The position numbers and the translations under genes were made by a program. 64,000 nt of DNA, from NCBI GenBank assembly GCA_021827205.1, contig JAKAWV010000008.1:1-64000 (forward strand), in the 5' to 3' direction. Below the pieces are notes generated by a model. That model was not told the DNA's origin. It did not search any database and was given only the letters and a program-made list of their open reading frames with translations. Shown here piece by piece: positions 1 through 64,000 of this stretch (positions are counted from its first letter, which is position 1; each line of letters begins with the position of its first letter). The DNA is from Pseudomonadota bacterium (GTDB lineage: Bacteria > Pseudomonadota > Gammaproteobacteria > Xanthomonadales > Rhodanobacteraceae).

Positions 1-125
1 GACGCGCCTGCCGACCACGCGCGATCGGGACATCGGCACCCTGCTGCCCACGACCTGGCAGCCGGCGACCTGATCGCACCACGCGCATCTCGCCACCGCG
101 CAAGGTGGCGTGGCCGCACGCTTAC
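1..125 (+). mobile_element. Right-end remnant of a probable IS66-family insertion sequence (C-terminal transposase tail plus terminal IR)
   Basis: Frame from nt 2 reads TRLPTTRDRDIGTLLPTTWQPAT* (stop 71-73), resembling IS66 TnpC C-termini. The element appears to end at ...GGCGTGGCCGCACGCTTAC (121-125); IS66 ends typically read GTAAGCG on the other strand. Truncated by the window edge. Confidence 0.4.
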
Positions 126-224
126 GATCCAACCGTCGGAAGTACTGGCTGCGTCGTCTTCAGGGGACTCAACCCACAACAAAAGCCAAAGCAACAACCG
201 CTCCGCACTTGACAGCGAAAGTCA

Positions 225-290
225 TATCAACGTTTGAATTCACCAGACACGCGCCGCAGGCGCGAGGTCCGGTGGAATGGTGGGTTGGGC
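225..290 (-). repeat. attC-like cassette recombination site (after NTF2-like cassette)
   Basis: On -: R'' GCCCAAC (284-290) matches RYYYAAC; central imperfect palindrome CGCGCCTGCGGCGCG; L'-like AATTCAAAC followed by R' GTTGATA (225-231). Lies just after the terminal TAA of the cassette ORF. Confidence 0.6.
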
Positions 291-303
291 ATCGCCGCGT
301 TCA

Positions 304-675
304 TTAGAGTGCGACAGGCAGATCCATGATGTAGCGCCACGCTCCATCTGAACCCCTTCTCGCTAGCTTAGAGGAGTGCCCCCCGATATCTATCGCATTG
401 CCTGCTCCATCGATGCCCTTAAAGCTTCATTTGGCATGCAGCATAGCCAAGTCATCTTGTTGCACACAGGAAAGCTGAGTAGCTACCAGATCTCCTTGCA
501 AAGTAAGCAGCGCTTTCATTTGCTCTCGAATCTGCTCGTGTCCATTGAGTTGATGTCCGGGAGCCGGGCAAAGAACGGCACTTGTTTCGTATAGGCCCAC
601 CAATCCTTCGAGATCACCGGCGCGGAAAAGCGCGTTGTAATGCTCGTTGAGGTTCTTTGGGTCAGTAACTTTCAC
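304..675 (-). pseudogene. NTF2-like / DUF4440 (SnoaL-type) cassette protein with in-frame premature TGA
   Basis: GTG start at 675 behind AGGAGA; reads VKVTDPKNLNEHYNALFRAGDLEGLVGLYE...DLAMLHAK then TGA (427-429). The same frame continues SFKGIDGAGNAIDIGGHSSKLARRGSDGAWRYIMDLPVAL to TAA at 304-306, the expected family C-terminus. Confidence 0.75.
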
Positions 676-720
676 GTGCGTCTCCTTTTGTGTGTCTGCA
701 ATGGTAGAACTGGAATCGCG

Positions 721-778
721 GCCCAACGCTTGAGGTAACCGGCGCAAACCCGCGCAGCGGGTGAGCATCCAGTTGACC
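721..778 (-). repeat. attC-like cassette recombination site (after membrane-protein cassette)
   Basis: On -: GGTCAAC (R''-like, 772-778), central hairpin ACCCGCTGCGCGGGT, L' GGTTACCTCAAGC, R' GTTGGGC (721-727), a perfect GTTRRRY. Confidence 0.75.
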
Positions 779-781
779 GAG

Positions 782-1144
782 TTAGGGGCCGCGCCGCCGA
801 CGCCGCCACTGCTTAAACTCATGCGCGTAGCCATACCACTGGCCCGCTGCTCTTTGACGAGCGACCGCGGCAGCCATAACTACCGCTACGACAAAAAGTA
901 TGGCCCAAAACGCGAGGTCGCCCGACGATGCGCCTTGAATGTAAGCACGCGCAAACATTGCCGCTGCGAACAGCGCTGGCGTGACCTTACTAGCGAAGTA
1001 GACAGCGCGACCACGCGGTGTGGTTGTTACGGTTGTAGCATCTGGCTGGCGCACCAACCAGAAGGTGGACGCGAGCTTTACCGCCACCAAGAAAACGGCA
1101 GCGCCCAACAGGGCTGATTGAACTTGTGACGAGTCCATAAGCAT
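782..1144 (-). CDS. Small membrane protein, cassette-borne, unknown function
   Basis: ORF 782..1186; plausible start MLMDSS at 1144. Several hydrophobic segments; flanked by attC-like sites. Confidence 0.6.
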   Translation of the reverse strand: MLMDSSQVQSALLGAAVFLVAVKLASTFWLVRQPDATTVTTTPRGRAVYFASKVTPALFAAAMFARAYIQGASSGDLAFWAILFVVAVVMAAAVARQRAAGQWYGYAHEFKQWRRRRRGP

Positions 1145-1180
1145 GCGCTCTTTTTTGTCTTGCGAGACAGCCAGTCGAGG

Positions 1181-1243
1181 CGTCAACGTAAAGTTGAGGG
1201 GCGCGCCGCTTTTGGCGCGTCCCGCTCGAACGCCATGTTCGAC
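1181..1243 (-). repeat. attC-like cassette recombination site (after methyltransferase cassette)
   Basis: On -: GTCGAAC (1237-1243), GTTCGAGC, palindromic core GGACGCGCCAAAAGCGGCGCGCC, CTCAAC, GTTGACG (1181-1187). The core is identical to that of the MAPEG-cassette attC. Confidence 0.65.
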
Positions 1244-1249
1244 AGAGGG

Positions 1250-1912
1250 TCACTTGACGAGTTCGAGGACAAGATTGATTCCGAGGGGCTGCGTCGATTC
1301 GAGGCGAAGCGGAGTGGCTGTGACGAGTTCTTCGAACTGCTCCCTGTTGTACGCGCCGCTCCGCTGGATCATGAAAGCGATTCCCATCATGAGTGCGGTG
1401 CCGCCCTTGAGCCCAATCTTGGACGCGTAGGTCTTCCAGTCCCGGCCGGTGGCATCGTGATTCACATCGACGATGAGCACTCTGCCGCCCGGTCTGAGCA
1501 CCCGATACATCTCGCACAAGACCGCGACGGGGTTCTGGAAGTTCTTCACCGCCCATGAGCAGAAGACCAGATCGAAGGCGTCGCCAGCGAAGGGCATCGA
1601 GCCTGCGTCAGCCTCCAGGAAGGTGACCTCGACCCGCTCGCGTGTCGCATTGGCGCGCGCGATCTCGACCAAGTCCGCGCTGATGTCCAGACCCGTGACG
1701 CCGAACGTGCCGAGCTTCGCGAGCGCAGTACAGAAGTACCCGGGCCCGGTCGCGACGTCGAGGACCGAACCGCCTGCTGGCGTTCGGGATGCTGCGAACT
1801 CTGCGTATGATCCCAGATCACGCATCCGATAAAGCCGTGAGAACTCGTCGTACCGCTGCGCCTTCTTGCCGTCGACGCTGAGACTCCTCGATCTACGGGC
1901 ATGCTTCAGCAT
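1250..1912 (-). CDS. Class I SAM-dependent methyltransferase (UbiE-like), gene cassette
   Basis: Motif I VLDVATGPGYF, LDISADLVEIAR, FDLVFCSWAVKNF, YRVLRPGGRVLIVDV; ORF sits directly between attC-like sites. Confidence 0.85.
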   Translation of the reverse strand: MLKHARRSRSLSVDGKKAQRYDEFSRLYRMRDLGSYAEFAASRTPAGGSVLDVATGPGYFCTALAKLGTFGVTGLDISADLVEIARANATRERVEVTFLEADAGSMPFAGDAFDLVFCSWAVKNFQNPVAVLCEMYRVLRPGGRVLIVDVNHDATGRDWKTYASKIGLKGGTALMMGIAFMIQRSGAYNREQFEELVTATPLRLESTQPLGINLVLELVK

Positions 1913-1956
1913 GTACTGATCTCCAACTTGGCAGCCGGATGAACGGCGCAGGTTCG

Positions 1957-2010
1957 GTCGAACGCAGAGCTAACCGGCGCGCCGCTTTTGGCGCGTCCGG
2001 GTTGAGCGAG
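1957..2010 (-). repeat. 3' part of an attC-like site (L''-loop-L'-R') separated from its R'' by an IS
   Basis: On -: CTCAACCCGGACGCGCCAAAAGCGGCGCGCCGGTTAGCTCTGCGTTCGAC; R'' GTCTAAC lies 600 nt away at 2615-2621 next to the MAPEG stop codon. Confidence 0.65.
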
Positions 2011-2614
2011 TAAAAAGAGACTTCCTCCCCTTTCGGCCTCGAGGGCCATGATGGTTGCTACAACCGTCAGCAGAAGAGGAAGTCTCCATGAGCACTATAA
2101 CCATCGGCGTGGATTTGGCGAAGAGCGTGTTTTCGGTGTGTGCGGTGGATGACGCCGGACACGTGCAGCGGCGGCAGGATCTTGGGCGTGAGGCGTTTGC
2201 GCTGTGGCTCGCGCAGGTGCCGGCGGGCACCGTGGTAGCGATGGAGGCCTGCAGCGGCGCGCACCACTGGGCGCGGCGCTGTCTGGAGGTCGGGCTGCAG
2301 CCGCGCTTGATAGCAGCGCAGTTCGTGACGCCGTTCCGCAAGAGCCGCACGCTGAAGAACGACCGCAACGACGCCGAGGCGATCGCCACGGCGGCGCGAC
2401 AGGGCAACATGCGCTTTGTGCCAATCAAGTCGGTCGAGCAACAGGCGCGGCTGGCATGGCATCGGGTGCGCGAGGGCTACAAGACCGAATCGCTGGCGAT
2501 CGGCAATCGCCTGCGCGGCCTGTTGGCCGAGTTCGGCATCGTCATCGCCAACAGCGACGTGGCGTTGCGGCGGGCACTGGCCGACCTGGATCAACACGCT
2601 GCATTGCCGGGCGT
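2011..2614 (+). mobile_element. Truncated IS110/IS1111-family element inserted in an attC
   Basis: Contains the N-terminal half of an IS110-type transposase; flanked by the two halves of one attC-like site. Inverted repeat GAGACTTCCTC / GAGGAAGTCTC near its left end (2017-2082). Exact boundaries uncertain. Confidence 0.7.
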
Positions 2615-2633
2615 GTTAGACCTCACCCGATGA
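2088..2633 (+). pseudogene. IS110-family transposase, C-terminally truncated
   Basis: MSTITIGVDLAKSVFSVCAVDD...MEACSGAHHWAR...FRKSRTLKNDRNDAEAIATAARQG matches the DEDD N-terminal domain. The C-terminal Tnp_20-type domain is absent; the ORF runs into attC sequence. Confidence 0.85.
2615..2621 (-). repeat. attC R'' half-site (GTCTAAC) of the MAPEG cassette
   Basis: Two bases after the MAPEG TGA on -: TGAGGTCTAACAC; perfect RYYYAAC, abutting the IS110 remnant. Confidence 0.6.
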
Positions 2634-3042
2634 CGCCACGCAACAATGCGAGCGCCCAATAAATAGCGATTGAAACCTGTATGGCGAACGCCAAGAACCG
2701 AACATTTACAGCCATAGCGCTTAATGACGCTAAATGAACGGACGACTGCACCAAGCGTGCGCCCAGAAAAAAAAGTGCAAGAGGATCCGTAACTGAGGTT
2801 TGGCCAGTGAGAAGGGCAGCCAAGAGCAGGCCACCGAAAACTGGAAAGCTCTCGACACAATTGGCATGTGCTCGTGCAAGGCGCTGCATGAAAGGCGAGA
2901 GATTGGCGTTGTCGGGCTTGAACTGACGCGGATCGAATTTACTGACTACGACCAACCTGACTCTGGCTAGCTCCATCGTGAGCAGGAGCAGCAACGTCCA
3001 GGCTATGAAGCCGACTAGTACGATGGCGCTGATGCTGTGCAT
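2623..3042 (-). CDS. MAPEG family membrane protein, first cassette
   Basis: MHSISAIVLVGFIAWTLLLLLTMELARVRLVV...RLARAHANCVESFPVFGGLLLAA...RLVQSSVHL typical of MAPEG. Confidence 0.85.
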   Translation of the reverse strand: MHSISAIVLVGFIAWTLLLLLTMELARVRLVVVSKFDPRQFKPDNANLSPFMQRLARAHANCVESFPVFGGLLLAALLTGQTSVTDPLALFFLGARLVQSSVHLASLSAMAVNVRFLAFAIQVSIAIYWALALLRGVIG

Positions 3043-3099
3043 AAAAATCCCCCTTTTGGCCGTGTGGGGTCAACTACTATTCGGTTGTGAAGTGAAGCC

Positions 3100-3232
3100 T
3101 GGTTCCACCGCCTAATTCGTGTGTGCGGACGTCGGTGATCAGAGCCGCCCTACATGAATCACGTCTTCCAGCCATCGCGCCGCCTAAAACCGCCGCCTAA
3201 TCTCGCAGCCTTCTTCCCGCGCAGCGATCACG
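3100..3232. promoter_or_regulatory. Candidate attI / integrase promoter region
   Basis: Between the divergent intI and first cassette; three copies of CCGCCTAA (TTAGGCGG on -) at 3108-3115, 3180-3187 and 3193-3200, resembling GTTAGGC-type core sites. Confidence 0.4.
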
Positions 3233-4271
3233 ATGCCGGCATCCTCTCACCCCGAATTCGCACCAGCAAGTGCCCCCGGCACCGCGCCGCCGCCACGCCT
3301 GCTTAATGTGATGCGTGCCCGCATGTGCCGCGAAGCCAATCCCTGTTCGGGACGTCGACTCAGTTTGTCCCTGCGCACCGAGGAGGCCTATGTGGGCTGG
3401 GTGCGGCGTTTCATCCGGGCGCATGACCGGCGCCACCCGCGCACGCTGGGCGCACGCGTGGTCGAGGCATTTCTCACCCTGTTGGCAACACGCGATCGGG
3501 TTTCAGCCTCCACGCAGAACCAGGCGCTGTCAGCGCTGCTGTTTCTGTATCGCGAAGTGCTGGCGGTTGATCTGCCGTGGCTGGACAACGTGGTGCGCGC
3601 GAAGCGACCGCAGCGTTTGCCGACGGTGTTGTCACAGGACGAGGCACGACGCTTGCTGGCAGCGATGGATGGACGTTCGTGGCTGATCGCCAGCCTGCTT
3701 TTACGGTACCGGCATGCGCCTGATGGTCGAGGCCAGCGCGCATATGCGATGCGTTGAAGCGCATCGCGTGCGCCGGGCGAGGAGGAGGCAGGAAGCCGAC
3801 TGGAGATGCGCTTCAGGGATGAATCTCGAGTCGCGGCTTCGGCCACCTCGGCCACGCGTCTGCCGCATGCGCTGGCGCGCGAATACCCGGGCGCCGCGCG
3901 CGAGTGGGTGTGGCAGTACGCGTTCCCGGCCCGCACGCGCAGCATCGATCCGCGCAGCGGCGTGGAGCGCCGGCATCACCTGGATGAAACCGTGCTGCAG
4001 CGCGCGGTGAAGCGGGCGGTGCGGCGCAGCGGCCTTGGCAAGCCCGCGACCTGCCACACGCTGCGACATTCGTTTGCCACGCATCTGATCGAGGCCGGTT
4101 CGGATATCCGCACGGTCCATGAGCTTCTGGTCACAGTGACGTCAAGGCCACACCGCCGTTCCTGCATCCCTGCGCTCGCGGCATTCGTACATCCATGTAC
4201 AGCAGATCTACACCCATGTCCGCAACCGCGGCGCCGGCGGCGTGCGCAGCCCGCTGGATCGGGTGGGCTGA
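3233..4271 (+). pseudogene. intI: Integron integrase IntI (tyrosine recombinase), inactivated by frameshifts
   Basis: LRTEEAYVGWVRRFIRAHDRRHPR... then, in other frames, [62 protein letters not shown]...[26 protein letters not shown] and [22 protein letters not shown]. The frame changes near 3704-3720, again before about 3800, and near 4131. Confidence 0.9.
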
Positions 4272-4289
4272 GCGTGCTACGCGCCACCC

Positions 4290-5387
<1,098 letters not shown>

Positions 5388-5420
5388 GATGCGTGTCGCC
5401 GCGCGGGGAGAACGGCGATT

Positions 5421-5885
5421 TTACGCTGCGCCGATCAGGCCGCGCGCGATCAGCAGTTGCCGCGCTTCGCTGGCATCCTGCTCGAACCAGGCGCGCGCGC
5501 TGCCCAGGCGAAAACTGTAGCCCCAGGCGTCCATGTCGGCCTGCATGCGCGCGCGGCCGCCGCCGGGCAGGGCATCGGCCAGCACGATTTGCAGATAACA
5601 GGTGGCGTCTTCTTCCTCGATCGAGTCGGTGGCGTCGGTGTGCACCAGCGCGCGGCGCGCGGGCGGCAGCACGAGCAGGTGGCAGGCCTCGTGCAGCAGC
5701 GAGTGCACGGGCGTATCGGGGCGCGCATACACGCGCGTGCCGATCACGCCGGCCTCGCGCTCACCCCAGTAGCTGCCGGGTATGGCCGCGCCGGACGCGA
5801 CTTCGACCAGTTGCAGTCCGTGACGCGCCAGCAGCGCGCGCGGCGCATCGAAACCGAGATCAGATAGAAGCAGGACGGTGGACAT
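5421..5885 (-). CDS. Conserved hypothetical protein with HEACH-type putative metal-binding motif
   Basis: Start [23 protein letters not shown]; contains [17 protein letters not shown]. Confidence 0.75.
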
Positions 5886-5975
5886 GCAGTAGCTGCAACG
5901 ACAGGTGAGATGTGGCCGAACAGCCATATGCGTGGAGTATCAGACTTTTGATCGAGTCCGGAGTTCTCTCACGTT

Positions 5976-6086
5976 GTCATGCCCGCGCAGAGCCTGCCCC
6001 CGCGGAGGTGGGGGCGGGCATCCGGTTGCAAGCCACGCGCCAGCGGGCTGGATCCCCGGTTCGCGCTGCGCACGCCCGGGGATGAC
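5976..6086. repeat. Intergenic REP-like imperfect palindrome
   Basis: GTCATGCCCGCG...GGGCATCC...CTGGATCCCCGG...GCCCGGGGATGAC, a common proteobacterial intergenic repeat pattern. Confidence 0.55.
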
Positions 6087-6181
6087 GAGGAGACAAGCGG
6101 CGCCGCGCGATGCTTCCGGTACACATCCAGTTTCCGCATCCATCCGGCATCCGGCTTTCTGATCCCGAGTCCGCAGCCGCC

Positions 6182-6451
6182 TCAGCCCGTCGCGCCCGGC
6201 TTGTGCTCGGGCAGCGCCACGGACAGCTCCAGCACCTCGTGCTCGCCGTCGCGCTCGACCTGGATGTTGATCGCGTCCAGATCGACGTGCACGTACTTGC
6301 GGATCACCGCGAGCAATTCGGTGCGCAGCATCGGCAGGTAGTCGGGCGTGTTGCGCGAGGAACGTTCCTGCGACACGATGATGCGCAGGCGTTCCTTGGC
6401 GATGCTGGCGGTGTTCTTGGGGCGCGTCCTGAGAAAATCGAGTATGCCCAT
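6182..6451 (-). CDS. minE: Cell division topological specificity factor MinE
   Basis: MGILDFLRTRPKNTASIAKERLRIIVSQERSSRNTPDYLPMLRTELLAVIRKYVHVD. Confidence 0.95.
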   Translation of the reverse strand: MGILDFLRTRPKNTASIAKERLRIIVSQERSSRNTPDYLPMLRTELLAVIRKYVHVDLDAINIQVERDGEHEVLELSVALPEHKPGATG

Positions 6452-6505
6452 GTTCAAGCCCTCCACCGCGAGCCGGTGGCGCGGATGGGTGTGGTCATCA
6501 TGGCC

Positions 6506-7318
6506 TCAGCTCCCGAACATGCGCTTGAACAGGCCTTTCTTCGCCGCCTCGGTGAAGCGCATCGGGCGCTCCTCGCCGAGCAGCCGCGCGATGGCATCGA
6601 CATAGGCCTGACCGGCGTTGGAGGTCGCGTCGAGGATCACCGGTACGCCCTGGTTGGAGGCGCTGAGCACGCTGTCGTGCTCGGGGATCACGCCGAGCAC
6701 CGGCAGGCCCAGCACTTCCTCGACATCGCCGATGCTGAGCATCTGCCCGCTGCTGACGCGCTCGGGGTTGTAGCGCGTCAGCAGCAGGTGCGCGGGCACG
6801 CCGCCCTTGCCGTTTTCGGCGTGGCGCGTCTTGCTAGACAGCAGGCCGAGGATGCGATCCGAGTCGCGCACGCTGGACACCTCGGGGTTGACCACCACCA
6901 GCGCGCGATCGGCGAAGTACATGGCCAGAAACGCGCCTTTCTCGATGCCGGCCGGCGAGTCGCAGACGATGTAGTCGAAGCCGTCGGTCTTGAGTTCATC
7001 GAGCACGCGGCCCACGCCGTCCTGGGTCAGCGCCTCCTTGTCGCGCGTCTGCGAGGCCGCCAGCACGTACAGGTTGTCGTGGCGCTTGTCGCGGATCAGC
7101 GACTGCTTGAGCGTGGCCTCCTGGTGGATGACGTTGACGAAGTCGTACACCACGCGCCGCTCGCAGCCCATGATCAGATCGAGGTTGCGCAGGCCGACGT
7201 CGAAATCGATGACCGCGACTTTCTTGCCCTGCATGGCGAGGCCGGTGGCCAGCGATGCGCTGGTCGTGGTCTTGCCCACCCCCCCCTTGCCGGAGGTGAC
7301 GACGATGGTTTCGGTCAA
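6506..7318 (-). CDS. minD: Septum site-determining ATPase MinD
   Basis: MTETIVVTSGKGGVGKTTTSASLATGLAMQGKKVAVIDFDVGLRNLDLIMGCERRVVYDFVNVI. Confidence 0.97.
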   Translation of the reverse strand: MTETIVVTSGKGGVGKTTTSASLATGLAMQGKKVAVIDFDVGLRNLDLIMGCERRVVYDFVNVIHQEATLKQSLIRDKRHDNLYVLAASQTRDKEALTQDGVGRVLDELKTDGFDYIVCDSPAGIEKGAFLAMYFADRALVVVNPEVSSVRDSDRILGLLSSKTRHAENGKGGVPAHLLLTRYNPERVSSGQMLSIGDVEEVLGLPVLGVIPEHDSVLSASNQGVPVILDATSNAGQAYVDAIARLLGEERPMRFTEAAKKGLFKRMFGS

Positions 7319-7358
7319 AGCTTGTCTCCCGTGTTGCGTGATGGTGTCGAGCGCACGC

Positions 7359-8150
7359 TCAGCGGTCCAGCCGCGCGATCAGCAATTTTTCCCCTTCCAG
7401 CCAGCATTGCACAGCGCGGCCTTCGAGGTCATCGGGAATTTCCTCGAAGGTGCGATAGCGGCCGGCGATGGACACCAGTTCGGCGTGGAAGGTCTGGCAG
7501 TAGATGCGCGCCTGTTCGTTGCCGCCGGCACCGGCGAGGGCGCGGCCTCGCAGGCTGCCGTAGATGTGGATGCTGCCGTCGCTGATCACCTCGGCGCCGG
7601 CGGCGACGTTGGCGGTGACCACCAGATCGCGCGCCTCGGCGTACACCTGCTGGCCCGAGCGCACCGCCTGGGCGTGGTGCAGAGTCGGGGCGCTGGCGGC
7701 GGTAGGGCTGACGACGGCGGCTGGCGCGACTTCGGCTTCAGCCGCGCGCGCGCGGCGCGGCGTGGGCGTGGATTCTGGCGCCGCCGCCGCGGCGGTGTTT
7801 GCTTGCGCGGGTTCGTAGGCGGCGCGGAACTTGGCGATCAGCGGCAGGTTCAGCGCCTCGGCCAAAGCTTCGATGTGACGGGTGCCGTAGGCCAGCGCCA
7901 CGGGCAGCATGCCGGCGGCGCGCACCGCATCGAGCAGGGCGGCGGTGGCGTCGCGGTCGATGTCCTGTGGCAAATGGCCGAGATCCAGCACCACGGCGGC
8001 GCGCGCGAACAACTGCGGCGCCTTGTGCACGCGCTCGGCCAGCGCGGCCTGCAGCGCGGCAGGATCGTTGCCGGTGACGCGCACGTTGGCGATGCCGACC
8101 TGGCCGAAGCGCAGGTCGCACACGCTGTCCCCCGCGGGTTTGGCCGCCAT
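7359..8150 (-). CDS. minC: Septum site-determining protein MinC
   Basis: Upstream of minD; C-terminal beta-helix GQQVYAEARDLVVTANVAAGAEVISDGSIHIYGSLRGRALAGAGGNEQARIYCQTFHAELVSIAGRY. Confidence 0.93.
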   Translation of the reverse strand: MAAKPAGDSVCDLRFGQVGIANVRVTGNDPAALQAALAERVHKAPQLFARAAVVLDLGHLPQDIDRDATAALLDAVRAAGMLPVALAYGTRHIEALAEALNLPLIAKFRAAYEPAQANTAAAAAPESTPTPRRARAAEAEVAPAAVVSPTAASAPTLHHAQAVRSGQQVYAEARDLVVTANVAAGAEVISDGSIHIYGSLRGRALAGAGGNEQARIYCQTFHAELVSIAGRYRTFEEIPDDLEGRAVQCWLEGEKLLIARLDR

Positions 8151-8158
8151 GCGCGCGC

Positions 8159-8764
8159 TCAGGCCTGCGCCGCAACGCGCTGTGCCGTGCGCGCCGGCAC
8201 GTCGCGGCTGCGCAGCCAGGGCAGGTCGGGCAGGCCGCCTTGCGCCAGATAGGTATCGCGCACGAACGCGAAGCTGCACAATTCCTTGCCCAGCAGGCTG
8301 ACACGGCGCTCGACGCCGGGCATCAGTTGCTGGCCCAACTCGCGAAAACCGTAGGTGCCGTGGAACAGCACCAGGGCGTCGTTGGGCGGCTCCAGGAATA
8401 CCTCGCAGGCCAGCAGCGGCACGCGCACCTCGGCGTGGCTGTGCACGTCGGCGTAGAACACGCGCCCGAGGCCGCGCCCGCGCATGTTGCCGGCGATCAC
8501 CACGCGGTCGATGTAGACGAAGGCCGGATGGCGTTCGGCGAACCAGCGAAAGTTGGGACTGTCGTGCGCGGCGTGCTCGCGGAAGGCGATCAAGAATCCG
8601 GCGGCGTGGCCGTCGACCTCGGCGATGCGGAAGTAATCGGCGTTGTCGTACAAGCGCCGCAGGCGCTCGCCGTCCAGCGGCAGGATGCCGGGGCCGGCGG
8701 CGTTGTTGATCGCCAGCACGGCGTCCAGATCGTTCTCGCAAGCCTCGCGCAGCGCCAGACTCAT
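8159..8764 (-). CDS. GNAT family N-acetyltransferase
   Basis: MSLALREACENDLDAVLAINNAAG...YIDRVVIAGNMRGRGLGRVFYADVHSHA. Confidence 0.85.
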   Translation of the reverse strand: MSLALREACENDLDAVLAINNAAGPGILPLDGERLRRLYDNADYFRIAEVDGHAAGFLIAFREHAAHDSPNFRWFAERHPAFVYIDRVVIAGNMRGRGLGRVFYADVHSHAEVRVPLLACEVFLEPPNDALVLFHGTYGFRELGQQLMPGVERRVSLLGKELCSFAFVRDTYLAQGGLPDLPWLRSRDVPARTAQRVAAQA

Positions 8765-9024
8765 GCCGTACTCCCGGTGATGCGGGGCCATTGTTGCGCC
8801 CGGCGACGCGGCATTATCGCATCGGATTCGCGTCGAAGTTCAGTTGGTTTCCATTCCCCCGCCGGGGTGAGGCAGCGCGCCCATGATCTGCCGCGGGCAG
8901 ATCATGCGCTGCCGAACGCCCGAGCGCTGTGCGTGAGGGCCGGGACGAGGTGGCCGCAGCGCCGGAAGGGTTCGACCTTGCACCGGTGCTAGCACAATCC
9001 GGACCCACCCCAACCCCTGCCTTG

Positions 9025-9113
9025 GGGACTTCCGTTGGTCGCCCCTCAGGGACTTCCGTTGGTCGCCCCTCAGGGACTTCCGTTGGTCGCCCCTCAGGGA
9101 CTTCCGTTGGTCG
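9025..9113. repeat. 24-bp tandem repeat, about 3.7 copies (GGGACTTCCGTTGGTCGCCCCTCA)
   Basis: Exact units 9025-9048, 9049-9072, 9073-9096, partial 9097-9113. Confidence 0.97.
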
Positions 9114-9190
9114 TCTCCCGGTGGAAGAGGGGCTATCGCGTGCGATCCGGCATCGCCGCGCGCTTGCCTTGCGCGCTGCCGCGTGCATGA

Positions 9191-10369
9191 ATGCCTCGCA
9201 TGCGTTGGCCCGCCATCAATCACACCCGTCTGCTGCGGTATACGGGTCTGTTCACTTATCTGTGCACGGGCATTCCGCTGCTGCGCGTGGATTGGACGCT
9301 GGAGCGCGTCAGCGGGCTCAGTCATCCTGATGTCGGGCTGGTGCTGCTGCTGTTGTGCTATGTGCTGTTCGGCATCGTGTACTGGCTGCTGACGTGGCGC
9401 CTGGGTTCGCGTCGGCATCCGGCGCTGAAGATTCTCGGCCTCGGCGTGCTGACCGCCACCGCCATCGGCGTGGGCTGGTTCAGTCACAGTGGGCTGTCGG
9501 CGCTGCTGCTGGTGGTGGTGGCGGTGGTGTTGCCGTGGACGCTGCCGCTGCCGATCGGCATTGCCTGGCTGGTGTTGCAGAATCTGGCGCTGATTCCGGT
9601 GTTCGTGGGTTTTCCCGGCTTCGGCTGGGGCACGGCGACGCTGCAGGCGGCGCTATATCTGGGCTTCGCCACGCTGATGTTCGTCACCTCGATGGTGGCG
9701 CGGCAGCAGGACGATGCGCGCGAGGAGCAACGCCGGCTCAATTCCGAACTGCGCGCCACGCGCGCGCTGCTGGCCGAATCCAGCCGCATCGGCGAGCGCA
9801 TGCGCATCGCGCGCGAGCTGCACGATCTGCTGGGTCATCACCTCACCGCGCTGACGCTGAATCTGGAGGTGGCCAGCCACCGCGTGGCGGCCGCGGAAGT
9901 CGGCCCGGTGCGCCAGGCGCAGGCCATCGCCAAGCAATTGCTGGGCGATGTGCGCGAGGTGGTCAGCGAGTTGCGTCAGGGCGAGGCGCTGGATTTGAGC
10001 CAGGCGCTGCGCAGCCTGATCGAGGGCGTGCCGACCTTGAAGGTGCATCTGGACTTGCCGCCGGCGTTCAGCGTGGATGAGCCGCAACGCGCGCAGGTGC
10101 TGCTGCGCACGGTGCAGGAGATCCTCACCAACACCGCGCGCCATGCCGGCGCGCGCAATCTGTGGCTGAGTTTCAGCCGCACCGAAGCGGGCGAGTTGAA
10201 GCTGGATGCGCGCGACGATGGTCGCGGTGCGGGTACGATTCGGCCCGGCAACGGCCTCAACGGCATGCGCGAGCGCCTGGCCGCGGCCGGCGGGCGGCTG
10301 CTGATCAGCGCCGAGCCCGGCCATGGATTCGCGCTCTCGGCGTGGCTGCCCATGGAGAAGACCCTATGA
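9191..10369 (+). CDS. Sensor histidine kinase (NarL/DesK-type, HisKA_3)
   Basis: N-terminal TM segments; RMRIARELHDLLGHHLTALTLNLEVA; HATPase TARHAGARNLWLSF...DARDDGRGAG. Confidence 0.92.
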   Translation: MPRMRWPAINHTRLLRYTGLFTYLCTGIPLLRVDWTLERVSGLSHPDVGLVLLLLCYVLFGIVYWLLTWRLGSRRHPALKILGLGVLTATAIGVGWFSHSGLSALLLVVVAVVLPWTLPLPIGIAWLVLQNLALIPVFVGFPGFGWGTATLQAALYLGFATLMFVTSMVARQQDDAREEQRRLNSELRATRALLAESSRIGERMRIARELHDLLGHHLTALTLNLEVASHRVAAAEVGPVRQAQAIAKQLLGDVREVVSELRQGEALDLSQALRSLIEGVPTLKVHLDLPPAFSVDEPQRAQVLLRTVQEILTNTARHAGARNLWLSFSRTEAGELKLDARDDGRGAGTIRPGNGLNGMRERLAAAGGRLLISAEPGHGFALSAWLPMEKTL

Positions 10370-11007
10370 TCAACGTGTGTTTGGTGGACGATCAGACCCT
10401 GGTGCGCCAAGGCATTCGATCCTTGCTGGATCTGGCCGACGACATCCGCGTGGTGGCCGAATGCGGCGATGGTCCGCAGGCGCTGGAAACCATCCCCAAG
10501 CTGCGCCCGGACGTGGTGCTGCTGGACATGCGCATGCCGGGCATGAACGGCATCGAGGTGCTGCAGGCGCTGGCCGCCAAGAATGCGCTGCCGCCGACGG
10601 TGATCCTGACCACGTTCGATGACGATCAACTGGTGCTGGCCGGGCTCAAGGCCGGCGCGCGCGGTTATCTGCTCAAGGACGTGTCGCTGGAGCAACTGGT
10701 CGAGGCGGTGCGCACGGTGGCCGCGGGCGGCTCGCTGGTGTCGCCGGTGGTGACACAGCGGCTCAAGGCCGGGATCGAGCGCATGGGCACGCAGTTCCAA
10801 AGCCTGGAGCAGCCCGATCCGCTGACCGAGCGCGAAACCGAGATCCTGCGCCTGATGGCCGGCGGCTACAGCAACAAGGAAATCGCCAACTCGTTGGCCG
10901 TGGCCGAGGGCACGGTGAAAAACCACGTCTCCAACATCCTGTCCAAGCTGGGCGTGCGCGATCGTACGCGCGCGGTACTCAAGGCGCTGGAGCTGGGTAT
11001 CGTTTGA
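10366..11007 (+). CDS. LuxR/NarL-family response regulator
   Basis: ATGA overlap with the kinase; INVCLVDDQTLVRQGIRSLL, DVVLLDMRMPGMNGIEVL; HTH LTERETEILRLMAGGYSNKEIANSLAVAEGTVKNHVSNILSKL. Confidence 0.95.
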   Translation: MINVCLVDDQTLVRQGIRSLLDLADDIRVVAECGDGPQALETIPKLRPDVVLLDMRMPGMNGIEVLQALAAKNALPPTVILTTFDDDQLVLAGLKAGARGYLLKDVSLEQLVEAVRTVAAGGSLVSPVVTQRLKAGIERMGTQFQSLEQPDPLTERETEILRLMAGGYSNKEIANSLAVAEGTVKNHVSNILSKLGVRDRTRAVLKALELGIV

Positions 11008-11186
11008 GCGCGGCGCCGCCCGCCCGCCGCGTGCCACGCGCGACGCATCGCGCTGCGCCGCGGATGGCGTTCGCCATATCTTGCCGTTACCATCCGCTTT
11101 TCGGCTGCGGGTCATGGTGCCCGCGGCTGTTTGCCCAACCCGCCGGAGCACCAAGCCCGGCCCCGAAGGCTGCGGAGACTGTCCGA

Positions 11187-12503
11187 ATGATGCGTGCTCT
11201 TGAAATCATCGTCGCCCTGCTCATGGTCGTGATCCTGTACCTCGTGGTCGGGGTGATGATGCCGGACCACGGCTCCACCTCACGCTCGGTCGAGGTCAGC
11301 CACGACTTCCGTCAGGTTTACGACATCCTCAGTAACTTCCGGCGCTTCCCCGATTACGGCGTGCTGCGCGCCTACGATCCCAACACCCGGTTCACGTTTT
11401 CCGGCCCGGCTTATGGCGTGGGCGCCGAGACGAGCTGGACCAGCAAGAACCACAAGGTCGGTGACGGCTCGCTGACCATCACCAAGGACGTGCCCGGCGC
11501 CAGCCGGGTATCGACCCTGGGCAGCGCCGAAATCGACTGGGCGCTCAAGAACAGCTGGGACGGACACAACAAGCGCATCATCATCGAACTGGAGCGCTCC
11601 GGCAGCAGCGAGCGCCTGGTCAAGGTGACCATGCGCTACAAGGTCGATTACGGCTGGAACCTGATCGACCGCTATTCGCGCCTGTACATCCACGGCGAGC
11701 CGGCGGCGTTCGTGCAATACACGCTGGGCAACCTGCAGAACGTGCTGGCCTCGATCCCCAACGTGTCCTACAACGATGTGCAGCCCAGCATCGTGGTGAC
11801 CAAGCCGCAGGCCGTGCTGTTCGTGTCCACGCGCGCCAAGCGCACGCTGGGAGATGTCACCATCGCCACGCAGAAGGCGCTGACCGAAATCGATGCGGCG
11901 ATGAAAAAGCTGGGCGTGACCCAGGCCGGCCCGCGCATCACCATCACCACCGATTACGGCGACCAGTTCTACGTGTTCGACGTGGCCGTGCCGATCGACA
12001 CCAGCACGCTGACCGTGGCCGGGCAAAGCTACGACCTGACCCAGCCTGGCCAGGCGGGGGCAGCCACCGGCGCCAGCGCGGCCGCCCCCGGCACCTGGAA
12101 GAAGAACGGCGCGCTCGTAGTCGATGGCAACGTCTCCGCGCGCATGGCTTTTGGTGGCAAGGCGCTGGAAGCCGACATGCAGGCCAGTCCGGCCAGCTTG
12201 CCGCTGATGCGCCTGAATCTCGAGGCCTATGCGCAGACCCACGGCTACGCTTTCAATCCCAACACACATCGCCCGTACGACGTGGTCACGAACGCAGTCG
12301 ATCCGAACACTGGCATGGGTGGCTACAAGGTGTTCCTGCCGTTGACGTGGGCACCGGATGCGGTGCCGGGCCAGAGCGTGCAGCCAGCCGCCGCCGGCAG
12401 CGCGGCGCCAGCGATCGTGGCCAGCGTCGCGGTTGGCGCCTCGGCGAGTGTTCCCGCCCGCGCGGCCAGCGTGGCACCGGCAGCCGCGGCCACGGCCGGC
12501 TGA
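11187..12503 (+). CDS. SRPBCC-type (polyketide cyclase/START-like) membrane-anchored protein
   Basis: MMRALEIIVALLMVVILYLVVGVMMPDHGSTSRSVEVSHDFRQVYDILSNFRRFPDYGVLRAYDP...; N-terminal TM. Confidence 0.75.
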   Translation: MMRALEIIVALLMVVILYLVVGVMMPDHGSTSRSVEVSHDFRQVYDILSNFRRFPDYGVLRAYDPNTRFTFSGPAYGVGAETSWTSKNHKVGDGSLTITKDVPGASRVSTLGSAEIDWALKNSWDGHNKRIIIELERSGSSERLVKVTMRYKVDYGWNLIDRYSRLYIHGEPAAFVQYTLGNLQNVLASIPNVSYNDVQPSIVVTKPQAVLFVSTRAKRTLGDVTIATQKALTEIDAAMKKLGVTQAGPRITITTDYGDQFYVFDVAVPIDTSTLTVAGQSYDLTQPGQAGAATGASAAAPGTWKKNGALVVDGNVSARMAFGGKALEADMQASPASLPLMRLNLEAYAQTHGYAFNPNTHRPYDVVTNAVDPNTGMGGYKVFLPLTWAPDAVPGQSVQPAAAGSAAPAIVASVAVGASASVPARAASVAPAAAATAG

Positions 12504-12597
12504 TCCGCCGCGGGTTGATCCTCGTCGTGCACAGTCCGGGCGCTTCCGTCGCATGCGGGAGCGTCCTGCGCGCGGCGCGCAGGGTGCGATTGGCAAC

Positions 12598-13536
12598 ATG
12601 ATCGAAGCCGAATCCCTGCAACGCAGTTTTGGCGCGCGCCGCGCCGTGCGGGGATTGAGCCTGAGCGTGCGTCCGGGACAGATTCTCGGCCTGCTCGGAC
12701 CCAATGGCGCCGGCAAAACCACCACCTTGCGCATGCTCGCCGGCGTGCTGGCGCCGGATGCCGGCGTCGCGCGCATCGGCGGCCACGACGTGCAGCGCCA
12801 GGCGCTGGCGGCACGGCGCGTGCTAGGCTATCTGCCCGAGGGCGCGCCGCTGTATGCGGAAATGAGCGTGCATGCGCTGCTGATGTTCGTGGCGCGCGTA
12901 CGTGGCCTGCGCCGCGCGCATCTGGCGCAGCGTTACGAGAGCGTGGTGCAGGCGCTGGAGCTGGAAAACCTGCTGGCGCAAACGATTGGCACGCTGTCCA
13001 AGGGCCAGCGGCGCCGCGTCGGGCTGGCGCAAGCCATCCTGCACGATCCGCCGGCGCTGATCCTCGACGAGCCCACCGATGGACTTGATCCCAACCAGCA
13101 GGCCAGCGTGCGCGAGCTGCTGCGCGGTTTGGCGCGCGAGCGCGCGATCATCGTCTCCACGCACCTGCTCGAAGACGTGCCGCAATTGTGCAATCGCCTC
13201 GCGCTGCTGGTGCAGGGGCGGCTGTTGGCCGACACCACGCCGGCCGAGTTCGTGGCGCGCTCACGCTATCGCGGCGCAGTGAGTTTCACCGCGCCGGCCG
13301 CCGGCCCGGTACGCGCTGCGCTGGGCCTGCTGCCCGAGGTCGATACGGTCGAGATCGACGCGCTCAGCGGGCGCGTCACCGTGCTGCCCAAATCCGGGCG
13401 TGAACTGCTGCCCAAGGTGCAGACACTGCTGGCCAGCTATCAGGTGCGGCCGCGCGAACTGGTGCTGGAGGCCGGGCGCATGGACGATGTGTTCCGCAGC
13501 ATGACCGAGACCGACGTCGCCGAGGCCATGCCATGA
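12598..13536 (+). CDS. ABC transporter ATP-binding protein (GldA-like)
   Basis: Walker A GPNGAGKTTTL; signature LSKGQRRRVGLAQAI; Walker B LILDEPTDGLD. Confidence 0.92.
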   Translation: MIEAESLQRSFGARRAVRGLSLSVRPGQILGLLGPNGAGKTTTLRMLAGVLAPDAGVARIGGHDVQRQALAARRVLGYLPEGAPLYAEMSVHALLMFVARVRGLRRAHLAQRYESVVQALELENLLAQTIGTLSKGQRRRVGLAQAILHDPPALILDEPTDGLDPNQQASVRELLRGLARERAIIVSTHLLEDVPQLCNRLALLVQGRLLADTTPAEFVARSRYRGAVSFTAPAAGPVRAALGLLPEVDTVEIDALSGRVTVLPKSGRELLPKVQTLLASYQVRPRELVLEAGRMDDVFRSMTETDVAEAMP

Positions 13537-14267
13537 ACGGTCTGCGCGCGGTGCTGGGACGCGAGCTGTATGCCTATTGGACCACCCCAGTGGCGTGGCT
13601 GTTCCTGATCGTGTTCCTGCTGTTGGCTGGCGTGTGCACTTTTTTCCTGGGCGATTTCTTCCCGCGCGGGCAGGCCGACCTGACCGCGTTCTTCGATTTC
13701 GTGCCGTGGCTGCTACTGGTTCTGGTGCCCGCGGCGAGCATGCGCCTGTGGGCCGAGGAACGCCGTGGCGGCACTTTTGAGTTGTTGCTGACACTGCCGC
13801 TGACGCCACTGGCGGCGATGCTGGGCAAGTTTCTGGCGGCGTGGCTGTTCGTGGCGCTGGCGCTGATGCTGACCTTCCCGCTGTGGCTGACGGTGAACTA
13901 CCTTGGTCATGCGGACAACGGCGCCATCCTGGCGGCCTATCTGGGCAGCATGCTGCTGGGTGGCGCGCTGCTGGCGGTAGGCACCTGTCTGTCCGCGGCG
14001 ACGCGCAATCAGGTCGTGGCCTTCATGCTCAGCCTGGTGGTGGGGCTGGCCTACCTGCTCAGCGGTGCGCCGCAAGTACAAGATGCGCTGGCACCGCTGT
14101 TGCCGCCGGGCGTGGTGCAAGCGCTATTCGAGTTCAGCATGCTGGCGCACTTCCAGCACATCGCGCGCGGCGTGCTGGATCTGGGTGATGTGCTGTTTTT
14201 CGTGGTCACCATCGCGGTTTGGCTGGGCGCCGGCGCGCTGCTGCTGAAACACGTCGAGGCTGATTGA
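13533..14267 (+). CDS. ABC transporter permease (GldF-like, ABC-2 type)
   Basis: Six hydrophobic segments; ATGA overlap with the ATPase gene; AEERRGGTFELLLTLPL motif. Confidence 0.88.
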   Translation: MNGLRAVLGRELYAYWTTPVAWLFLIVFLLLAGVCTFFLGDFFPRGQADLTAFFDFVPWLLLVLVPAASMRLWAEERRGGTFELLLTLPLTPLAAMLGKFLAAWLFVALALMLTFPLWLTVNYLGHADNGAILAAYLGSMLLGGALLAVGTCLSAATRNQVVAFMLSLVVGLAYLLSGAPQVQDALAPLLPPGVVQALFEFSMLAHFQHIARGVLDLGDVLFFVVTIAVWLGAGALLLKHVEAD

Positions 14268-16078
14268 TGCGCGTGCTTGCCTCCACGCGCGGCTTGCGCC
14301 TCGTGCTCGCGCTGCTGGCGCTGGCCTTGCTGTATGTGGCCGTGGTGCAGGTCGGCACGCGTCTGCTGGGCGGGTGGCAGATCGATCTCACCCGGGATCA
14401 CATCTACACCCTGGCGCCGGGCACGCGCGCCATCGCGCGTTCGCCGCGCGAGCCCGTGCAACTGACACTGTATTTTTCGCGCCACGCGGCGCGTGATCTG
14501 CCGCAACTGCGCGCGTATGCGCGGCGTGTGCAGACGCTGCTGCGCGAAGTCGCGCGCGTTTCGCAGGGACGTGTACGCATGGCGCTGGTCGATCCGCGGC
14601 CGTATTCCGAAGCCGAGGATCGCGCGCTGGCCGCCGGTCTCAGCGCGTTGCCGGTGGGGCCGGAGGGACAGCGCGTGATTTTCGGTCTGGTCGGCACCAA
14701 TGCCACCACCGGCATCGCCGATATCCCGTTCCTGCAACCGGACAAGGAGGCTTTTCTCGAATACGACGTGGCGCGTCTGATCCACGAGCTGGTCACCCAG
14801 CAGCGACCGCTGGTGGGGCTGATCAGCGGCCTTCCGGTGGAGGGCACGCCGGGCAGCGCGAACACGCCAGGATTGCCACCGTGGACGGCATTTCAGCAGC
14901 TCGGGCAACTGTTCCGTGTGCAGCCACTGGATGGGCGCACGCTGACCGCGATTCCCGCCGCGGTGCGCGTACTGCTGCTGGTGCAGCCGGACATGCTCAG
15001 CGCCGGTGCGGTACAGGCGATCCGCGCGTTTCTGCTGCGCGGTGGGCATCTGGCGCTGTTCATCGATCCCGATCCGGAAACCCTGCCGCCGGCGCGGGCC
15101 ATGGCCAGCGCGCAAGCAAGCTGGCGCGCATTGCAACCCCTATTCGCGGAGTGGGGCGTGAGTTTCGACCCGGATCGCGTCGTGCTTGATCCGACTCTGG
15201 CGCGCAGCGTTGCGCTGCAACCCGGCATGGTGCCGGCGCCCGACCCCGCAGTGCTCGGGCTGGGCCGCGACGAGCTCAGCCACGACGATGTGATCACCGC
15301 CGGCCTGCGCAGCATCAATGTGTCCACCATCGGCAGCTTCGAACAAACCGAGCACGCGCGGCTGCGTCTGGTGCCGCTGCTGCAATCCAGCGGTGATGCC
15401 GGCAGTGCCTCGGTGCAGCGCGTGCTGGATACGCCCGATCCGCAGGCGCTGCTGGACAATCTGCGTCAGGCGCGCGGTCGCTATGTGCTGGCCGCGCGCC
15501 TGACCGGTGCGCTGGCGCCGGGCGCGCAGCAGGCCGATATCGTGCTGGTCGCCGACACCGACCTGCTCAGCGACCGGTTGTGGGTGCAGTTGCTGCCGTT
15601 CTTTGGTCAGACGCTGACCAGTCCGTTCGCCAACAACGGCGATTTCTTCCTCAACGTGGTCGACAACCTCAGCGGCTCCAGTGCGCTGATCTCGATCCGC
15701 GGCCGCGCCGTGGCGTCACGCCCGTTCACGCGCCTGCGCGCGTTGCGCGCCGAGGCCGAGCAGGCGTTTCGCGAGCGCCGCCTGGCCTTGCAGCAGCAAC
15801 TCGATGCCGCCGAGCAACGTTTGCTGGAGATCGAGCAGGCGCGCAGGGCGGCCGGCGCCAGCATCAGCCTGCATGAGGCCGAGTATCGCGCCGCCAGCGA
15901 GCAGCAGCGCGAGATCCGCAGCGAACTGCGGCGCATCGAACGCGATCTGGATGCACGCATCCTGCGCCTGCAGTGGCGCATCGAAACGCTGGATATTTTC
16001 CTGCTGCCGGCGCTGATCGCCTTGTTCGGCCTGCTGCTGGCGGCGTGGCGGCGCTGGCGCGGGAACACGGCGACATGA
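14267..16078 (+). CDS. GldG-family ABC-type uncharacterized transport system component
   Basis: ITLAPGTRAIARSPREPVQLTLYFSRHAARDLPQLRAYARRVQTLLREV; C-terminal coiled coil plus TM. Confidence 0.88.
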   Translation: MRVLASTRGLRLVLALLALALLYVAVVQVGTRLLGGWQIDLTRDHIYTLAPGTRAIARSPREPVQLTLYFSRHAARDLPQLRAYARRVQTLLREVARVSQGRVRMALVDPRPYSEAEDRALAAGLSALPVGPEGQRVIFGLVGTNATTGIADIPFLQPDKEAFLEYDVARLIHELVTQQRPLVGLISGLPVEGTPGSANTPGLPPWTAFQQLGQLFRVQPLDGRTLTAIPAAVRVLLLVQPDMLSAGAVQAIRAFLLRGGHLALFIDPDPETLPPARAMASAQASWRALQPLFAEWGVSFDPDRVVLDPTLARSVALQPGMVPAPDPAVLGLGRDELSHDDVITAGLRSINVSTIGSFEQTEHARLRLVPLLQSSGDAGSASVQRVLDTPDPQALLDNLRQARGRYVLAARLTGALAPGAQQADIVLVADTDLLSDRLWVQLLPFFGQTLTSPFANNGDFFLNVVDNLSGSSALISIRGRAVASRPFTRLRALRAEAEQAFRERRLALQQQLDAAEQRLLEIEQARRAAGASISLHEAEYRAASEQQREIRSELRRIERDLDARILRLQWRIETLDIFLLPALIALFGLLLAAWRRWRGNTAT

Positions 16079-17187
16079 GCTGGCGCGCGCTGGGTGCACT
16101 GTTCGCGGTCGCGCTGTTGCTGCTGCTGCTGGATGCATTCGGTCCCGGCCGTCACGCGCCGCTGCCTTCCGCCGGCGTGGCCGGGCAACCGCTGCTGCCG
16201 CGATTGGCCGCCAACATCGGGCGCGTCACGCGCATCGAAGTGCAGCCGGCGCGAGGCGCCAGCGTGAGCCTGCTGCGCAGCACGCGCGGTTGGTGGGTGC
16301 AGCAGCTTGGCGCGCCGGCCGATGCCACGCTGGTACAGAACTGGCTGGCGCGGCTGGCGCGCACGCGCATCCTCGAGGCCAAGACGCGTTTGGCCGCGCA
16401 GTATGCGCTGCTCGGCGTGGCCAATCCCGGCCTGCCGGGCGCGGGACTGGCATTGCAACTGTCCAGCCCGCAGGCCTTGCCGCAGTTGCTGATCGGCCAC
16501 TACGACGCGCGCCAGGAAGGCACCTTCGTGCGCCTGCGCGGGCACGCGCAAAGCCTGCTGGTCGCAGGTGATGTCACGCCGCCGAGTCGTGCGGTGAACT
16601 GGATGCAGCATCCGCTGCTGTCGCTGCCCGCCGATGCGGTGCTGCAGATCGACCTGATCGGTCCGGGCGGCGCGCGTTTCCTGATCGATCGCAGCCTCGA
16701 TGGCGCGCCGCGCGTGGTGACGGCGCCGCATGGTTTGCGTCAGCCCCTGGCGCTGGGTTCGCTGTTGTTGGGCATCTTCGATGGCCTGGATTACAGCGGC
16801 GTGTATGCGCGCATCGCCACGCCGCCGCAAGCATTGCAATTGCGCGCGCTGCTCAGCGATGGCAGCCTGCTGACGCTGAGCGCATGGCGCGGCCAGGATG
16901 GCCATGCGCTGGGCAATATCGGTATTCAGGCGCCGGTCGGTGGTCTGCCGCCCGAGGCCGCGGCCGGATTGGCGCGCACTGCCGCGCGCGTGCGGGCGCA
17001 CACCTGGCAACTGGCACCGGGCACCTGGTCGTTGCTGCGCGACGCGCTGGATGCCAAGGCCACGCGACCGCCGCCCGCGCTACCCGTCACGCCGCCGTCT
17101 GCGGCGTCGAGCCGGACGCCCGCGCAGGCGGTGTTGCGGCCGCCACCCACGGCGGCCGCATGGGCGGCTTGGCGCGGCGCGCCATGA
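16075..17187 (+). CDS. DUF4340-domain protein
   Basis: Overlaps the GldG-like gene; ITRIEVQPARGASVSLLRSTRGWWVQQLGAPADATLVQNWLARLARTRILEAK is typical of DUF4340. Confidence 0.8.
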   Translation: MSWRALGALFAVALLLLLLDAFGPGRHAPLPSAGVAGQPLLPRLAANIGRVTRIEVQPARGASVSLLRSTRGWWVQQLGAPADATLVQNWLARLARTRILEAKTRLAAQYALLGVANPGLPGAGLALQLSSPQALPQLLIGHYDARQEGTFVRLRGHAQSLLVAGDVTPPSRAVNWMQHPLLSLPADAVLQIDLIGPGGARFLIDRSLDGAPRVVTAPHGLRQPLALGSLLLGIFDGLDYSGVYARIATPPQALQLRALLSDGSLLTLSAWRGQDGHALGNIGIQAPVGGLPPEAAAGLARTAARVRAHTWQLAPGTWSLLRDALDAKATRPPPALPVTPPSAASSRTPAQAVLRPPPTAAAWAAWRGAP

Positions 17188-17594
17188 GCGAACGGTCGCG
17201 CCCATCCGCCGCGGCGCGCGCGCCGAGTAGTCGCTTCGAGGCTTGGGCCGTGGCCGTTTTCGGCGCCAGCGCGGTGGCGCTGGGCGCGCTCGGCGCGCAC
17301 GCGCTGCAAGGTCATCTGTCCGCGCCGCTGCTGGCGGTGTGGCACACCGCGGTGGAGTACCAGTTCTGGCATGCGTTGGCACTCGCGCTGGTGATTCTGG
17401 CGGCGCCCGCTGGCCGTGCGCGGCAAGTGGCGCGCAACGCGCTGATGCTGGGCATGCTGCTGTTCTGCGGCAGTCTGTACGCGCTGGCGCTGGGTGCGCC
17501 GCGCTGGATCGGGCTGATCACGCCGTTCGGCGGCGTGGCCTTGATCATCGGTTGGCTGGCGCTCGGTGCCGCGTGTTTGCGGCGCCAAGGCTGA
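17184..17594 (+). CDS. DUF423 family membrane protein
   Basis: GALGAHAL, VWHTAVEYQFWHALALALV, FCGSLYALALGAPRWIGLITPFGGVALIIGW. Confidence 0.9.
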   Translation: MSERSRPSAAARAPSSRFEAWAVAVFGASAVALGALGAHALQGHLSAPLLAVWHTAVEYQFWHALALALVILAAPAGRARQVARNALMLGMLLFCGSLYALALGAPRWIGLITPFGGVALIIGWLALGAACLRRQG

Positions 17595-17693
17595 GCACCG
17601 CAGCATGCCTGCGGCGCCTGGCTTGAGCACAGTACGAGCTGCGGCGACAATCACGCCGGCCCGCCGCTTGCGGCGCGCACCGGGGATGGCAAC

Positions 17694-18344
17694 ATGACGA
17701 CACGCACGCCGCGCGGGTTCGATCTGGCAGTCGCGCATGCGCACCTGCGCCGCAGCGATGCGCGCCTGGCGCGCTGGATGCGTCGCATCGGGCCGCTTGA
17801 ATTCGATTTCAGCGCGCGCTTCAACAGCGTCGACGCGCTGGCGCGCTCGATCCTGCACCAGCAATTGTCCGGCAAGGCCGCGGCCACGATTACCGCGCGC
17901 GTGGTCGCGCTGATGCCACGTGCGCAGATCAGCGCGGCGGGGCTGGATGCGCTGCCGGATGAAGCGTTGCGCGCCGCCGGGGTTTCCGGCAACAAACTGG
18001 CGGCGCTGCGCGATCTGGGCGCACGCGCGCAGGCCGGTGCGATTCCCGACGCGGCCGCGCTGGGACGCATGAGCGATGCGGCCATCATCGAGGCGCTGAC
18101 GCCGGTGCGCGGCATCGGCCGCTGGACCGTGGAGATGCTGCTGATGTTCCGCCTCGGGCGCCCGGATGTGCTGCCGCTGGACGATCTGGGCGTGCGGCAG
18201 GGCGCGGCGCTGGTCGATGAACTGGACAGGCCGCCCAGCGCACGCGCGCTGGCCGAGCGTGGTGCCTGCTGGGCGCCGTACCGCAGCCTGGCCGGATTTT
18301 ATCTGTGGCGCGTGGTCGCGCATGCACGTGGCGAACGCGCGTGA
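17694..18344 (+). CDS. DNA-3-methyladenine glycosylase II (AlkA-like HhH-GPD)
   Basis: ILHQQLSGKAAATITARV...LTPVRGIGRWTVEMLLMFRLGRPDVLPLDDLGVRQG. Confidence 0.92.
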   Translation: MTTRTPRGFDLAVAHAHLRRSDARLARWMRRIGPLEFDFSARFNSVDALARSILHQQLSGKAAATITARVVALMPRAQISAAGLDALPDEALRAAGVSGNKLAALRDLGARAQAGAIPDAAALGRMSDAAIIEALTPVRGIGRWTVEMLLMFRLGRPDVLPLDDLGVRQGAALVDELDRPPSARALAERGACWAPYRSLAGFYLWRVVAHARGERA

Positions 18345-19957
18345 TGGATAGCAGCGCGCTGCTGACGACGTTTCGCAGCGACAGTCAGCGTCTGGGCGTG
18401 GGCGGTGCCTACGACAACTTGTTGCGCGCGCTGCTCGCCGCCTTGCCGCGCGCGGACGACTGGTCGGCGCTGGTGCAGGGCTTGCTGCAGCAGCAGGCCG
18501 CGGGCGCCGCCATCGCGCTGGCCGAGCAGGGCTTGCAGCGCCACCCCGAACAGATCGAGCTGCGTTATCTGCTGGGCAACGGCCTGCGCATGGTCGATGA
18601 GCGGCACGCCGCCGAGCGCGAGCTGCGCGCGGTGCTGGCAGTGCAGCCGACGCACGCCGGCGCGGCGGCTTCACTGGCGCATTTGCTGCGCAGCGAAGGG
18701 CGACTGCAAGCGGCGGCCCAGGTGGCGCTGGACTCACTGCCAGCGTTGCCGACCGACGCGCAGTGGCGCGATGCGCTGGCCTTCATGCGCGAATGCGACG
18801 ATGCGCGCGCTGCGCTGGATCTCGCCCGGCGTGCACTCAAGCAGGTGCCCGAGGATGGTGGAATGCACGCCGCCGCCGGCGAGCTGGCGCTGGAGTTGGG
18901 CCGCTTCGAACAGGCGCGCGTGCATTTGCGCCGCGCGCTGGCCATGCAGCCGCAGTTCGCTTCGGGCTGGCTGCGGCTGGCCGCGGCGCATCGCTTCCAG
19001 CAGCTCGACGAAGCCGATGCGCGGTTGATCGAGCGGGCCGCGCACGCATCCGATCCGTCCAGCGAGGCCGGCATCGCCGCGCGTTTCGCCTGGGCCAAGG
19101 TGCTGGCCGATGTCGGCGCGTTCGATCAGGCCGTGCCGCAGCTGCGCGCCGCCAACGCGGCCATGCGCCCGCGCGTGGAGTGGTCGGCGCGTGGCTTCGA
19201 TGCCTTCGTGCAGCGTCAGATCGTGCAGCCCGCGCCACCGCCGCAAGCGCAGCGGCTGGGCTTTGCCCCGGTGCTCATCGTCGGCTTGCCGCGCACCGGC
19301 ACCACGCTCACCGCCAGTCTGCTGGCGCGGCATCCCGAGGTGCGCAATCGCGGTGAGCTGAACTGGCTGGCGCAACTGGCCTTGCACGTCGAAACCGGCG
19401 GCCGGCAGGTCGCGCAGATGCGCGAATCCGCGACGCTGTACGCGGCGCAACTGCGTCGCGACGATGCGCCGGCGCGCGTGATCGTGGACAAAAACCCGCT
19501 CAACTTTCGTCACCTGGGCATGGCCGCGGCGCTGCTGCCCGGGCTGCGCGTGATTCATTGCCAGCGCGGCGCGCGTGCTACCGCGCTGTCGATTTATCGG
19601 CAGATGTTCGCGCATGAGGACAACGGCTATGCCTACGATTTCGCCGACATCGCCGCGTTCGCGCGCGGCGAGGCGCGGCTGATGCGGCACTGGCGCGCCA
19701 CGCTGCCGGTGCCTTTCTACGCACTGGATTACACGCGTCTGGTCAGCGACACCGCCGCGGTGCTGGCCGAGTTGCATGCGTTTCTCGATCTGCCCGATGC
19801 GGCCGTTGGCGCGGCGTCAACGGCGTCCGAGTCGATCCGTACCGCCAGCGTCTGGCAGGCACGGCAGAAAGTGCATCGTGATGCGCTCGATGCGTGGAAG
19901 CCCTGGGCGCCGTATCTGCCGGAGCTGCTGGATACGATTCCCGAGTCGTGGGCGTGA
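18344..19957 (+). CDS. TPR-containing sulfotransferase family protein
   Basis: N-terminal TPR-like repeats; [47 protein letters not shown]. Confidence 0.9.
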
Positions 19958-19967
19958 GTGGCGGCGC

Positions 19968-20945
19968 ATGAGCAAGGCCGGTGCCGCGTTACCGCCCGCG
20001 ATCTTCCTGATGGGCCCCACCGCCAGCGGCAAGACCACGCTCGCCTGTGCGCTGGCCAAGCGCTTTCCACTGGCGCTGATCAGCGTCGATTCGGCGCTGG
20101 TGTATCGCGGCATGGATATCGGCACGGCCAAGCCCGACGCCGCCACGCTGGCGCGCTACCCGCACGCGCTGCTGGATGTGCGCGACCCGGCGCAGCCTTA
20201 CTCGGCCGCAGAATTCCGCGCCGATGCGTTGCGCGAGATGCAGGCCGCGCAGGCGGTCGGGCGCGTGCCGCTGCTGGTCGGCGGCACCGGCTTGTACTTT
20301 CGCGCGCTGCAGCGCGGCCTGTCGCCGCTGCCCGAAGCCGATCCCGCGCTGCGCGCGCAGTTGACCGCCGAGGCCGCCGTGCGCGGCTGGCCGGCGCTGC
20401 ACGCGCGCCTCGCCGCGCTGGATGCGGCGGCCGCGCAACGCATCCGGCCCACCGATGCGCAGCGCATCCAGCGTGCGCTGGAGGTGATCGCGTGCAGCGG
20501 CGAGCCGCTCAGCGTGTTGCAGCAGCGCGGTGGTGAAGCCTTGCCGTGGCGCGTGCTGAAGCTGGCGTTGCTGCCGCAGGATCGCGCAACGCTGCGCCAG
20601 CGCATCGCGGCGCGCTTTGACGCGATGCTGGGCGCAGGTTTTCTGGATGAGGTGCGGCGCCTGCGCGCACGCGGCGACTTGCATGCCGAGTTACCGGCCT
20701 TGCGCGCGGTGGGTTATCGCCAGGCCTGGGCGTATCTGCGTGATGCGACCGATTTCGCCGAGTTCCGCATGCAGGCCATCCACGCCAGCCGGCAATTGGC
20801 CAAGCGTCAGCTCACTTGGTTGCGTGCCGAGACCGACATTCATGCGCTGGAACCGTTTGCCGCTGATCTGCTCGCGCGCGCCGCGGCGCTGGTGCATGAC
20901 TTTCTTGGCGCCACGGATCGCGGCAGCGCCGCAGGCTTGCGTTAA
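19968..20945 (+). CDS. miaA: tRNA dimethylallyltransferase
   Basis: [45 protein letters not shown]. Confidence 0.97.
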
Positions 20946-21020
20946 ACTCTCGGCGTTGGGTCGGGACCGTCGCCGGTGCGACGTGCTCTTTTGGCCGGCC
21001 CGCGTGCGAGGGGTAGTCAA

Positions 21021-21284
21021 ATGTCAAAAGGACAATCGCTGCAGGATCCGTTTTTGAACGTATTGCGCCGCGAACGCATTCCGGTGTCGGTGTACCTGGT
21101 CAACGGCATCAAGTTGCAGGGCACCATCGAATCGTTCGACCAGTTCGTGGTGCTGCTGCGCAACCAGGTCAGCCAGATGGTTTACAAGCACGCCATTTCC
21201 ACCGTGGTGCCGTCGCGCGCGGTGCGCGTGGGCAACGAAGACGACGCCGGGAGCGCGTCCGAAGCACAGGACGACAAGACCTGA
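21021..21284 (+). CDS. hfq: RNA chaperone Hfq
   Basis: [66 protein letters not shown]. Confidence 0.98.
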
Positions 21285-21289
21285 AAACC

Positions 21290-22579
21290 CTGTTCGAACG
21301 TGGCAAGAAAGGCGAACGCGCGCTGCTGGTGTTGCCGCACGCGCGCAACGGCAGCGATGCCGAAGCCGACGCGCGCGAGTTCGAGGAACTGGCGCGCTCG
21401 GCCGGCGCGGAAGTGCTGGAACGCATTGGTGCGCGCGTCGATGCGCCCAATCCGCGCTTCTACATCGGCAGCGGCAAGGCCGACGAAATCAAGACCCTGA
21501 TCGCGGCACTGGACGCCGATCTGGTGCTGGTCGATCACGCGCTCAGCCCGGTGCAGGAGCGCAATCTCGAAGCGCATCTTGGCGTGCGCGTGGTCGATCG
21601 TGCCGGGCTGATCCTGGACATCTTCGCGCAGCGCGCGCGCTCGCACGAAGGCAAGCTCGAGGTCGAGCTGGCGCAACTCAAGCACCTGGCCACGCGCCTG
21701 GTGCGCGGCTGGACCCATCTCGAGCGCCAGCGCGGCGGCATCGGCATGCGCGGCCCCGGCGAAACCCAGCTGGAAACCGACCGCCGCCTGCTTGGCGAGC
21801 GCGTCAAGCAACTGCAGCGCCGGCTCGACAAGGTGCATACGCAGCGTGGTCAGCAGCGCCGCGCGCGCCTCGATGCCGGTGTGCGGCGCGTGGCGCTGGT
21901 CGGTTATACCAACGCCGGCAAATCGACCCTGTTCAACGCACTGACCAGCGCGGATGTTTACGCCGCCGACAAGCTGTTCGCCACGCTTGATCCCACCGTG
22001 CGACGCATCGTGGACCTGGGTTGCGGCCCGGTGGCGCTGGCCGATACGGTCGGTTTCGTGCGCAAGCTGCCACACGATCTGGTGGCCGCATTTCGCGCCA
22101 CGTTGGCCGAGGCGCGCGACGCCGATCTGCTGCTGCACGTCACCGACGCTGCGGACCCCGAGCGCGAGCAGCACATCCGGGTGGTCAACGAGGTACTCGA
22201 GGAAATCGGCGCCGGCGCGGTGCCCCAGTTGCAAGTCATGAACAAGATCGATTTGCTGGATCGGCAGCCGTCGCTGGATCGCGATGGCGCCGGCGATGCG
22301 CAGCGCGTGTGGCTGGCCGCGGCGCGCGAGTCCGGGCTGGATTTGCTGCGCAGCGCGCTGGGTCAGCGCCTGGGCGGCGCACGCGTGCGCGGCGAGCTGC
22401 ATCTCGATGCGGACGCTGGACGCCTGCATGCGCGGCTCAAGGTGCTGGGCGCGCTCGCCGCGGAGCACTTCGACGACCGCGGCTGGCATTTGCAGATCGA
22501 CGCGCCGCGCAGCGTGCTGGAGCCGCTGCGCGCCCATGCTGGCGCCGCGCTGAATGCGCTGCTGGGGCCGCTGCCGTGA
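21290..22579 (+). CDS. hflX: GTPase HflX (likely non-canonical CTG start at 21290)
   Basis: LFERGKKGERALLVLPHAR aligns to HflX N-termini (MFDR..GE.A.LV); GYTNAGKSTLFNALT, GGIGMRGPGETQLETDRR. The first ATG/GTG/TTG start in this frame listed by the ORF track is 21329. Confidence 0.93.
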   Translation: MFERGKKGERALLVLPHARNGSDAEADAREFEELARSAGAEVLERIGARVDAPNPRFYIGSGKADEIKTLIAALDADLVLVDHALSPVQERNLEAHLGVRVVDRAGLILDIFAQRARSHEGKLEVELAQLKHLATRLVRGWTHLERQRGGIGMRGPGETQLETDRRLLGERVKQLQRRLDKVHTQRGQQRRARLDAGVRRVALVGYTNAGKSTLFNALTSADVYAADKLFATLDPTVRRIVDLGCGPVALADTVGFVRKLPHDLVAAFRATLAEARDADLLLHVTDAADPEREQHIRVVNEVLEEIGAGAVPQLQVMNKIDLLDRQPSLDRDGAGDAQRVWLAAARESGLDLLRSALGQRLGGARVRGELHLDADAGRLHARLKVLGALAAEHFDDRGWHLQIDAPRSVLEPLRAHAGAALNALLGPLP

Positions 22580-22822
22580 ACCTGGTCTTTCGCCGCGCGC
22601 ACCCCGGCAGACGTGCGCAGGCTGCTAAAATGCCGCGGCTGCGCGACGCATGCCCTTCGGGACGTGCGTGGTGCGTGCCGCCTGGTGATGCTGCATCGCT
22701 TCCCGCGCAGTGGTCCTGTACGGCGTCGAACCCGAGCGGCACGGCGGCTTCGATTGCGTACGCTGGTGCAGCCTGTGCGCGGTGCGCGCAGCCCTGAACA
22801 TTCATTTGACGAGTGACACGAC

Positions 22823-23956
22823 ATGGCCTGGAATGAACCCGGCGGCGGCCAACGCGACCCATGGGGACGCGGTACTGGTGGCGGCAAGGGCCCCGATTTG
22901 GAGGCCTGGCTGAAGCGTTTGCGCCAGCGTCTCGGCAATTTTCGCGGCGGCGGTGCTGGCGGCGTGGGCACGATCATCGTCGCCCTGCTGCTGGCTTGGC
23001 TGCTGTTCGATTCGTGGGCCGTGATCAATGCCAGTCAGGTTGGCGTGGTGACGCGCTTCGGCGCCTATGATCGCACGCTGCCGCCCGGCTTCCATTTCGT
23101 GCTGCCGCGGCCGTTTGAAAACGTGCGCAAGGTCGACATGACCTCGGTGCGCTCGGTCTCGGACAAGATGCAGATGCTGACCAAGGACGAGAACATCGTG
23201 CAGGTCGATTTCAACATCCAGTACCAGGTCAACAACGCCGAGCAGTATCTGTTTTCGATGCAGAATCCTGACGAGGCCGTGCGCCAGGCCGCCGAGGCCG
23301 CGGTGCGGCGCGTGGTCGGCGCCAGCACCATGGATACGATCCTGTCCGGCGAGGGCGCGGCCATGGTGGCGGCCACGCAACAGTCCCTGCAGCAACTGCT
23401 GAACAGCTACAACACCGGCATCACCATCACCGAGGTCAATTTCCAGAACATTTCGCCGCCGGCCGAGGTGAAAGCCGCGTTCGACGACGTCAACCGCGCG
23501 CGCGAAGACAAGCAGCGCATCGAGGACGAGGCCAAGGCCTACGCCAGCAAGATCCTGCCCGAGGCGCGCGGCAACGCGGCGCGCATCGTCGCCGGCGCGC
23601 AGGCCTACGAGATCACGCGCGAGGTGCGCGCGCAAGGTGATTCGCAGCGTTTCCTGGCCATGCTCAAGGAATACCGCGCCGCGCCCGCGGTGACGCGCAA
23701 GCGCCTGTGGCTGGAAACCATCGAACAGGTCATGGCCGCCAACACCAAGGTGGTCGATGAGGGCACGGGCCGCAACCTGATCTACCTGCCCCTGCCGCAC
23801 TCCGGCGGCGCGCCCGCGCCGGCCACGCCCACGGCACTGCTGCCGGGCGTGGGCGCTGAATTGCAGGCGCCCGCGGCCAGCAGCAGCTCGGCGGCGGTGC
23901 CGCAAAGCGCGGTTCCGATCAGCGCGTCCGGCAGCACGCAAGGAGGTCAGTCATGA
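22823..23956 (+). CDS. hflK: FtsH protease modulator HflK
   Basis: MAWNEPGGGQRDPWGRG...INASQVGVVTRFGAYDRTLPPGFHFVLPRPFENVRKVD; band-7 domain. Confidence 0.96.
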   Translation: MAWNEPGGGQRDPWGRGTGGGKGPDLEAWLKRLRQRLGNFRGGGAGGVGTIIVALLLAWLLFDSWAVINASQVGVVTRFGAYDRTLPPGFHFVLPRPFENVRKVDMTSVRSVSDKMQMLTKDENIVQVDFNIQYQVNNAEQYLFSMQNPDEAVRQAAEAAVRRVVGASTMDTILSGEGAAMVAATQQSLQQLLNSYNTGITITEVNFQNISPPAEVKAAFDDVNRAREDKQRIEDEAKAYASKILPEARGNAARIVAGAQAYEITREVRAQGDSQRFLAMLKEYRAAPAVTRKRLWLETIEQVMAANTKVVDEGTGRNLIYLPLPHSGGAPAPATPTALLPGVGAELQAPAASSSSAAVPQSAVPISASGSTQGGQS

Positions 23957-24816
23957 GCAAGCCCATCCTCATCGCCATCGCCGTGTTGCTGGTGCTGCTC
24001 GGTTACAACAGCATGTTCACCGTGCGCCAGGATCAGTCGGCATTGCTGTTGCAGTTCGGGCGCATCGTGCGCAGTAACTACAAGCCGGGCCTGCATTTCA
24101 AGCTGCCCTTCGTGCAGGAAGACGTGAAATTCGACAAGCGCATCCTTACCCTCAATGCGCAGCCGGAGCGCTACTTCACCGCCGAAAAGAAAGTCGTCAA
24201 CGTCGATTTCTACGTGAAATGGCGCGTGGCCAATCCGGCGCTGTTCTACCAGTCCACCGCGGGCAGCGAGACGCAGGCCGAGGCGCGCCTCAGCCCCATG
24301 GTCAAGGACGCGTTGCGTTTCGAGTTCAGCGCGCTGCCGCTGGATGAACTGGTGTCGGGTGGCCGCAACGATGTGACCAAGCGCGTGCGCGATCAGGCCA
24401 ATACCTCGGCCATGCGCACGCTGGGCGTGCAGATCGTCGATGTGCGCATCAAGCAGATCGACCTGCCCGAGTCGGTCAGCGAGTCGGTATTCAAGCGCAT
24501 GAGCGCCGAGCGCATGAGCCTGGCCAACGCGTTGCGTTCCAGCGGCGAGGAAGCCGCCGCCAAGATTCGCGCCGACGCCGACAAGCAGGCCCAGGTGCTG
24601 GTGGCGCAAGCCGATAGCCAGGCCTCGGAACTGCGCGGCCAGGGTGATGCGCAGGCGGCTGAAACCTACGCCAAAGCCTACGGTCAAGATCCGAAGTTTT
24701 TCGTCTTCTACCGCTCGCTGGAAGCCTACCGGCGCAGTTTCGGTCAGGGCCACGGCGTGCTGCTGCTGAAGCCCAATTCCGAGTTCCTGCACTACTTCGA
24801 CGCGCCGGGTCAGTGA
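23953..24816 (+). CDS. hflC: FtsH protease modulator HflC
   Basis: Band-7 protein following hflK; FTVRQDQSALLLQFGRIVRSNYKPGLHFKLPFVQEDVKFDKRI. Confidence 0.96.
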   Translation: MSKPILIAIAVLLVLLGYNSMFTVRQDQSALLLQFGRIVRSNYKPGLHFKLPFVQEDVKFDKRILTLNAQPERYFTAEKKVVNVDFYVKWRVANPALFYQSTAGSETQAEARLSPMVKDALRFEFSALPLDELVSGGRNDVTKRVRDQANTSAMRTLGVQIVDVRIKQIDLPESVSESVFKRMSAERMSLANALRSSGEEAAAKIRADADKQAQVLVAQADSQASELRGQGDAQAAETYAKAYGQDPKFFVFYRSLEAYRRSFGQGHGVLLLKPNSEFLHYFDAPGQ

Positions 24817-26322
<1,506 letters not shown>

Positions 26323-26341
26323 GCTGATCGAAACGAGCGAT

Positions 26342-27853
26342 TCAAGTGGTCGCGCGCCGGATGCTTTTGCGTGCCGATGCTGGTTTGGCCGCGACTTCTG
26401 CTGACTCCGCTACGCCCGCCACGCAGGCGCGATTGCGGCCTTCGTGCTTGGCCCGGTACAGCGCCTGATCAGCCTGCGTCACCAGCAGCCGCGCGTTGTG
26501 CTGTGGCATCGGCATCAGGCTGGCCGCGCCGACGCTGAGTGAAACCCGGCCCAGCGTGGTGGCGGCGTGCGCGATGCGCGCGGCGAACACGGTTTTGCGC
26601 ACGCGCTCGGCCACGGCCAGCGCCATGGCGGCATCCAACCCGGGCAGGACGATCGCGAACTCCTCGCCGCCATAGCGCGCGAACACGCTGTCCTCGTCGC
26701 GCAGCGCGCGCCGGATCAACGCGCCCACGCGGCTCAGGCACGCGTCCCCGGCGGGGTGGCCATAGTGATCGTTGTAGGCCTTGAAGTGGTCGATATCGGC
26801 GATCAGCATGCCCAGCGGCTGCTGCTGCGCTTTCGCCAAGCGCCACGCGGTGCGCAGCGCCTGCTCGAAGCCGCGCCGGTTCTCGGCGCCGGTCAATTCA
26901 TCGGTGCGGCTGAGCTTGTCCAGGCTATGGTTGCTGCGCTTGAGCCGCGTGTTGACGCGCGCCAGCTCGGTGGCCAGGGCGTCAGCCTTGCGGTTCAAGC
27001 GGGTCAGTTGCGCCTGCAGCAGGCGCAGATGCAGCACGCCGCCGATCTGATCGGCGAGAACATCGAGCACTTCGCGCACCTCGGCGGTGAAACTCTCGGC
27101 GCTGGGACTCTCCAGGTTGAGCAAGCCGAGAATCGCACCGGCGTGCTTGATCGGAATCAGCAGCTCGGCCTGGGTCAGGGTGTTGCCGACCACGTATTCG
27201 GCTTCACCGTGGACATCGGGCACATACAGCGTGCGCTGCAGGCGCAGCGCCTTGCCGGTGAGGCCGCGTTGCGCCGACCACAAACTGCCCGGTGTCAGCG
27301 CGAACTGGGTCGAGTTGCCGGCGGCGGCGCGCAGACGCCAGCGTGTATCCGATTCGCGCAGGATCAGCGTTGCCAGGCTCAGACTGAAGCGCTCGCGCAG
27401 GTAGGCGATCACGCCAGCGAGCAGCACGTCGAGGTCGTCCTCGAACAGCAGCACGTGCGAGAGGTCCAGCATCAGGTCGGCCAGGCTGGCGCGTGCGTGC
27501 AGGCGCTCCAGCGCCAGCCGGCGTGCCAGTCCGGGCAGCATCGGGCGCAGCAGTGTCGCCAGCCGTTGCCGGGCAACGGACGAATCATGCTTGATGCGCA
27601 GCAGCGCCAGCAGCGTGCCGTCCGGCGCCAGCACGCGCAGGCTGCGCGCGTGGCGCGCGCGTGGTGCCGGCAGCTCGATGTCGTGGCGCAGCAACTCGAC
27701 GCGCGCTCCGGGATGCTGCGCGTGCAGTGCGCGCCGCAACTGCATCATCCAAAGCGCGGTATCAGTGGTGTCGTGCAGCGCCAGGCGTAGCGCGCAGGCC
27801 GCCTCCGCCGGACCGGATCGGCGTGCAGGCATGCTGGTTGGACGTTGGCTCAT
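26342..27853 (-). CDS. GAF-domain diguanylate cyclase (GGEEF)
   Basis: RTDELTGAENRRGFEQAL...IADIDHFKAYNDHYGHPAGDACL...FARYGGEEFAIVLPG; upstream GAF-like region LLIPIKHAGAILGLLNLESPSAESFTAEVREVLDVLADQIGG. Confidence 0.92.
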   Translation of the reverse strand: MSQRPTSMPARRSGPAEAACALRLALHDTTDTALWMMQLRRALHAQHPGARVELLRHDIELPAPRARHARSLRVLAPDGTLLALLRIKHDSSVARQRLATLLRPMLPGLARRLALERLHARASLADLMLDLSHVLLFEDDLDVLLAGVIAYLRERFSLSLATLILRESDTRWRLRAAAGNSTQFALTPGSLWSAQRGLTGKALRLQRTLYVPDVHGEAEYVVGNTLTQAELLIPIKHAGAILGLLNLESPSAESFTAEVREVLDVLADQIGGVLHLRLLQAQLTRLNRKADALATELARVNTRLKRSNHSLDKLSRTDELTGAENRRGFEQALRTAWRLAKAQQQPLGMLIADIDHFKAYNDHYGHPAGDACLSRVGALIRRALRDEDSVFARYGGEEFAIVLPGLDAAMALAVAERVRKTVFAARIAHAATTLGRVSLSVGAASLMPMPQHNARLLVTQADQALYRAKHEGRNRACVAGVAESAEVAAKPASARKSIRRATT

Positions 27854-28175
27854 GATGTTTGTTGCGAAAGCATCTCGGCATGGATGCGTATTTTCGTTAC
27901 GCATGGCGACCATGCCGCGCCAAGCTGCAGTCCCGATGTTACGCCGCGCCAGTGCCGTGGGACATGTGCTTGGGCGCGCAGAAGATGACCATCGCCTGCC
28001 CGCGCCGCCGGCTGCGGGCAATGCAATGGCCTGCTCGACAAGCCGAGTGTTTGCGTGAGCCCCATGTCGGGATCCGTGGTGACTGCACAGGCAGATGCTG
28101 CCCGCATGCGTGCGCACCGGCATTGGAACTTTCCATGCTCTGCGGGCAAGTCTGCGGGCATGTGCCGAATCCGGG

Positions 28176-28210
28176 AAACAAAAAAGCCAAGCACTTTGGA
28201 TGCTTGGCTT
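28176..28210 (-). terminator. Rho-independent terminator, probably the ancestral tRNA-Leu terminator
   Basis: On -: AAGCCAAGCA-TCCAAAG-TGCTTGGCTT followed by TTTTGTTT; perfect 10-bp arms just beyond the displaced tRNA 3' fragment. Confidence 0.8.
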
Positions 28211-28218
28211 CCTGATTT

Positions 28219-28240
28219 TGGTGCCAAGAGAGGACTCGAA
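28219..28240. repeat. Distal att site (displaced tRNA-Leu 3' end fragment)
   Basis: TGGTGCCAAGAGAGGACTCGAA; one C shorter than the tRNA copy. Confidence 0.88.
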
Positions 28241-28345
28241 TCATCCGCCTAACTCATTGTCTGCAAATGCTATACGCAGCGCACTATTTTCGAGTTACTC
28301 CAAAAGTTACTCACCCGCGCAATTTGTAAACCGTGCGGTACAGCA

Positions 28346-28669
28346 TCATTCACCCTCAACCGGTGTCGCCTGCCCGTCATCCGGCGCTACCTGCACCTGC
28401 CCAGCCCAGGCTTCCATGCTCGCGGCCTGTTCAGGCGCAACGATGTAGGCGCGAGCCTCGACCGTGGCGGCGATTTCCTTGGGCAGCACCTTGCCTAGCA
28501 GGGCCATGAACGCACTTGGGTTCGCTCGGGCCTGCTCCACCAAGTACGCCTCGCCGCCGGCCTTGTCCAAGCTCGCCAGGATCATGTCGCGCAGTGCTGC
28601 ATTGATCTTGTTCACCGATCCTTTCGGCCTGCCGGGGCCTGCGCCGTATTGCGTGATGTTGTCGCGCAT
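28346..28669 (-). CDS. Small phage-like protein (GRPKGSVNK-type; possibly terminase-small-subunit-like)
   Basis: MRDNITQYGAGPGRPKGSVNKINAALRDMILASLDKAGGEAYLVEQARANPSAFMALLGKVLPKEI. Confidence 0.65.
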   Translation of the reverse strand: MRDNITQYGAGPGRPKGSVNKINAALRDMILASLDKAGGEAYLVEQARANPSAFMALLGKVLPKEIAATVEARAYIVAPEQAASMEAWAGQVQVAPDDGQATPVEGE

Positions 28670-28771
28670 GGTCGTTTCCTACTGTTACAAAATGACAGTT
28701 TCAGCTTACACCCTACAGGCCCAGCGCATGCAGCCAACGCGCGACGCTCAAGGCGAGCCAATGCCAGCGCT

Positions 28772-28990
28772 TCATGGCCGGGGCTTCCAGTCGGCGCAAA
28801 CGTGCTGCTCAAGCGCGCGGTGCGGCACGTGCCCGAGTGCACAGCCACGCCATGCAGCAGCCGTCATACGGCGGGCATGCGCGCAGTCGCGGCAGCGGAC
28901 GTCGTGCCTTGGCAGGGAAGCGGTCCCGACGGTGCACAGACCGAAAGGGACGGGGCCGGGTTTTATGGTGCGCGCACGATAAAATGTCAT
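28772..28990 (-). CDS. Small Cys-rich (putative zinc-binding) protein
   Basis: MTFYRARTIKPG...VRCRDCAHARRMTAAAWRGCALGHVPHRALEQHVCADWKPRP; start overlaps the stop of the upstream gene. Confidence 0.6.
   Translation of the reverse strand: MTFYRARTIKPGPVPFGLCTVGTASLPRHDVRCRDCAHARRMTAAAWRGCALGHVPHRALEQHVCADWKPRP
28960..28983. repeat. 24-bp palindromic repeat, copy 1
   Basis: GTTTTATGGTGCGCGCACGATAAA, identical to 29874-29897. Confidence 0.95.
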
Positions 28991-29916
28991 GGCGTCCCCG
29001 GAATCGGCGGCGGTGATGTGTCATCGTCGGGTTGGCACGTCCACGCCAGCAGGCGCAAGCCGTCGCGCTCGGATTGCTCGGCCACCTTGGCGACGCGCAG
29101 CGCATTGGCGGGCAACAAGGCCTCGATTCCACGGCGCAGCAGCTTGCGCAGGATCGTCGCGGGCATCGCTTCGGCTTCCACGGCGCAATCGACATGCAGC
29201 GCGCGGCGGTCGGATTCCTTGCGCGGTTTCCTCGGCAGGTCGTAGCGCTCGATCTGCTCCGGCGTGATACCCAGGCGCACGAATCGCATGCCCACGTCGG
29301 GGTTCAGGTGTCGGCGCAGTTCCTGTTCCAGCGCAACGTCGATCAACACGCCGGCAGGGTCAAAGTCGCCGAGGTAGAACACCACGGTTTCGCGGCCATC
29401 GTCTGCTGCGTTCATCGCCTGCGCGGCATCATGGGCGAAGGTGATCGACGTGAACCCGCCGCAGGGGTAGAGGGACACGGCCAGTTCCTGACAGTCGGTC
29501 AGGATGACGCCGGCAATCGAACGCGATTCGCACCAGACCTCGCACTTGGCGTCAGCATCGGCCCACACGTCAGCGCGATACATCCCGGCCACGCGGCGAA
29601 TGAAGTCGGCGCGGCCCGTGAAGGTGTTCGTAAAATATCCCACGCGACCCGTGTCGCTCAGCCAGCCATAGGGGAGCCGGCCATTCCTGCGCATCGCCAC
29701 GCAGCGCGCCTGCACGTGCCTGTAACCACGGCCGGATTTCTCGACCGGCTCCGGCAAGCGCGGGTCCGTCATGCGGTAGAACACGTGTCGCACTGACTGC
29801 GGATGATCCTCGCGCAGCACAGCGAGAATCTGCACGTCCAGCAGGGCGACACGCTCCGCAGTCCGGCGGTCCCGTTTTATGGTGCGCGCACGATAAATCG
29901 GCGAGGCGTCATTCAT
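28987..29916 (-). CDS. Topo VI subunit A / Spo11-like protein with TOPRIM domain (solo, Mini-A-like candidate)
   Basis: Possible 5Y-CAP segment QSVRHVFYRMTDP; TOPRIM-like EVWCESRSIAGVI and VVFYLGDFDPAGVLIDVALEQELRR; LGITPEQIERYDLPRKPRKESDRR; VEAEAMPATILRKLLRRGIEALL. Confidence 0.7.
   Translation of the reverse strand: MNDASPIYRARTIKRDRRTAERVALLDVQILAVLREDHPQSVRHVFYRMTDPRLPEPVEKSGRGYRHVQARCVAMRRNGRLPYGWLSDTGRVGYFTNTFTGRADFIRRVAGMYRADVWADADAKCEVWCESRSIAGVILTDCQELAVSLYPCGGFTSITFAHDAAQAMNAADDGRETVVFYLGDFDPAGVLIDVALEQELRRHLNPDVGMRFVRLGITPEQIERYDLPRKPRKESDRRALHVDCAVEAEAMPATILRKLLRRGIEALLPANALRVAKVAEQSERDGLRLLAWTCQPDDDTSPPPIPGTP
29874..29897. repeat. 24-bp palindromic repeat, copy 2
   Basis: GTTTTATGGTGCGCGCACGATAAA. 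Confidence 0.95.
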
Positions 29917-30314
29917 GGCTGCACCTCGCCAGTCGGCAGGTGCGCAACTGACGGGATCGCCCAACAGCCATGCAGCACGCCGCGGTCGTGAAGTTCACGT
30001 GTCGCCCGGATGTTCACGAAGCGCTCCAGGGGCAGCCCATGCAGGCGCTCGGCAGCTTCAGCCCCGCCATGGGCAAGGATGGGTTCAAGCAGTGTGAGCG
30101 GCAGGCAGTATTCGCGCAGCACGCCCTCGATGCGGTGGCGGGTGTTGGCCCAGCGTGGCGACAAGACGGCCAGCAGTTCGGGCTTGTGCTGGCGGGCAAG
30201 CTCGACAGCTTCCCGGGGCACGCCTGCGCCGGTGGTGCTGCGCAGTGTCAGCGAATCGCCGTCCGCAGCGAGCGTGATGCCCATGGCGCGCAGTTCGGCC
30301 AGGGCACTGCTCAT
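29913..30314 (-). CDS. Hypothetical protein (TubC-N-terminal-docking-like N-terminus)
   Basis: MSSALAELRAMGITLAADGDSLTLRSTTGAGVPREAVELARQHKPELLAVL; overlaps both neighbours by 4 nt. Confidence 0.7.
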   Translation of the reverse strand: MSSALAELRAMGITLAADGDSLTLRSTTGAGVPREAVELARQHKPELLAVLSPRWANTRHRIEGVLREYCLPLTLLEPILAHGGAEAAERLHGLPLERFVNIRATRELHDRGVLHGCWAIPSVAHLPTGEVQP

Positions 30315-31588
30315 ATTGTCACCTGCACAGGGATGGCTTGCGCCGTTGCGCCGTTTGCGCCGATGTGCGCCGTTGTGGCATCGGAGCACAAGGGCGCAGG
30401 GGTGCGCCGATCAGGCGCTCCCTTGCGTGGGGGTGTGGGGGATTGGCGCATCGGCGCATCGGCGCAAAACTCTGCGGCAGGGATCAGTCGGGTGCGTGTC
30501 TTTCGTGCCGCGTTACTGAACGGCTCGGCCTTCAGGTGCCCGGACCCCAGCAGGGAATCGATCGCTCGCCAGAATGGCAGGCGCCCGGCATTGCCGCGAA
30601 GTTCGGGCGGAAAGTCGGGCAGCGTATCGAGCGCCCTTTGCGTGGTGCACGGCCCGCTGCGTGCCAGCAGAACGTCCGCGCCCTGCGACCGAACGGCCTT
30701 GATTGCTCGCATTAGCGCATCGGCATGCTTGCCCATGGCGTCGGCGCGCTCGGCTTCGCTCGGGGCATGCGCTAGCACTGGGATGCCTTGCGGGTTGAAC
30801 GCGAGCCGGATCGATGCGACCCGCTTGCAGAGATTGCTTTTCTCGTGATCGAGCGACAACCCGGCAGGCTCCGCGTGCGACAGGGCAAGCCGACTGCGGG
30901 CGGAGTTGTGCCAAGACACCGAGCCTATAAAGTTTTGCTGTGCGCCCCTGCCACGGGCGGCCAGCTTGTCGATGTGGACGAGCAGCAGGACGGCGCAATC
31001 GCGTTCACGTGCGAGCTTGCCGAGGAGTCGCCGCATGAAACATCGCACCGTGGCCTGACTGTTTGCGTCGCCCAGCAGCGCGTCGCTTGCATTGTCGATG
31101 ACAACGAGGCTGCACCCGCGCGCGGCTTCCGCAAGTTCCGTCATGACCGCCGTGGCGCGCAGATCGGTGTTGCCGTACTCCGAACGCTCGACCGCCAGCG
31201 CCGCGTCGGAAGTCACGCCGTCCAATAGCACCAGATTTTGCGCGATACGCGGCAGGCTCAGCCTGTAGGCAGCCGCGATCTTGCGCAAGCGCCACGCGCA
31301 GAGAGTAAGTTCATCTTCCAAGGTCACAAACGCGACGTGCCCCGGCTCGACGTGCAGGCCGGCCCAATCGACACCGCAGGCAACGTGCGCCGCGAGGGCA
31401 AGCGCCAGCGTGGACTTGCCGCTGCCGCCGTGACCCGACAACAGAGTTACATGGCGACGCGGCAGGATCGAATCGACCACGAACTGCGCGGGCGCGTGCT
31501 CGGGCACCGTGTCCAGCGTGTAGGCGCTCAGTTCGGGCGCAGCCTCGTCCGTTTGGACGTCTGGACGTTTGGCCGTCCGCGCATTCAC
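30311..31588 (-). CDS. AAA-family ATPase, RepA-like (RecA fold)
   Basis: GTG start overlapping the AlpA stop; HVTLLSGHGGSGKSTLALALAAHVACG (Walker A), CSLVVIDNASDALLGDANSQATVRCFMRRLLGKLARERDCAVLLLVHIDK. Confidence 0.85.
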   Translation of the reverse strand: MNARTAKRPDVQTDEAAPELSAYTLDTVPEHAPAQFVVDSILPRRHVTLLSGHGGSGKSTLALALAAHVACGVDWAGLHVEPGHVAFVTLEDELTLCAWRLRKIAAAYRLSLPRIAQNLVLLDGVTSDAALAVERSEYGNTDLRATAVMTELAEAARGCSLVVIDNASDALLGDANSQATVRCFMRRLLGKLARERDCAVLLLVHIDKLAARGRGAQQNFIGSVSWHNSARSRLALSHAEPAGLSLDHEKSNLCKRVASIRLAFNPQGIPVLAHAPSEAERADAMGKHADALMRAIKAVRSQGADVLLARSGPCTTQRALDTLPDFPPELRGNAGRLPFWRAIDSLLGSGHLKAEPFSNAARKTRTRLIPAAEFCADAPMRQSPTPPRKGAPDRRTPAPLCSDATTAHIGANGATAQAIPVQVTI

Positions 31589-31833
31589 TGCTGCGCTCCG
31601 TCGCGCTCGGCGCAGCGCTCGGAAATCCACGTTTCGATTTCGTCAGACCGCCACGCTCGGGCAGTGGCAGTCAGCGGGACGGGTGCCGGAAATCGACCTT
31701 CGCGGATCAGATCGTAAATTGAACTGCGGGCAAGGCCGGTGCTGCGGATGACTTCGGGAAGTCGCAACAGGCGCGGCGGCGCATAAACCTCGTGGGGGGG
31801 ATGTGTGGCGGGCATGGCGGGTTTCTCCGGCAC
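31585..31833 (-). CDS. AlpA-family HTH transcriptional regulator
   Basis: RLLRLPEVIRSTGLARSSIYDLIREGRFPAPVPLTATARAWRSDEIETWISER. Confidence 0.9.
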   Translation of the reverse strand: MPEKPAMPATHPPHEVYAPPRLLRLPEVIRSTGLARSSIYDLIREGRFPAPVPLTATARAWRSDEIETWISERCAERDGAQQ

Positions 31834-31887
31834 CGCTCGGGAATTGGCGGCGTCGGCAGCACATCATCCGCACGAAACGCGCGCGTG

Positions 31888-32298
31888 CTAAGCATCCGCA
31901 CGTTTCATTTTCAGGGCGCGCCGAATGGTTGATGGATCCTTGCGATACCGCTTCGCCAGCAGCACAGCAAGGTCACGCGGGTTGCGGCCTTCCTTGATCA
32001 GGCGGGCAGCTTGCGCGCGGCATTTGTCCTGCCAGTTGTTGGCAGCTTCCATCTTGCGCAATCCCGCGGTTTTATTGCCACCACGTTTGCGCCCGACGCG
32101 CTGCTTGTGGCCTTCGCGGATCAAGCTCGGGGCATTCGTGTATCTCAACCCTTCAGCCAAGCCAGCATCGAGCACTCGCTCTAGGTCCATCAACCCGGCG
32201 TTCAGTACAACACGGCAGCCGGGGCAGCGATACGGCTGCATCCAGTCATCCGCAGGGGCGGCGGGTCGTTCTATGGCTTTCTTGCGCATGGCCTTCAC
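31888..32298 (-). CDS. Hypothetical protein, putative HTH C-terminus
   Basis: YRCPGCRVVLNAG...RNPRDLAVLLAKRYRKDPSTIRRALKMKRADA. Confidence 0.65.
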   Translation of the reverse strand: MKAMRKKAIERPAAPADDWMQPYRCPGCRVVLNAGLMDLERVLDAGLAEGLRYTNAPSLIREGHKQRVGRKRGGNKTAGLRKMEAANNWQDKCRAQAARLIKEGRNPRDLAVLLAKRYRKDPSTIRRALKMKRADA

Positions 32299-32379
32299 TC
32301 CATGCCTTCAGAAGGACGCCACGGCAGCCGGTGAAGGTGTCCGGCGTTCGGTGATCAGCCTAGCCGTGGCGATTGCAGT

Positions 32380-32793
32380 TTATTTGCCCCGCGTCCAGTT
32401 TTCGCAGCGCAGCCCCGGCACGCGCCGGAACTCGCGCAGATTGTCCGTCACCAGCACCAGGTCGCGCGCGACAGCCTGCGCGGCAATCAGCAGGTCCAGC
32501 GGGCCGATGCTGGCGCCCTTGCGTTCGAGTGCGGCGCGGATGCGCCCGTAAGCCGTTGCGTCGGTGTCCAGGAACGGCAGCGCCGTGAACCCGTGCGTCA
32601 CCACGTCCAGGGCGCTGCGCACCGGCGCGGTGCGTTGCGACTTTTCCGCGCCGTACAGCAGTTCGGCCAGCACCAGGCTGGACAGGTGCAGGCGGTTGGG
32701 TGCAAGGCTTGTCAGGCGATTCAGCAGCGAACGCGGCTCGCCTTTCAGCGCGGCAATGATCGTGCAGGTGTCCAGCAGGTAGGCGTCGGCCAC
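32380..32793 (-). CDS. vapC: VapC-family PIN-domain toxin
   Basis: MADAYLLDTCTIIAALKGEP...SSLVLAELLYGAEKS...GPLDLLIAAQAVARDLVLVTDNLREFRRVPGLRCENW. Confidence 0.92.
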   Translation of the reverse strand: MADAYLLDTCTIIAALKGEPRSLLNRLTSLAPNRLHLSSLVLAELLYGAEKSQRTAPVRSALDVVTHGFTALPFLDTDATAYGRIRAALERKGASIGPLDLLIAAQAVARDLVLVTDNLREFRRVPGLRCENWTRGK

Positions 32794-32796
32794 GGC

Positions 32797-33045
32797 TCAA
32801 AAGTCCAGCGCGGGCACCGGCTCTGTCACGCCTTGCTCGGGCCGTGCCCAATCCTTGAAGGCATCGCCGGCGTGGGCGCGGGCGAGGGCGAACACGTCGG
32901 CGGCGGTGCGTGGCTTCGGACGCAAGATCAGCGCGCCATCGTCGGTGCGGGAAATATCGACTTCCTCGGCGTCAAGCCGGAAGCGTGCCGGAATGCGCAC
33001 GGCCTGTGAATTGGCGAGCGTGAACAGTTTGGCGGTGGCGTTCAT
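32797..33045 (-). CDS. vapB: VapB-family antitoxin (AbrB-like)
   Basis: MNATAKLFTLANSQAVRIPARFRLDAEEVDISRTDDGALILRPKPRT; adjacent to vapC. Confidence 0.9.
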   Translation of the reverse strand: MNATAKLFTLANSQAVRIPARFRLDAEEVDISRTDDGALILRPKPRTAADVFALARAHAGDAFKDWARPEQGVTEPVPALDF

Positions 33046-33120
33046 GGCAGTATCCCGGCGTCCACCATGGACGCCTGCGGCTCAGTATAGACCGCTGCGG
33101 ATACGGTTCGAGGATACGGT

Positions 33121-34314
33121 TCAGCCGCCGCGCCGGATCGGCACCACGTCCGCACCGATGCGCAGGCCGTCCAGGTAGTCGCTCCATGCCTGCATCATGG
33201 CCTTGCGCTCGGGCAGGTGCGAAGCCCTGTTGTACGCCGCGCGCACTTGATTGCGTTCCGCGTGCGCAAGCTGGCGCTCGATGGCGTCGGGTGAATAGCC
33301 CAGCTCGTGCAGCAGCGTGGATGCCGTGCTGCGGAAGCCGTGGCCCGTCGCGGTCTGGCCGTCATAGCCCAGCGTGCGCAGCGCGAGCGTGACTGCATTC
33401 TCCGACATGGGCTTCTGCGCGGATCGCTGCGACGTGAACACGTACTGCCCGCGTCCGGTCAGCGGGTGCAGTTCGCGCAGGATGGCAACGGCTTGGGTAC
33501 TCAGCGGCACGATGTGCGGCGCGCGCATCTTCATCTTGTCGGCGGGGATGCTCCACGTGCCTGCGTCCAGGTCGATTTCCTGCCACTCCGCATGCCGCAG
33601 TTCGCCCGGTCGCACGAATACCAGCGGCGCGAGCTTCAGGGCGCAGGCCACTACAAAGCCGCCGCCGTAGCCGTGCAGTGCGCGCAGCAGTTCGCCCAGC
33701 TTGCGCGGGTCTGTGACGGCAGCGTGGTGTGTGACCTTGGGCGACTTGATCGCACCGCGCAGTGCAGCCACGGGGTCATGCGTGGCGCGCAGGGTTGCGA
33801 TGCCGTGCCGGAACACGGCGGAGATTTTCGCGCGCAGGCGGCGTGCGGTTTCCAGCAACTCGCGGTGTTCCAGGTCTTGCAGGATCGCCAGCACGTCGGC
33901 GGGGACAATCGAACCGATCGGCTTCGCGCCCAGCGCAGGCAACGCATGCTGTTCCAGCAGCCAGCGGTCCTTGGTCGCGGTGGCTTCGGATACATCGCGG
34001 CGTGACAGCCACTCGCGTGCCACGGCCTCGAAGGTTAGGGCGTTGGCCTGCTTGGTGGCCTTGCGTTCGGCGCTGGGGTCGATGCCCTCGGCAATCAGTT
34101 TGCGGGCTGCCTCGCGGCGCTCGCGGGCCAACAGCAGCGACACGTCGGGATACACGCCAAGGCTCAGCATCTTGTCCTTGCCGCCGAAGCCGTAGCGCAT
34201 GCGCCAGTACCGGGCACCCGTCGGATGCACCTCGATGCTCAGCCCGCGTTCGTCGGTGACACGGTAGAGCTTCGCACGCGGGCGCAGGTTCTTGAGCTTG
34301 GTATCCGACAGCAT
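33121..34314 (-). CDS. int: Tyrosine-type integrase (P4-like, DUF4102 N-terminus)
   Basis: MLSDTKLKNLRPRAKLYRVTDERGLSIEVHPTGARYWRMRYGFGGKDKMLSLGVYPDVSLLLARERR...TGHGFRSTASTLLHELGYSPDAIERQLAHAERNQVRAAYNRA. Confidence 0.96.
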   Translation of the reverse strand: MLSDTKLKNLRPRAKLYRVTDERGLSIEVHPTGARYWRMRYGFGGKDKMLSLGVYPDVSLLLARERREAARKLIAEGIDPSAERKATKQANALTFEAVAREWLSRRDVSEATATKDRWLLEQHALPALGAKPIGSIVPADVLAILQDLEHRELLETARRLRAKISAVFRHGIATLRATHDPVAALRGAIKSPKVTHHAAVTDPRKLGELLRALHGYGGGFVVACALKLAPLVFVRPGELRHAEWQEIDLDAGTWSIPADKMKMRAPHIVPLSTQAVAILRELHPLTGRGQYVFTSQRSAQKPMSENAVTLALRTLGYDGQTATGHGFRSTASTLLHELGYSPDAIERQLAHAERNQVRAAYNRASHLPERKAMMQAWSDYLDGLRIGADVVPIRRGG

Positions 34315-34490
34315 GGCGAGTAACTCCGGGACGCATGGGACTCGCGCCCAACTGGTTACTCGGAAAGTTACTCGCCCCAGAGGCCGGCTGCAAGCGGACA
34401 GCGGCGGACGTCCCCGGACGGGAAAATGGCGTTATCGCTAGGGTTTTGCTGGGTTTCCCGGACTGCTGCGGACGTGCCCGGATGCCTACT

Positions 34491-34575
<85 letters not shown>

Positions 34576-34681
34576 AGGTGTCACGCGGCGCGGCCGCGCG
34601 AGCCGCGTAATCTAGGCGGGCACAGGCGGTTTGTCAACGCGATGCTTGCAATTGCTCTGGGGCTGCGTGAGGCTCGCGGCC

Positions 34682-36931
34682 ATGATCAAAAAATTCTTCA
34701 GCAAGAAGCCTGCGCCAAGCACCGCGGCGAAGCCGCATAAAGCCGGCAAGTCCAAGTCCCGGGCCACCTTTCACGATCCGCAGGCGGCGCGCGAGGCCGC
34801 GCGCTACGAACATCCGATCCCCAGCCGTGAGGCGATTCTCGCGTTGCTGGAAACGCACGCTGCGCCAATGCTGCAGTCCGCGCTGGCCGATGCGCTGGGT
34901 TTGCTCGAGGACAGCCAGCGCGAGGCGCTGGGCAAGCGTCTGGCAGCGATGTTGCGCGATGGCCAGTTGCTGCAGAACCGGCGCAGCGGCTACGCGCCCG
35001 CGCAAAAGCTCGATCTGGTCGCCGGGCACGTCATCGCCAACGCCGAGGGCTTCGGCTTTCTGCGCGCCGATGCCGGCGGCGATGACCTGTATCTGGCGCC
35101 GGTGGAGATGCGCAAGGTGCTGCACGGCGATCGTGTGCTGGCCAGCGTGGTTGGTGTGGACAAGCGCGGGCGCCGGCAAGGTGCCATCGTCGAGGTGCTT
35201 GAGCGGCGCAGCCCGCGTCTGGTCGGGCGCATCGCGCGCGCGCGCGGCATCGCCACGGTAGTGCCGGATGACAAGCGCCTGCACCAGCCGGTGCTGATCG
35301 CCGCAGGGCAGGACATGGGTGCCGGCGAGGGCCAGATCGTGGTCGCCGAGATCACCGATCCGCCCGACGCGACGCACGGGCCGATCGGGCGCGTGGTCGA
35401 GCTGCTCGGCGAGAAGCTCAATGCCTCGCTGATCGTGCGTATGGCCATCGCCGCGCACGATCTGCCGCAGCACTGGTCGGCCGAAGTCAGCGCTGCCGCG
35501 GCGGCAACCGAACTGCAGGTGGATGCAGCGGAGCATGTCGGCCGCGCCGACCTGCGCGCTCTGCCCTTCGTCACCATCGATGGCGAGGACGCGCGTGATT
35601 TCGACGATGCCGTGCACGCTGTGCCGCTGCGCGAAGGCGGTTTTCGGCTGTGGGTGGCGATCGCCGATGTCGCGCATTACGTGCCGATCGGCAGCGCGCT
35701 GGACCGCGAGGCCGAGACGCGCGGCACCTCGGTGTATTTCCCCGGCTTCGTGGTGCCGATGCTGCCCGAGGTGCTGTCCAACGGCATCTGTTCGCTGAAG
35801 CCCGAGGTCGAGCGCCTGGCGCTGGTGTGCGAGATGCGTGTCGATGCCGACGGCAGCGTGAGCCGTGCGCGATTCGAGCACGCCATCATCCGTTCATACG
35901 CCCGGCTGACCTACACGCAGGTGTGGCAGGCGCTGAGCGATGCCACCGGTGCACGTCGGGCATTGGGTGCGTTGTGGCCGGCGATCGCCGATCTGCATGC
36001 GCTGTATCGCGTGCTTACGCTGGCACGCAGTGCGCGCGGCGCGATCGAGTTCGACAGCCCGGAAATGCAGTTTCGCCTCGACGCCAGGGGCGAAGTGCAG
36101 GCCATGGGCGCCTATGAGCGCAACGATGCGCATCGCCTGATCGAGGAATGCATGATCGCCGCCAACGTGCAGGCGGCGCGCTTTCTGGAGCGACAGCGTG
36201 TGCCGGCGCTGTACCGCGTGCACGACAAGCCGCCGGCGGAAAAGTACGCCGACCTGCTGGAATTTCTGCGCGAATTCAAGTTGCGCTTGCCGGCCTGGGA
36301 TGCGGTCACGCCCAAGGATTTCGCGCACCTGCTGCTGCGTGTGCGTGAGCGGCCCGAGGCGCTGCTGCTGCAGTCGGTACTGCTGCGCTCGCAAAGCCTT
36401 GCGGTGTACCAGGCTGCCAACGCCGGACACTTTGGACTGGCGCTGGATGCCTATACGCATTTCACCTCGCCGATCCGGCGCTATCCCGATCTGCTCGTGC
36501 ACCGCGCCATCGGCCACGCACTCAAGCAGGGTCAGCGTGGCGCATACGCCTACAGCATTGAGGCCATGACCACGCTGGCGCAGCATTGTTCGCGCCGCGA
36601 GCGCGTCGCCGACGAGGCCGAGCGCGAGGTCGATGAGCGCTATCAGTGCGCTTTCATGGAACGCCACGTCGGTGCGCGCTATGCCGGTGTGATCACCGGT
36701 GTGACCTCGTTCGGCTTATTCGTGGAGATGGTCGAAACGCGCATCAGTGGCCTGGTGCATGTTACCCAGTTGCCGGCCGATTTCTATCACTTCGAGGCGC
36801 AGCGACGTCTGTTGCAGGGCGAGCGCAGCAAGCGCAGCTATCGCCTCGGCGATCGCGTGCAGGTGCAGGTGCTGCGCGCCAGTCTGGAGGATCGCAAGAT
36901 CGATCTGCGTCTGGTGGAAGGGCGCGATTGA
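34682..36931 (+). CDS. rnr: Ribonuclease R
   Basis: TIDGEDARDFDDAVHA, ALDAYTHFTSPIRRYPDLLVHRAI, C-terminal S1 domain. Confidence 0.97.
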   Translation: MIKKFFSKKPAPSTAAKPHKAGKSKSRATFHDPQAAREAARYEHPIPSREAILALLETHAAPMLQSALADALGLLEDSQREALGKRLAAMLRDGQLLQNRRSGYAPAQKLDLVAGHVIANAEGFGFLRADAGGDDLYLAPVEMRKVLHGDRVLASVVGVDKRGRRQGAIVEVLERRSPRLVGRIARARGIATVVPDDKRLHQPVLIAAGQDMGAGEGQIVVAEITDPPDATHGPIGRVVELLGEKLNASLIVRMAIAAHDLPQHWSAEVSAAAAATELQVDAAEHVGRADLRALPFVTIDGEDARDFDDAVHAVPLREGGFRLWVAIADVAHYVPIGSALDREAETRGTSVYFPGFVVPMLPEVLSNGICSLKPEVERLALVCEMRVDADGSVSRARFEHAIIRSYARLTYTQVWQALSDATGARRALGALWPAIADLHALYRVLTLARSARGAIEFDSPEMQFRLDARGEVQAMGAYERNDAHRLIEECMIAANVQAARFLERQRVPALYRVHDKPPAEKYADLLEFLREFKLRLPAWDAVTPKDFAHLLLRVRERPEALLLQSVLLRSQSLAVYQAANAGHFGLALDAYTHFTSPIRRYPDLLVHRAIGHALKQGQRGAYAYSIEAMTTLAQHCSRRERVADEAEREVDERYQCAFMERHVGARYAGVITGVTSFGLFVEMVETRISGLVHVTQLPADFYHFEAQRRLLQGERSKRSYRLGDRVQVQVLRASLEDRKIDLRLVEGRD

Positions 36932-37689
36932 TGCAGGCGGAGTGGATCGTCGGCATCAATCCGGTCGAGGCCGCATTGGCCGAAGGCGCGGCGCGCGTGC
37001 GCGAGCTGTGGCTGGAGCGCGATGCGCACAACCCGCGTCTGCTGGCGCTGGCGCAGCAGGCGCAGCGTCTGGGCATCGCCGTGCAGACGCGCCCGCGCGC
37101 GGCGCTGGAGCGCATCGCCGCTGGCGCGCGCCACCAGGGCATTGCCGCGCACTGCGTCGCGGCGGCGGCGCTGGATGAAAATGCGCTGCCCGAATTGATC
37201 GCGGTTGCCGGACAGAACACGCTGCTACTGGTGCTGGATGGTGTGACCGATCCGCACAATCTCGGCGCGTGCCTGCGTTCGGCGGCGGCGGCCGGAGCGC
37301 AGGCGGTGATCGTGCCACGCGATCGCGCCGCCGCACTCAGCCCGGTGGTGCGCCGCGCCGCGGCCGGCGGCGCCGAGCGCGTGCCGCTGCTGCGGGTGAC
37401 CAATCTCGCGCGTAGCTTGTGCAGCCTCAAGGAGGCCGGGGTGTGGCTGGTCGGACTAGATGGTGCCGATGATGCCGTGCAGGCGCTGTACACGCTGGAT
37501 CTGCGCGGGCCGCTGGCGCTGGTGCTGGGCGCGGAAGGCGAGGGCATGCGCCGCCTGACCCGCGAAGCGTGCGATCATCTAGCGCGCATTCCCATGGCCG
37601 GCGCCATGGAGAGCCTGAATGTCTCCGTGGCTACCGGTATTGCCTTGTTCGAGGCGTTGCGTCAGCGCAGCGCGGGAGTCAAGCCATGA
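36931..37689 (+). CDS. rlmB: 23S rRNA (guanosine-2'-O)-methyltransferase RlmB (SpoU family)
   Basis: VLDGVTDPHNLGACLRSAAAAGAQAVIVPRDRAA...LVLGAEGEGMRRLTREACDHLARIPMAGAMESLNVSVATGI. Confidence 0.95.
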   Translation: MQAEWIVGINPVEAALAEGAARVRELWLERDAHNPRLLALAQQAQRLGIAVQTRPRAALERIAAGARHQGIAAHCVAAAALDENALPELIAVAGQNTLLLVLDGVTDPHNLGACLRSAAAAGAQAVIVPRDRAAALSPVVRRAAAGGAERVPLLRVTNLARSLCSLKEAGVWLVGLDGADDAVQALYTLDLRGPLALVLGAEGEGMRRLTREACDHLARIPMAGAMESLNVSVATGIALFEALRQRSAGVKP

Positions 37690-37955
37690 CGCTGCAATGG
37701 TTCGATTGGGTGGGGTTCGTCGGTGCCGCGCTGATCGTGATCGCGTATTTTCTGGTGCAAGCCGGGCGCTTGCGCGGCGACGGTAAGGCCAATCAAGTGC
37801 TGAATGCGCTCGGCGCGCTGGCGGTGATGGTGTCGCTGGTATTCGGTACCTTCAACTTCCCCGCGTTCGTGCTGGCAGCGGCCTGGCTGGCGGTGAGCCT
37901 GTACGGCATGATCTGGGGCGCGCGCCGTCGCCGCGGCACGCGCATGTTCCGCTGA
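37686..37955 (+). CDS. Small membrane protein (CBU_0592-like)
   Basis: WVGFVGAALIVIAYFLVQAGRLRGDGKANQVLNALGALAVMVSLVF. Confidence 0.75.
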   Translation: MTLQWFDWVGFVGAALIVIAYFLVQAGRLRGDGKANQVLNALGALAVMVSLVFGTFNFPAFVLAAAWLAVSLYGMIWGARRRRGTRMFR

Positions 37956-37962
37956 AGCGTTG

Positions 37963-38928
37963 TCAGTCAGCGTCGTTCAGCGACTGCAACCAGGCGTCAT
38001 CCGAGCCTTCGTTGACGCCCTCGAACAGCCACGTCGACAGATAGCGCTCGCCGGTGTCCGGCAGTACCGCCAGCACCACGCTGCCCGGCGCGACGGACCG
38101 CGCCACCTGCAGCGCCGCGGCGAAGGTGCCGCCGCAGGACAAGCCCACCAGAATGCCTTCCCGCTGCGCCAGCGCGCGCGCCTGATCGCGCGCTTCGTCT
38201 TCGGTCACGGTGATCACGCGCTGCGCGACGCTGCGATCGAGCACCGCAGGCACGAAATCCGGCGTCCAGCCCTGGATCTTGTGCGGGTGCCATGCCTCGC
38301 CCTTGAGCAGCGCCGCGGTCGCCGGCTCGGTGGCCACGATCTCGACATCGGGCCGCGCCAGCTTGAGCATCTGGCCCACGCCGGTGAGCGTGCCGCCGGT
38401 ACCCCAGCCGGACACGAAGTGATCCAGACGCCGGCCGGAGAAGTCGAGCAGGATTTCCGCCGCCGTGGTGTTGCGATGCCATGACGGATTGGCGGGATTC
38501 TCGAACTGGCGCGCGAGAAACGCGTCGTGCCGCGCAGCAAAGGCCTCGGCGTGGCGCACCATGCCGGTGCCGCGCTCGGCGGCCGGGGTGAGGATCACCT
38601 TGGCGCCATAGGCACGCATCAGCTTGCGGCGTTCGATCGAGAACGTCTCGGTCATGAACGCCACGAACGGATAGCCGCGCGCCGCGCACACCATGGCCAG
38701 GGCGATACCGGTGTTGCCCGAGGTGGCCTCGACCACCATCTGTCCGGGCTTGAGCGCGCCGCTGCGCTCGGCATCGAGGATCACGGCCAGAGCCAGCCGG
38801 TCCTTGACCGAGCCGCCGGGGTTGAAGGATTCGACCTTGACGTACATCTCCACGCCCGCGGGCGCGAGACGGTTGATGCGCACGATGGGCGTGCGCCCGA
38901 TCGCATCGGTGATGCTGTGCAGAATCAT
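37963..38928 (-). CDS. cysK: Cysteine synthase
   Basis: GRTPIVRINRL, NPGGSVKDRLALAVI, EATSGNTGIALAMVCAARGY, GWGTGGTLTGVGQ. Confidence 0.93.
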   Translation of the reverse strand: MILHSITDAIGRTPIVRINRLAPAGVEMYVKVESFNPGGSVKDRLALAVILDAERSGALKPGQMVVEATSGNTGIALAMVCAARGYPFVAFMTETFSIERRKLMRAYGAKVILTPAAERGTGMVRHAEAFAARHDAFLARQFENPANPSWHRNTTAAEILLDFSGRRLDHFVSGWGTGGTLTGVGQMLKLARPDVEIVATEPATAALLKGEAWHPHKIQGWTPDFVPAVLDRSVAQRVITVTEDEARDQARALAQREGILVGLSCGGTFAAALQVARSVAPGSVVLAVLPDTGERYLSTWLFEGVNEGSDDAWLQSLNDAD

Positions 38929-39173
38929 GGAACCTCCGCAGTCCGAATGAGGGTGAAACGCCGGGTGCGCTCAACGCGCGGGCAGGCAAGCGCAACATCG
39001 CGCGCCGGGGTGGCGGAGGTCAGGGAGCAGGTTCACGCGGCGCAGCTTACGCGCCTTGTCGCGACATCGCAAGCGATGGACGTCTAGACGTCCGCAACAG
39101 TGTGTTGACACGGCGCATTGAAAAACTGCGCGCGGATTGCGCGAACACCGATCAGTGCCCGCGCGCGAGGCGC

Positions 39174-39905
39174 TCAATCCTTGCGTGGGCGCTCGGGGTC
39201 GACGGCGCCCGTGGCGGTCAGGTCGCCTTTCTTGCGCGGCTCCTCCAGCGGCGTGCCGGTGGCGAGAAACCAGACGTTCTCGGCGATATTGGTGGCATGA
39301 TCGCCGATGCGCTCGATGTTCTTGGCCATGAACAACACATGCGTGGCCGGGGTGATGTTGCGCGAGTCTTCCATCATGTAGGTCAACAGCTCGCGGAACA
39401 GCGAGGTGTACAGCGCGTCGAGCTCGACATCACGCTCCCATACCAGGCGCGCCAGATCCGGATCGCTCTCGCGGTAGGCGATGAGTACGTCGCGCACCAG
39501 ATCGATCGCGGTCTCGGCGAGGGTCGGCAGGTTCGCCGCCGGCGGGATTGGCGCGCTGAGGTTGAGCGCGATGGTGCGCTTGGCCACGTTAGCGGCGTAA
39601 TCGCCGATGCGCTCGATGTCCGCGGCGATGCGCAGGGCCGCCATCACCTCGCGCAGATCGCGTGCCATCGGCTGGCGCCGTGCCAGCAGCAACAGCACGT
39701 CGTGACTGACCGAGGCTTCGAGCTGGTCGATGGCTTCGTCGTTGAGAATCACGCGCTCGGCGGCGCGGCTGTCGCGGCGTTCGAGCACGTCCATCGCGCC
39801 CTCGATCTGCGCGACCGCGATCTGGCCCATGCGCGCCAGCTCGCCTTTGAGGCGGGACAGCTCGTCGTCGTAACTGCGCAGAATGTGTTCGTTGCTGGTG
39901 GGCAT
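39174..39905 (-). CDS. phoU: Phosphate signalling complex protein PhoU
   Basis: HILRSYDDELSRLKGELARMGQIAVAQIEGAMDVLERRD; downstream of pstB. Confidence 0.95.
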   Translation of the reverse strand: MPTSNEHILRSYDDELSRLKGELARMGQIAVAQIEGAMDVLERRDSRAAERVILNDEAIDQLEASVSHDVLLLLARRQPMARDLREVMAALRIAADIERIGDYAANVAKRTIALNLSAPIPPAANLPTLAETAIDLVRDVLIAYRESDPDLARLVWERDVELDALYTSLFRELLTYMMEDSRNITPATHVLFMAKNIERIGDHATNIAENVWFLATGTPLEEPRKKGDLTATGAVDPERPRKD

Positions 39906-39948
39906 GGTCTCAACCTCGTGTGCGGGCCGCCGGGCGTTGGTATCGCAA

Positions 39949-40752
39949 TCAGCCGAAGCGGCCGGTGATGTAATCCTCGGTCTGCTTCTTGTCGGGCTTG
40001 GTGAAGATTTTTTCGGTATCGCCGAACTCGATCAACTCGCCCATGTACATGAAAGCCGTCTTGTCGGACACGCGCGCGGCCTGTTGCATGTTGTGGGTGA
40101 CGATGACGATGGTGAAATCGCGCTTGAGTTCCTCGATCAGTTGCTCGATGCGGCCGGTGGCGATCGGGTCCAGCGACGAAGTCGGCTCGTCCAGCAGCAG
40201 CACCTCCGGCTTCAGTGCGATCGCGCGCGCGATGCACAAGCGCTGCTGTTGACCACCGGACAGGCCCAGCGCGCTCTGCTTGAGCTTGTCCTTGGCCTCG
40301 TCCCACAGCGCCGCCTGGCGCAGCGCCAGCTCCACGCGCATGTCCATCTCGGACTTGGACAGGCGCTCGTGGTGACGGATGCCGTAGGCGATGTTCTCGA
40401 AGATCGACATCGGAAACGGCACCGGTTTCTGAAACACCATGCCGACCTTGCTGCGCAGGCGGTTGAGCGGGTAGCGCGCGTCGAGGATGTTTTCGCCATC
40501 GAGCAACACCTCGCCACGCGCTTCCAGCTTGGGATAAATCGCGTAGATGCGATTGAAGATGCGCAGCAGCGTGGACTTGCCACAGCCCGAAGGTCCGATG
40601 ATCGCGGTCACCCGGCGCTCGGGCACGTCCATGTTGACGTTCTTCAGCGCGTGGTAGCCCTGATAAAAGAAATCCAGCCCGCGCGCCACGATCTTGGTTG
40701 CGGAAACAGTCGCCGGAGCGAGCGGCTGGGAAAGTACGGCGGCGTCAGTCAT
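39949..40752 (-). CDS. pstB: Phosphate ABC transporter ATP-binding protein
   Basis: [60 protein letters not shown]. Confidence 0.97.
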
Positions 40753-41605
40753 GGGTCACCTTGGTGCGGGCGAGGAGCAGCCGCGAGAGCAGGCTGAGGA
40801 CGAGCACGAACGCGGTCACCACCAGCGCGCCGGCCCAGGCCAGCGCATGCCAGCCATCATAAGGGCTCATCGCGAACTGGAAGATCACCACCGGCACGGT
40901 GGCGATGGGCTTGAGCAGGTCGTGGTTCCAGTATTGATTATTGAGCGCGGTGAACAGCAGCGGCGCGGTTTCACCGGTGATGCGCGCCAGCGCCAGCAGG
41001 ATGCCGGTGACCACGCCGGCGCGCGCCGAGCGCAACAGGATCTGCACGATCACTTTCCACTGCGGCACGCCCAGCGACAACGCGGCTTCGCGCATGGTCG
41101 ATGGCACCAGGCGCAGCATCTCGTCGGTGGTGCGCACCACCACCGGCAGCACGATCAGCGCCAGCGCCAAGCCGCCCGCCAGCGCCGAGAAATGCCCCAG
41201 CGGCTTGACCACCAGCGAGTACACGAACAGGCCGAGCACGATCGAGGGTGCCGACAGAAGAATGTCGTTGAGAAAGCGGACCACCGTGCCCAGCGCGCGT
41301 CGCTGCGCGTACTCGGCCAGCCACAGGCCGGCGCCGATGCCGATCGGGGTGCCGATCAGCAGCGCGATCAGGCTCACCATGACGCTGCCGAAAAACGCGT
41401 TGGCGAGGCCGCCGCCATCGCCCGGTGGCGGCGGCGTGAGCTGCGTGAACAGCGCCGGGCTGAGCGCGCTCATGCCCTTGCTGATCGTCACCCACAGAAT
41501 CCACGCCAGCCAGGACAAGCCGAACAAGGTGGCCAGGCTGCCCAGCACCAGCGCCAGCGCATTGCCCAGGCGACGCCGACGATACATCCAAGTATTGTCG
41601 CTCAT
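40745..41605 (-). CDS. pstA: Phosphate ABC transporter permease PstA (set 2)
   Basis: [38 protein letters not shown]...[29 protein letters not shown]. Confidence 0.95.
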
Positions 41606-42648
41606 GCGTTGCCCTCCTTGCGCGCCAGCCGCAGCAACAGCAACTTGGCGATGGCCAGCACGATGAAGGTCACCACGAACAACAGAAAACCCAGCGCGAT
41701 CAGCGTCGAGCGATGCAGGTCGGAGGAAGCCTCGGTGAACTCGTTGGCGATCACCGAGGCGATCGAACTGGACGGCATCAGCAGCGATTCGGAAAACTGG
41801 TGCGCGTTGCCGAGCACGAAAGTCACCGCCATGGTCTCGCCCAGGGCGCGCCCCAGTCCCAGGAAAATGCCGCCGATCACCGCCGAGCGCGTGTACGGCA
41901 GCACGATGTTCCACACCACTTCCCACGTGGTCGAGCCCAGCGCGTAGGCCGACTCCTTCAGGCGCGTGGGCACGGTGTGAAACACCTCGCGCATCACCGA
42001 GGAAATGAACGGAATCACCATGATCGCCAGCACCAGCCCGGCGGTGAGCATGCCGATGCCCAGCGGTGGACCCCGAAACAGCCGGCCCACGCCGGGTAGC
42101 GCGCCGAGCTTGTCATTGACCCACGGGTCGACGTGATCGGCCAGAAACGGCGCCAGCACGAACAGGCCCCACATGCCGTAGATGATCGAGGGAATGCCGG
42201 CCAGCAGTTCCACCGCCGCGGCGATGGGCGTGCGCAACCAGATCGGCGCGACCTCGGTCAGGAACAGGGCAATACCGAAGCTGATCGGCACCGCCAGCAG
42301 CATGGCCAGCAAGGACGTCATCAGCGTGCCCCAGATCGGCACCAGGGCACCGAACTGGCCGTTGACCGCATCCCAGTGATCCGAGATCAGAAACTTCCAG
42401 CCGAAGGTCTCGAACGCCAGACGTCCGCCCCATAGCGTGGAGCCGGCGGTGCCCAGCAGGGCCGCCAGTACCAGCAGGGCGCAGGTCAGCAGCGCGCCGC
42501 GAAACAGCAGATCGTTGCGCGCGTCGCGCGCGATGCGCCGGTGTTCGCCGGGCTTGGTCGGCTGCGCCGGCAACGTCATCGTCGCGCCGCTCGAATCGGG
42601 TGGCGGTGCGTTGGACTTGACGATGATGGGCGATACGGATGTGGGCAT
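41602..42648 (-). CDS. pstC: Phosphate ABC transporter permease PstC (set 2)
   Basis: ELLAGIPSIIYGMWGLFVLAPFLADHVDPW...VMREVFHTVPTRLKESAYALGSTTWEVV. Confidence 0.95.
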   Translation of the reverse strand: MPTSVSPIIVKSNAPPPDSSGATMTLPAQPTKPGEHRRIARDARNDLLFRGALLTCALLVLAALLGTAGSTLWGGRLAFETFGWKFLISDHWDAVNGQFGALVPIWGTLMTSLLAMLLAVPISFGIALFLTEVAPIWLRTPIAAAVELLAGIPSIIYGMWGLFVLAPFLADHVDPWVNDKLGALPGVGRLFRGPPLGIGMLTAGLVLAIMVIPFISSVMREVFHTVPTRLKESAYALGSTTWEVVWNIVLPYTRSAVIGGIFLGLGRALGETMAVTFVLGNAHQFSESLLMPSSSIASVIANEFTEASSDLHRSTLIALGFLLFVVTFIVLAIAKLLLLRLARKEGNA

Positions 42649-42655
42649 GGGGGGT

Positions 42656-42692
42656 TCAAAAAAACCGCGCGCGCCATGCTGCGGCGCGCGCT
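42656..42692 (-). terminator. Intrinsic terminator/attenuator-like hairpin between pstS and pstC (set 2)
   Basis: On -: GCGCGCGCC-GCAGCAT-GGCGCGCGCGG-TTTTTTT. Confidence 0.8.
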
Positions 42693-42747
42693 ATAGAGTG
42701 CCAGCCGTCGGCTACAGATGCGCGACGGCCATTATGCGTGCTTGAAC

Positions 42748-43770
42748 TCAGCTCTTGAACTGGGTGTGCCAGTAGGCCTCGATCTGCTTGACCAGGGTAT
42801 CCGGCAGCGGCACGTAATCCAGTGCCAGCGCCTGCGGCTGGCCGTGCTCGAAGGCCCACTTGAAGAACGCGAACGTCACCTTGGACTGCGCGGCATTTTT
42901 TGGCGTCTTGTACATGATCGCCCAGGTCGTCGCGGTGATCGGCCAGGCGCTGGCTCCGGGCGCATTGGTCATGATCAGATTGAAATCCTTGGCCTGCGCC
43001 CAGTCCGCGGTCGCGGCAGCGGCGGCGAAGGCGGCGTTGCTCGGCTGCAGAAACCTGCCGGTGGCGTTTTCCATCTGCGTGTAAGCCATCTTGTTTTGCA
43101 GCGCATAGGCGTACTCGACATAGCCGATCGAGTTCTTGATCTGCTTGACGTAGGCCGACACGCCCTCGTTGCCCTTGCCGCCCACACCCACCGGCCATGG
43201 CACCGAAGTGCCGAAGCCGATCGACTTCTGCCATTCCCCGCTGACCTTGCCCAGATAATTGGTGAAGTTGTAGCTGGTGCCGGAGCCATCCGAGCGATGC
43301 ACCACGAAGATGGCGCTGGCCGGCAGCTTCAGGCCCGGGTTGAGTTGGGCGAGGGCGGGATCGTTCCAGGTCTTGATCTTGCCCATGAAGATCTCAGCCA
43401 GCACCGGGCCGCTCAGGCGCAGCTTGCCGGCGCCGATGCCCTCAACGTTGACTACCGGCACGATGCCGCCGATTACAACGGGAAACTGGCCGAGGCCGAA
43501 CTTGCCCAGGTCTTCCGCCGACAGTGGCGCATCGGAAGCGCCAAAATCGACCGTGCCAGCCTTGATCTGAGCGATGCCGCCGCCGGAGCCGATCGACTGG
43601 TAGTTGATCTGGTGACCGGTTTTCTGGTTGAACACCACCGACCACTTCGACAGCACCGGATACACGAAGCTGGAGCCGGCGCCGGTGATCCCGGTGGCGT
43701 GGGCGCAGACGGCAAACACCGAGCCAAGCAAGAACAGCGCCGCCAGGCGCGATTTGAGCGTGAGCGACAT
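42748..43770 (-). CDS. pstS: Phosphate-binding protein PstS (set 2, canonical)
   Basis: ITGAGSSFVYPVLSKWSVVFNQKTGHQINYQSIGSGGGIAQIKAGTVDFGASDAPLSAEDL. Confidence 0.96.
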   Translation of the reverse strand: MSLTLKSRLAALFLLGSVFAVCAHATGITGAGSSFVYPVLSKWSVVFNQKTGHQINYQSIGSGGGIAQIKAGTVDFGASDAPLSAEDLGKFGLGQFPVVIGGIVPVVNVEGIGAGKLRLSGPVLAEIFMGKIKTWNDPALAQLNPGLKLPASAIFVVHRSDGSGTSYNFTNYLGKVSGEWQKSIGFGTSVPWPVGVGGKGNEGVSAYVKQIKNSIGYVEYAYALQNKMAYTQMENATGRFLQPSNAAFAAAAATADWAQAKDFNLIMTNAPGASAWPITATTWAIMYKTPKNAAQSKVTFAFFKWAFEHGQPQALALDYVPLPDTLVKQIEAYWHTQFKS

Positions 43771-43828
43771 GATGATTCCTCGTGGGTAAGCGGGCGGCGC
43801 CCGTCTTACGAATTGTAAACTTCCATGT

Positions 43829-43846
43829 TTGACGAATACATGACAG
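43829..43846 (-). promoter_or_regulatory. Pho-box-like site upstream of pstS (set 2)
   Basis: On -: CTGTCATGTATTCGTCAA; first half exact CTGTCAT, 4-nt spacer, second half divergent. Confidence 0.55.
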
Positions 43847-43877
43847 CCATCCGCGGCGCCGCCCGCCCGGCGCGCAG

Positions 43878-44759
43878 TCAACTGCTGCGGCGCACTTCCA
43901 GACGGCTCAGCGAAAGCCGCGCCAGCAAGGTGATCAGCAGCACGAACAGCGTGATCAGCAGCGCTGCGGCATAAGCCAGCGCATGCGCGCTGGAGAAGGG
44001 CTCGTTGATGAACGACCAGATCACGTAGGTCAGATACGCCACCGACTCGTGGGTCAGGTGCCCGTTCCAGTAGTAGTTCGACCAGTTCACCGTGTAGATC
44101 AACGGCGCGGTCTCGCCCATCGAGATGGCCATGGCCAACAGGATGCCGGTAAGCACGCGCGGTGCGCATTCGCGCAGCAATACGCGCAGCACCAGATTGG
44201 CCTGGCTGGCGCCCAGCGCGTAGCCGGCCTCGCGCAGTTCGCCGGACACGCCGCGCAGCGCCAACTCGGTGGTGCGCAGGATGTAGGGTGCGATCATCAT
44301 TGCCAAGGTGATGCAGCCGGCGGCCAGCGAAAAATGCCAGCCCAGCGCGGTGACCATGGTGAGATAGCCGAACAGACCGAACACGATCGAGGGCACGCCG
44401 ACCAGCACATCGGCAATGAAGCGCACCGCGCGCGCGAAATACTCGCGCCCGAATTCGCTGACGTAGATGCCGCCGAGCACGCCGATCGGCACCGCCAGCA
44501 GCAGCGCGCCGAAAGTGATCAGCGCGCTGCCCTCGATGGCATTGAGCAAGCCGCCGGCGATGCCGCTGGTGGGCGTCAGGAACAACTGCAAATTGAGCGC
44601 CGCGAAACCGCGCACGAACACCGTGTGCAGAATATCCAGCAAGGCGAAGGCCAGCAGCACGAAGGCCAGCCCGCTGGCGATCCAGCCCAGCATGCTGGAC
44701 AGTGCGCGCCGCCGCTGGCGGCCGCGGTCCTGGGTCGGCGTCGCGGCGCCCGCGTTCAT
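43878..44759 (-). CDS. pstA: Phosphate ABC transporter permease PstA (set 1)
   Basis: EFGREYFARAVRFIADVLVGVPSIVFGLFGYL...LRTTELALRGVSGELREAGYALGASQANLVLRV. Confidence 0.93.
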   Translation of the reverse strand: MNAGAATPTQDRGRQRRRALSSMLGWIASGLAFVLLAFALLDILHTVFVRGFAALNLQLFLTPTSGIAGGLLNAIEGSALITFGALLLAVPIGVLGGIYVSEFGREYFARAVRFIADVLVGVPSIVFGLFGYLTMVTALGWHFSLAAGCITLAMMIAPYILRTTELALRGVSGELREAGYALGASQANLVLRVLLRECAPRVLTGILLAMAISMGETAPLIYTVNWSNYYWNGHLTHESVAYLTYVIWSFINEPFSSAHALAYAAALLITLFVLLITLLARLSLSRLEVRRSS

Positions 44760-45718
44760 GCGCTGAGGCTCCGCGGCACCAGCAGGCGCGCCAGCGCGTT
44801 GACCAGCAGCGACAGCAGCAGCAGCGCAAGTCCAATCTCGGCGATGCCGTATATCGCCATGTTGGTAGGATCCTGCAGCGCGCTGTCGAGCTGCGAGACC
44901 ATGAACGAGGCCATGGTCGAGATCGGGCTGTAGATGTTCTGCGGCAGGATGTTGAGTGCGTTGCCGCTGATCATCAGCACCGCCATGGTCTCGCCGAGCG
45001 CGCGTCCCAGCGCCAGCGTGCTGACGCCGATCAGCGGCAGGCGCAGGCGTGGCAGCACGATCTTGCGCACCACCTCGAAACGCGTCGCGCCCACGGCCAG
45101 ACCGGCCTCACGCAGTTCTTGCGGGGTGTTTTCAATCGCCTCGCGCAGATTGGCCGCGATCAACGGCACGCACATCAGCGCCAGCACGATGCCGGCGGTC
45201 AGCAGGCCATAACCGCTGCCCGATGGCGGTCCGAAAAAGGGGATGAAGCCGAGCCAGCGCGCCATGTGTGGATACACGTGCCGCGACAGGAACGGGATCA
45301 GCACCACGTAACCCCACAGGCCAAAAACCACGCTGGGCACCGAGGCCAGCAGCTCGACCAGCAGCGACGCGTAAGTGCGTATGCGCGGCGGTACCGCCTC
45401 AGCCAGAAACACCGCGGCACCTACGCCCAGGGGTACTGCCAGCAGCAACGCGATCAGCGAGCTGGCCAGGGTGCCGACGATCAGAAACAGGATCGCGAAT
45501 GAAGCCCCAGGCATCACCTGTTCGCCGCGCACGGTAACCGGGTTGCCGTACTGGTTGCCCAGATTCCAGGCATTGCGGGTGAAAAATTCGATGCCGTTGA
45601 AGCGTAGCGCCGGCCACGAGTCATGCACCAGAAACGCCAGCAAGGCCAGCAGGATGAGCGGGATCAGTGCCGCGAAAGCGGTCACGATCACGCGAAAGAG
45701 GGCGTCGCCGGGGCGCAT
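44756..45718 (-). CDS. pstC: Phosphate ABC transporter permease PstC (set 1)
   Basis: LLVELLASVPSVVFGLWGYVVLIPFLSRHVYP...NLREAIENTPQELREAGLAVGATRFEVV. Confidence 0.93.
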   Translation of the reverse strand: MRPGDALFRVIVTAFAALIPLILLALLAFLVHDSWPALRFNGIEFFTRNAWNLGNQYGNPVTVRGEQVMPGASFAILFLIVGTLASSLIALLLAVPLGVGAAVFLAEAVPPRIRTYASLLVELLASVPSVVFGLWGYVVLIPFLSRHVYPHMARWLGFIPFFGPPSGSGYGLLTAGIVLALMCVPLIAANLREAIENTPQELREAGLAVGATRFEVVRKIVLPRLRLPLIGVSTLALGRALGETMAVLMISGNALNILPQNIYSPISTMASFMVSQLDSALQDPTNMAIYGIAEIGLALLLLSLLVNALARLLVPRSLSA

Positions 45719-45726
45719 CGGTCGCA

Positions 45727-45762
45727 ATTCGGGGCCACTGTCGGTAAACAGTGACCCCGAAT
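45727..45762 (-). terminator. Strong hairpin (attenuator-like, no clear U-tract) between pstS and pstC (set 1)
   Basis: ATTCGGGGCCACTGT / ACAGTGACCCCGAAT, 15-nt arms with one mismatch and a 6-nt loop. Confidence 0.7.
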
Positions 45763-45781
45763 CAGCCTCGGAGTTTCAAAC

Positions 45782-46858
45782 TCAGTGGATCTGGTTGATC
45801 TGCTGCAGCGTCAGCGCGCGCGCGGAAGCCGGCAGCGGCAGGAAGTTGACCTGCTTGAGGAACTGCAGCGAGTTGCCGCCCTCGGTGCTCACCGCCCAGC
45901 GCAGGAACTTCTTGATCTCGGACGCGGTTTCGGCATTCGGCTGCCTGGACTTCACCATCACGTACTCGTAGTTGATGATCGGGTACGACTCGGCGCCCGG
46001 CGCGTAGATCATGCTGATGCGCTCATCCCTGGGCGTCTTCGGCACCATGGCCGCGGCGGCGGCCGGCACGGTCGTCTCGTTGATCATCACGAAGTTGCCG
46101 GCACGGTTCTGCAGCATGGCTTCACCGAGGCCATCCTTGTCGGTCTGACCCTGGAAGCTGACGCCGATGTAAGCCACCGAATACGGCGTGCTCTTCACCG
46201 CGCTGACCATGCCCGGGTTGCCGTTGGCGCCGATCGCGCCGGGAACCGCCGGCCAGTTGACCGAGGTGCCGTAGCCGACCTTCTGCTCCCAGGTCTTGTC
46301 GGTGAAGCTGAGGAACTGGCTGAACATGAAGGTGTCGCCGCTGCCATCGGTGCGGTGCACGGTCACGATCAGATCATGGGGCAGGGCGACGCCGGGATTG
46401 AGCTTCTTCAGCGCGGCGTCGTCCCAGTAACGCACGCTGCCGTCGTACATGCCGGCGACCACGGTGCCGTTGAGCTTGAGGTGCACGTTGTTCAAACCGG
46501 GGAGGTTGTAGTTGATCATCTGCGAGGAGATTGCTACCGGGATGTTGAGCATCTCCGGGTTTTTCTTCATCTGCGCGTCGCTGAGATAGGCGTCCGAAGC
46601 GCCGAACTGCACCAGGCCCTCGATGCTCTGCGCGATGCCGGTGCCGCTGCCTGTGGAGGCGGTGTTGATCTGCACTTCGGGATGCGCCCTGGTATAGGCC
46701 GGCACCCACAGGTTGAACAGCGGATACAGTAGGCTCGAGCCGGTTTCGTTGAGCGTGATGGTGGCGGCGGTGGCGCTGCCGACAGCCAGCAGGCCGGCGG
46801 CGGCCAACAGCACGAGGCGGGGCGCGCGGCGGCGCGCATGCTGCGAACGTTGCGTCAT
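45782..46858 (-). CDS. pstS: Phosphate-binding protein PstS (set 1, divergent)
   Basis: ATITLNETGSSLLYPLFNLWVPAYTRAHPEVQINTASTGSGTGIAQSIEGLVQFGASDAYLSDAQ; N-terminal signal peptide. Confidence 0.92.
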   Translation of the reverse strand: MTQRSQHARRRAPRLVLLAAAGLLAVGSATAATITLNETGSSLLYPLFNLWVPAYTRAHPEVQINTASTGSGTGIAQSIEGLVQFGASDAYLSDAQMKKNPEMLNIPVAISSQMINYNLPGLNNVHLKLNGTVVAGMYDGSVRYWDDAALKKLNPGVALPHDLIVTVHRTDGSGDTFMFSQFLSFTDKTWEQKVGYGTSVNWPAVPGAIGANGNPGMVSAVKSTPYSVAYIGVSFQGQTDKDGLGEAMLQNRAGNFVMINETTVPAAAAAMVPKTPRDERISMIYAPGAESYPIINYEYVMVKSRQPNAETASEIKKFLRWAVSTEGGNSLQFLKQVNFLPLPASARALTLQQINQIH

Positions 46859-47015
46859 GGCGAAATCCAATGTGGGAAGGGTGAGGCCGGAAGGCCGCCG
46901 TCACTTTCGTGCGCCTGTGTGACAGTGCGGTTGCAGGCCAAAACATGTATACAAACCGTATTCTTCGGTGTCGCCGGTGTATGCATCAAGATGCCTAAAA
47001 AAGCTCTCTCCAGGT

Positions 47016-47669
47016 TCATGTCAAAGGCCTGGTTACTGTTTCATCACGCTGGTTGGCGTCCTGCTGCAGGCTTTGCCAGCGGTTGACGATGATGCAGAAC
47101 AGCTCCGCCGTGCGCTCGGCGTCGTACACCGCCGAATGCGCCTGGCCGGCGTCCCACTCGATGCCGGCGGCCTGCAGCGCGCGCGCCAGCACGGTCTGGC
47201 CATAAGCGAGACCGGCCAGACTGACGGTATCGAAGCAACTGAACGGGTGGAACGGGCTGCGCTTGCAGCCGCAACGCGCGATGGCGGCGTTGAGGAAGCC
47301 GAGATCGAATGCCGCGTTGTGGCCAACCAGGATGGCGCGCTGGCAGCCCTGTTCGCGCACCGCCTTGCGAATCGGCGCAAACACGTACTCCAGCGCATCC
47401 GCCTCGGGCCGTGCCGCGCGCAGCGGGTGATCCGGTTTGATGCCGTTGATCTCCATCGACTTCGGGTCCAGCAGCGCGCCCGGGAAGGCCTCGACTTGGG
47501 TGTTGATGGTATGCACCGGCCGCAGACGCCCATCGGCGTCCATCTCCAGCAATACGGCGGCGACTTCAAGCAAGGCGTGGCGGCGGGCCTCGAAGCCGCC
47601 AGTCTCGACATCGACAATGACCGGCAGAAAACCGCGAAAGCGTTGGGCAAACAGTGTGGGGTCAGGCAT
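47016..47669 (-). CDS. rnt: Ribonuclease T
   Basis: [38 protein letters not shown]...[35 protein letters not shown]. Confidence 0.96.
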
Positions 47670-47852
47670 CCGTGCAGCTTATCAGGCGGGCTCGCGCGTG
47701 CCGGTTGGGCTGGGAATGGGAGCCGTCATGCCCCTGTCATGAAGGTTGTGCAAGATCGCCAACACGTAACGGAATGTTTACATCATTGCAAGTTTAGTCC
47801 ACGCTAATGCAGCTTTTCGTCCTCCCCGATCCTTGCTCAGGAGATTCCACTC

Positions 47853-49178
47853 ATGCGTAAACACCTGCTTGCCGTGGCCGTCGCGGCCACGCTCGGCATG
47901 ACCAGCTTCGGCGCCCATGCCGACGCGCTCAGCGACATCTTCACCCAGGGCCATATCGATGGCCAGTTGCGTACCTACTACTTCAGCCGCCTTTACGACA
48001 CCTCCGCGGTGCCCGATGCCAGCGCCTTTTCGGGCGCGGCGCTGATCAACATGCAGTCCGGCACGTTTGCTGGCGGCTTCAGCCTCGGCGCCTCGTTCCT
48101 GACCGCCAATTCCTTCGGCACGCAGTCCAACAACCCCGCCGAGATCGACAGCACCCTGATGGGCCTGATGGGCCGGCACGAATCGCTCAGCGCGCTGGGC
48201 CAGGCCTACGTGCAGTACCAGAACGAACTGATGCAGGTGCGCGCCGGCTACCAATACCTCAACACGCCTTGGGAGGGCCAAAGCGATTCGCGCGTGCTAC
48301 CCGCGTCCTACAACGCCGTTTCGGCCGTGTTCAAGCCGGCCAAGGGCTGGGACGTGTATGCCCTGCGCAGCTTCGAGTGGAAGAGCCGCACCTCGAGCGG
48401 CTACTACGCCGACAACCTGTACTACCCGCCCACCTACAACGGTGATGGCATGTACGGCGGCTTGGGCGGCCTGCCGGCCACGGCACACCAGTTCAACGGT
48501 ACCTGGGCGCTGGGCACCAGCTATGGCGTCGAGGGTTTCAAGGGTCAGGCCTGGTATTACAACTTTCTCGACTTCGCGCGCATGGGCTACTTCGAAGGCA
48601 GCTACACCTTCAAGACCGGCACCGGCTTCGATCCGTTCGTGGGCGCGCAGTTTGTCGACGAATCCGGCAGCGGCACCAATTTTCTGGTGACCAACAGCAC
48701 CGCCCTGTTCGGCGTGCCCGGCAGCAGGGTCAAGAGCAGCACCTGGGGCCTCACCGGCGGCGTGATCATCCCGCATGGTCGCATCGACTTGGGGTACAAC
48801 AAGGTCGCCAGCGAGGCTGGTGCGGTCGGCGGCGGTGCGATCATTTCGCCCTATACCGCGGCCTACGCCACCGATCCGCTGTACACCACCTCGATGATTC
48901 GCGGTCTGGTGGAAATGGGTCCGGGTCACGCATGGAAGGCCAAGGTCACCTACAACGTGCTGCCCAACCTGCAGGTCATCGCGGCCTATGCCAAGTACAC
49001 GACGCTGTATCGCGGCAACAGCCACGATGTCTACTTCGATGTGATCTACAACCTCAGCGGCTATCTCAAGGGCTTGACCCTGCGCAACCGCTGGGAGCGC
49101 TCGGTGGGCGGCTGGAATCTCAATCCGGGCAACAAGCCGTTCACCTACGAGCGCGTGATGATCAGCTACCAGTTCTGA
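47853..49178 (+). CDS. OprD-family outer membrane porin
   Basis: Signal peptide; DALSDIFTQGHIDGQLRTYYFSRLYD...; terminal aromatic F after a beta-strand (ERVMISYQF). Confidence 0.85.
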   Translation: MRKHLLAVAVAATLGMTSFGAHADALSDIFTQGHIDGQLRTYYFSRLYDTSAVPDASAFSGAALINMQSGTFAGGFSLGASFLTANSFGTQSNNPAEIDSTLMGLMGRHESLSALGQAYVQYQNELMQVRAGYQYLNTPWEGQSDSRVLPASYNAVSAVFKPAKGWDVYALRSFEWKSRTSSGYYADNLYYPPTYNGDGMYGGLGGLPATAHQFNGTWALGTSYGVEGFKGQAWYYNFLDFARMGYFEGSYTFKTGTGFDPFVGAQFVDESGSGTNFLVTNSTALFGVPGSRVKSSTWGLTGGVIIPHGRIDLGYNKVASEAGAVGGGAIISPYTAAYATDPLYTTSMIRGLVEMGPGHAWKAKVTYNVLPNLQVIAAYAKYTTLYRGNSHDVYFDVIYNLSGYLKGLTLRNRWERSVGGWNLNPGNKPFTYERVMISYQF

Positions 49179-49205
49179 TCGCGGTCGCTGTCGCGATACC
49201 CTGGA

Positions 49206-49230
49206 CGGCGGGCCACGGCCCGCCGTTTTT
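49206..49230 (+). terminator. Rho-independent terminator after the OprD-like gene
   Basis: CGGCGGGCC-AC-GGCCCGCCG-TTTTT. Confidence 0.85.
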
Positions 49231-49910
49231 CACTGCGTGGCGACGCCGGTTTTGTCCTTCCACAGGCACAAGTCGCGCAACACGCACTGGCCGCAATCCG
49301 GCGCGCGGGCCTTGCACACGTAGCGGCCATGCAGGATCAGCCAGTGATGCGCATGCTGGCGAAACGCCGCGGGTACGCGCGCGAGCAATCCGGCTTCGAC
49401 CGCGTTGACATCCCGGCCGGGTGCCAGCCCGGTGCGATTGGCGACGCGAAAGATATGTGTATCCACGGCGATGGTCGGCTCACCGAAAGCCACGTTCAGC
49501 ACCACGTTGGCGGTCTTGCGGCCGACGCCTGGCAGGGCCTGCAGCGCTTCGCGCGTGCGTGGCACCGCGCCGTCGTGTCGCTCCAGCAGCAGCCGGCACA
49601 GCGCGATCACATTGCGCGCCTTGATGCGGAACAAACCCAGGCTGCCGATGCGGCGCGCCAGTTCGGTTTCGCCCAGTGCCAGCATGGCTGCCGGCGTCGG
49701 CGCGTGCGCAAACAACACGCGCGTGACCTTGTTGACGCCGACATCGGTGGATTGCGCGGACAGCACCACCGCCACCAGCAACTGGAAATCACTGGCGTAA
49801 AGCAGTTCGGTGCGCGGTTCTGGATCAAGCGCGGCAAGGCGCTCGAACAGCGTTGCGATGGCGGCGGGGGTCAGCGAGCGATGGCGTGCGCGCGGTGGGC
49901 TTGTGGACAT
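49230..49910 (-). CDS. nth: Endonuclease III
   Basis: LLVAVVLSAQSTDVGVNKVT, LPGVGRKTANVVLNVAFGEPTIAVDTHIFRVANR, C-terminal FeS cysteines CKARAPDCGQCVLRDLC. Confidence 0.97.
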   Translation of the reverse strand: MSTSPPRARHRSLTPAAIATLFERLAALDPEPRTELLYASDFQLLVAVVLSAQSTDVGVNKVTRVLFAHAPTPAAMLALGETELARRIGSLGLFRIKARNVIALCRLLLERHDGAVPRTREALQALPGVGRKTANVVLNVAFGEPTIAVDTHIFRVANRTGLAPGRDVNAVEAGLLARVPAAFRQHAHHWLILHGRYVCKARAPDCGQCVLRDLCLWKDKTGVATQ

Positions 49911-49950
49911 CGCGCAAGATTATCAGTCACGCCCGGCGCGCCGCGGATCA

Positions 49951-50508
49951 TCAGAGCCCGAGGCCCAGCATGCTGCCGAGCACCAGTGCGCCGCTACCCA
50001 GCACCAGACCGATGGCGCTGGCCGCCAACACATCGCTGGGATAGTGCAGCCCGAGCACGATGCGCGAGGCCGCCACCAGCAGGGTGAAGACCAGCAGCAG
50101 CGGAGTCAGCATCGGAAACCAGGCGCAGGCGATCAGACTGAAACTGACCGCCTGCAGCGTGTGCCCCGAGGGGAAGCTGAATTCGTCCAGCGGCGGCACG
50201 TGCGCGACGATGCCATCGACGCTGCGGAACGGCCGCGGTCGCTGCGTCCAGTGTTTGAGCAGGCGGTATAGCGTCAACGCCAGCAAGCCGGTGGCCGCCA
50301 TTTCAACGGTGGCGCGCAGGCCGCGCTCGCCGCCGAAAACACTCAACACAGCCATCAGCACATACCAGAATACACCGTCCCCGAGACGGCTGACCATGCG
50401 GAACAAGGCGCCGACAACGCGCCGCGCGCCCCAGCGGTTGGCGCGCAGGCACAGACGCAAGCCCAGCGCCTGGCGGTGTGGCGGATCAAGCGGTCGCGGG
50501 CTGGCCAT
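49951..50508 (-). CDS. PAP2-family phosphatase
   Basis: KHWTQRPRPFRS, FSFPSGHTLQAVSF, ASRIVLGLHYPSDVLAA. Confidence 0.9.
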   Translation of the reverse strand: MASPRPLDPPHRQALGLRLCLRANRWGARRVVGALFRMVSRLGDGVFWYVLMAVLSVFGGERGLRATVEMAATGLLALTLYRLLKHWTQRPRPFRSVDGIVAHVPPLDEFSFPSGHTLQAVSFSLIACAWFPMLTPLLLVFTLLVAASRIVLGLHYPSDVLAASAIGLVLGSGALVLGSMLGLGL

Positions 50509-51637
50509 GGCGTACCTCGTGCGCGAGCGTGGCGAGCAGGGTTTCAAAGTCGGTCATGATCGATTCCGGGCTAAGCGTTTCTATGCTGCTGCGCGCGGCA
50601 GCGCCAAGCTGCGCGCGCAAGCTCGCATCGTGGCCGAGCCGGAACGCGGCCTCGACGAAGGCCTCCTGCGCACCCGCCGCCACGCACAAGCCGTTCACGC
50701 CATCGCGCACATGTTCGTGCGCTGCGGCGTGATCATAGGCCAGTACCGCCAGGCCGCTGGCCATGGCCTCCAGAACGACGTTGCCGAAGGTCTCGCTGAG
50801 ACTGGGAAACAGAAACGCATCGGCGCTGGCGTAATGGCTCGCCAGCACCTCTCCGCGCTGCACGCCGGCAAAGATGAACTCGGGATGCGCTGCGGCCAGT
50901 GCGGCACGCTGCGGGCCTTCGCCTACCCACACGTAGCGCGCCTTGGGATTGCGCGCCGCGAACGCCTGGAATGCCCGCACCGCGAGCGCGAGATTTTTTT
51001 CCGGCGCCAGGCGCCCGACATAAATCGCCACGGGTGTGTGCGCATCCACACCCCATTGCGCGCGCAGCGCGGCATCGCGGCGCGCAGGGTTGAACAGACG
51101 CGTATCCACCGTGCGTCGCAGCAGGCGCACGTTGTCCAGGCCCAGCGTCTGCAACTCCGCTTGCAAGGCCCGTGTCGGCACCAGCACCGCCTGCGCGCGG
51201 CGGTGGAAATGCCGCAGCCAGGCGCGCGCCAGCGGTTCCAGCGCGGCCGACACGTAGTGCGTCATGTAGTGATCGAAACGGGTGTGAAAGCCGGTGGCGA
51301 CGGCAATGCCCAGCGCACGCGCGGCGCGCACCGCGGAATCGCCCAGCGGGCCTTCGGTCGCCACATACACCGCATCGGGGCGCGCGTGGCGCCAGCGCGC
51401 GCGCAGCTTGCCGGCCGCGGGAAGACCCAGGCGCAGGCCGGGATAGCGCGGCAGCGCCATGCCGGGCAACAGCACCGAGGTGGCGCGCGCCGTTGCCGGG
51501 ATTTCTCCGGGTTGGCGTGGGCGCAGCACTTCGACGCCGTGGCCACGTGCCGCGAGGCCTTCGGCCAGCGCCTGCACGGTCAGCGCGACGCCGTTGATTT
51601 CCGGCGGATAGGTCTCGGTGACAATGGCGATGCGCAT
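50486..51637 (-). CDS. Glycosyltransferase family 4
   Basis: MRIAIVTETYPPEINGVALTVQALAEGLAARGHGVEVLRPRQ...YVGRLAPEKNLALAVRAF...FPSLSETFGNVVLEAMASGLAVLAYD. Confidence 0.93.
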   Translation of the reverse strand: MRIAIVTETYPPEINGVALTVQALAEGLAARGHGVEVLRPRQPGEIPATARATSVLLPGMALPRYPGLRLGLPAAGKLRARWRHARPDAVYVATEGPLGDSAVRAARALGIAVATGFHTRFDHYMTHYVSAALEPLARAWLRHFHRRAQAVLVPTRALQAELQTLGLDNVRLLRRTVDTRLFNPARRDAALRAQWGVDAHTPVAIYVGRLAPEKNLALAVRAFQAFAARNPKARYVWVGEGPQRAALAAAHPEFIFAGVQRGEVLASHYASADAFLFPSLSETFGNVVLEAMASGLAVLAYDHAAAHEHVRDGVNGLCVAAGAQEAFVEAAFRLGHDASLRAQLGAAARSSIETLSPESIMTDFETLLATLAHEVRHGQPATA

Positions 51638-51852
51638 GACCTGACCCTCGCTGATACTTTGCAGCTTCCACCACGCGCGTGGCGCCTGTTTGAACGTCTC
51701 ATGACTGAATGATGACCATGAACCGAAATTGAGATGCGCGCGAGTACACCGCGATTTTTCAACGCCGGATCGGTGTGCGCTGCCACGCGCCCAGCCAACG
51801 AGGTTCCCGGCCAGCTTGACTCCGGACTTGTCTCAAGACCCAGAATAGCGCC

Positions 51853-52323
51853 ATGAGCGCACGCCTGCAGTCCCGCACCCATGCTGCACCCGAACTCGCG
51901 CGCGTGGCCACGCTGAGCATCGGCAAGGTCGCGCGCAGCAGCGGTGTGGCCATCGACACCATTCGCTTCTACGAGCGCGAAGGCCTGCTGCCCGAGCCGT
52001 TGCGTCGTGCTTCCGGTTACCGCACCTACGACACCGGCGCGGTGCGGCGTCTGCGCTTCATCCGCCGCGCCAAGAATCTGGGCTTTTCGCTGGATGAAAT
52101 CCGCGAGTTGCTGGCGTTGTCGCAAGATCGCGAGCACGGCGTCGAGGCGGTCAAGCAGCGCGCCAGCGCGCGTCTGGCCGATCTGGATCGGCGCGTGCGC
52201 GAGCTCAATCGCATTCGCCGCGGCTTGCGCGAGCTGGTCGATGCCTGCCCCGGCCACGGCGCGCCCGAGCAGTGCCCGATTCTGCGCGCGCTGGGCGATG
52301 CTCACGACATCGGCGAAGTCTGA
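51853..52323 (+). CDS. MerR-family transcriptional regulator (heavy-metal-type)
   Basis: LSIGKVARSSGVAIDTIRFYEREGLLPEPLRRASGYRTYDTGAVRRLRFIRRAKNLGFSLDEIRELLAL. Confidence 0.93.
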   Translation: MSARLQSRTHAAPELARVATLSIGKVARSSGVAIDTIRFYEREGLLPEPLRRASGYRTYDTGAVRRLRFIRRAKNLGFSLDEIRELLALSQDREHGVEAVKQRASARLADLDRRVRELNRIRRGLRELVDACPGHGAPEQCPILRALGDAHDIGEV

Positions 52324-52362
52324 GCGCGCCATGCGCGGGTATCGCAGCATCTGGAGTCAGCC

Positions 52363-53340
52363 ATGAATCATCGCATCGAGTTCAGCCACAACGGCGGCCC
52401 GGACGTTCTGCGCTGGGTCGAGTGCCCCGTGCCCGCGCCCGGCCCGGGCGAGCTGCTGATTCGCCAGCGCGCCATTGGCCTGAACTTCGTCGATACCTAT
52501 GTGCGCAGCGGCCTGTACCCGGTTGCCGCGCTGCCCGCGTGCCTGGGCAGCGAAGCCGCCGGTACCGTGCAGGCGCTCGGCGCGGGCGTGGAAGGATACG
52601 CCGTGGGCGATCGCGTGGCCTATGCCGATGGCCCGCCGGGCGCTTACGCCGAACTGCGCACGCTGCCTGCGCGCCATGCGTTGCGGTTGCCGGATGCCAT
52701 CGACTTCGAAACCGCCGCCGCGCTGCTGCTGAAAGGCCTCACCGTGCAATATCTGCTGCAGCGGACCTATCGGCCACGGCGCGATGAAATCGTCCTCTGG
52801 TACGCGGCGGCGGGCGGCGTCGGCCTGCTCGCCTGCCAGTGGGCGCAAGCGCTGGGCGTGCGCCTGATCGGCGTGGTCGGCAGCGACGCCATGGCCGCGC
52901 AGGCGCGCGCCGCGGGCGCATGGGCCACCGTGGTGTGGCCACGCGAGAATCTTCCGGCGCGCGTGTGCGAGTTGAGCCAAGGCGCCATGGTCAAGGTCGT
53001 GTACGACTCGGTCGGGCGCGACAGCTTCGAGACCTCGCTCGATTGCCTCGCGCCGTTCGGGCTGCTGGTGAGTTTCGGCAATGCCTCCGGGCCGGTCACC
53101 GGGGTTGATCTGGGCATCCTCGCGCGCAAAGGATCGTTGTATGTGACGCGGCCCACGCTGCACACGCACGTGGCCACGCGCGCGGGTCTGGAGCAAGGCG
53201 CCGCGGCACTGTTCGCGCAAATCGCCAGCGGCGCGATGCGCGTGCATATCGGTCAACGCTGGCCCTTGGCCGAAGCCGCCGCGGCGCATCGCGCGCTGGA
53301 AGCGCGTCAGACCACCGGCGCGTCCCTGCTGTTGCCCTGA
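52363..53340 (+). CDS. Quinone oxidoreductase (zinc-less MDR family)
   Basis: MNHRIEFSHNGGPDVLRWVECPVPAPGPGELLIRQRAIGLNFVDTYVRSGLYP...LLLKGLTVQYLLQRTY. Confidence 0.92.
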   Translation: MNHRIEFSHNGGPDVLRWVECPVPAPGPGELLIRQRAIGLNFVDTYVRSGLYPVAALPACLGSEAAGTVQALGAGVEGYAVGDRVAYADGPPGAYAELRTLPARHALRLPDAIDFETAAALLLKGLTVQYLLQRTYRPRRDEIVLWYAAAGGVGLLACQWAQALGVRLIGVVGSDAMAAQARAAGAWATVVWPRENLPARVCELSQGAMVKVVYDSVGRDSFETSLDCLAPFGLLVSFGNASGPVTGVDLGILARKGSLYVTRPTLHTHVATRAGLEQGAAALFAQIASGAMRVHIGQRWPLAEAAAAHRALEARQTTGASLLLP

Positions 53341-54461
53341 CCGGTGCCGCGCGCGGCTTGGCGCTGCTGCGCGGCCAGCGCCCAGGCCACATGTTCGCGC
53401 ACCAGGGCGTTCTCGTGCTGCGCACGCGCGCCCAGCGCAGCGCGCGCCTCGGCTGAAGCCGGGGCGTTGCCCAGCGCCACGGCGAGGTTGCGCAGCCAGC
53501 CGGCATAACCGGCGCGGCGCAGCGCCATGCCTTCGGTGCGCGCGCTCCAGGTGGTTTCGTCCCACGCGAAGAGCTCGCACAGCAGCGCGGCATCGAGGCC
53601 GTGGCGCGGGGCGAAATCGGGCAGCGTGCTGACGCGCGCATAGCGATTCCACGGGCACACCAGTTGGCAGTCGTCGCAACCGAACACGCGGTTGCCCAGC
53701 AGCGGGCGCAGTTCCTCGGGGATCGCGCCCTTGTGCTCGATGGTGAGGTAGGCGATGCAGCGCCGCGCATCCAGACGCCGCGGCGCCACGATCGCGCGCG
53801 TCGGGCAGATATCGATGCAGCGCGTGCAACTGCCGCAGTGCGCGGCGGGCTCGGCATCCAGCGGCAGCGGCAGATCGGTGAACAGCTCGCCGAGAAAAAA
53901 ATACGAGCCGGCGTCGCGCGACAGCAGTAGCGTGTGCTTACCGATCCAGCCGAGACCGGCGTTGCGCGCCAGCGCTTTCTCCAGCACCGGCGCCGAATCG
54001 GCGAAGGCGCGATAGCCAAACGGCCCGATGCGCGCGGCGATGCGTTCGGCCAGTTTTTGCAGGCGCTTGCGCATCAGGCCGTGATAATCGCGGCCCAGCG
54101 CGTAACGCGCGATGTACGCGCGCTCGCCGTCGCCCAGTACCTGCCAGGCGTCGGCGGCCTGCGCCGGCCAGTAATCCATGCGCACCGAGATCACCCGCAG
54201 CGTGCCCGGCTGCAGCGCGGCGGGATTGCCGCGCAGCGCGGCATGACGCGGCATGTAGTCCATGCCGCCGTGCTGACCCTGCGCCAGCCAGTCGGCCAGG
54301 TGCGCGGCGTCCTCGGGCAAGTCGATGCCGGCCACGCCCAGCGCGGCGAAGCCGAGTTTCCGCGCCCAGCCGGCGATTTCGGCGCGCAGGGCGGCGTAGT
54401 CCGGCACGGCGGCTGCGATGGAAGCGGCGTGGGTTTGGGGCGCGGCCGGTGCGGGGCTCAT
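53307..54461 (-). CDS. queG: Epoxyqueuosine reductase
   Basis: CGSCTRCIDICPTRAI and FGCDDCQLVCPWNR FeS motifs; GLGWIGKHTLLLSRDAGSYFFLGELFTDLPL. Confidence 0.96.
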   Translation of the reverse strand: MSPAPAAPQTHAASIAAAVPDYAALRAEIAGWARKLGFAALGVAGIDLPEDAAHLADWLAQGQHGGMDYMPRHAALRGNPAALQPGTLRVISVRMDYWPAQAADAWQVLGDGERAYIARYALGRDYHGLMRKRLQKLAERIAARIGPFGYRAFADSAPVLEKALARNAGLGWIGKHTLLLSRDAGSYFFLGELFTDLPLPLDAEPAAHCGSCTRCIDICPTRAIVAPRRLDARRCIAYLTIEHKGAIPEELRPLLGNRVFGCDDCQLVCPWNRYARVSTLPDFAPRHGLDAALLCELFAWDETTWSARTEGMALRRAGYAGWLRNLAVALGNAPASAEARAALGARAQHENALVREHVAWALAAQQRQAARGTGQGNSRDAPVV

Positions 54462-54470
54462 AATCCAACG

Positions 54471-55934
54471 ATGCAACGTACCGAGTACGAGCACGCACTG
54501 TACCGCGCCGATCAGGTGCGCGAGATCGAGCGCGCGGCCATCGCCGCGGGCATCGGCGAAACGCAACTGATGCAGCGCGCGGCCGAGGCGGCGTGGGCCT
54601 TGCTGCAGCGACGCTGGCCCGAAGCGCAGCGCGTGTGCGTGCTGGCCGGGCTGGGCAACAACGGCGGCGACGGCCTGTGGCTGGCGGCGCTGGCACGGCA
54701 GGCGGGCAGGGCCGTCAACGTGTGCGAACTGCCGGCGAAGCACAGCGTGGCGGCCGCCCATGCCCGGCAACTGGCGCTGGCTGCGGGTGCGCAGTTGCAG
54801 GCCGCGGCGCGCGCTTTGCCGCCGGCTGATGTTTATGTCGATGCGCTGTTCGGCATCGGTCTCAATCGCGCGCCGGAGGGCCGCGCCGCGCAGTGGATCG
54901 AAGCATTGAATCGGCGCACGACGCCGGTGCTGGCGTTGGACTTGCCATCGGGTCTGCTGGCCGACACCGGCGCCGCGCCTGGCGTCGCCGTGCGCGCCAG
55001 CGCCACGTTGAGCTTCGTGGCATGGAAGCGCGGTCTGTTTACCGGCCACGCGCGCGCGCTGTGCGGCGAACCGGCGCTGGATACTCTGGGCATCGATGTG
55101 TCCGCCGCGCCCGCGCCCGATGCGCGCTGGCTGGCGCCGGCGCCATTGCCGCCGCGCGCGCGCGATGCGCACAAGGGTCGCTGCGGCCACGTGCTGGTGA
55201 TCGGCGGCGAGCAGGGTTTCGCCGGTGCCGCGCGCCTTGCCGGCGAGGCCGCGCTGCGCTGCGGCGCAGGGCTGGTGAGCGTGGCCACGCGCGCCGCGCA
55301 CGCGGGCGTGCTCGCCGCACAGCGACCGGAGCTGATGGTGCACGCTGTCGAGACCGTCGCCGAACTCGATGCACTGGCCGCGCGCGTCAGCGTGCTGGCC
55401 GTCGGTCCCGGGCTGGGACAGGGCGACTGGGCGCGCGCGTTGCTGGCGCGCGCGTTGGAACTGGGCAAGCCCACGCTGTGGGATGCCGATGCGCTCAATT
55501 GGCTGGCGGCGCGGCCGCGCATGTTGCCGGCTGGCGCCGTGATCACCCCGCACCCAGGCGAGGCCGCGCGTTTGCTGGCGTGCGACGTGGAAGCCATCGA
55601 GCGTGATCGTTTCGCCGCCGCGCGCGCGCTGGCGGCGCGCTATGGCGCGGTCACGGTGCTCAAGGGTGCCGGCACGCTGCTGGCCGCGCCCGATGCACGC
55701 GTCGAGGTGTGCATGGAAGGCAATCCCGGCATGGCCAGCGGCGGCATGGGCGATGTGCTCAGCGGCGTGATCGCCGCGCTGCTGGCGCAAGGCTTGCCGG
55801 CGTGGGAGGCCGCGCGGCTGGGCGTCGCGCTGCATGCGCGCGCCGGCGATCTGGCCGCGCGCGCGGGCGAGCGCGGTCTGCTGGCCAGCGACTTGTTCGT
55901 GCCGCTGCGCGCGTTGCTCAATGGCGCTGCCTGA
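54471..55934 (+). CDS. nnr: Bifunctional NAD(P)H-hydrate epimerase/dehydratase
   Basis: GLGNNGGDGLWLAALARQ...VLVIGGEQGFAGAARLAGEAALRCGAGLVSVATR...GNPGMASGGMGDVLSGVIAALLAQG. Confidence 0.95.
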   Translation: MQRTEYEHALYRADQVREIERAAIAAGIGETQLMQRAAEAAWALLQRRWPEAQRVCVLAGLGNNGGDGLWLAALARQAGRAVNVCELPAKHSVAAAHARQLALAAGAQLQAAARALPPADVYVDALFGIGLNRAPEGRAAQWIEALNRRTTPVLALDLPSGLLADTGAAPGVAVRASATLSFVAWKRGLFTGHARALCGEPALDTLGIDVSAAPAPDARWLAPAPLPPRARDAHKGRCGHVLVIGGEQGFAGAARLAGEAALRCGAGLVSVATRAAHAGVLAAQRPELMVHAVETVAELDALAARVSVLAVGPGLGQGDWARALLARALELGKPTLWDADALNWLAARPRMLPAGAVITPHPGEAARLLACDVEAIERDRFAAARALAARYGAVTVLKGAGTLLAAPDARVEVCMEGNPGMASGGMGDVLSGVIAALLAQGLPAWEAARLGVALHARAGDLAARAGERGLLASDLFVPLRALLNGAA

Positions 55935-56418
55935 GATGGAATCACTGCGTTGCGCCTTGCCCGATGCCGAGGCCACGCAGGCACTGGCACAGCGCATGGC
56001 GCCGCTGCTTGTCGGTGGTGGTGTGGTGTGGCTGCAGGGCGATCTGGGCGCCGGCAAAACCACGTTCGCCCGTGCGTTACTGCAAGCCCTGGGCGTGGAC
56101 GAGCGCGTCAAGAGCCCCACGTACAGCCTCGTTGAAAGCTATCCGCTGCGCGCCGGCAACAACGCATGGCATCTGGATTTGTACCGCATCGCTGCGGCCG
56201 AGGAACTGGATTACCTCGGTCTCGAAGCGCTGCGCGAATCAGGCGCGCTGGTGCTGGTGGAATGGCCCGAGCACGGCGCGCGCGCGTTGCCGCCGGCCGA
56301 TCTGCATCTGCATTTGAGCCACGTTGGCGAAGCGCGCGCGGCGCTGCTGTCGGCGCGCAGCGCACGCGCGCATGCCTGGTTGCAGGCGCTGGCGTGCATC
56401 ATGAAAACCCGAAGATGA
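55921..56418 (+). CDS. tsaE: tRNA threonylcarbamoyladenosine biosynthesis ATPase TsaE
   Basis: VVWLQGDLGAGKTTFARALLQALGVDERVKSPTYSLVESYPL...HLDLYR. Confidence 0.95.
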   Translation: MALPEMESLRCALPDAEATQALAQRMAPLLVGGGVVWLQGDLGAGKTTFARALLQALGVDERVKSPTYSLVESYPLRAGNNAWHLDLYRIAAAEELDYLGLEALRESGALVLVEWPEHGARALPPADLHLHLSHVGEARAALLSARSARAHAWLQALACIMKTRR

Positions 56419-56563
56419 TCAGCACCCAGATCATGCGCGACACCACCACCATCAGCAGAATATCGGGATGCATCGACGCCTCGGTGAAATGACGCAGCAG
56501 CCAGAACAGCGCCGCGATCGACAGCAGCCAGCCGCGGAAGCCCGGCAGCGCATCGGGAGCCAT
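56399..56563 (-). CDS. Putative 54-aa membrane protein antisense to the tsaE 3' end
   Basis: Read from the - strand: MAPDALPGFRGWLLSIAALFWLLRHFTEASMHPDILLMVVVSRMIWVLIIFGFS*; strongly hydrophobic; below the ORF track size cut-off. Confidence 0.4.
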   Translation of the reverse strand: MAPDALPGFRGWLLSIAALFWLLRHFTEASMHPDILLMVVVSRMIWVLIIFGFS

Positions 56564-56760
56564 GCGCGAAGTGCAGATGACGACCCTGCGGACCTGACCC
56601 GTCGCTACGGTCGCGGCAGGCCGCTCCGGCCGGGATTGAGCAGCACGCCAAGGCTCCGCCTACATCATTTCATGCGAATTCTGACGACTTTCGTACAGGT
56701 ATCGGATTAAAAAGGGAAAAATGCTTGCAAAGCCCTGCGGCTTGCAGTTGAATCCGGCGC

Positions 56761-58044
56761 ATGCTCGGCAAATGCGCACTGATCACGGGAATCCTGCTGG
56801 CGGCACTGGTCGCGGCGCCGGGCCATGCCGCGCCCGCGCCGCGGCAAGTCGAAATCCGCGCCTTGCAGCTTTCCGCGCCCGCCGGACGTGCGCGCGCGGT
56901 GTTGTTGCTCGATCACAGCGCCGACTACAAGCTGTTTCAGCTCAGCCACCCCGACCGCGTGGTGCTGGATGTGCACGACAGCCGCCTCGCCGGCGATTTT
57001 GCGGCACCCGCGGGCGTGGGACTGGTCAAGGACGTGCGCACCGGCGTGCGCCCGGACGATGGCGTGCGCGTGGTGTTCGACATGGATACCGGGGTGCGTC
57101 CGAAAAGTTTCCTGTTGCCGCCCACGCCCGATTCACCCGGCTACCGGCTGGTACTGGAAATGACCCCCGACAGCGCGGTGCGCGCGGTGCAGGCGCCGGA
57201 ACTGGCCAACCTGCCGAATGGCGGGCGCAAGGTCGTGGTGGTGATCGATCCCGGCCACGGCGGCAGGGATACCGGCGCCATCGGCTACGACGGCATCGAG
57301 GAGAAAAACATCACCCTCGCCGTGGGCAAGGATCTGGCCCGGCTGATCAACGCGCAACGTGGCATGAAGGCCGTGCTCACCCGCACCGGCGATTACTACG
57401 TCACCCTCGACCAGCGCCGCGAGATCGCGCGCAACGCCAAGGCCGACATGTTCATCTCGATCCACGCCAACGCCTGCCCGGATGATTGCGACACGCGCGG
57501 CGGCTCGGTGTGGATCCTTTCGACCAAGGGCGCCAGCAGCACGGCGGCCAAGCTGCTGGCGCAGAGCGAGAATGACTCGTTCAAACTGGTCGGCGGTGTC
57601 AACCTGCACGATCAGAGTTCCTCGCTGGCCTCGGTGCTGCTCAGTCTTTCGCAGGGCGTCACCATGGACGCCAGCCGCCGTGCCGCCACCGATGTGCTGC
57701 AATCGATCGAGCGCATCGAGCCGCTGTATCGCGAGCGCGTCGAGCACGCCAACTTCGTGGTGCTGCGTGCGCCGGATGTGCCCTCGATGCTGATCGAGAC
57801 CGCCTTCGTCACCGACAAGCAGGACGCGCTGCGCCTGGTCAATCCGCGGTTCCAGGAAAAGCTGGCGCACTCGATCCTCAGCGGCGTCAAGCGCTATTTC
57901 CTGAACACGCCGCCGCCCGGCACCTGGTTCGCCTACCAGGCCGCCAAGCGCATGCGTACCGCCGACGCTGCGCAGCAGCAGGCGCCCTGGCACGGCCCCG
58001 GCGCGCGTGCGCTGGACATCCTCGACGGCAGCGCGAAGAACTGA
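56761..58044 (+). CDS. amiB: N-acetylmuramoyl-L-alanine amidase (AMIN + Amidase_3)
   Basis: VVVIDPGHGGRDTGAIGYDGIEEKNITLAVGKDL...VPSMLIETAFVTDKQDALRLVNP; position between tsaE and mutL. Confidence 0.9.
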   Translation: MLGKCALITGILLAALVAAPGHAAPAPRQVEIRALQLSAPAGRARAVLLLDHSADYKLFQLSHPDRVVLDVHDSRLAGDFAAPAGVGLVKDVRTGVRPDDGVRVVFDMDTGVRPKSFLLPPTPDSPGYRLVLEMTPDSAVRAVQAPELANLPNGGRKVVVVIDPGHGGRDTGAIGYDGIEEKNITLAVGKDLARLINAQRGMKAVLTRTGDYYVTLDQRREIARNAKADMFISIHANACPDDCDTRGGSVWILSTKGASSTAAKLLAQSENDSFKLVGGVNLHDQSSSLASVLLSLSQGVTMDASRRAATDVLQSIERIEPLYRERVEHANFVVLRAPDVPSMLIETAFVTDKQDALRLVNPRFQEKLAHSILSGVKRYFLNTPPPGTWFAYQAAKRMRTADAAQQQAPWHGPGARALDILDGSAKN

Positions 58045-58087
58045 GCGGCGCAGCCGCTATGCTTGGCGCTCGCCGCGCGAGCCCAGC

Positions 58088-59929
58088 ATGCCGATTCGTC
58101 AACTCTCCAGCAGCCTGATCAATCAGATCGCCGCCGGCGAGGTGATCGAGCGCCCGGCCTCGGTGGTCAAGGAACTGGTCGAGAACAGTCTCGACGCCGG
58201 CGCGCGGCGCATCGAGATCGAGCTGGAAGCCGGCGGCACGCGCCTGATCCGCGTGCGCGACGATGGCGCCGGCATCGCCGCCGACGAGTTGCCGTTGGCC
58301 GTGGTCGCGCACGCCACCAGCAAGATCGCCAGCTTCGATGATTTGCTGCATGTGGACACGCTGGGTTTTCGCGGCGAGGCACTGGCCTCGATCGCCGCGG
58401 TGTCGCGCTTCGCGCTCACCTCGCGCCCGCGCGGCAGCGCGCACGCCACGCGCATCGAGGTCGAGGACGGCCGCATCGGCGCGCCGCGCCCGGCGCAGCA
58501 TCCAGAAGGCAGCAGCGTCGAGGTGCGCGAGTTGTTCTGCAACGTGCCGGCGCGGCGCAAGTTCCTGCGCGCCGAGCGCACCGAATTCGCGCACATCGAT
58601 GAATTGATCAAGGCACTGGCGCTGGCGCACCCCGAAGTCGCATTCGCGCTTGCGCACGATGCGCGCAGCCAGCGCGTGTTGCGCGTCGCCAGCGATGCAA
58701 CGGCGCGTCTGGCGCGCGTGGCCGCGTTGCTGGGCGACGAATTCGCCGCGCAGTGCCTGACCGTGCGGCATGCCGCCGCGGGCCTGGTTCTGCACGGCTG
58801 GGTGGGCCTGCCCGCCGCCGCGCGCGCGCAGGCCGACCGCCAGTATTTCTACGTCAACGGACGTCTGGTGCGCGATCGCGTGGTCACCCACGCGCTGCGT
58901 CAGGCCTACAGCGACGTGCTGTTTCACGGCCGCCACCCGGCCTACGTGCTGTTTTTGCAACTCGATCCCGCCGGTGTCGATGTCAACGTGCATCCGGCCA
59001 AGAGCGAGGTGCGTTTTCGCGAGCAGCGCCTGGTGCACGATTTCCTGTTCCGCGCGCTGCATGAGGCGCTGGCCGACACGCGCGCCGGGCAGGGCGCCGG
59101 CCACGCGCGCGTCGACGCGCAGCCGCTGCGCGCCGACTTGCCGGCGCTGGATTCATCCCCCGCGTGGCCCGGCACCGCGGCATCCAGCACGCGCCCGGCA
59201 CTGCCTGCCTATCAGGTCGCGCTCGGCCTGCGTCATGGCGTGCGCGATGACGCGCGCGTGGCCTTCGGTACCGATCCCTACGCGCAATTGCTGGCCGGCG
59301 TACTGCCCGCGCCGCTACCCGCGGCATCCGCCGATGCCGCCGCCATTCCACCGCTGGGCCACGCGCTGGCGCAGCTCAAGGGTGTGTACGTGCTGGCCGA
59401 AAACGCGCACGGCCTGGTGCTGGTGGACATGCACGCCGCGCACGAGCGCATCATCTACGAACACCTCAAGGCCGGACGCGCCGCCAGCAGCCTGCGCGCG
59501 CAGCGCCTGCTGGTGCCGCTGACGCTGCCGGTGAGCGCGCACGAAGCCGCCGCCGCCGAGGAACACGGCGCCGCGCTGGCCGGCTTCGGTCTGGAGCTGC
59601 TGCGCGCCGGTCCCGACAGCGTGCGCCTGACCAGCGTGCCCGCGCTGCTGGCCGAGGCCGACGCCGCGCAACTGGCGCGCGACGTGCTCGCCGAGCTGGC
59701 CGAGCACGGCAGCTCGCGCCGCCTCGAGGAAATCGAGAACGAGTTGCTGTCCACCCTGGCCTGCCACGGCTCGGTGCGCGCCGGCCGCCGCCTCAACCTG
59801 GCCGAAATGGACGCCCTGCTGCGCGAGATGGAAGCCACCGAGCGCAGCGGCCAGTGCAACCATGGCCGCCCCACCTGGGTGCAGGTGTCGCTGGCCGAAC
59901 TGGACCGGTTGTTCCTGCGCGGGCGCTGA
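58088..59929 (+). CDS. mutL: DNA mismatch repair protein MutL
   Basis: MPIRQLSSSLINQIAAGEVIERPASVVKELVENSLDAGA...LGFRGEALASIAAVSRF. Confidence 0.97.
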   Translation: MPIRQLSSSLINQIAAGEVIERPASVVKELVENSLDAGARRIEIELEAGGTRLIRVRDDGAGIAADELPLAVVAHATSKIASFDDLLHVDTLGFRGEALASIAAVSRFALTSRPRGSAHATRIEVEDGRIGAPRPAQHPEGSSVEVRELFCNVPARRKFLRAERTEFAHIDELIKALALAHPEVAFALAHDARSQRVLRVASDATARLARVAALLGDEFAAQCLTVRHAAAGLVLHGWVGLPAAARAQADRQYFYVNGRLVRDRVVTHALRQAYSDVLFHGRHPAYVLFLQLDPAGVDVNVHPAKSEVRFREQRLVHDFLFRALHEALADTRAGQGAGHARVDAQPLRADLPALDSSPAWPGTAASSTRPALPAYQVALGLRHGVRDDARVAFGTDPYAQLLAGVLPAPLPAASADAAAIPPLGHALAQLKGVYVLAENAHGLVLVDMHAAHERIIYEHLKAGRAASSLRAQRLLVPLTLPVSAHEAAAAEEHGAALAGFGLELLRAGPDSVRLTSVPALLAEADAAQLARDVLAELAEHGSSRRLEEIENELLSTLACHGSVRAGRRLNLAEMDALLREMEATERSGQCNHGRPTWVQVSLAELDRLFLRGR

Positions 59930-59951
59930 GCAGGCCCGGCGTCAGCCACTG

Positions 59952-60374
59952 ATGGAGAACCCCACGCGTCGCATTTCTTATCCCACTCCCGGCGAAATCC
60001 TGCTGCAGGAATTCCTCAAGCCCATGCCCATCACCCAGTACCGGCTGGCCAAGGAAATCGGTGTGCCGCAGCGCCGCATCGGCGAAATCGTCGCCGGCAA
60101 GCGCGGCATCACCACCGACACCGGCCTGCGCCTGACGCAATTCTTCGGCACCTCCGAAGGTTTCTGGACCGGCCTGCAGAATGACCACGACCGCGCCATG
60201 ACCAAGGATGTGATCGCCGAAACACTGCGTCGGATCACGCCATGGAACGCACGGCGCGCGGCGCAACCACGGCCAGCCGATCGCTTGCGCGCATCACCTC
60301 GCAGTAGCAGAACGCTCGGCTTCCAGTCATTCCAGCGGACTATCCTTGGCTGTCGTTGTTCTCGTCCGAATTGA
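59952..60374 (+). CDS. HigA-family addiction-module antitoxin-like XRE protein with atypical C-terminus
   Basis: PTPGEILLQEFLKPMPITQYRLAKEIGVPQRRIGEIVAGKRGITTDTGLRLTQFFGTSEGFWTGLQNDHD; no HigB ORF alongside. Confidence 0.8.
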   Translation: MENPTRRISYPTPGEILLQEFLKPMPITQYRLAKEIGVPQRRIGEIVAGKRGITTDTGLRLTQFFGTSEGFWTGLQNDHDRAMTKDVIAETLRRITPWNARRAAQPRPADRLRASPRSSRTLGFQSFQRTILGCRCSRPN

Positions 60375-60396
60375 CGATCGACTTCTCGGTGAACCA

Positions 60397-61740
60397 ATGA
60401 AATTGCGCAGTTACAAGATCCTTCTTGCCCTGCTGGCGCTGGCCCTGTGTGGTCTGCCGGCGTCGCGCGTGCTGGCCCAGGGTCTGACCCTGGACGTGGT
60501 CAATGGCGTGCCCTCGGCGATCCCGATCACGGTGGTGCCGTTCGGTTTCGAGAGCGCGGCGCAGCCGCCGGCCACCGACGTGGCCGCGGTGATCCGCGAC
60601 GACATGGTCCGCTGTGGCAAGTTCCGCACGCTCACCGGCGCCGATATCGTCGAGCACCCATCGCACGGCGGCGAGATCAATTTCTCGACCTGGAAACTGC
60701 TCAAGCAGGATTACCTGGTCATCGGCCGCGAGCGCGATGCCGGCAACGGCCAGATTCGCGTCGAATATGAGCTGTGGAACGTCACCGCGCAGAAGAAGAT
60801 GCTGGCCGGCGCGTACACCGCGCTGCCCGAGGAGCTGCGCGGCGTGGCGCACCAGATCGCCGACCAGATCTACCAGAAGATCATCGGCCAGCCGGGCGCG
60901 TTCTACACGCGCATCGCCTACGTCACCACCACCGGCAGCGGCAAGGCCATGCAGTGGTCGCTGATCGTGGCCGACTCTGACGGCCACAACCCGCAGATCG
61001 TGGTGCGTTCGCGCCAGCCGCTGCTGTCGCCGGCGTGGTCGCCCAACGGCAAGGAACTGGCCTATGTCTCGTTAGAGAGCGGCGATTCGGCGATCTATCT
61101 GCAGAATCTCGCCAGCGGGCAACGGCGCCTGATTTCCGGGCGCAAGGGCATCAACGGCGCGCCGGCGTTTTCACCGGACGGCAAGAAGCTGGCGATGATG
61201 CTCTCGTTTGGCGGCTCACCCGAGATCTATATCGAGGATCTTGCCAGCGGCCAGTTGACGCAAATCACCCACAACCCGTCGATCAATTCCGGGCCGCGCT
61301 GGATGCCCGATGGCAAGAGCCTGATTTTCATGTCGGACCGTTCAGGCAAGCCGCAGCTCTATCAGGAATCGATTACCGGCGGTGGCGCCACGCGCCTGAC
61401 CTTCGACGGTGAATACAACTCCAGCGCCGCGATCAACTATGACGCCAGTCAAGTGGCAATGATGCACAGCGACGATAGCAACACCTATCGCATCGCGATC
61501 ATGGACCGCAAGCTTGACAACCAGTTGCGTTTCATCTCGCCGGGGCCGCTGGACGAGTCCCCCAGTTTCGCGCCCAACGGCAGCATGCTTCTGTATGCCG
61601 CCACCGACCCCAATGGCAAAGGCGTGTTGTATGAAGTCGCCGATAACGGCAGCGTGCGCCAGCGCCTGGCGCTGGTGGATGGCAACGTGCAGTCTCCTGC
61701 GTGGGGGCCCTATCGCATCCCGACCTCGGCGCAGCCCTGA
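60397..61740 (+). CDS. tolB: Tol-Pal system beta-propeller protein TolB
   Basis: Signal peptide; AIPITVVPFGFE...; WD40/PD repeats PAWSPNGKELAYVSLESGDSAIYLQNLASGQRRLISGRKGINGAPAFSPDGKKLAM. Confidence 0.92.
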   Translation: MKLRSYKILLALLALALCGLPASRVLAQGLTLDVVNGVPSAIPITVVPFGFESAAQPPATDVAAVIRDDMVRCGKFRTLTGADIVEHPSHGGEINFSTWKLLKQDYLVIGRERDAGNGQIRVEYELWNVTAQKKMLAGAYTALPEELRGVAHQIADQIYQKIIGQPGAFYTRIAYVTTTGSGKAMQWSLIVADSDGHNPQIVVRSRQPLLSPAWSPNGKELAYVSLESGDSAIYLQNLASGQRRLISGRKGINGAPAFSPDGKKLAMMLSFGGSPEIYIEDLASGQLTQITHNPSINSGPRWMPDGKSLIFMSDRSGKPQLYQESITGGGATRLTFDGEYNSSAAINYDASQVAMMHSDDSNTYRIAIMDRKLDNQLRFISPGPLDESPSFAPNGSMLLYAATDPNGKGVLYEVADNGSVRQRLALVDGNVQSPAWGPYRIPTSAQP

Positions 61741-61793
61741 GCACCCTGGTCGATCGCGGCGCGAACAGCGCGGCGACCGCGCGTTGCATAACC

Positions 61794-61991
61794 TCACGCA
61801 TGCACCCCCGAAGTAAACGCCCACAACACGATGACGCACATGATCACCACGTAGATGCGCAGCGCCCAGAACACGCCCTGTTGCCAGGGTTTGAGCTGCT
61901 GCCGGTGTACCGGCAGCAGCGGCGTGTCCCAGCCCTCGTCGGCGAGCAGGGCCTTGAGTTCATCGGGGCTGTATTGATCGAGATCTTTCAT
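61794..61991 (-). CDS. Small hypothetical membrane protein downstream of the NRAMP transporter
   Basis: MKDLDQYSPDELKALLADEGWDTPLLPVHRQQLKPWQQGVFWALRIYVVIMCVIVLWAF; 3 nt after the NRAMP stop. Confidence 0.7.
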   Translation of the reverse strand: MKDLDQYSPDELKALLADEGWDTPLLPVHRQQLKPWQQGVFWALRIYVVIMCVIVLWAFTSGVHA

Positions 61992-61994
61992 GGC

Positions 61995-63371
61995 TCAGGC
62001 TCCAAACAGGTGAGGGAACACGGTGACCAGGCCGTACAGGACATTGCACAGGATCAGCGCCAGCATGATCGCGATGGACACGCCGTTGCGCAGCGGGCCG
62101 TTGACGTAATCGCCCATCAGTTCCTTGTCGTTGAGCAGCATCAGCAGGAACAGCATCGCGGCGGGCATGAACACGGTGGCGATTACCTGCACGCTGAGGT
62201 TGAGAAAGCCCAGCGGCAGGTTGGGAAACAGCACCACGCCGGCGGCCAGCACCGTGCCCATCACCGCGGGCGCGTAAAAGCGCCAGGCCTGCGCCGGCTT
62301 GGCGTTGAGTGAGCGCGGCAGATCGAGTGCTTCGCCGATGGCCCAGGCGGTGCTGGCGGTGATCACCACGGCGGCGATCAGCCCGGCCTCGATCAGCCCC
62401 AGCGCGAACAGCTTCATCGCCGTGTCGCCCAGGTGCAGGCGCAACGCGTGCAGCACCGCGCCGGCGGTCATGTCGCGGGCGTCGGGCAGGCCGGACAGCA
62501 CCACCGCGCCGATGATGATCACCGCCATCGCCACCACCACCATGCCCAGCACGCCCAGCATCAGATCGCGGCGGCTGGCCGGGATGTCCTTGGGCAACAG
62601 ACCCTTGTCGACCACGCAGGACTGCTGAAAGAACAACTGCCACGGCGCGATGCTGGTGCCGATGTTGGCCGACAGCAGAATCAGGAACGTGGCTGAGAGC
62701 AGGCCCCCCGGCAGCACCCAGCCGCCGCCGGAAAGAGCCCGCGCCACCTCGCTCCAGTCGGGCTTGGCCATCAGCACCAGCGGCACGAACACCAGATTGA
62801 ACGCGGCGATCATCAGCGCCACGCGCTCCCACGCCCAGTAGCGCAGGAACACCAGCGTCGCCACCACGAAGGCCAGGGTCAGCGGCACCGTCACCACATA
62901 GGAAATGCCGAACGCCAGCCCGCCGACGCGGATGCCGATGAACTCGGTCACCAGCGTCAGGATGTTGGCCAGCACCAGATCGACCAGCGAGAACAGGCCC
63001 CAGAACGGCCCGTAGCGTTTCCAGATCAGTTCGGCGTGACCACGCCGCGTCACCGCGCCCAGGCGGATGGTCATCTCCTGCACGATGTAGGCGACGAAGC
63101 CCAGCACCAGCATCATCGGCAGAAAGATGCCGAGGCCGTAGGCCGCACCGGTCTGCGCGTAGGTGAGTACGCCGCCGGCGTCGTTGTCGCCCAGCATCAC
63201 CAGCAGGCCGGGGCCGATCAGGGCCAGCACCAGCAGCAGGCGATTGGGCAAGGTGCGCGGGCGTGCGCGCAGATCGGCGATGTACAGGCGATCGCGCAGG
63301 CGCTGGTTGAAGCCGGCGCGCGTGCCTTGATCGAGATTCGGGTCGTGCGCTGCGTGCGGATGGGCGCTCAT
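61995..63371 (-). CDS. NRAMP-family divalent metal transporter
   Basis: LLLVLALIGPGLLVMLGDNDAGGVLTYAQTGAAYGLGIFLPMML; 11 or so TM segments. Confidence 0.9.
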   Translation of the reverse strand: MSAHPHAAHDPNLDQGTRAGFNQRLRDRLYIADLRARPRTLPNRLLLVLALIGPGLLVMLGDNDAGGVLTYAQTGAAYGLGIFLPMMLVLGFVAYIVQEMTIRLGAVTRRGHAELIWKRYGPFWGLFSLVDLVLANILTLVTEFIGIRVGGLAFGISYVVTVPLTLAFVVATLVFLRYWAWERVALMIAAFNLVFVPLVLMAKPDWSEVARALSGGGWVLPGGLLSATFLILLSANIGTSIAPWQLFFQQSCVVDKGLLPKDIPASRRDLMLGVLGMVVVAMAVIIIGAVVLSGLPDARDMTAGAVLHALRLHLGDTAMKLFALGLIEAGLIAAVVITASTAWAIGEALDLPRSLNAKPAQAWRFYAPAVMGTVLAAGVVLFPNLPLGFLNLSVQVIATVFMPAAMLFLLMLLNDKELMGDYVNGPLRNGVSIAIMLALILCNVLYGLVTVFPHLFGA

Positions 63372-63435
63372 GGTCGTGGCTCGTGGCGGATTTGCGGGTG
63401 GAGGTGGAGAGGTGTGGGTTGGGATGAATGGCGCA

Positions 63436-64000
63436 TCAGATCGCGACGTGCACGCGCACGCCGGCCACGCGCGCCGGGCCGCGCGCGCGGTTGTAGCCGG
63501 GGTTGGTGATCCACTGCAGGTCGGGGCTCACCTGCAGGTAACGCCCCAACTGCGCACGGTAGTAAGCCACGATGACGCGCTCGTGGCTGTAATCCAGACC
63601 CCCATCACACAGCATGAAGCCGCAGCCGCCGGCAGCGAGATAATCGCGGTGTAGCGCCGAGAGGCCATCGATGCCCAGGGCCAGACCCAGACGATCCTGT
63701 GATCGGCCCCAGTGCACGCCGGAGAGCTGGCCGCCTAAGCTCAGCGCGCGGTCAGCCTCAGTGTAGGCGAAGCTCTCATTGCGGCCGTCGTCCCAGCCCA
63801 AGCGTCCGAACAAACCAGTGGCGCCGCCGTCAGCCAGTGGCAGCTCGCCGTTGATCACGTAGCCGTACTTGTGCCGGCCGACGCGGTCATCGGCCACGAT
63901 GTTCGGTGTCATGCCGCTGGCTGCGGCGATCGCCAGCGCCTGCGCATAGCTGCCCATGGCGGCCTTGCTGCGATACACCAGCAGGCGCAGCACCGGGCCA
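63436..64000 (-). CDS. Carbohydrate porin, OprB family (partial, 5' end beyond window)
   Basis: GYVINGELPLADGGATGLFGRLGWDDGRNESFAYTEADRALSLGGQLSGVHWGRSQDRLGLALGIDGLSALHRDYLAAGGCGFMLCDG...ERVIVAYYRAQLGRYLQVSPDLQWITNPGYNRARGPARVAGVRVHVAI. Confidence 0.85.
   Translation of the reverse strand, partial: GPVLRLLVYRSKAAMGSYAQALAIAAASGMTPNIVADDRVGRHKYGYVINGELPLADGGATGLFGRLGWDDGRNESFAYTEADRALSLGGQLSGVHWGRSQDRLGLALGIDGLSALHRDYLAAGGCGFMLCDGGLDYSHERVIVAYYRAQLGRYLQVSPDLQWITNPGYNRARGPARVAGVRVHVAI

Follow-up and report, generated by a model that had tools for sequence, protein, structure and literature searches.

Integrons with an inactivated integrase gene (intI) and a stable cassette array are common in Xanthomonas (Colombi et al. 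2025, PMC12444791; PMC8618304), and both papers cite Gillings et al. 2005 for dead-intI integrons of this genus. The locus described here resembles them in belonging to the order Xanthomonadales, in the type of its attC sites, in an intI with frameshifts, stops, and deletions, in its stabilized array, and in the additional attC clusters found elsewhere in the genome. It differs in position, since it lies at ribBA and not at ilvD, so that its intI is not downstream of ilvD, and in that the genome has four platforms with intI remnants. It also differs in that the intI, judged by its sequence, is a chimera of two integrase lineages carrying a repeat insert, and PMC12444791 makes no mention of gene conversion. 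The locus is ordinary in kind, the uncommon detail being a chimera whose insert is common to a second dead integron of the genome, and it shows that integrase loss, known as a repeated event in Xanthomonas, has also occurred in another genus of the order.

The stretch analyzed, hereafter the window, comprises bases 1–64,000 of a 129,731-base contig (C13) from a 3.04-Mb genome assembled in 43 contigs (99.25% complete). The genus is apparently placed near Rhodanobacter, and 12 further genomes of the same genus were searched (G numbers below; contigs cited without one belong to the source genome). We coined the labels W-type for intI sequences like the ends of the window intI and that of G011, and C-type for those like contig C32 and G003. 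The relatives of C-type intI are found in Rhodanobacter and other Rhodanobacteraceae, and W-type segments resemble genes of Lysobacteraceae. With a probability of about 0.92, we read the locus as a sedentary chromosomal integron that lost its integrase, the decay of intI including recombination with a second lineage, and in which an insertion sequence (IS) split one attC.

The sequence-only reading had proposed attC sites at 225–290, 721–778, 1181–1243, and 1957–2010, and had named a lack of covariance matches there as grounds for abandoning the idea. A strict consensus-and-fold attC finder returned many sites in other arrays and only one overlong match in the window (167–290), and therefore a covariance model (R1) was used, trained on 33 attCs from other Xanthomonadales arrays and none from the window. 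Scanning the 64 kb with R1 gave only four matches at E ≤ 5, all on the minus strand and one at each proposed site; the remaining 60 kb, which served as a negative control, was free of matches. An Rfam search at the gathering threshold gave no attC family match.

The attC sites trail single-ORF cassettes that share one orientation (minus strand) and are divergent from intI. Cassette 4 has an 83-residue NTF2/SnoaL-like ORF (427–678; PF12680, 5e-7) and an attC at 226–290 (19.3 bits, E 0.0073), and cassette 2 a class I SAM methyltransferase of 220 residues (1250–1912; PF08241, 8.7e-25) with an attC at 1182–1243 (21.3 bits, E 0.002). The ORF of cassette 1, which lies nearest to intI, encodes a MAPEG family protein of 139 residues (2623–3042; PF01124, 9e-17). 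Pfam thus bears out three of the four cassette contents named earlier; the fourth, a small putative membrane protein of 118 residues in cassette 3 (782–1138), is present as an ORF without a match in Pfam, and its attC is at 721–787 (32.6 bits, E 1.6e-6). The attC of cassette 1 gave only a partial match (1964–2012, model positions 8–53, E 0.12), because an IS110-type fragment has severed its R'' arm: the 3' part (R', L', hairpin, and L'') is found at 1957–2007, and the R'' box (GTCTAAC on the minus strand) at 2615–2621, beyond the IS. The attI core (GTTGACC, minus strand) lies at 3066–3072. W-type platforms of other genomes become homologous to the window from this point (~3066–3073), at a GTTRRRY-like box, and the equivalent place reads GTTAGAC in G011 and GTTGGGC in G005.

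The fragment that splits the cassette 1 attC, between cassettes 1 and 2 (2008–2614, plus strand), was overlooked in the sequence-only reading, as were the attI core and the contig end. It is the N-terminal half of a transposase of the IS110/IS1111 group (NF033542, 6e-46), covering positions 1–173 of 343 and and this half-length fragment scores 157 bits against a cut-off of 140. It separates the R'' box of the MAPEG cassette attC from the L'' box and hairpin of that site. Elements that insert into attC sites are known as the IS1111-attC group (Tetu and Holmes 2008; Post and Hall 2009, as cited in PMC11187229). The window element shares with this group the IS110/IS1111-type transposase and a constant insertion point in attC; unlike the group it is truncated, and we liken it by these group traits and not to named members. 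Four IS110-type copies in G001 start at the identical point of other attCs, and five of the seven copies inspected, window included, follow a TTGAAC-type box of an attC. One such copy in the G001 array adjoins CCTAACCATTC, on the R'' side, at its far end. The fuller G001 copies have inverted repeats near their ends, with AAGAGACTTCCCG at both (identified by eye); the window copy lacks the right end. An array at G001 C2:410–420 kb (L172 6300–16,000), from a near-complete relative, carries several attC-inserted IS110-type copies, one of them interrupted by another IS, and has an attI with only ~100 bp of intI.

The recombinase gene occupies 3233–4271 on the plus strand and matches the integron integrase profile TIGR02249 in two parts (E 1.1e-39 and 1.4e-41, NCBIfam). 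The two halves score 136.7 and 142.9 bits for IntI versus ≤50 for XerC/D, and with neighbors in frame included the TIGR02249 score is 277 bits against a cut-off of 265. A grouping with XerC/D or phage integrases, together with the lack of the insert specific to IntI, had been put forward as speaking against an integron; the scores point to IntI, and a 23-residue stretch is present at ~3862–3947, which we take to be that insert.

Lesions were called against intact and other intI genes. The frameshifts seen earlier are real and are accompanied by a deletion, a replacement, and an insertion: there is an extra T near 3700, a deletion of ~78 bp at 3725, and a one-base deletion near 4128. At ~3325–3351, 27 bp have been inserted in frame, and at 4155–4204, ahead of the catalytic tyrosine motif, the alignment shows an insertion of ~50 bp in common with G011; an exact 15-mer of the latter occurs only in the window and G011 copies among the loci compared. 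The replacement (3726–3861) puts a ~125-bp stretch containing a dispersed palindromic repeat in place of ~110 bp of coding sequence, and is common to the intI genes of C32 and G005, the loss being about the same in the window and C32 copies. Sequencing error cannot explain these lesions, because several large ones are common to other genomes.

The repeat within the insert consists of GATGCGTTGAAGCGCATC plus flanks and is found in 8 of the 13 genomes of the genus. It measures ~115 bp (in the window at 3748–3765), with further copies on C17, C37, and C32 and at loci L115–L129, and is tandem in G001. At 154 kb of C32 (L024, 1400–1690), a copy lies between two copies of the first ~75 bases of an accB-like gene, as if the gene start had been duplicated together with the repeat.

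Comparison of the window intI with the two lineages gives different affinities along its length. The first segment (3233–3510) is W-type, with 89–91% identity to G011 and 53% to C32; the middle (3511–3725) is C-type, with 89–90% identity to the C32 intI and 70–73% to G011. The insert (3726–3861) is found only in C32 (92–97%; 97% over 103 bp) and G005 (94–95%), and the segment after it (3862–4140) is again W-type (94% to G011, 67% to C32). Among ~90 intI loci, the best matches switch segment by segment in the same way (G011, C32, G005/C32, and G011), and none of 20,000 permutations over 254 informative sites reproduced the pattern. In a tree of the C-part, window and G011 are joined with support of 100/97, and a grouping of window with C32 is rejected (p-AU 8e-39). 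When only the 210-bp middle is used, the tree places the window with C32 at weak support (48/43), and the AU test does not reject the alternative of window with G011 (p-AU 0.147). Since the AU test on the middle is indecisive, the mosaic rests on the informative sites, the shared insert, and the C-part tree.

Two features could make such a mosaic an artifact of assembly or binning that fused two intI copies: the assembly is fragmented (43 contigs), and one genome holds two similar intI genes. However, the segments are 90–97% and not 100% identical to C32, so that they are not collapsed C32 reads, and the insert recurs in G005 in a third context, with W-type sequence on its left and C-type sequence on its right. 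We regard an artifact as highly improbable. Entry of the repeat into the same target site of both intI genes on separate occasions is scarcely more plausible and was already disfavored. The repeat is indeed dispersed in the genus, but what the two copies lack is approximately the same (110 bp of intI), and they have both junctions in common; moreover, the common sequence extends well beyond the repeat core, C-type similarity reaching ~200 bp upstream of the insert.

We infer that the recombination between the two lineages was a gene conversion. The middle of the G011 intI is nearest to Rehaibacterium (Lysobacteraceae) and its ends are nearest to Lysobacteraceae; because middle and ends agree, it was the window gene, and not that of G011, that was overwritten. 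The G005 gene is a mosaic of another make-up, in which W-type sequence precedes the insert and C-type sequence follows it. The present-day C32 copy was not the donor, being 90% identical in the middle and 97% in the insert; the exchange may therefore date to an ancestor or have happened in another species. The C-type lineage from which the middle came is represented by an intact intI in G003 (MAG record JAJYMF010000118.1; 86%), open over its full length, and by the intact intI of Rhodanobacter sp. L36 (L034; 81%), which matches that of G003 over 318 of 320 residues. One idea, which we put forward tentatively and at somewhat less than even odds, is that the loss of integron function is transmissible: an inactive intI allele with the repeat insert would have converted part of the intI of another integron, so that co-resident integrons share a lesion and did not decay independently. 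If a lesion did move between integrases in this way, mapping integron loss on trees could not treat each inactivation as an independent event. A literature search, incomplete in its coverage of subscription journals, found nothing on point about mosaic or gene-converted integron integrase genes or about recombination between integrase pseudogenes; we claim no priority.

On its right, the locus is flanked by ribBA (4290–5387, minus strand; NF010626, 1.6e-154). The integron site is empty in the two closest relatives, G001 and G010 (93% at ribBA). The region to the left of ribBA is continuous in G001, and its left side corresponds to C19:758–5188 of the source genome, near a contig end; hence, the integron most likely sits between the C19 and ribBA flanks. 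The contig lacks the left end of the array, and the 20 kb to the left that the sequence-only reading proposed to scan does not exist in this assembly, since the contig starts inside a multicopy element: bases 1–125 (plus strand) recur without mismatch at the start of contigs C16 and C23 (first 124 bases), and this repetition is why the contig ends at window position 1. The element has copies at 84–89% in G001 and G007 and is probably an assembly-breaking insertion sequence. Its reading frame raised the suspicion of IS66, which was unsupported on checking.

A rearranged form of the window locus is found on contig C68 of G007 (L174, L184), which carries the left flank of the window and the junction between the MAPEG cassette and the IS (99/99 bases), including the R'' box of cassette 1. 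There, intI is fused to an IS110 at a GTTCG microhomology, with a further IS in the junction. C68 was considered as the ribBA locus of G007 itself and rejected, the ribBA of G007 being on C122 at 80% and without the window flank. The C68 flank is 93% identical to C19, and the contig may be misbinned.

Four integron platforms are present in the assembled genome, with attC sites near each. The IntI profile matches are the window copy, the insert-split gene of C32, and an N-terminal remnant at C11:113,356; the fourth platform (C3:89,493) retains attI and ~94 bp of intI. The remaining weak-scoring matches are presumably XerC/D or phage integrases. None of the IntI profile matches in this 99.25%-complete assembly is an intact intI, so no source of integrase in trans is visible. 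The second integron (L017 8128–9164 and 9349–12,960 on C32) has a broken C-type intI and attCs between cassettes of unassigned function. At the remnant on C11 (L018 3943–5533), ~77 codons of intI lie beside an apparent rplU start; that on C3 spans L167 5390–6749. Isolated attC matches occur on C2, C10, and C22.

The sequence-only reading held that the array is frozen in cis because the integrase is non-functional. These data support that view and widen it to supply in trans, inactivity being read from sequence. Could a functional IntI elsewhere in the cell still be moving the cassettes? Three attC sites retain their folding and core boxes, and G007 C68 has the 3' end of the MAPEG cassette (99/99 bases) next to different cassettes, a layout compatible with movement or transfer of cassettes. 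The same junction, however, includes the IS scar, and the left flank is common to C68, which argues for descent of the whole locus and not for cassette exchange. Given also the count of zero intact intI genes among the IntI matches, we consider a still dynamic array very unlikely.

Our reading of a dead sedentary integron suggests the following history. The MAPEG, methyltransferase, membrane protein, and NTF2-like cassettes would have entered successively at the attI beside the plus-strand intI. Recombination with the second integrase lineage may then have swapped the middle of intI and imported the disabling palindromic-repeat insert, the tyrosine region would have gained the insertion also seen in G011, and small indels and the ~78-bp deletion would have destroyed the frame. 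An attC-targeting IS110/IS1111-group element would have split the cassette 1 attC, so that this cassette would be unable to excise as a regular unit even with integrase restored. Because the assembly holds no intact intI, cassettes 1–4 would now pass on as ordinary genes, and the locus has most likely ceased to function as an integron; the unsplit attCs could in principle still be used by an incoming IntI. As many as four dead platforms occur in a single genome, and the lesions form a series whose relative order can be worked out.

Elsewhere in the window, the segment 31,888–34,575 combines an int-alpA RNA (32,305–32,370), a phage-type integrase (33,121–34,314), and a tRNA-Leu (34,491–34,575), and is probably a tRNA-inserted island.
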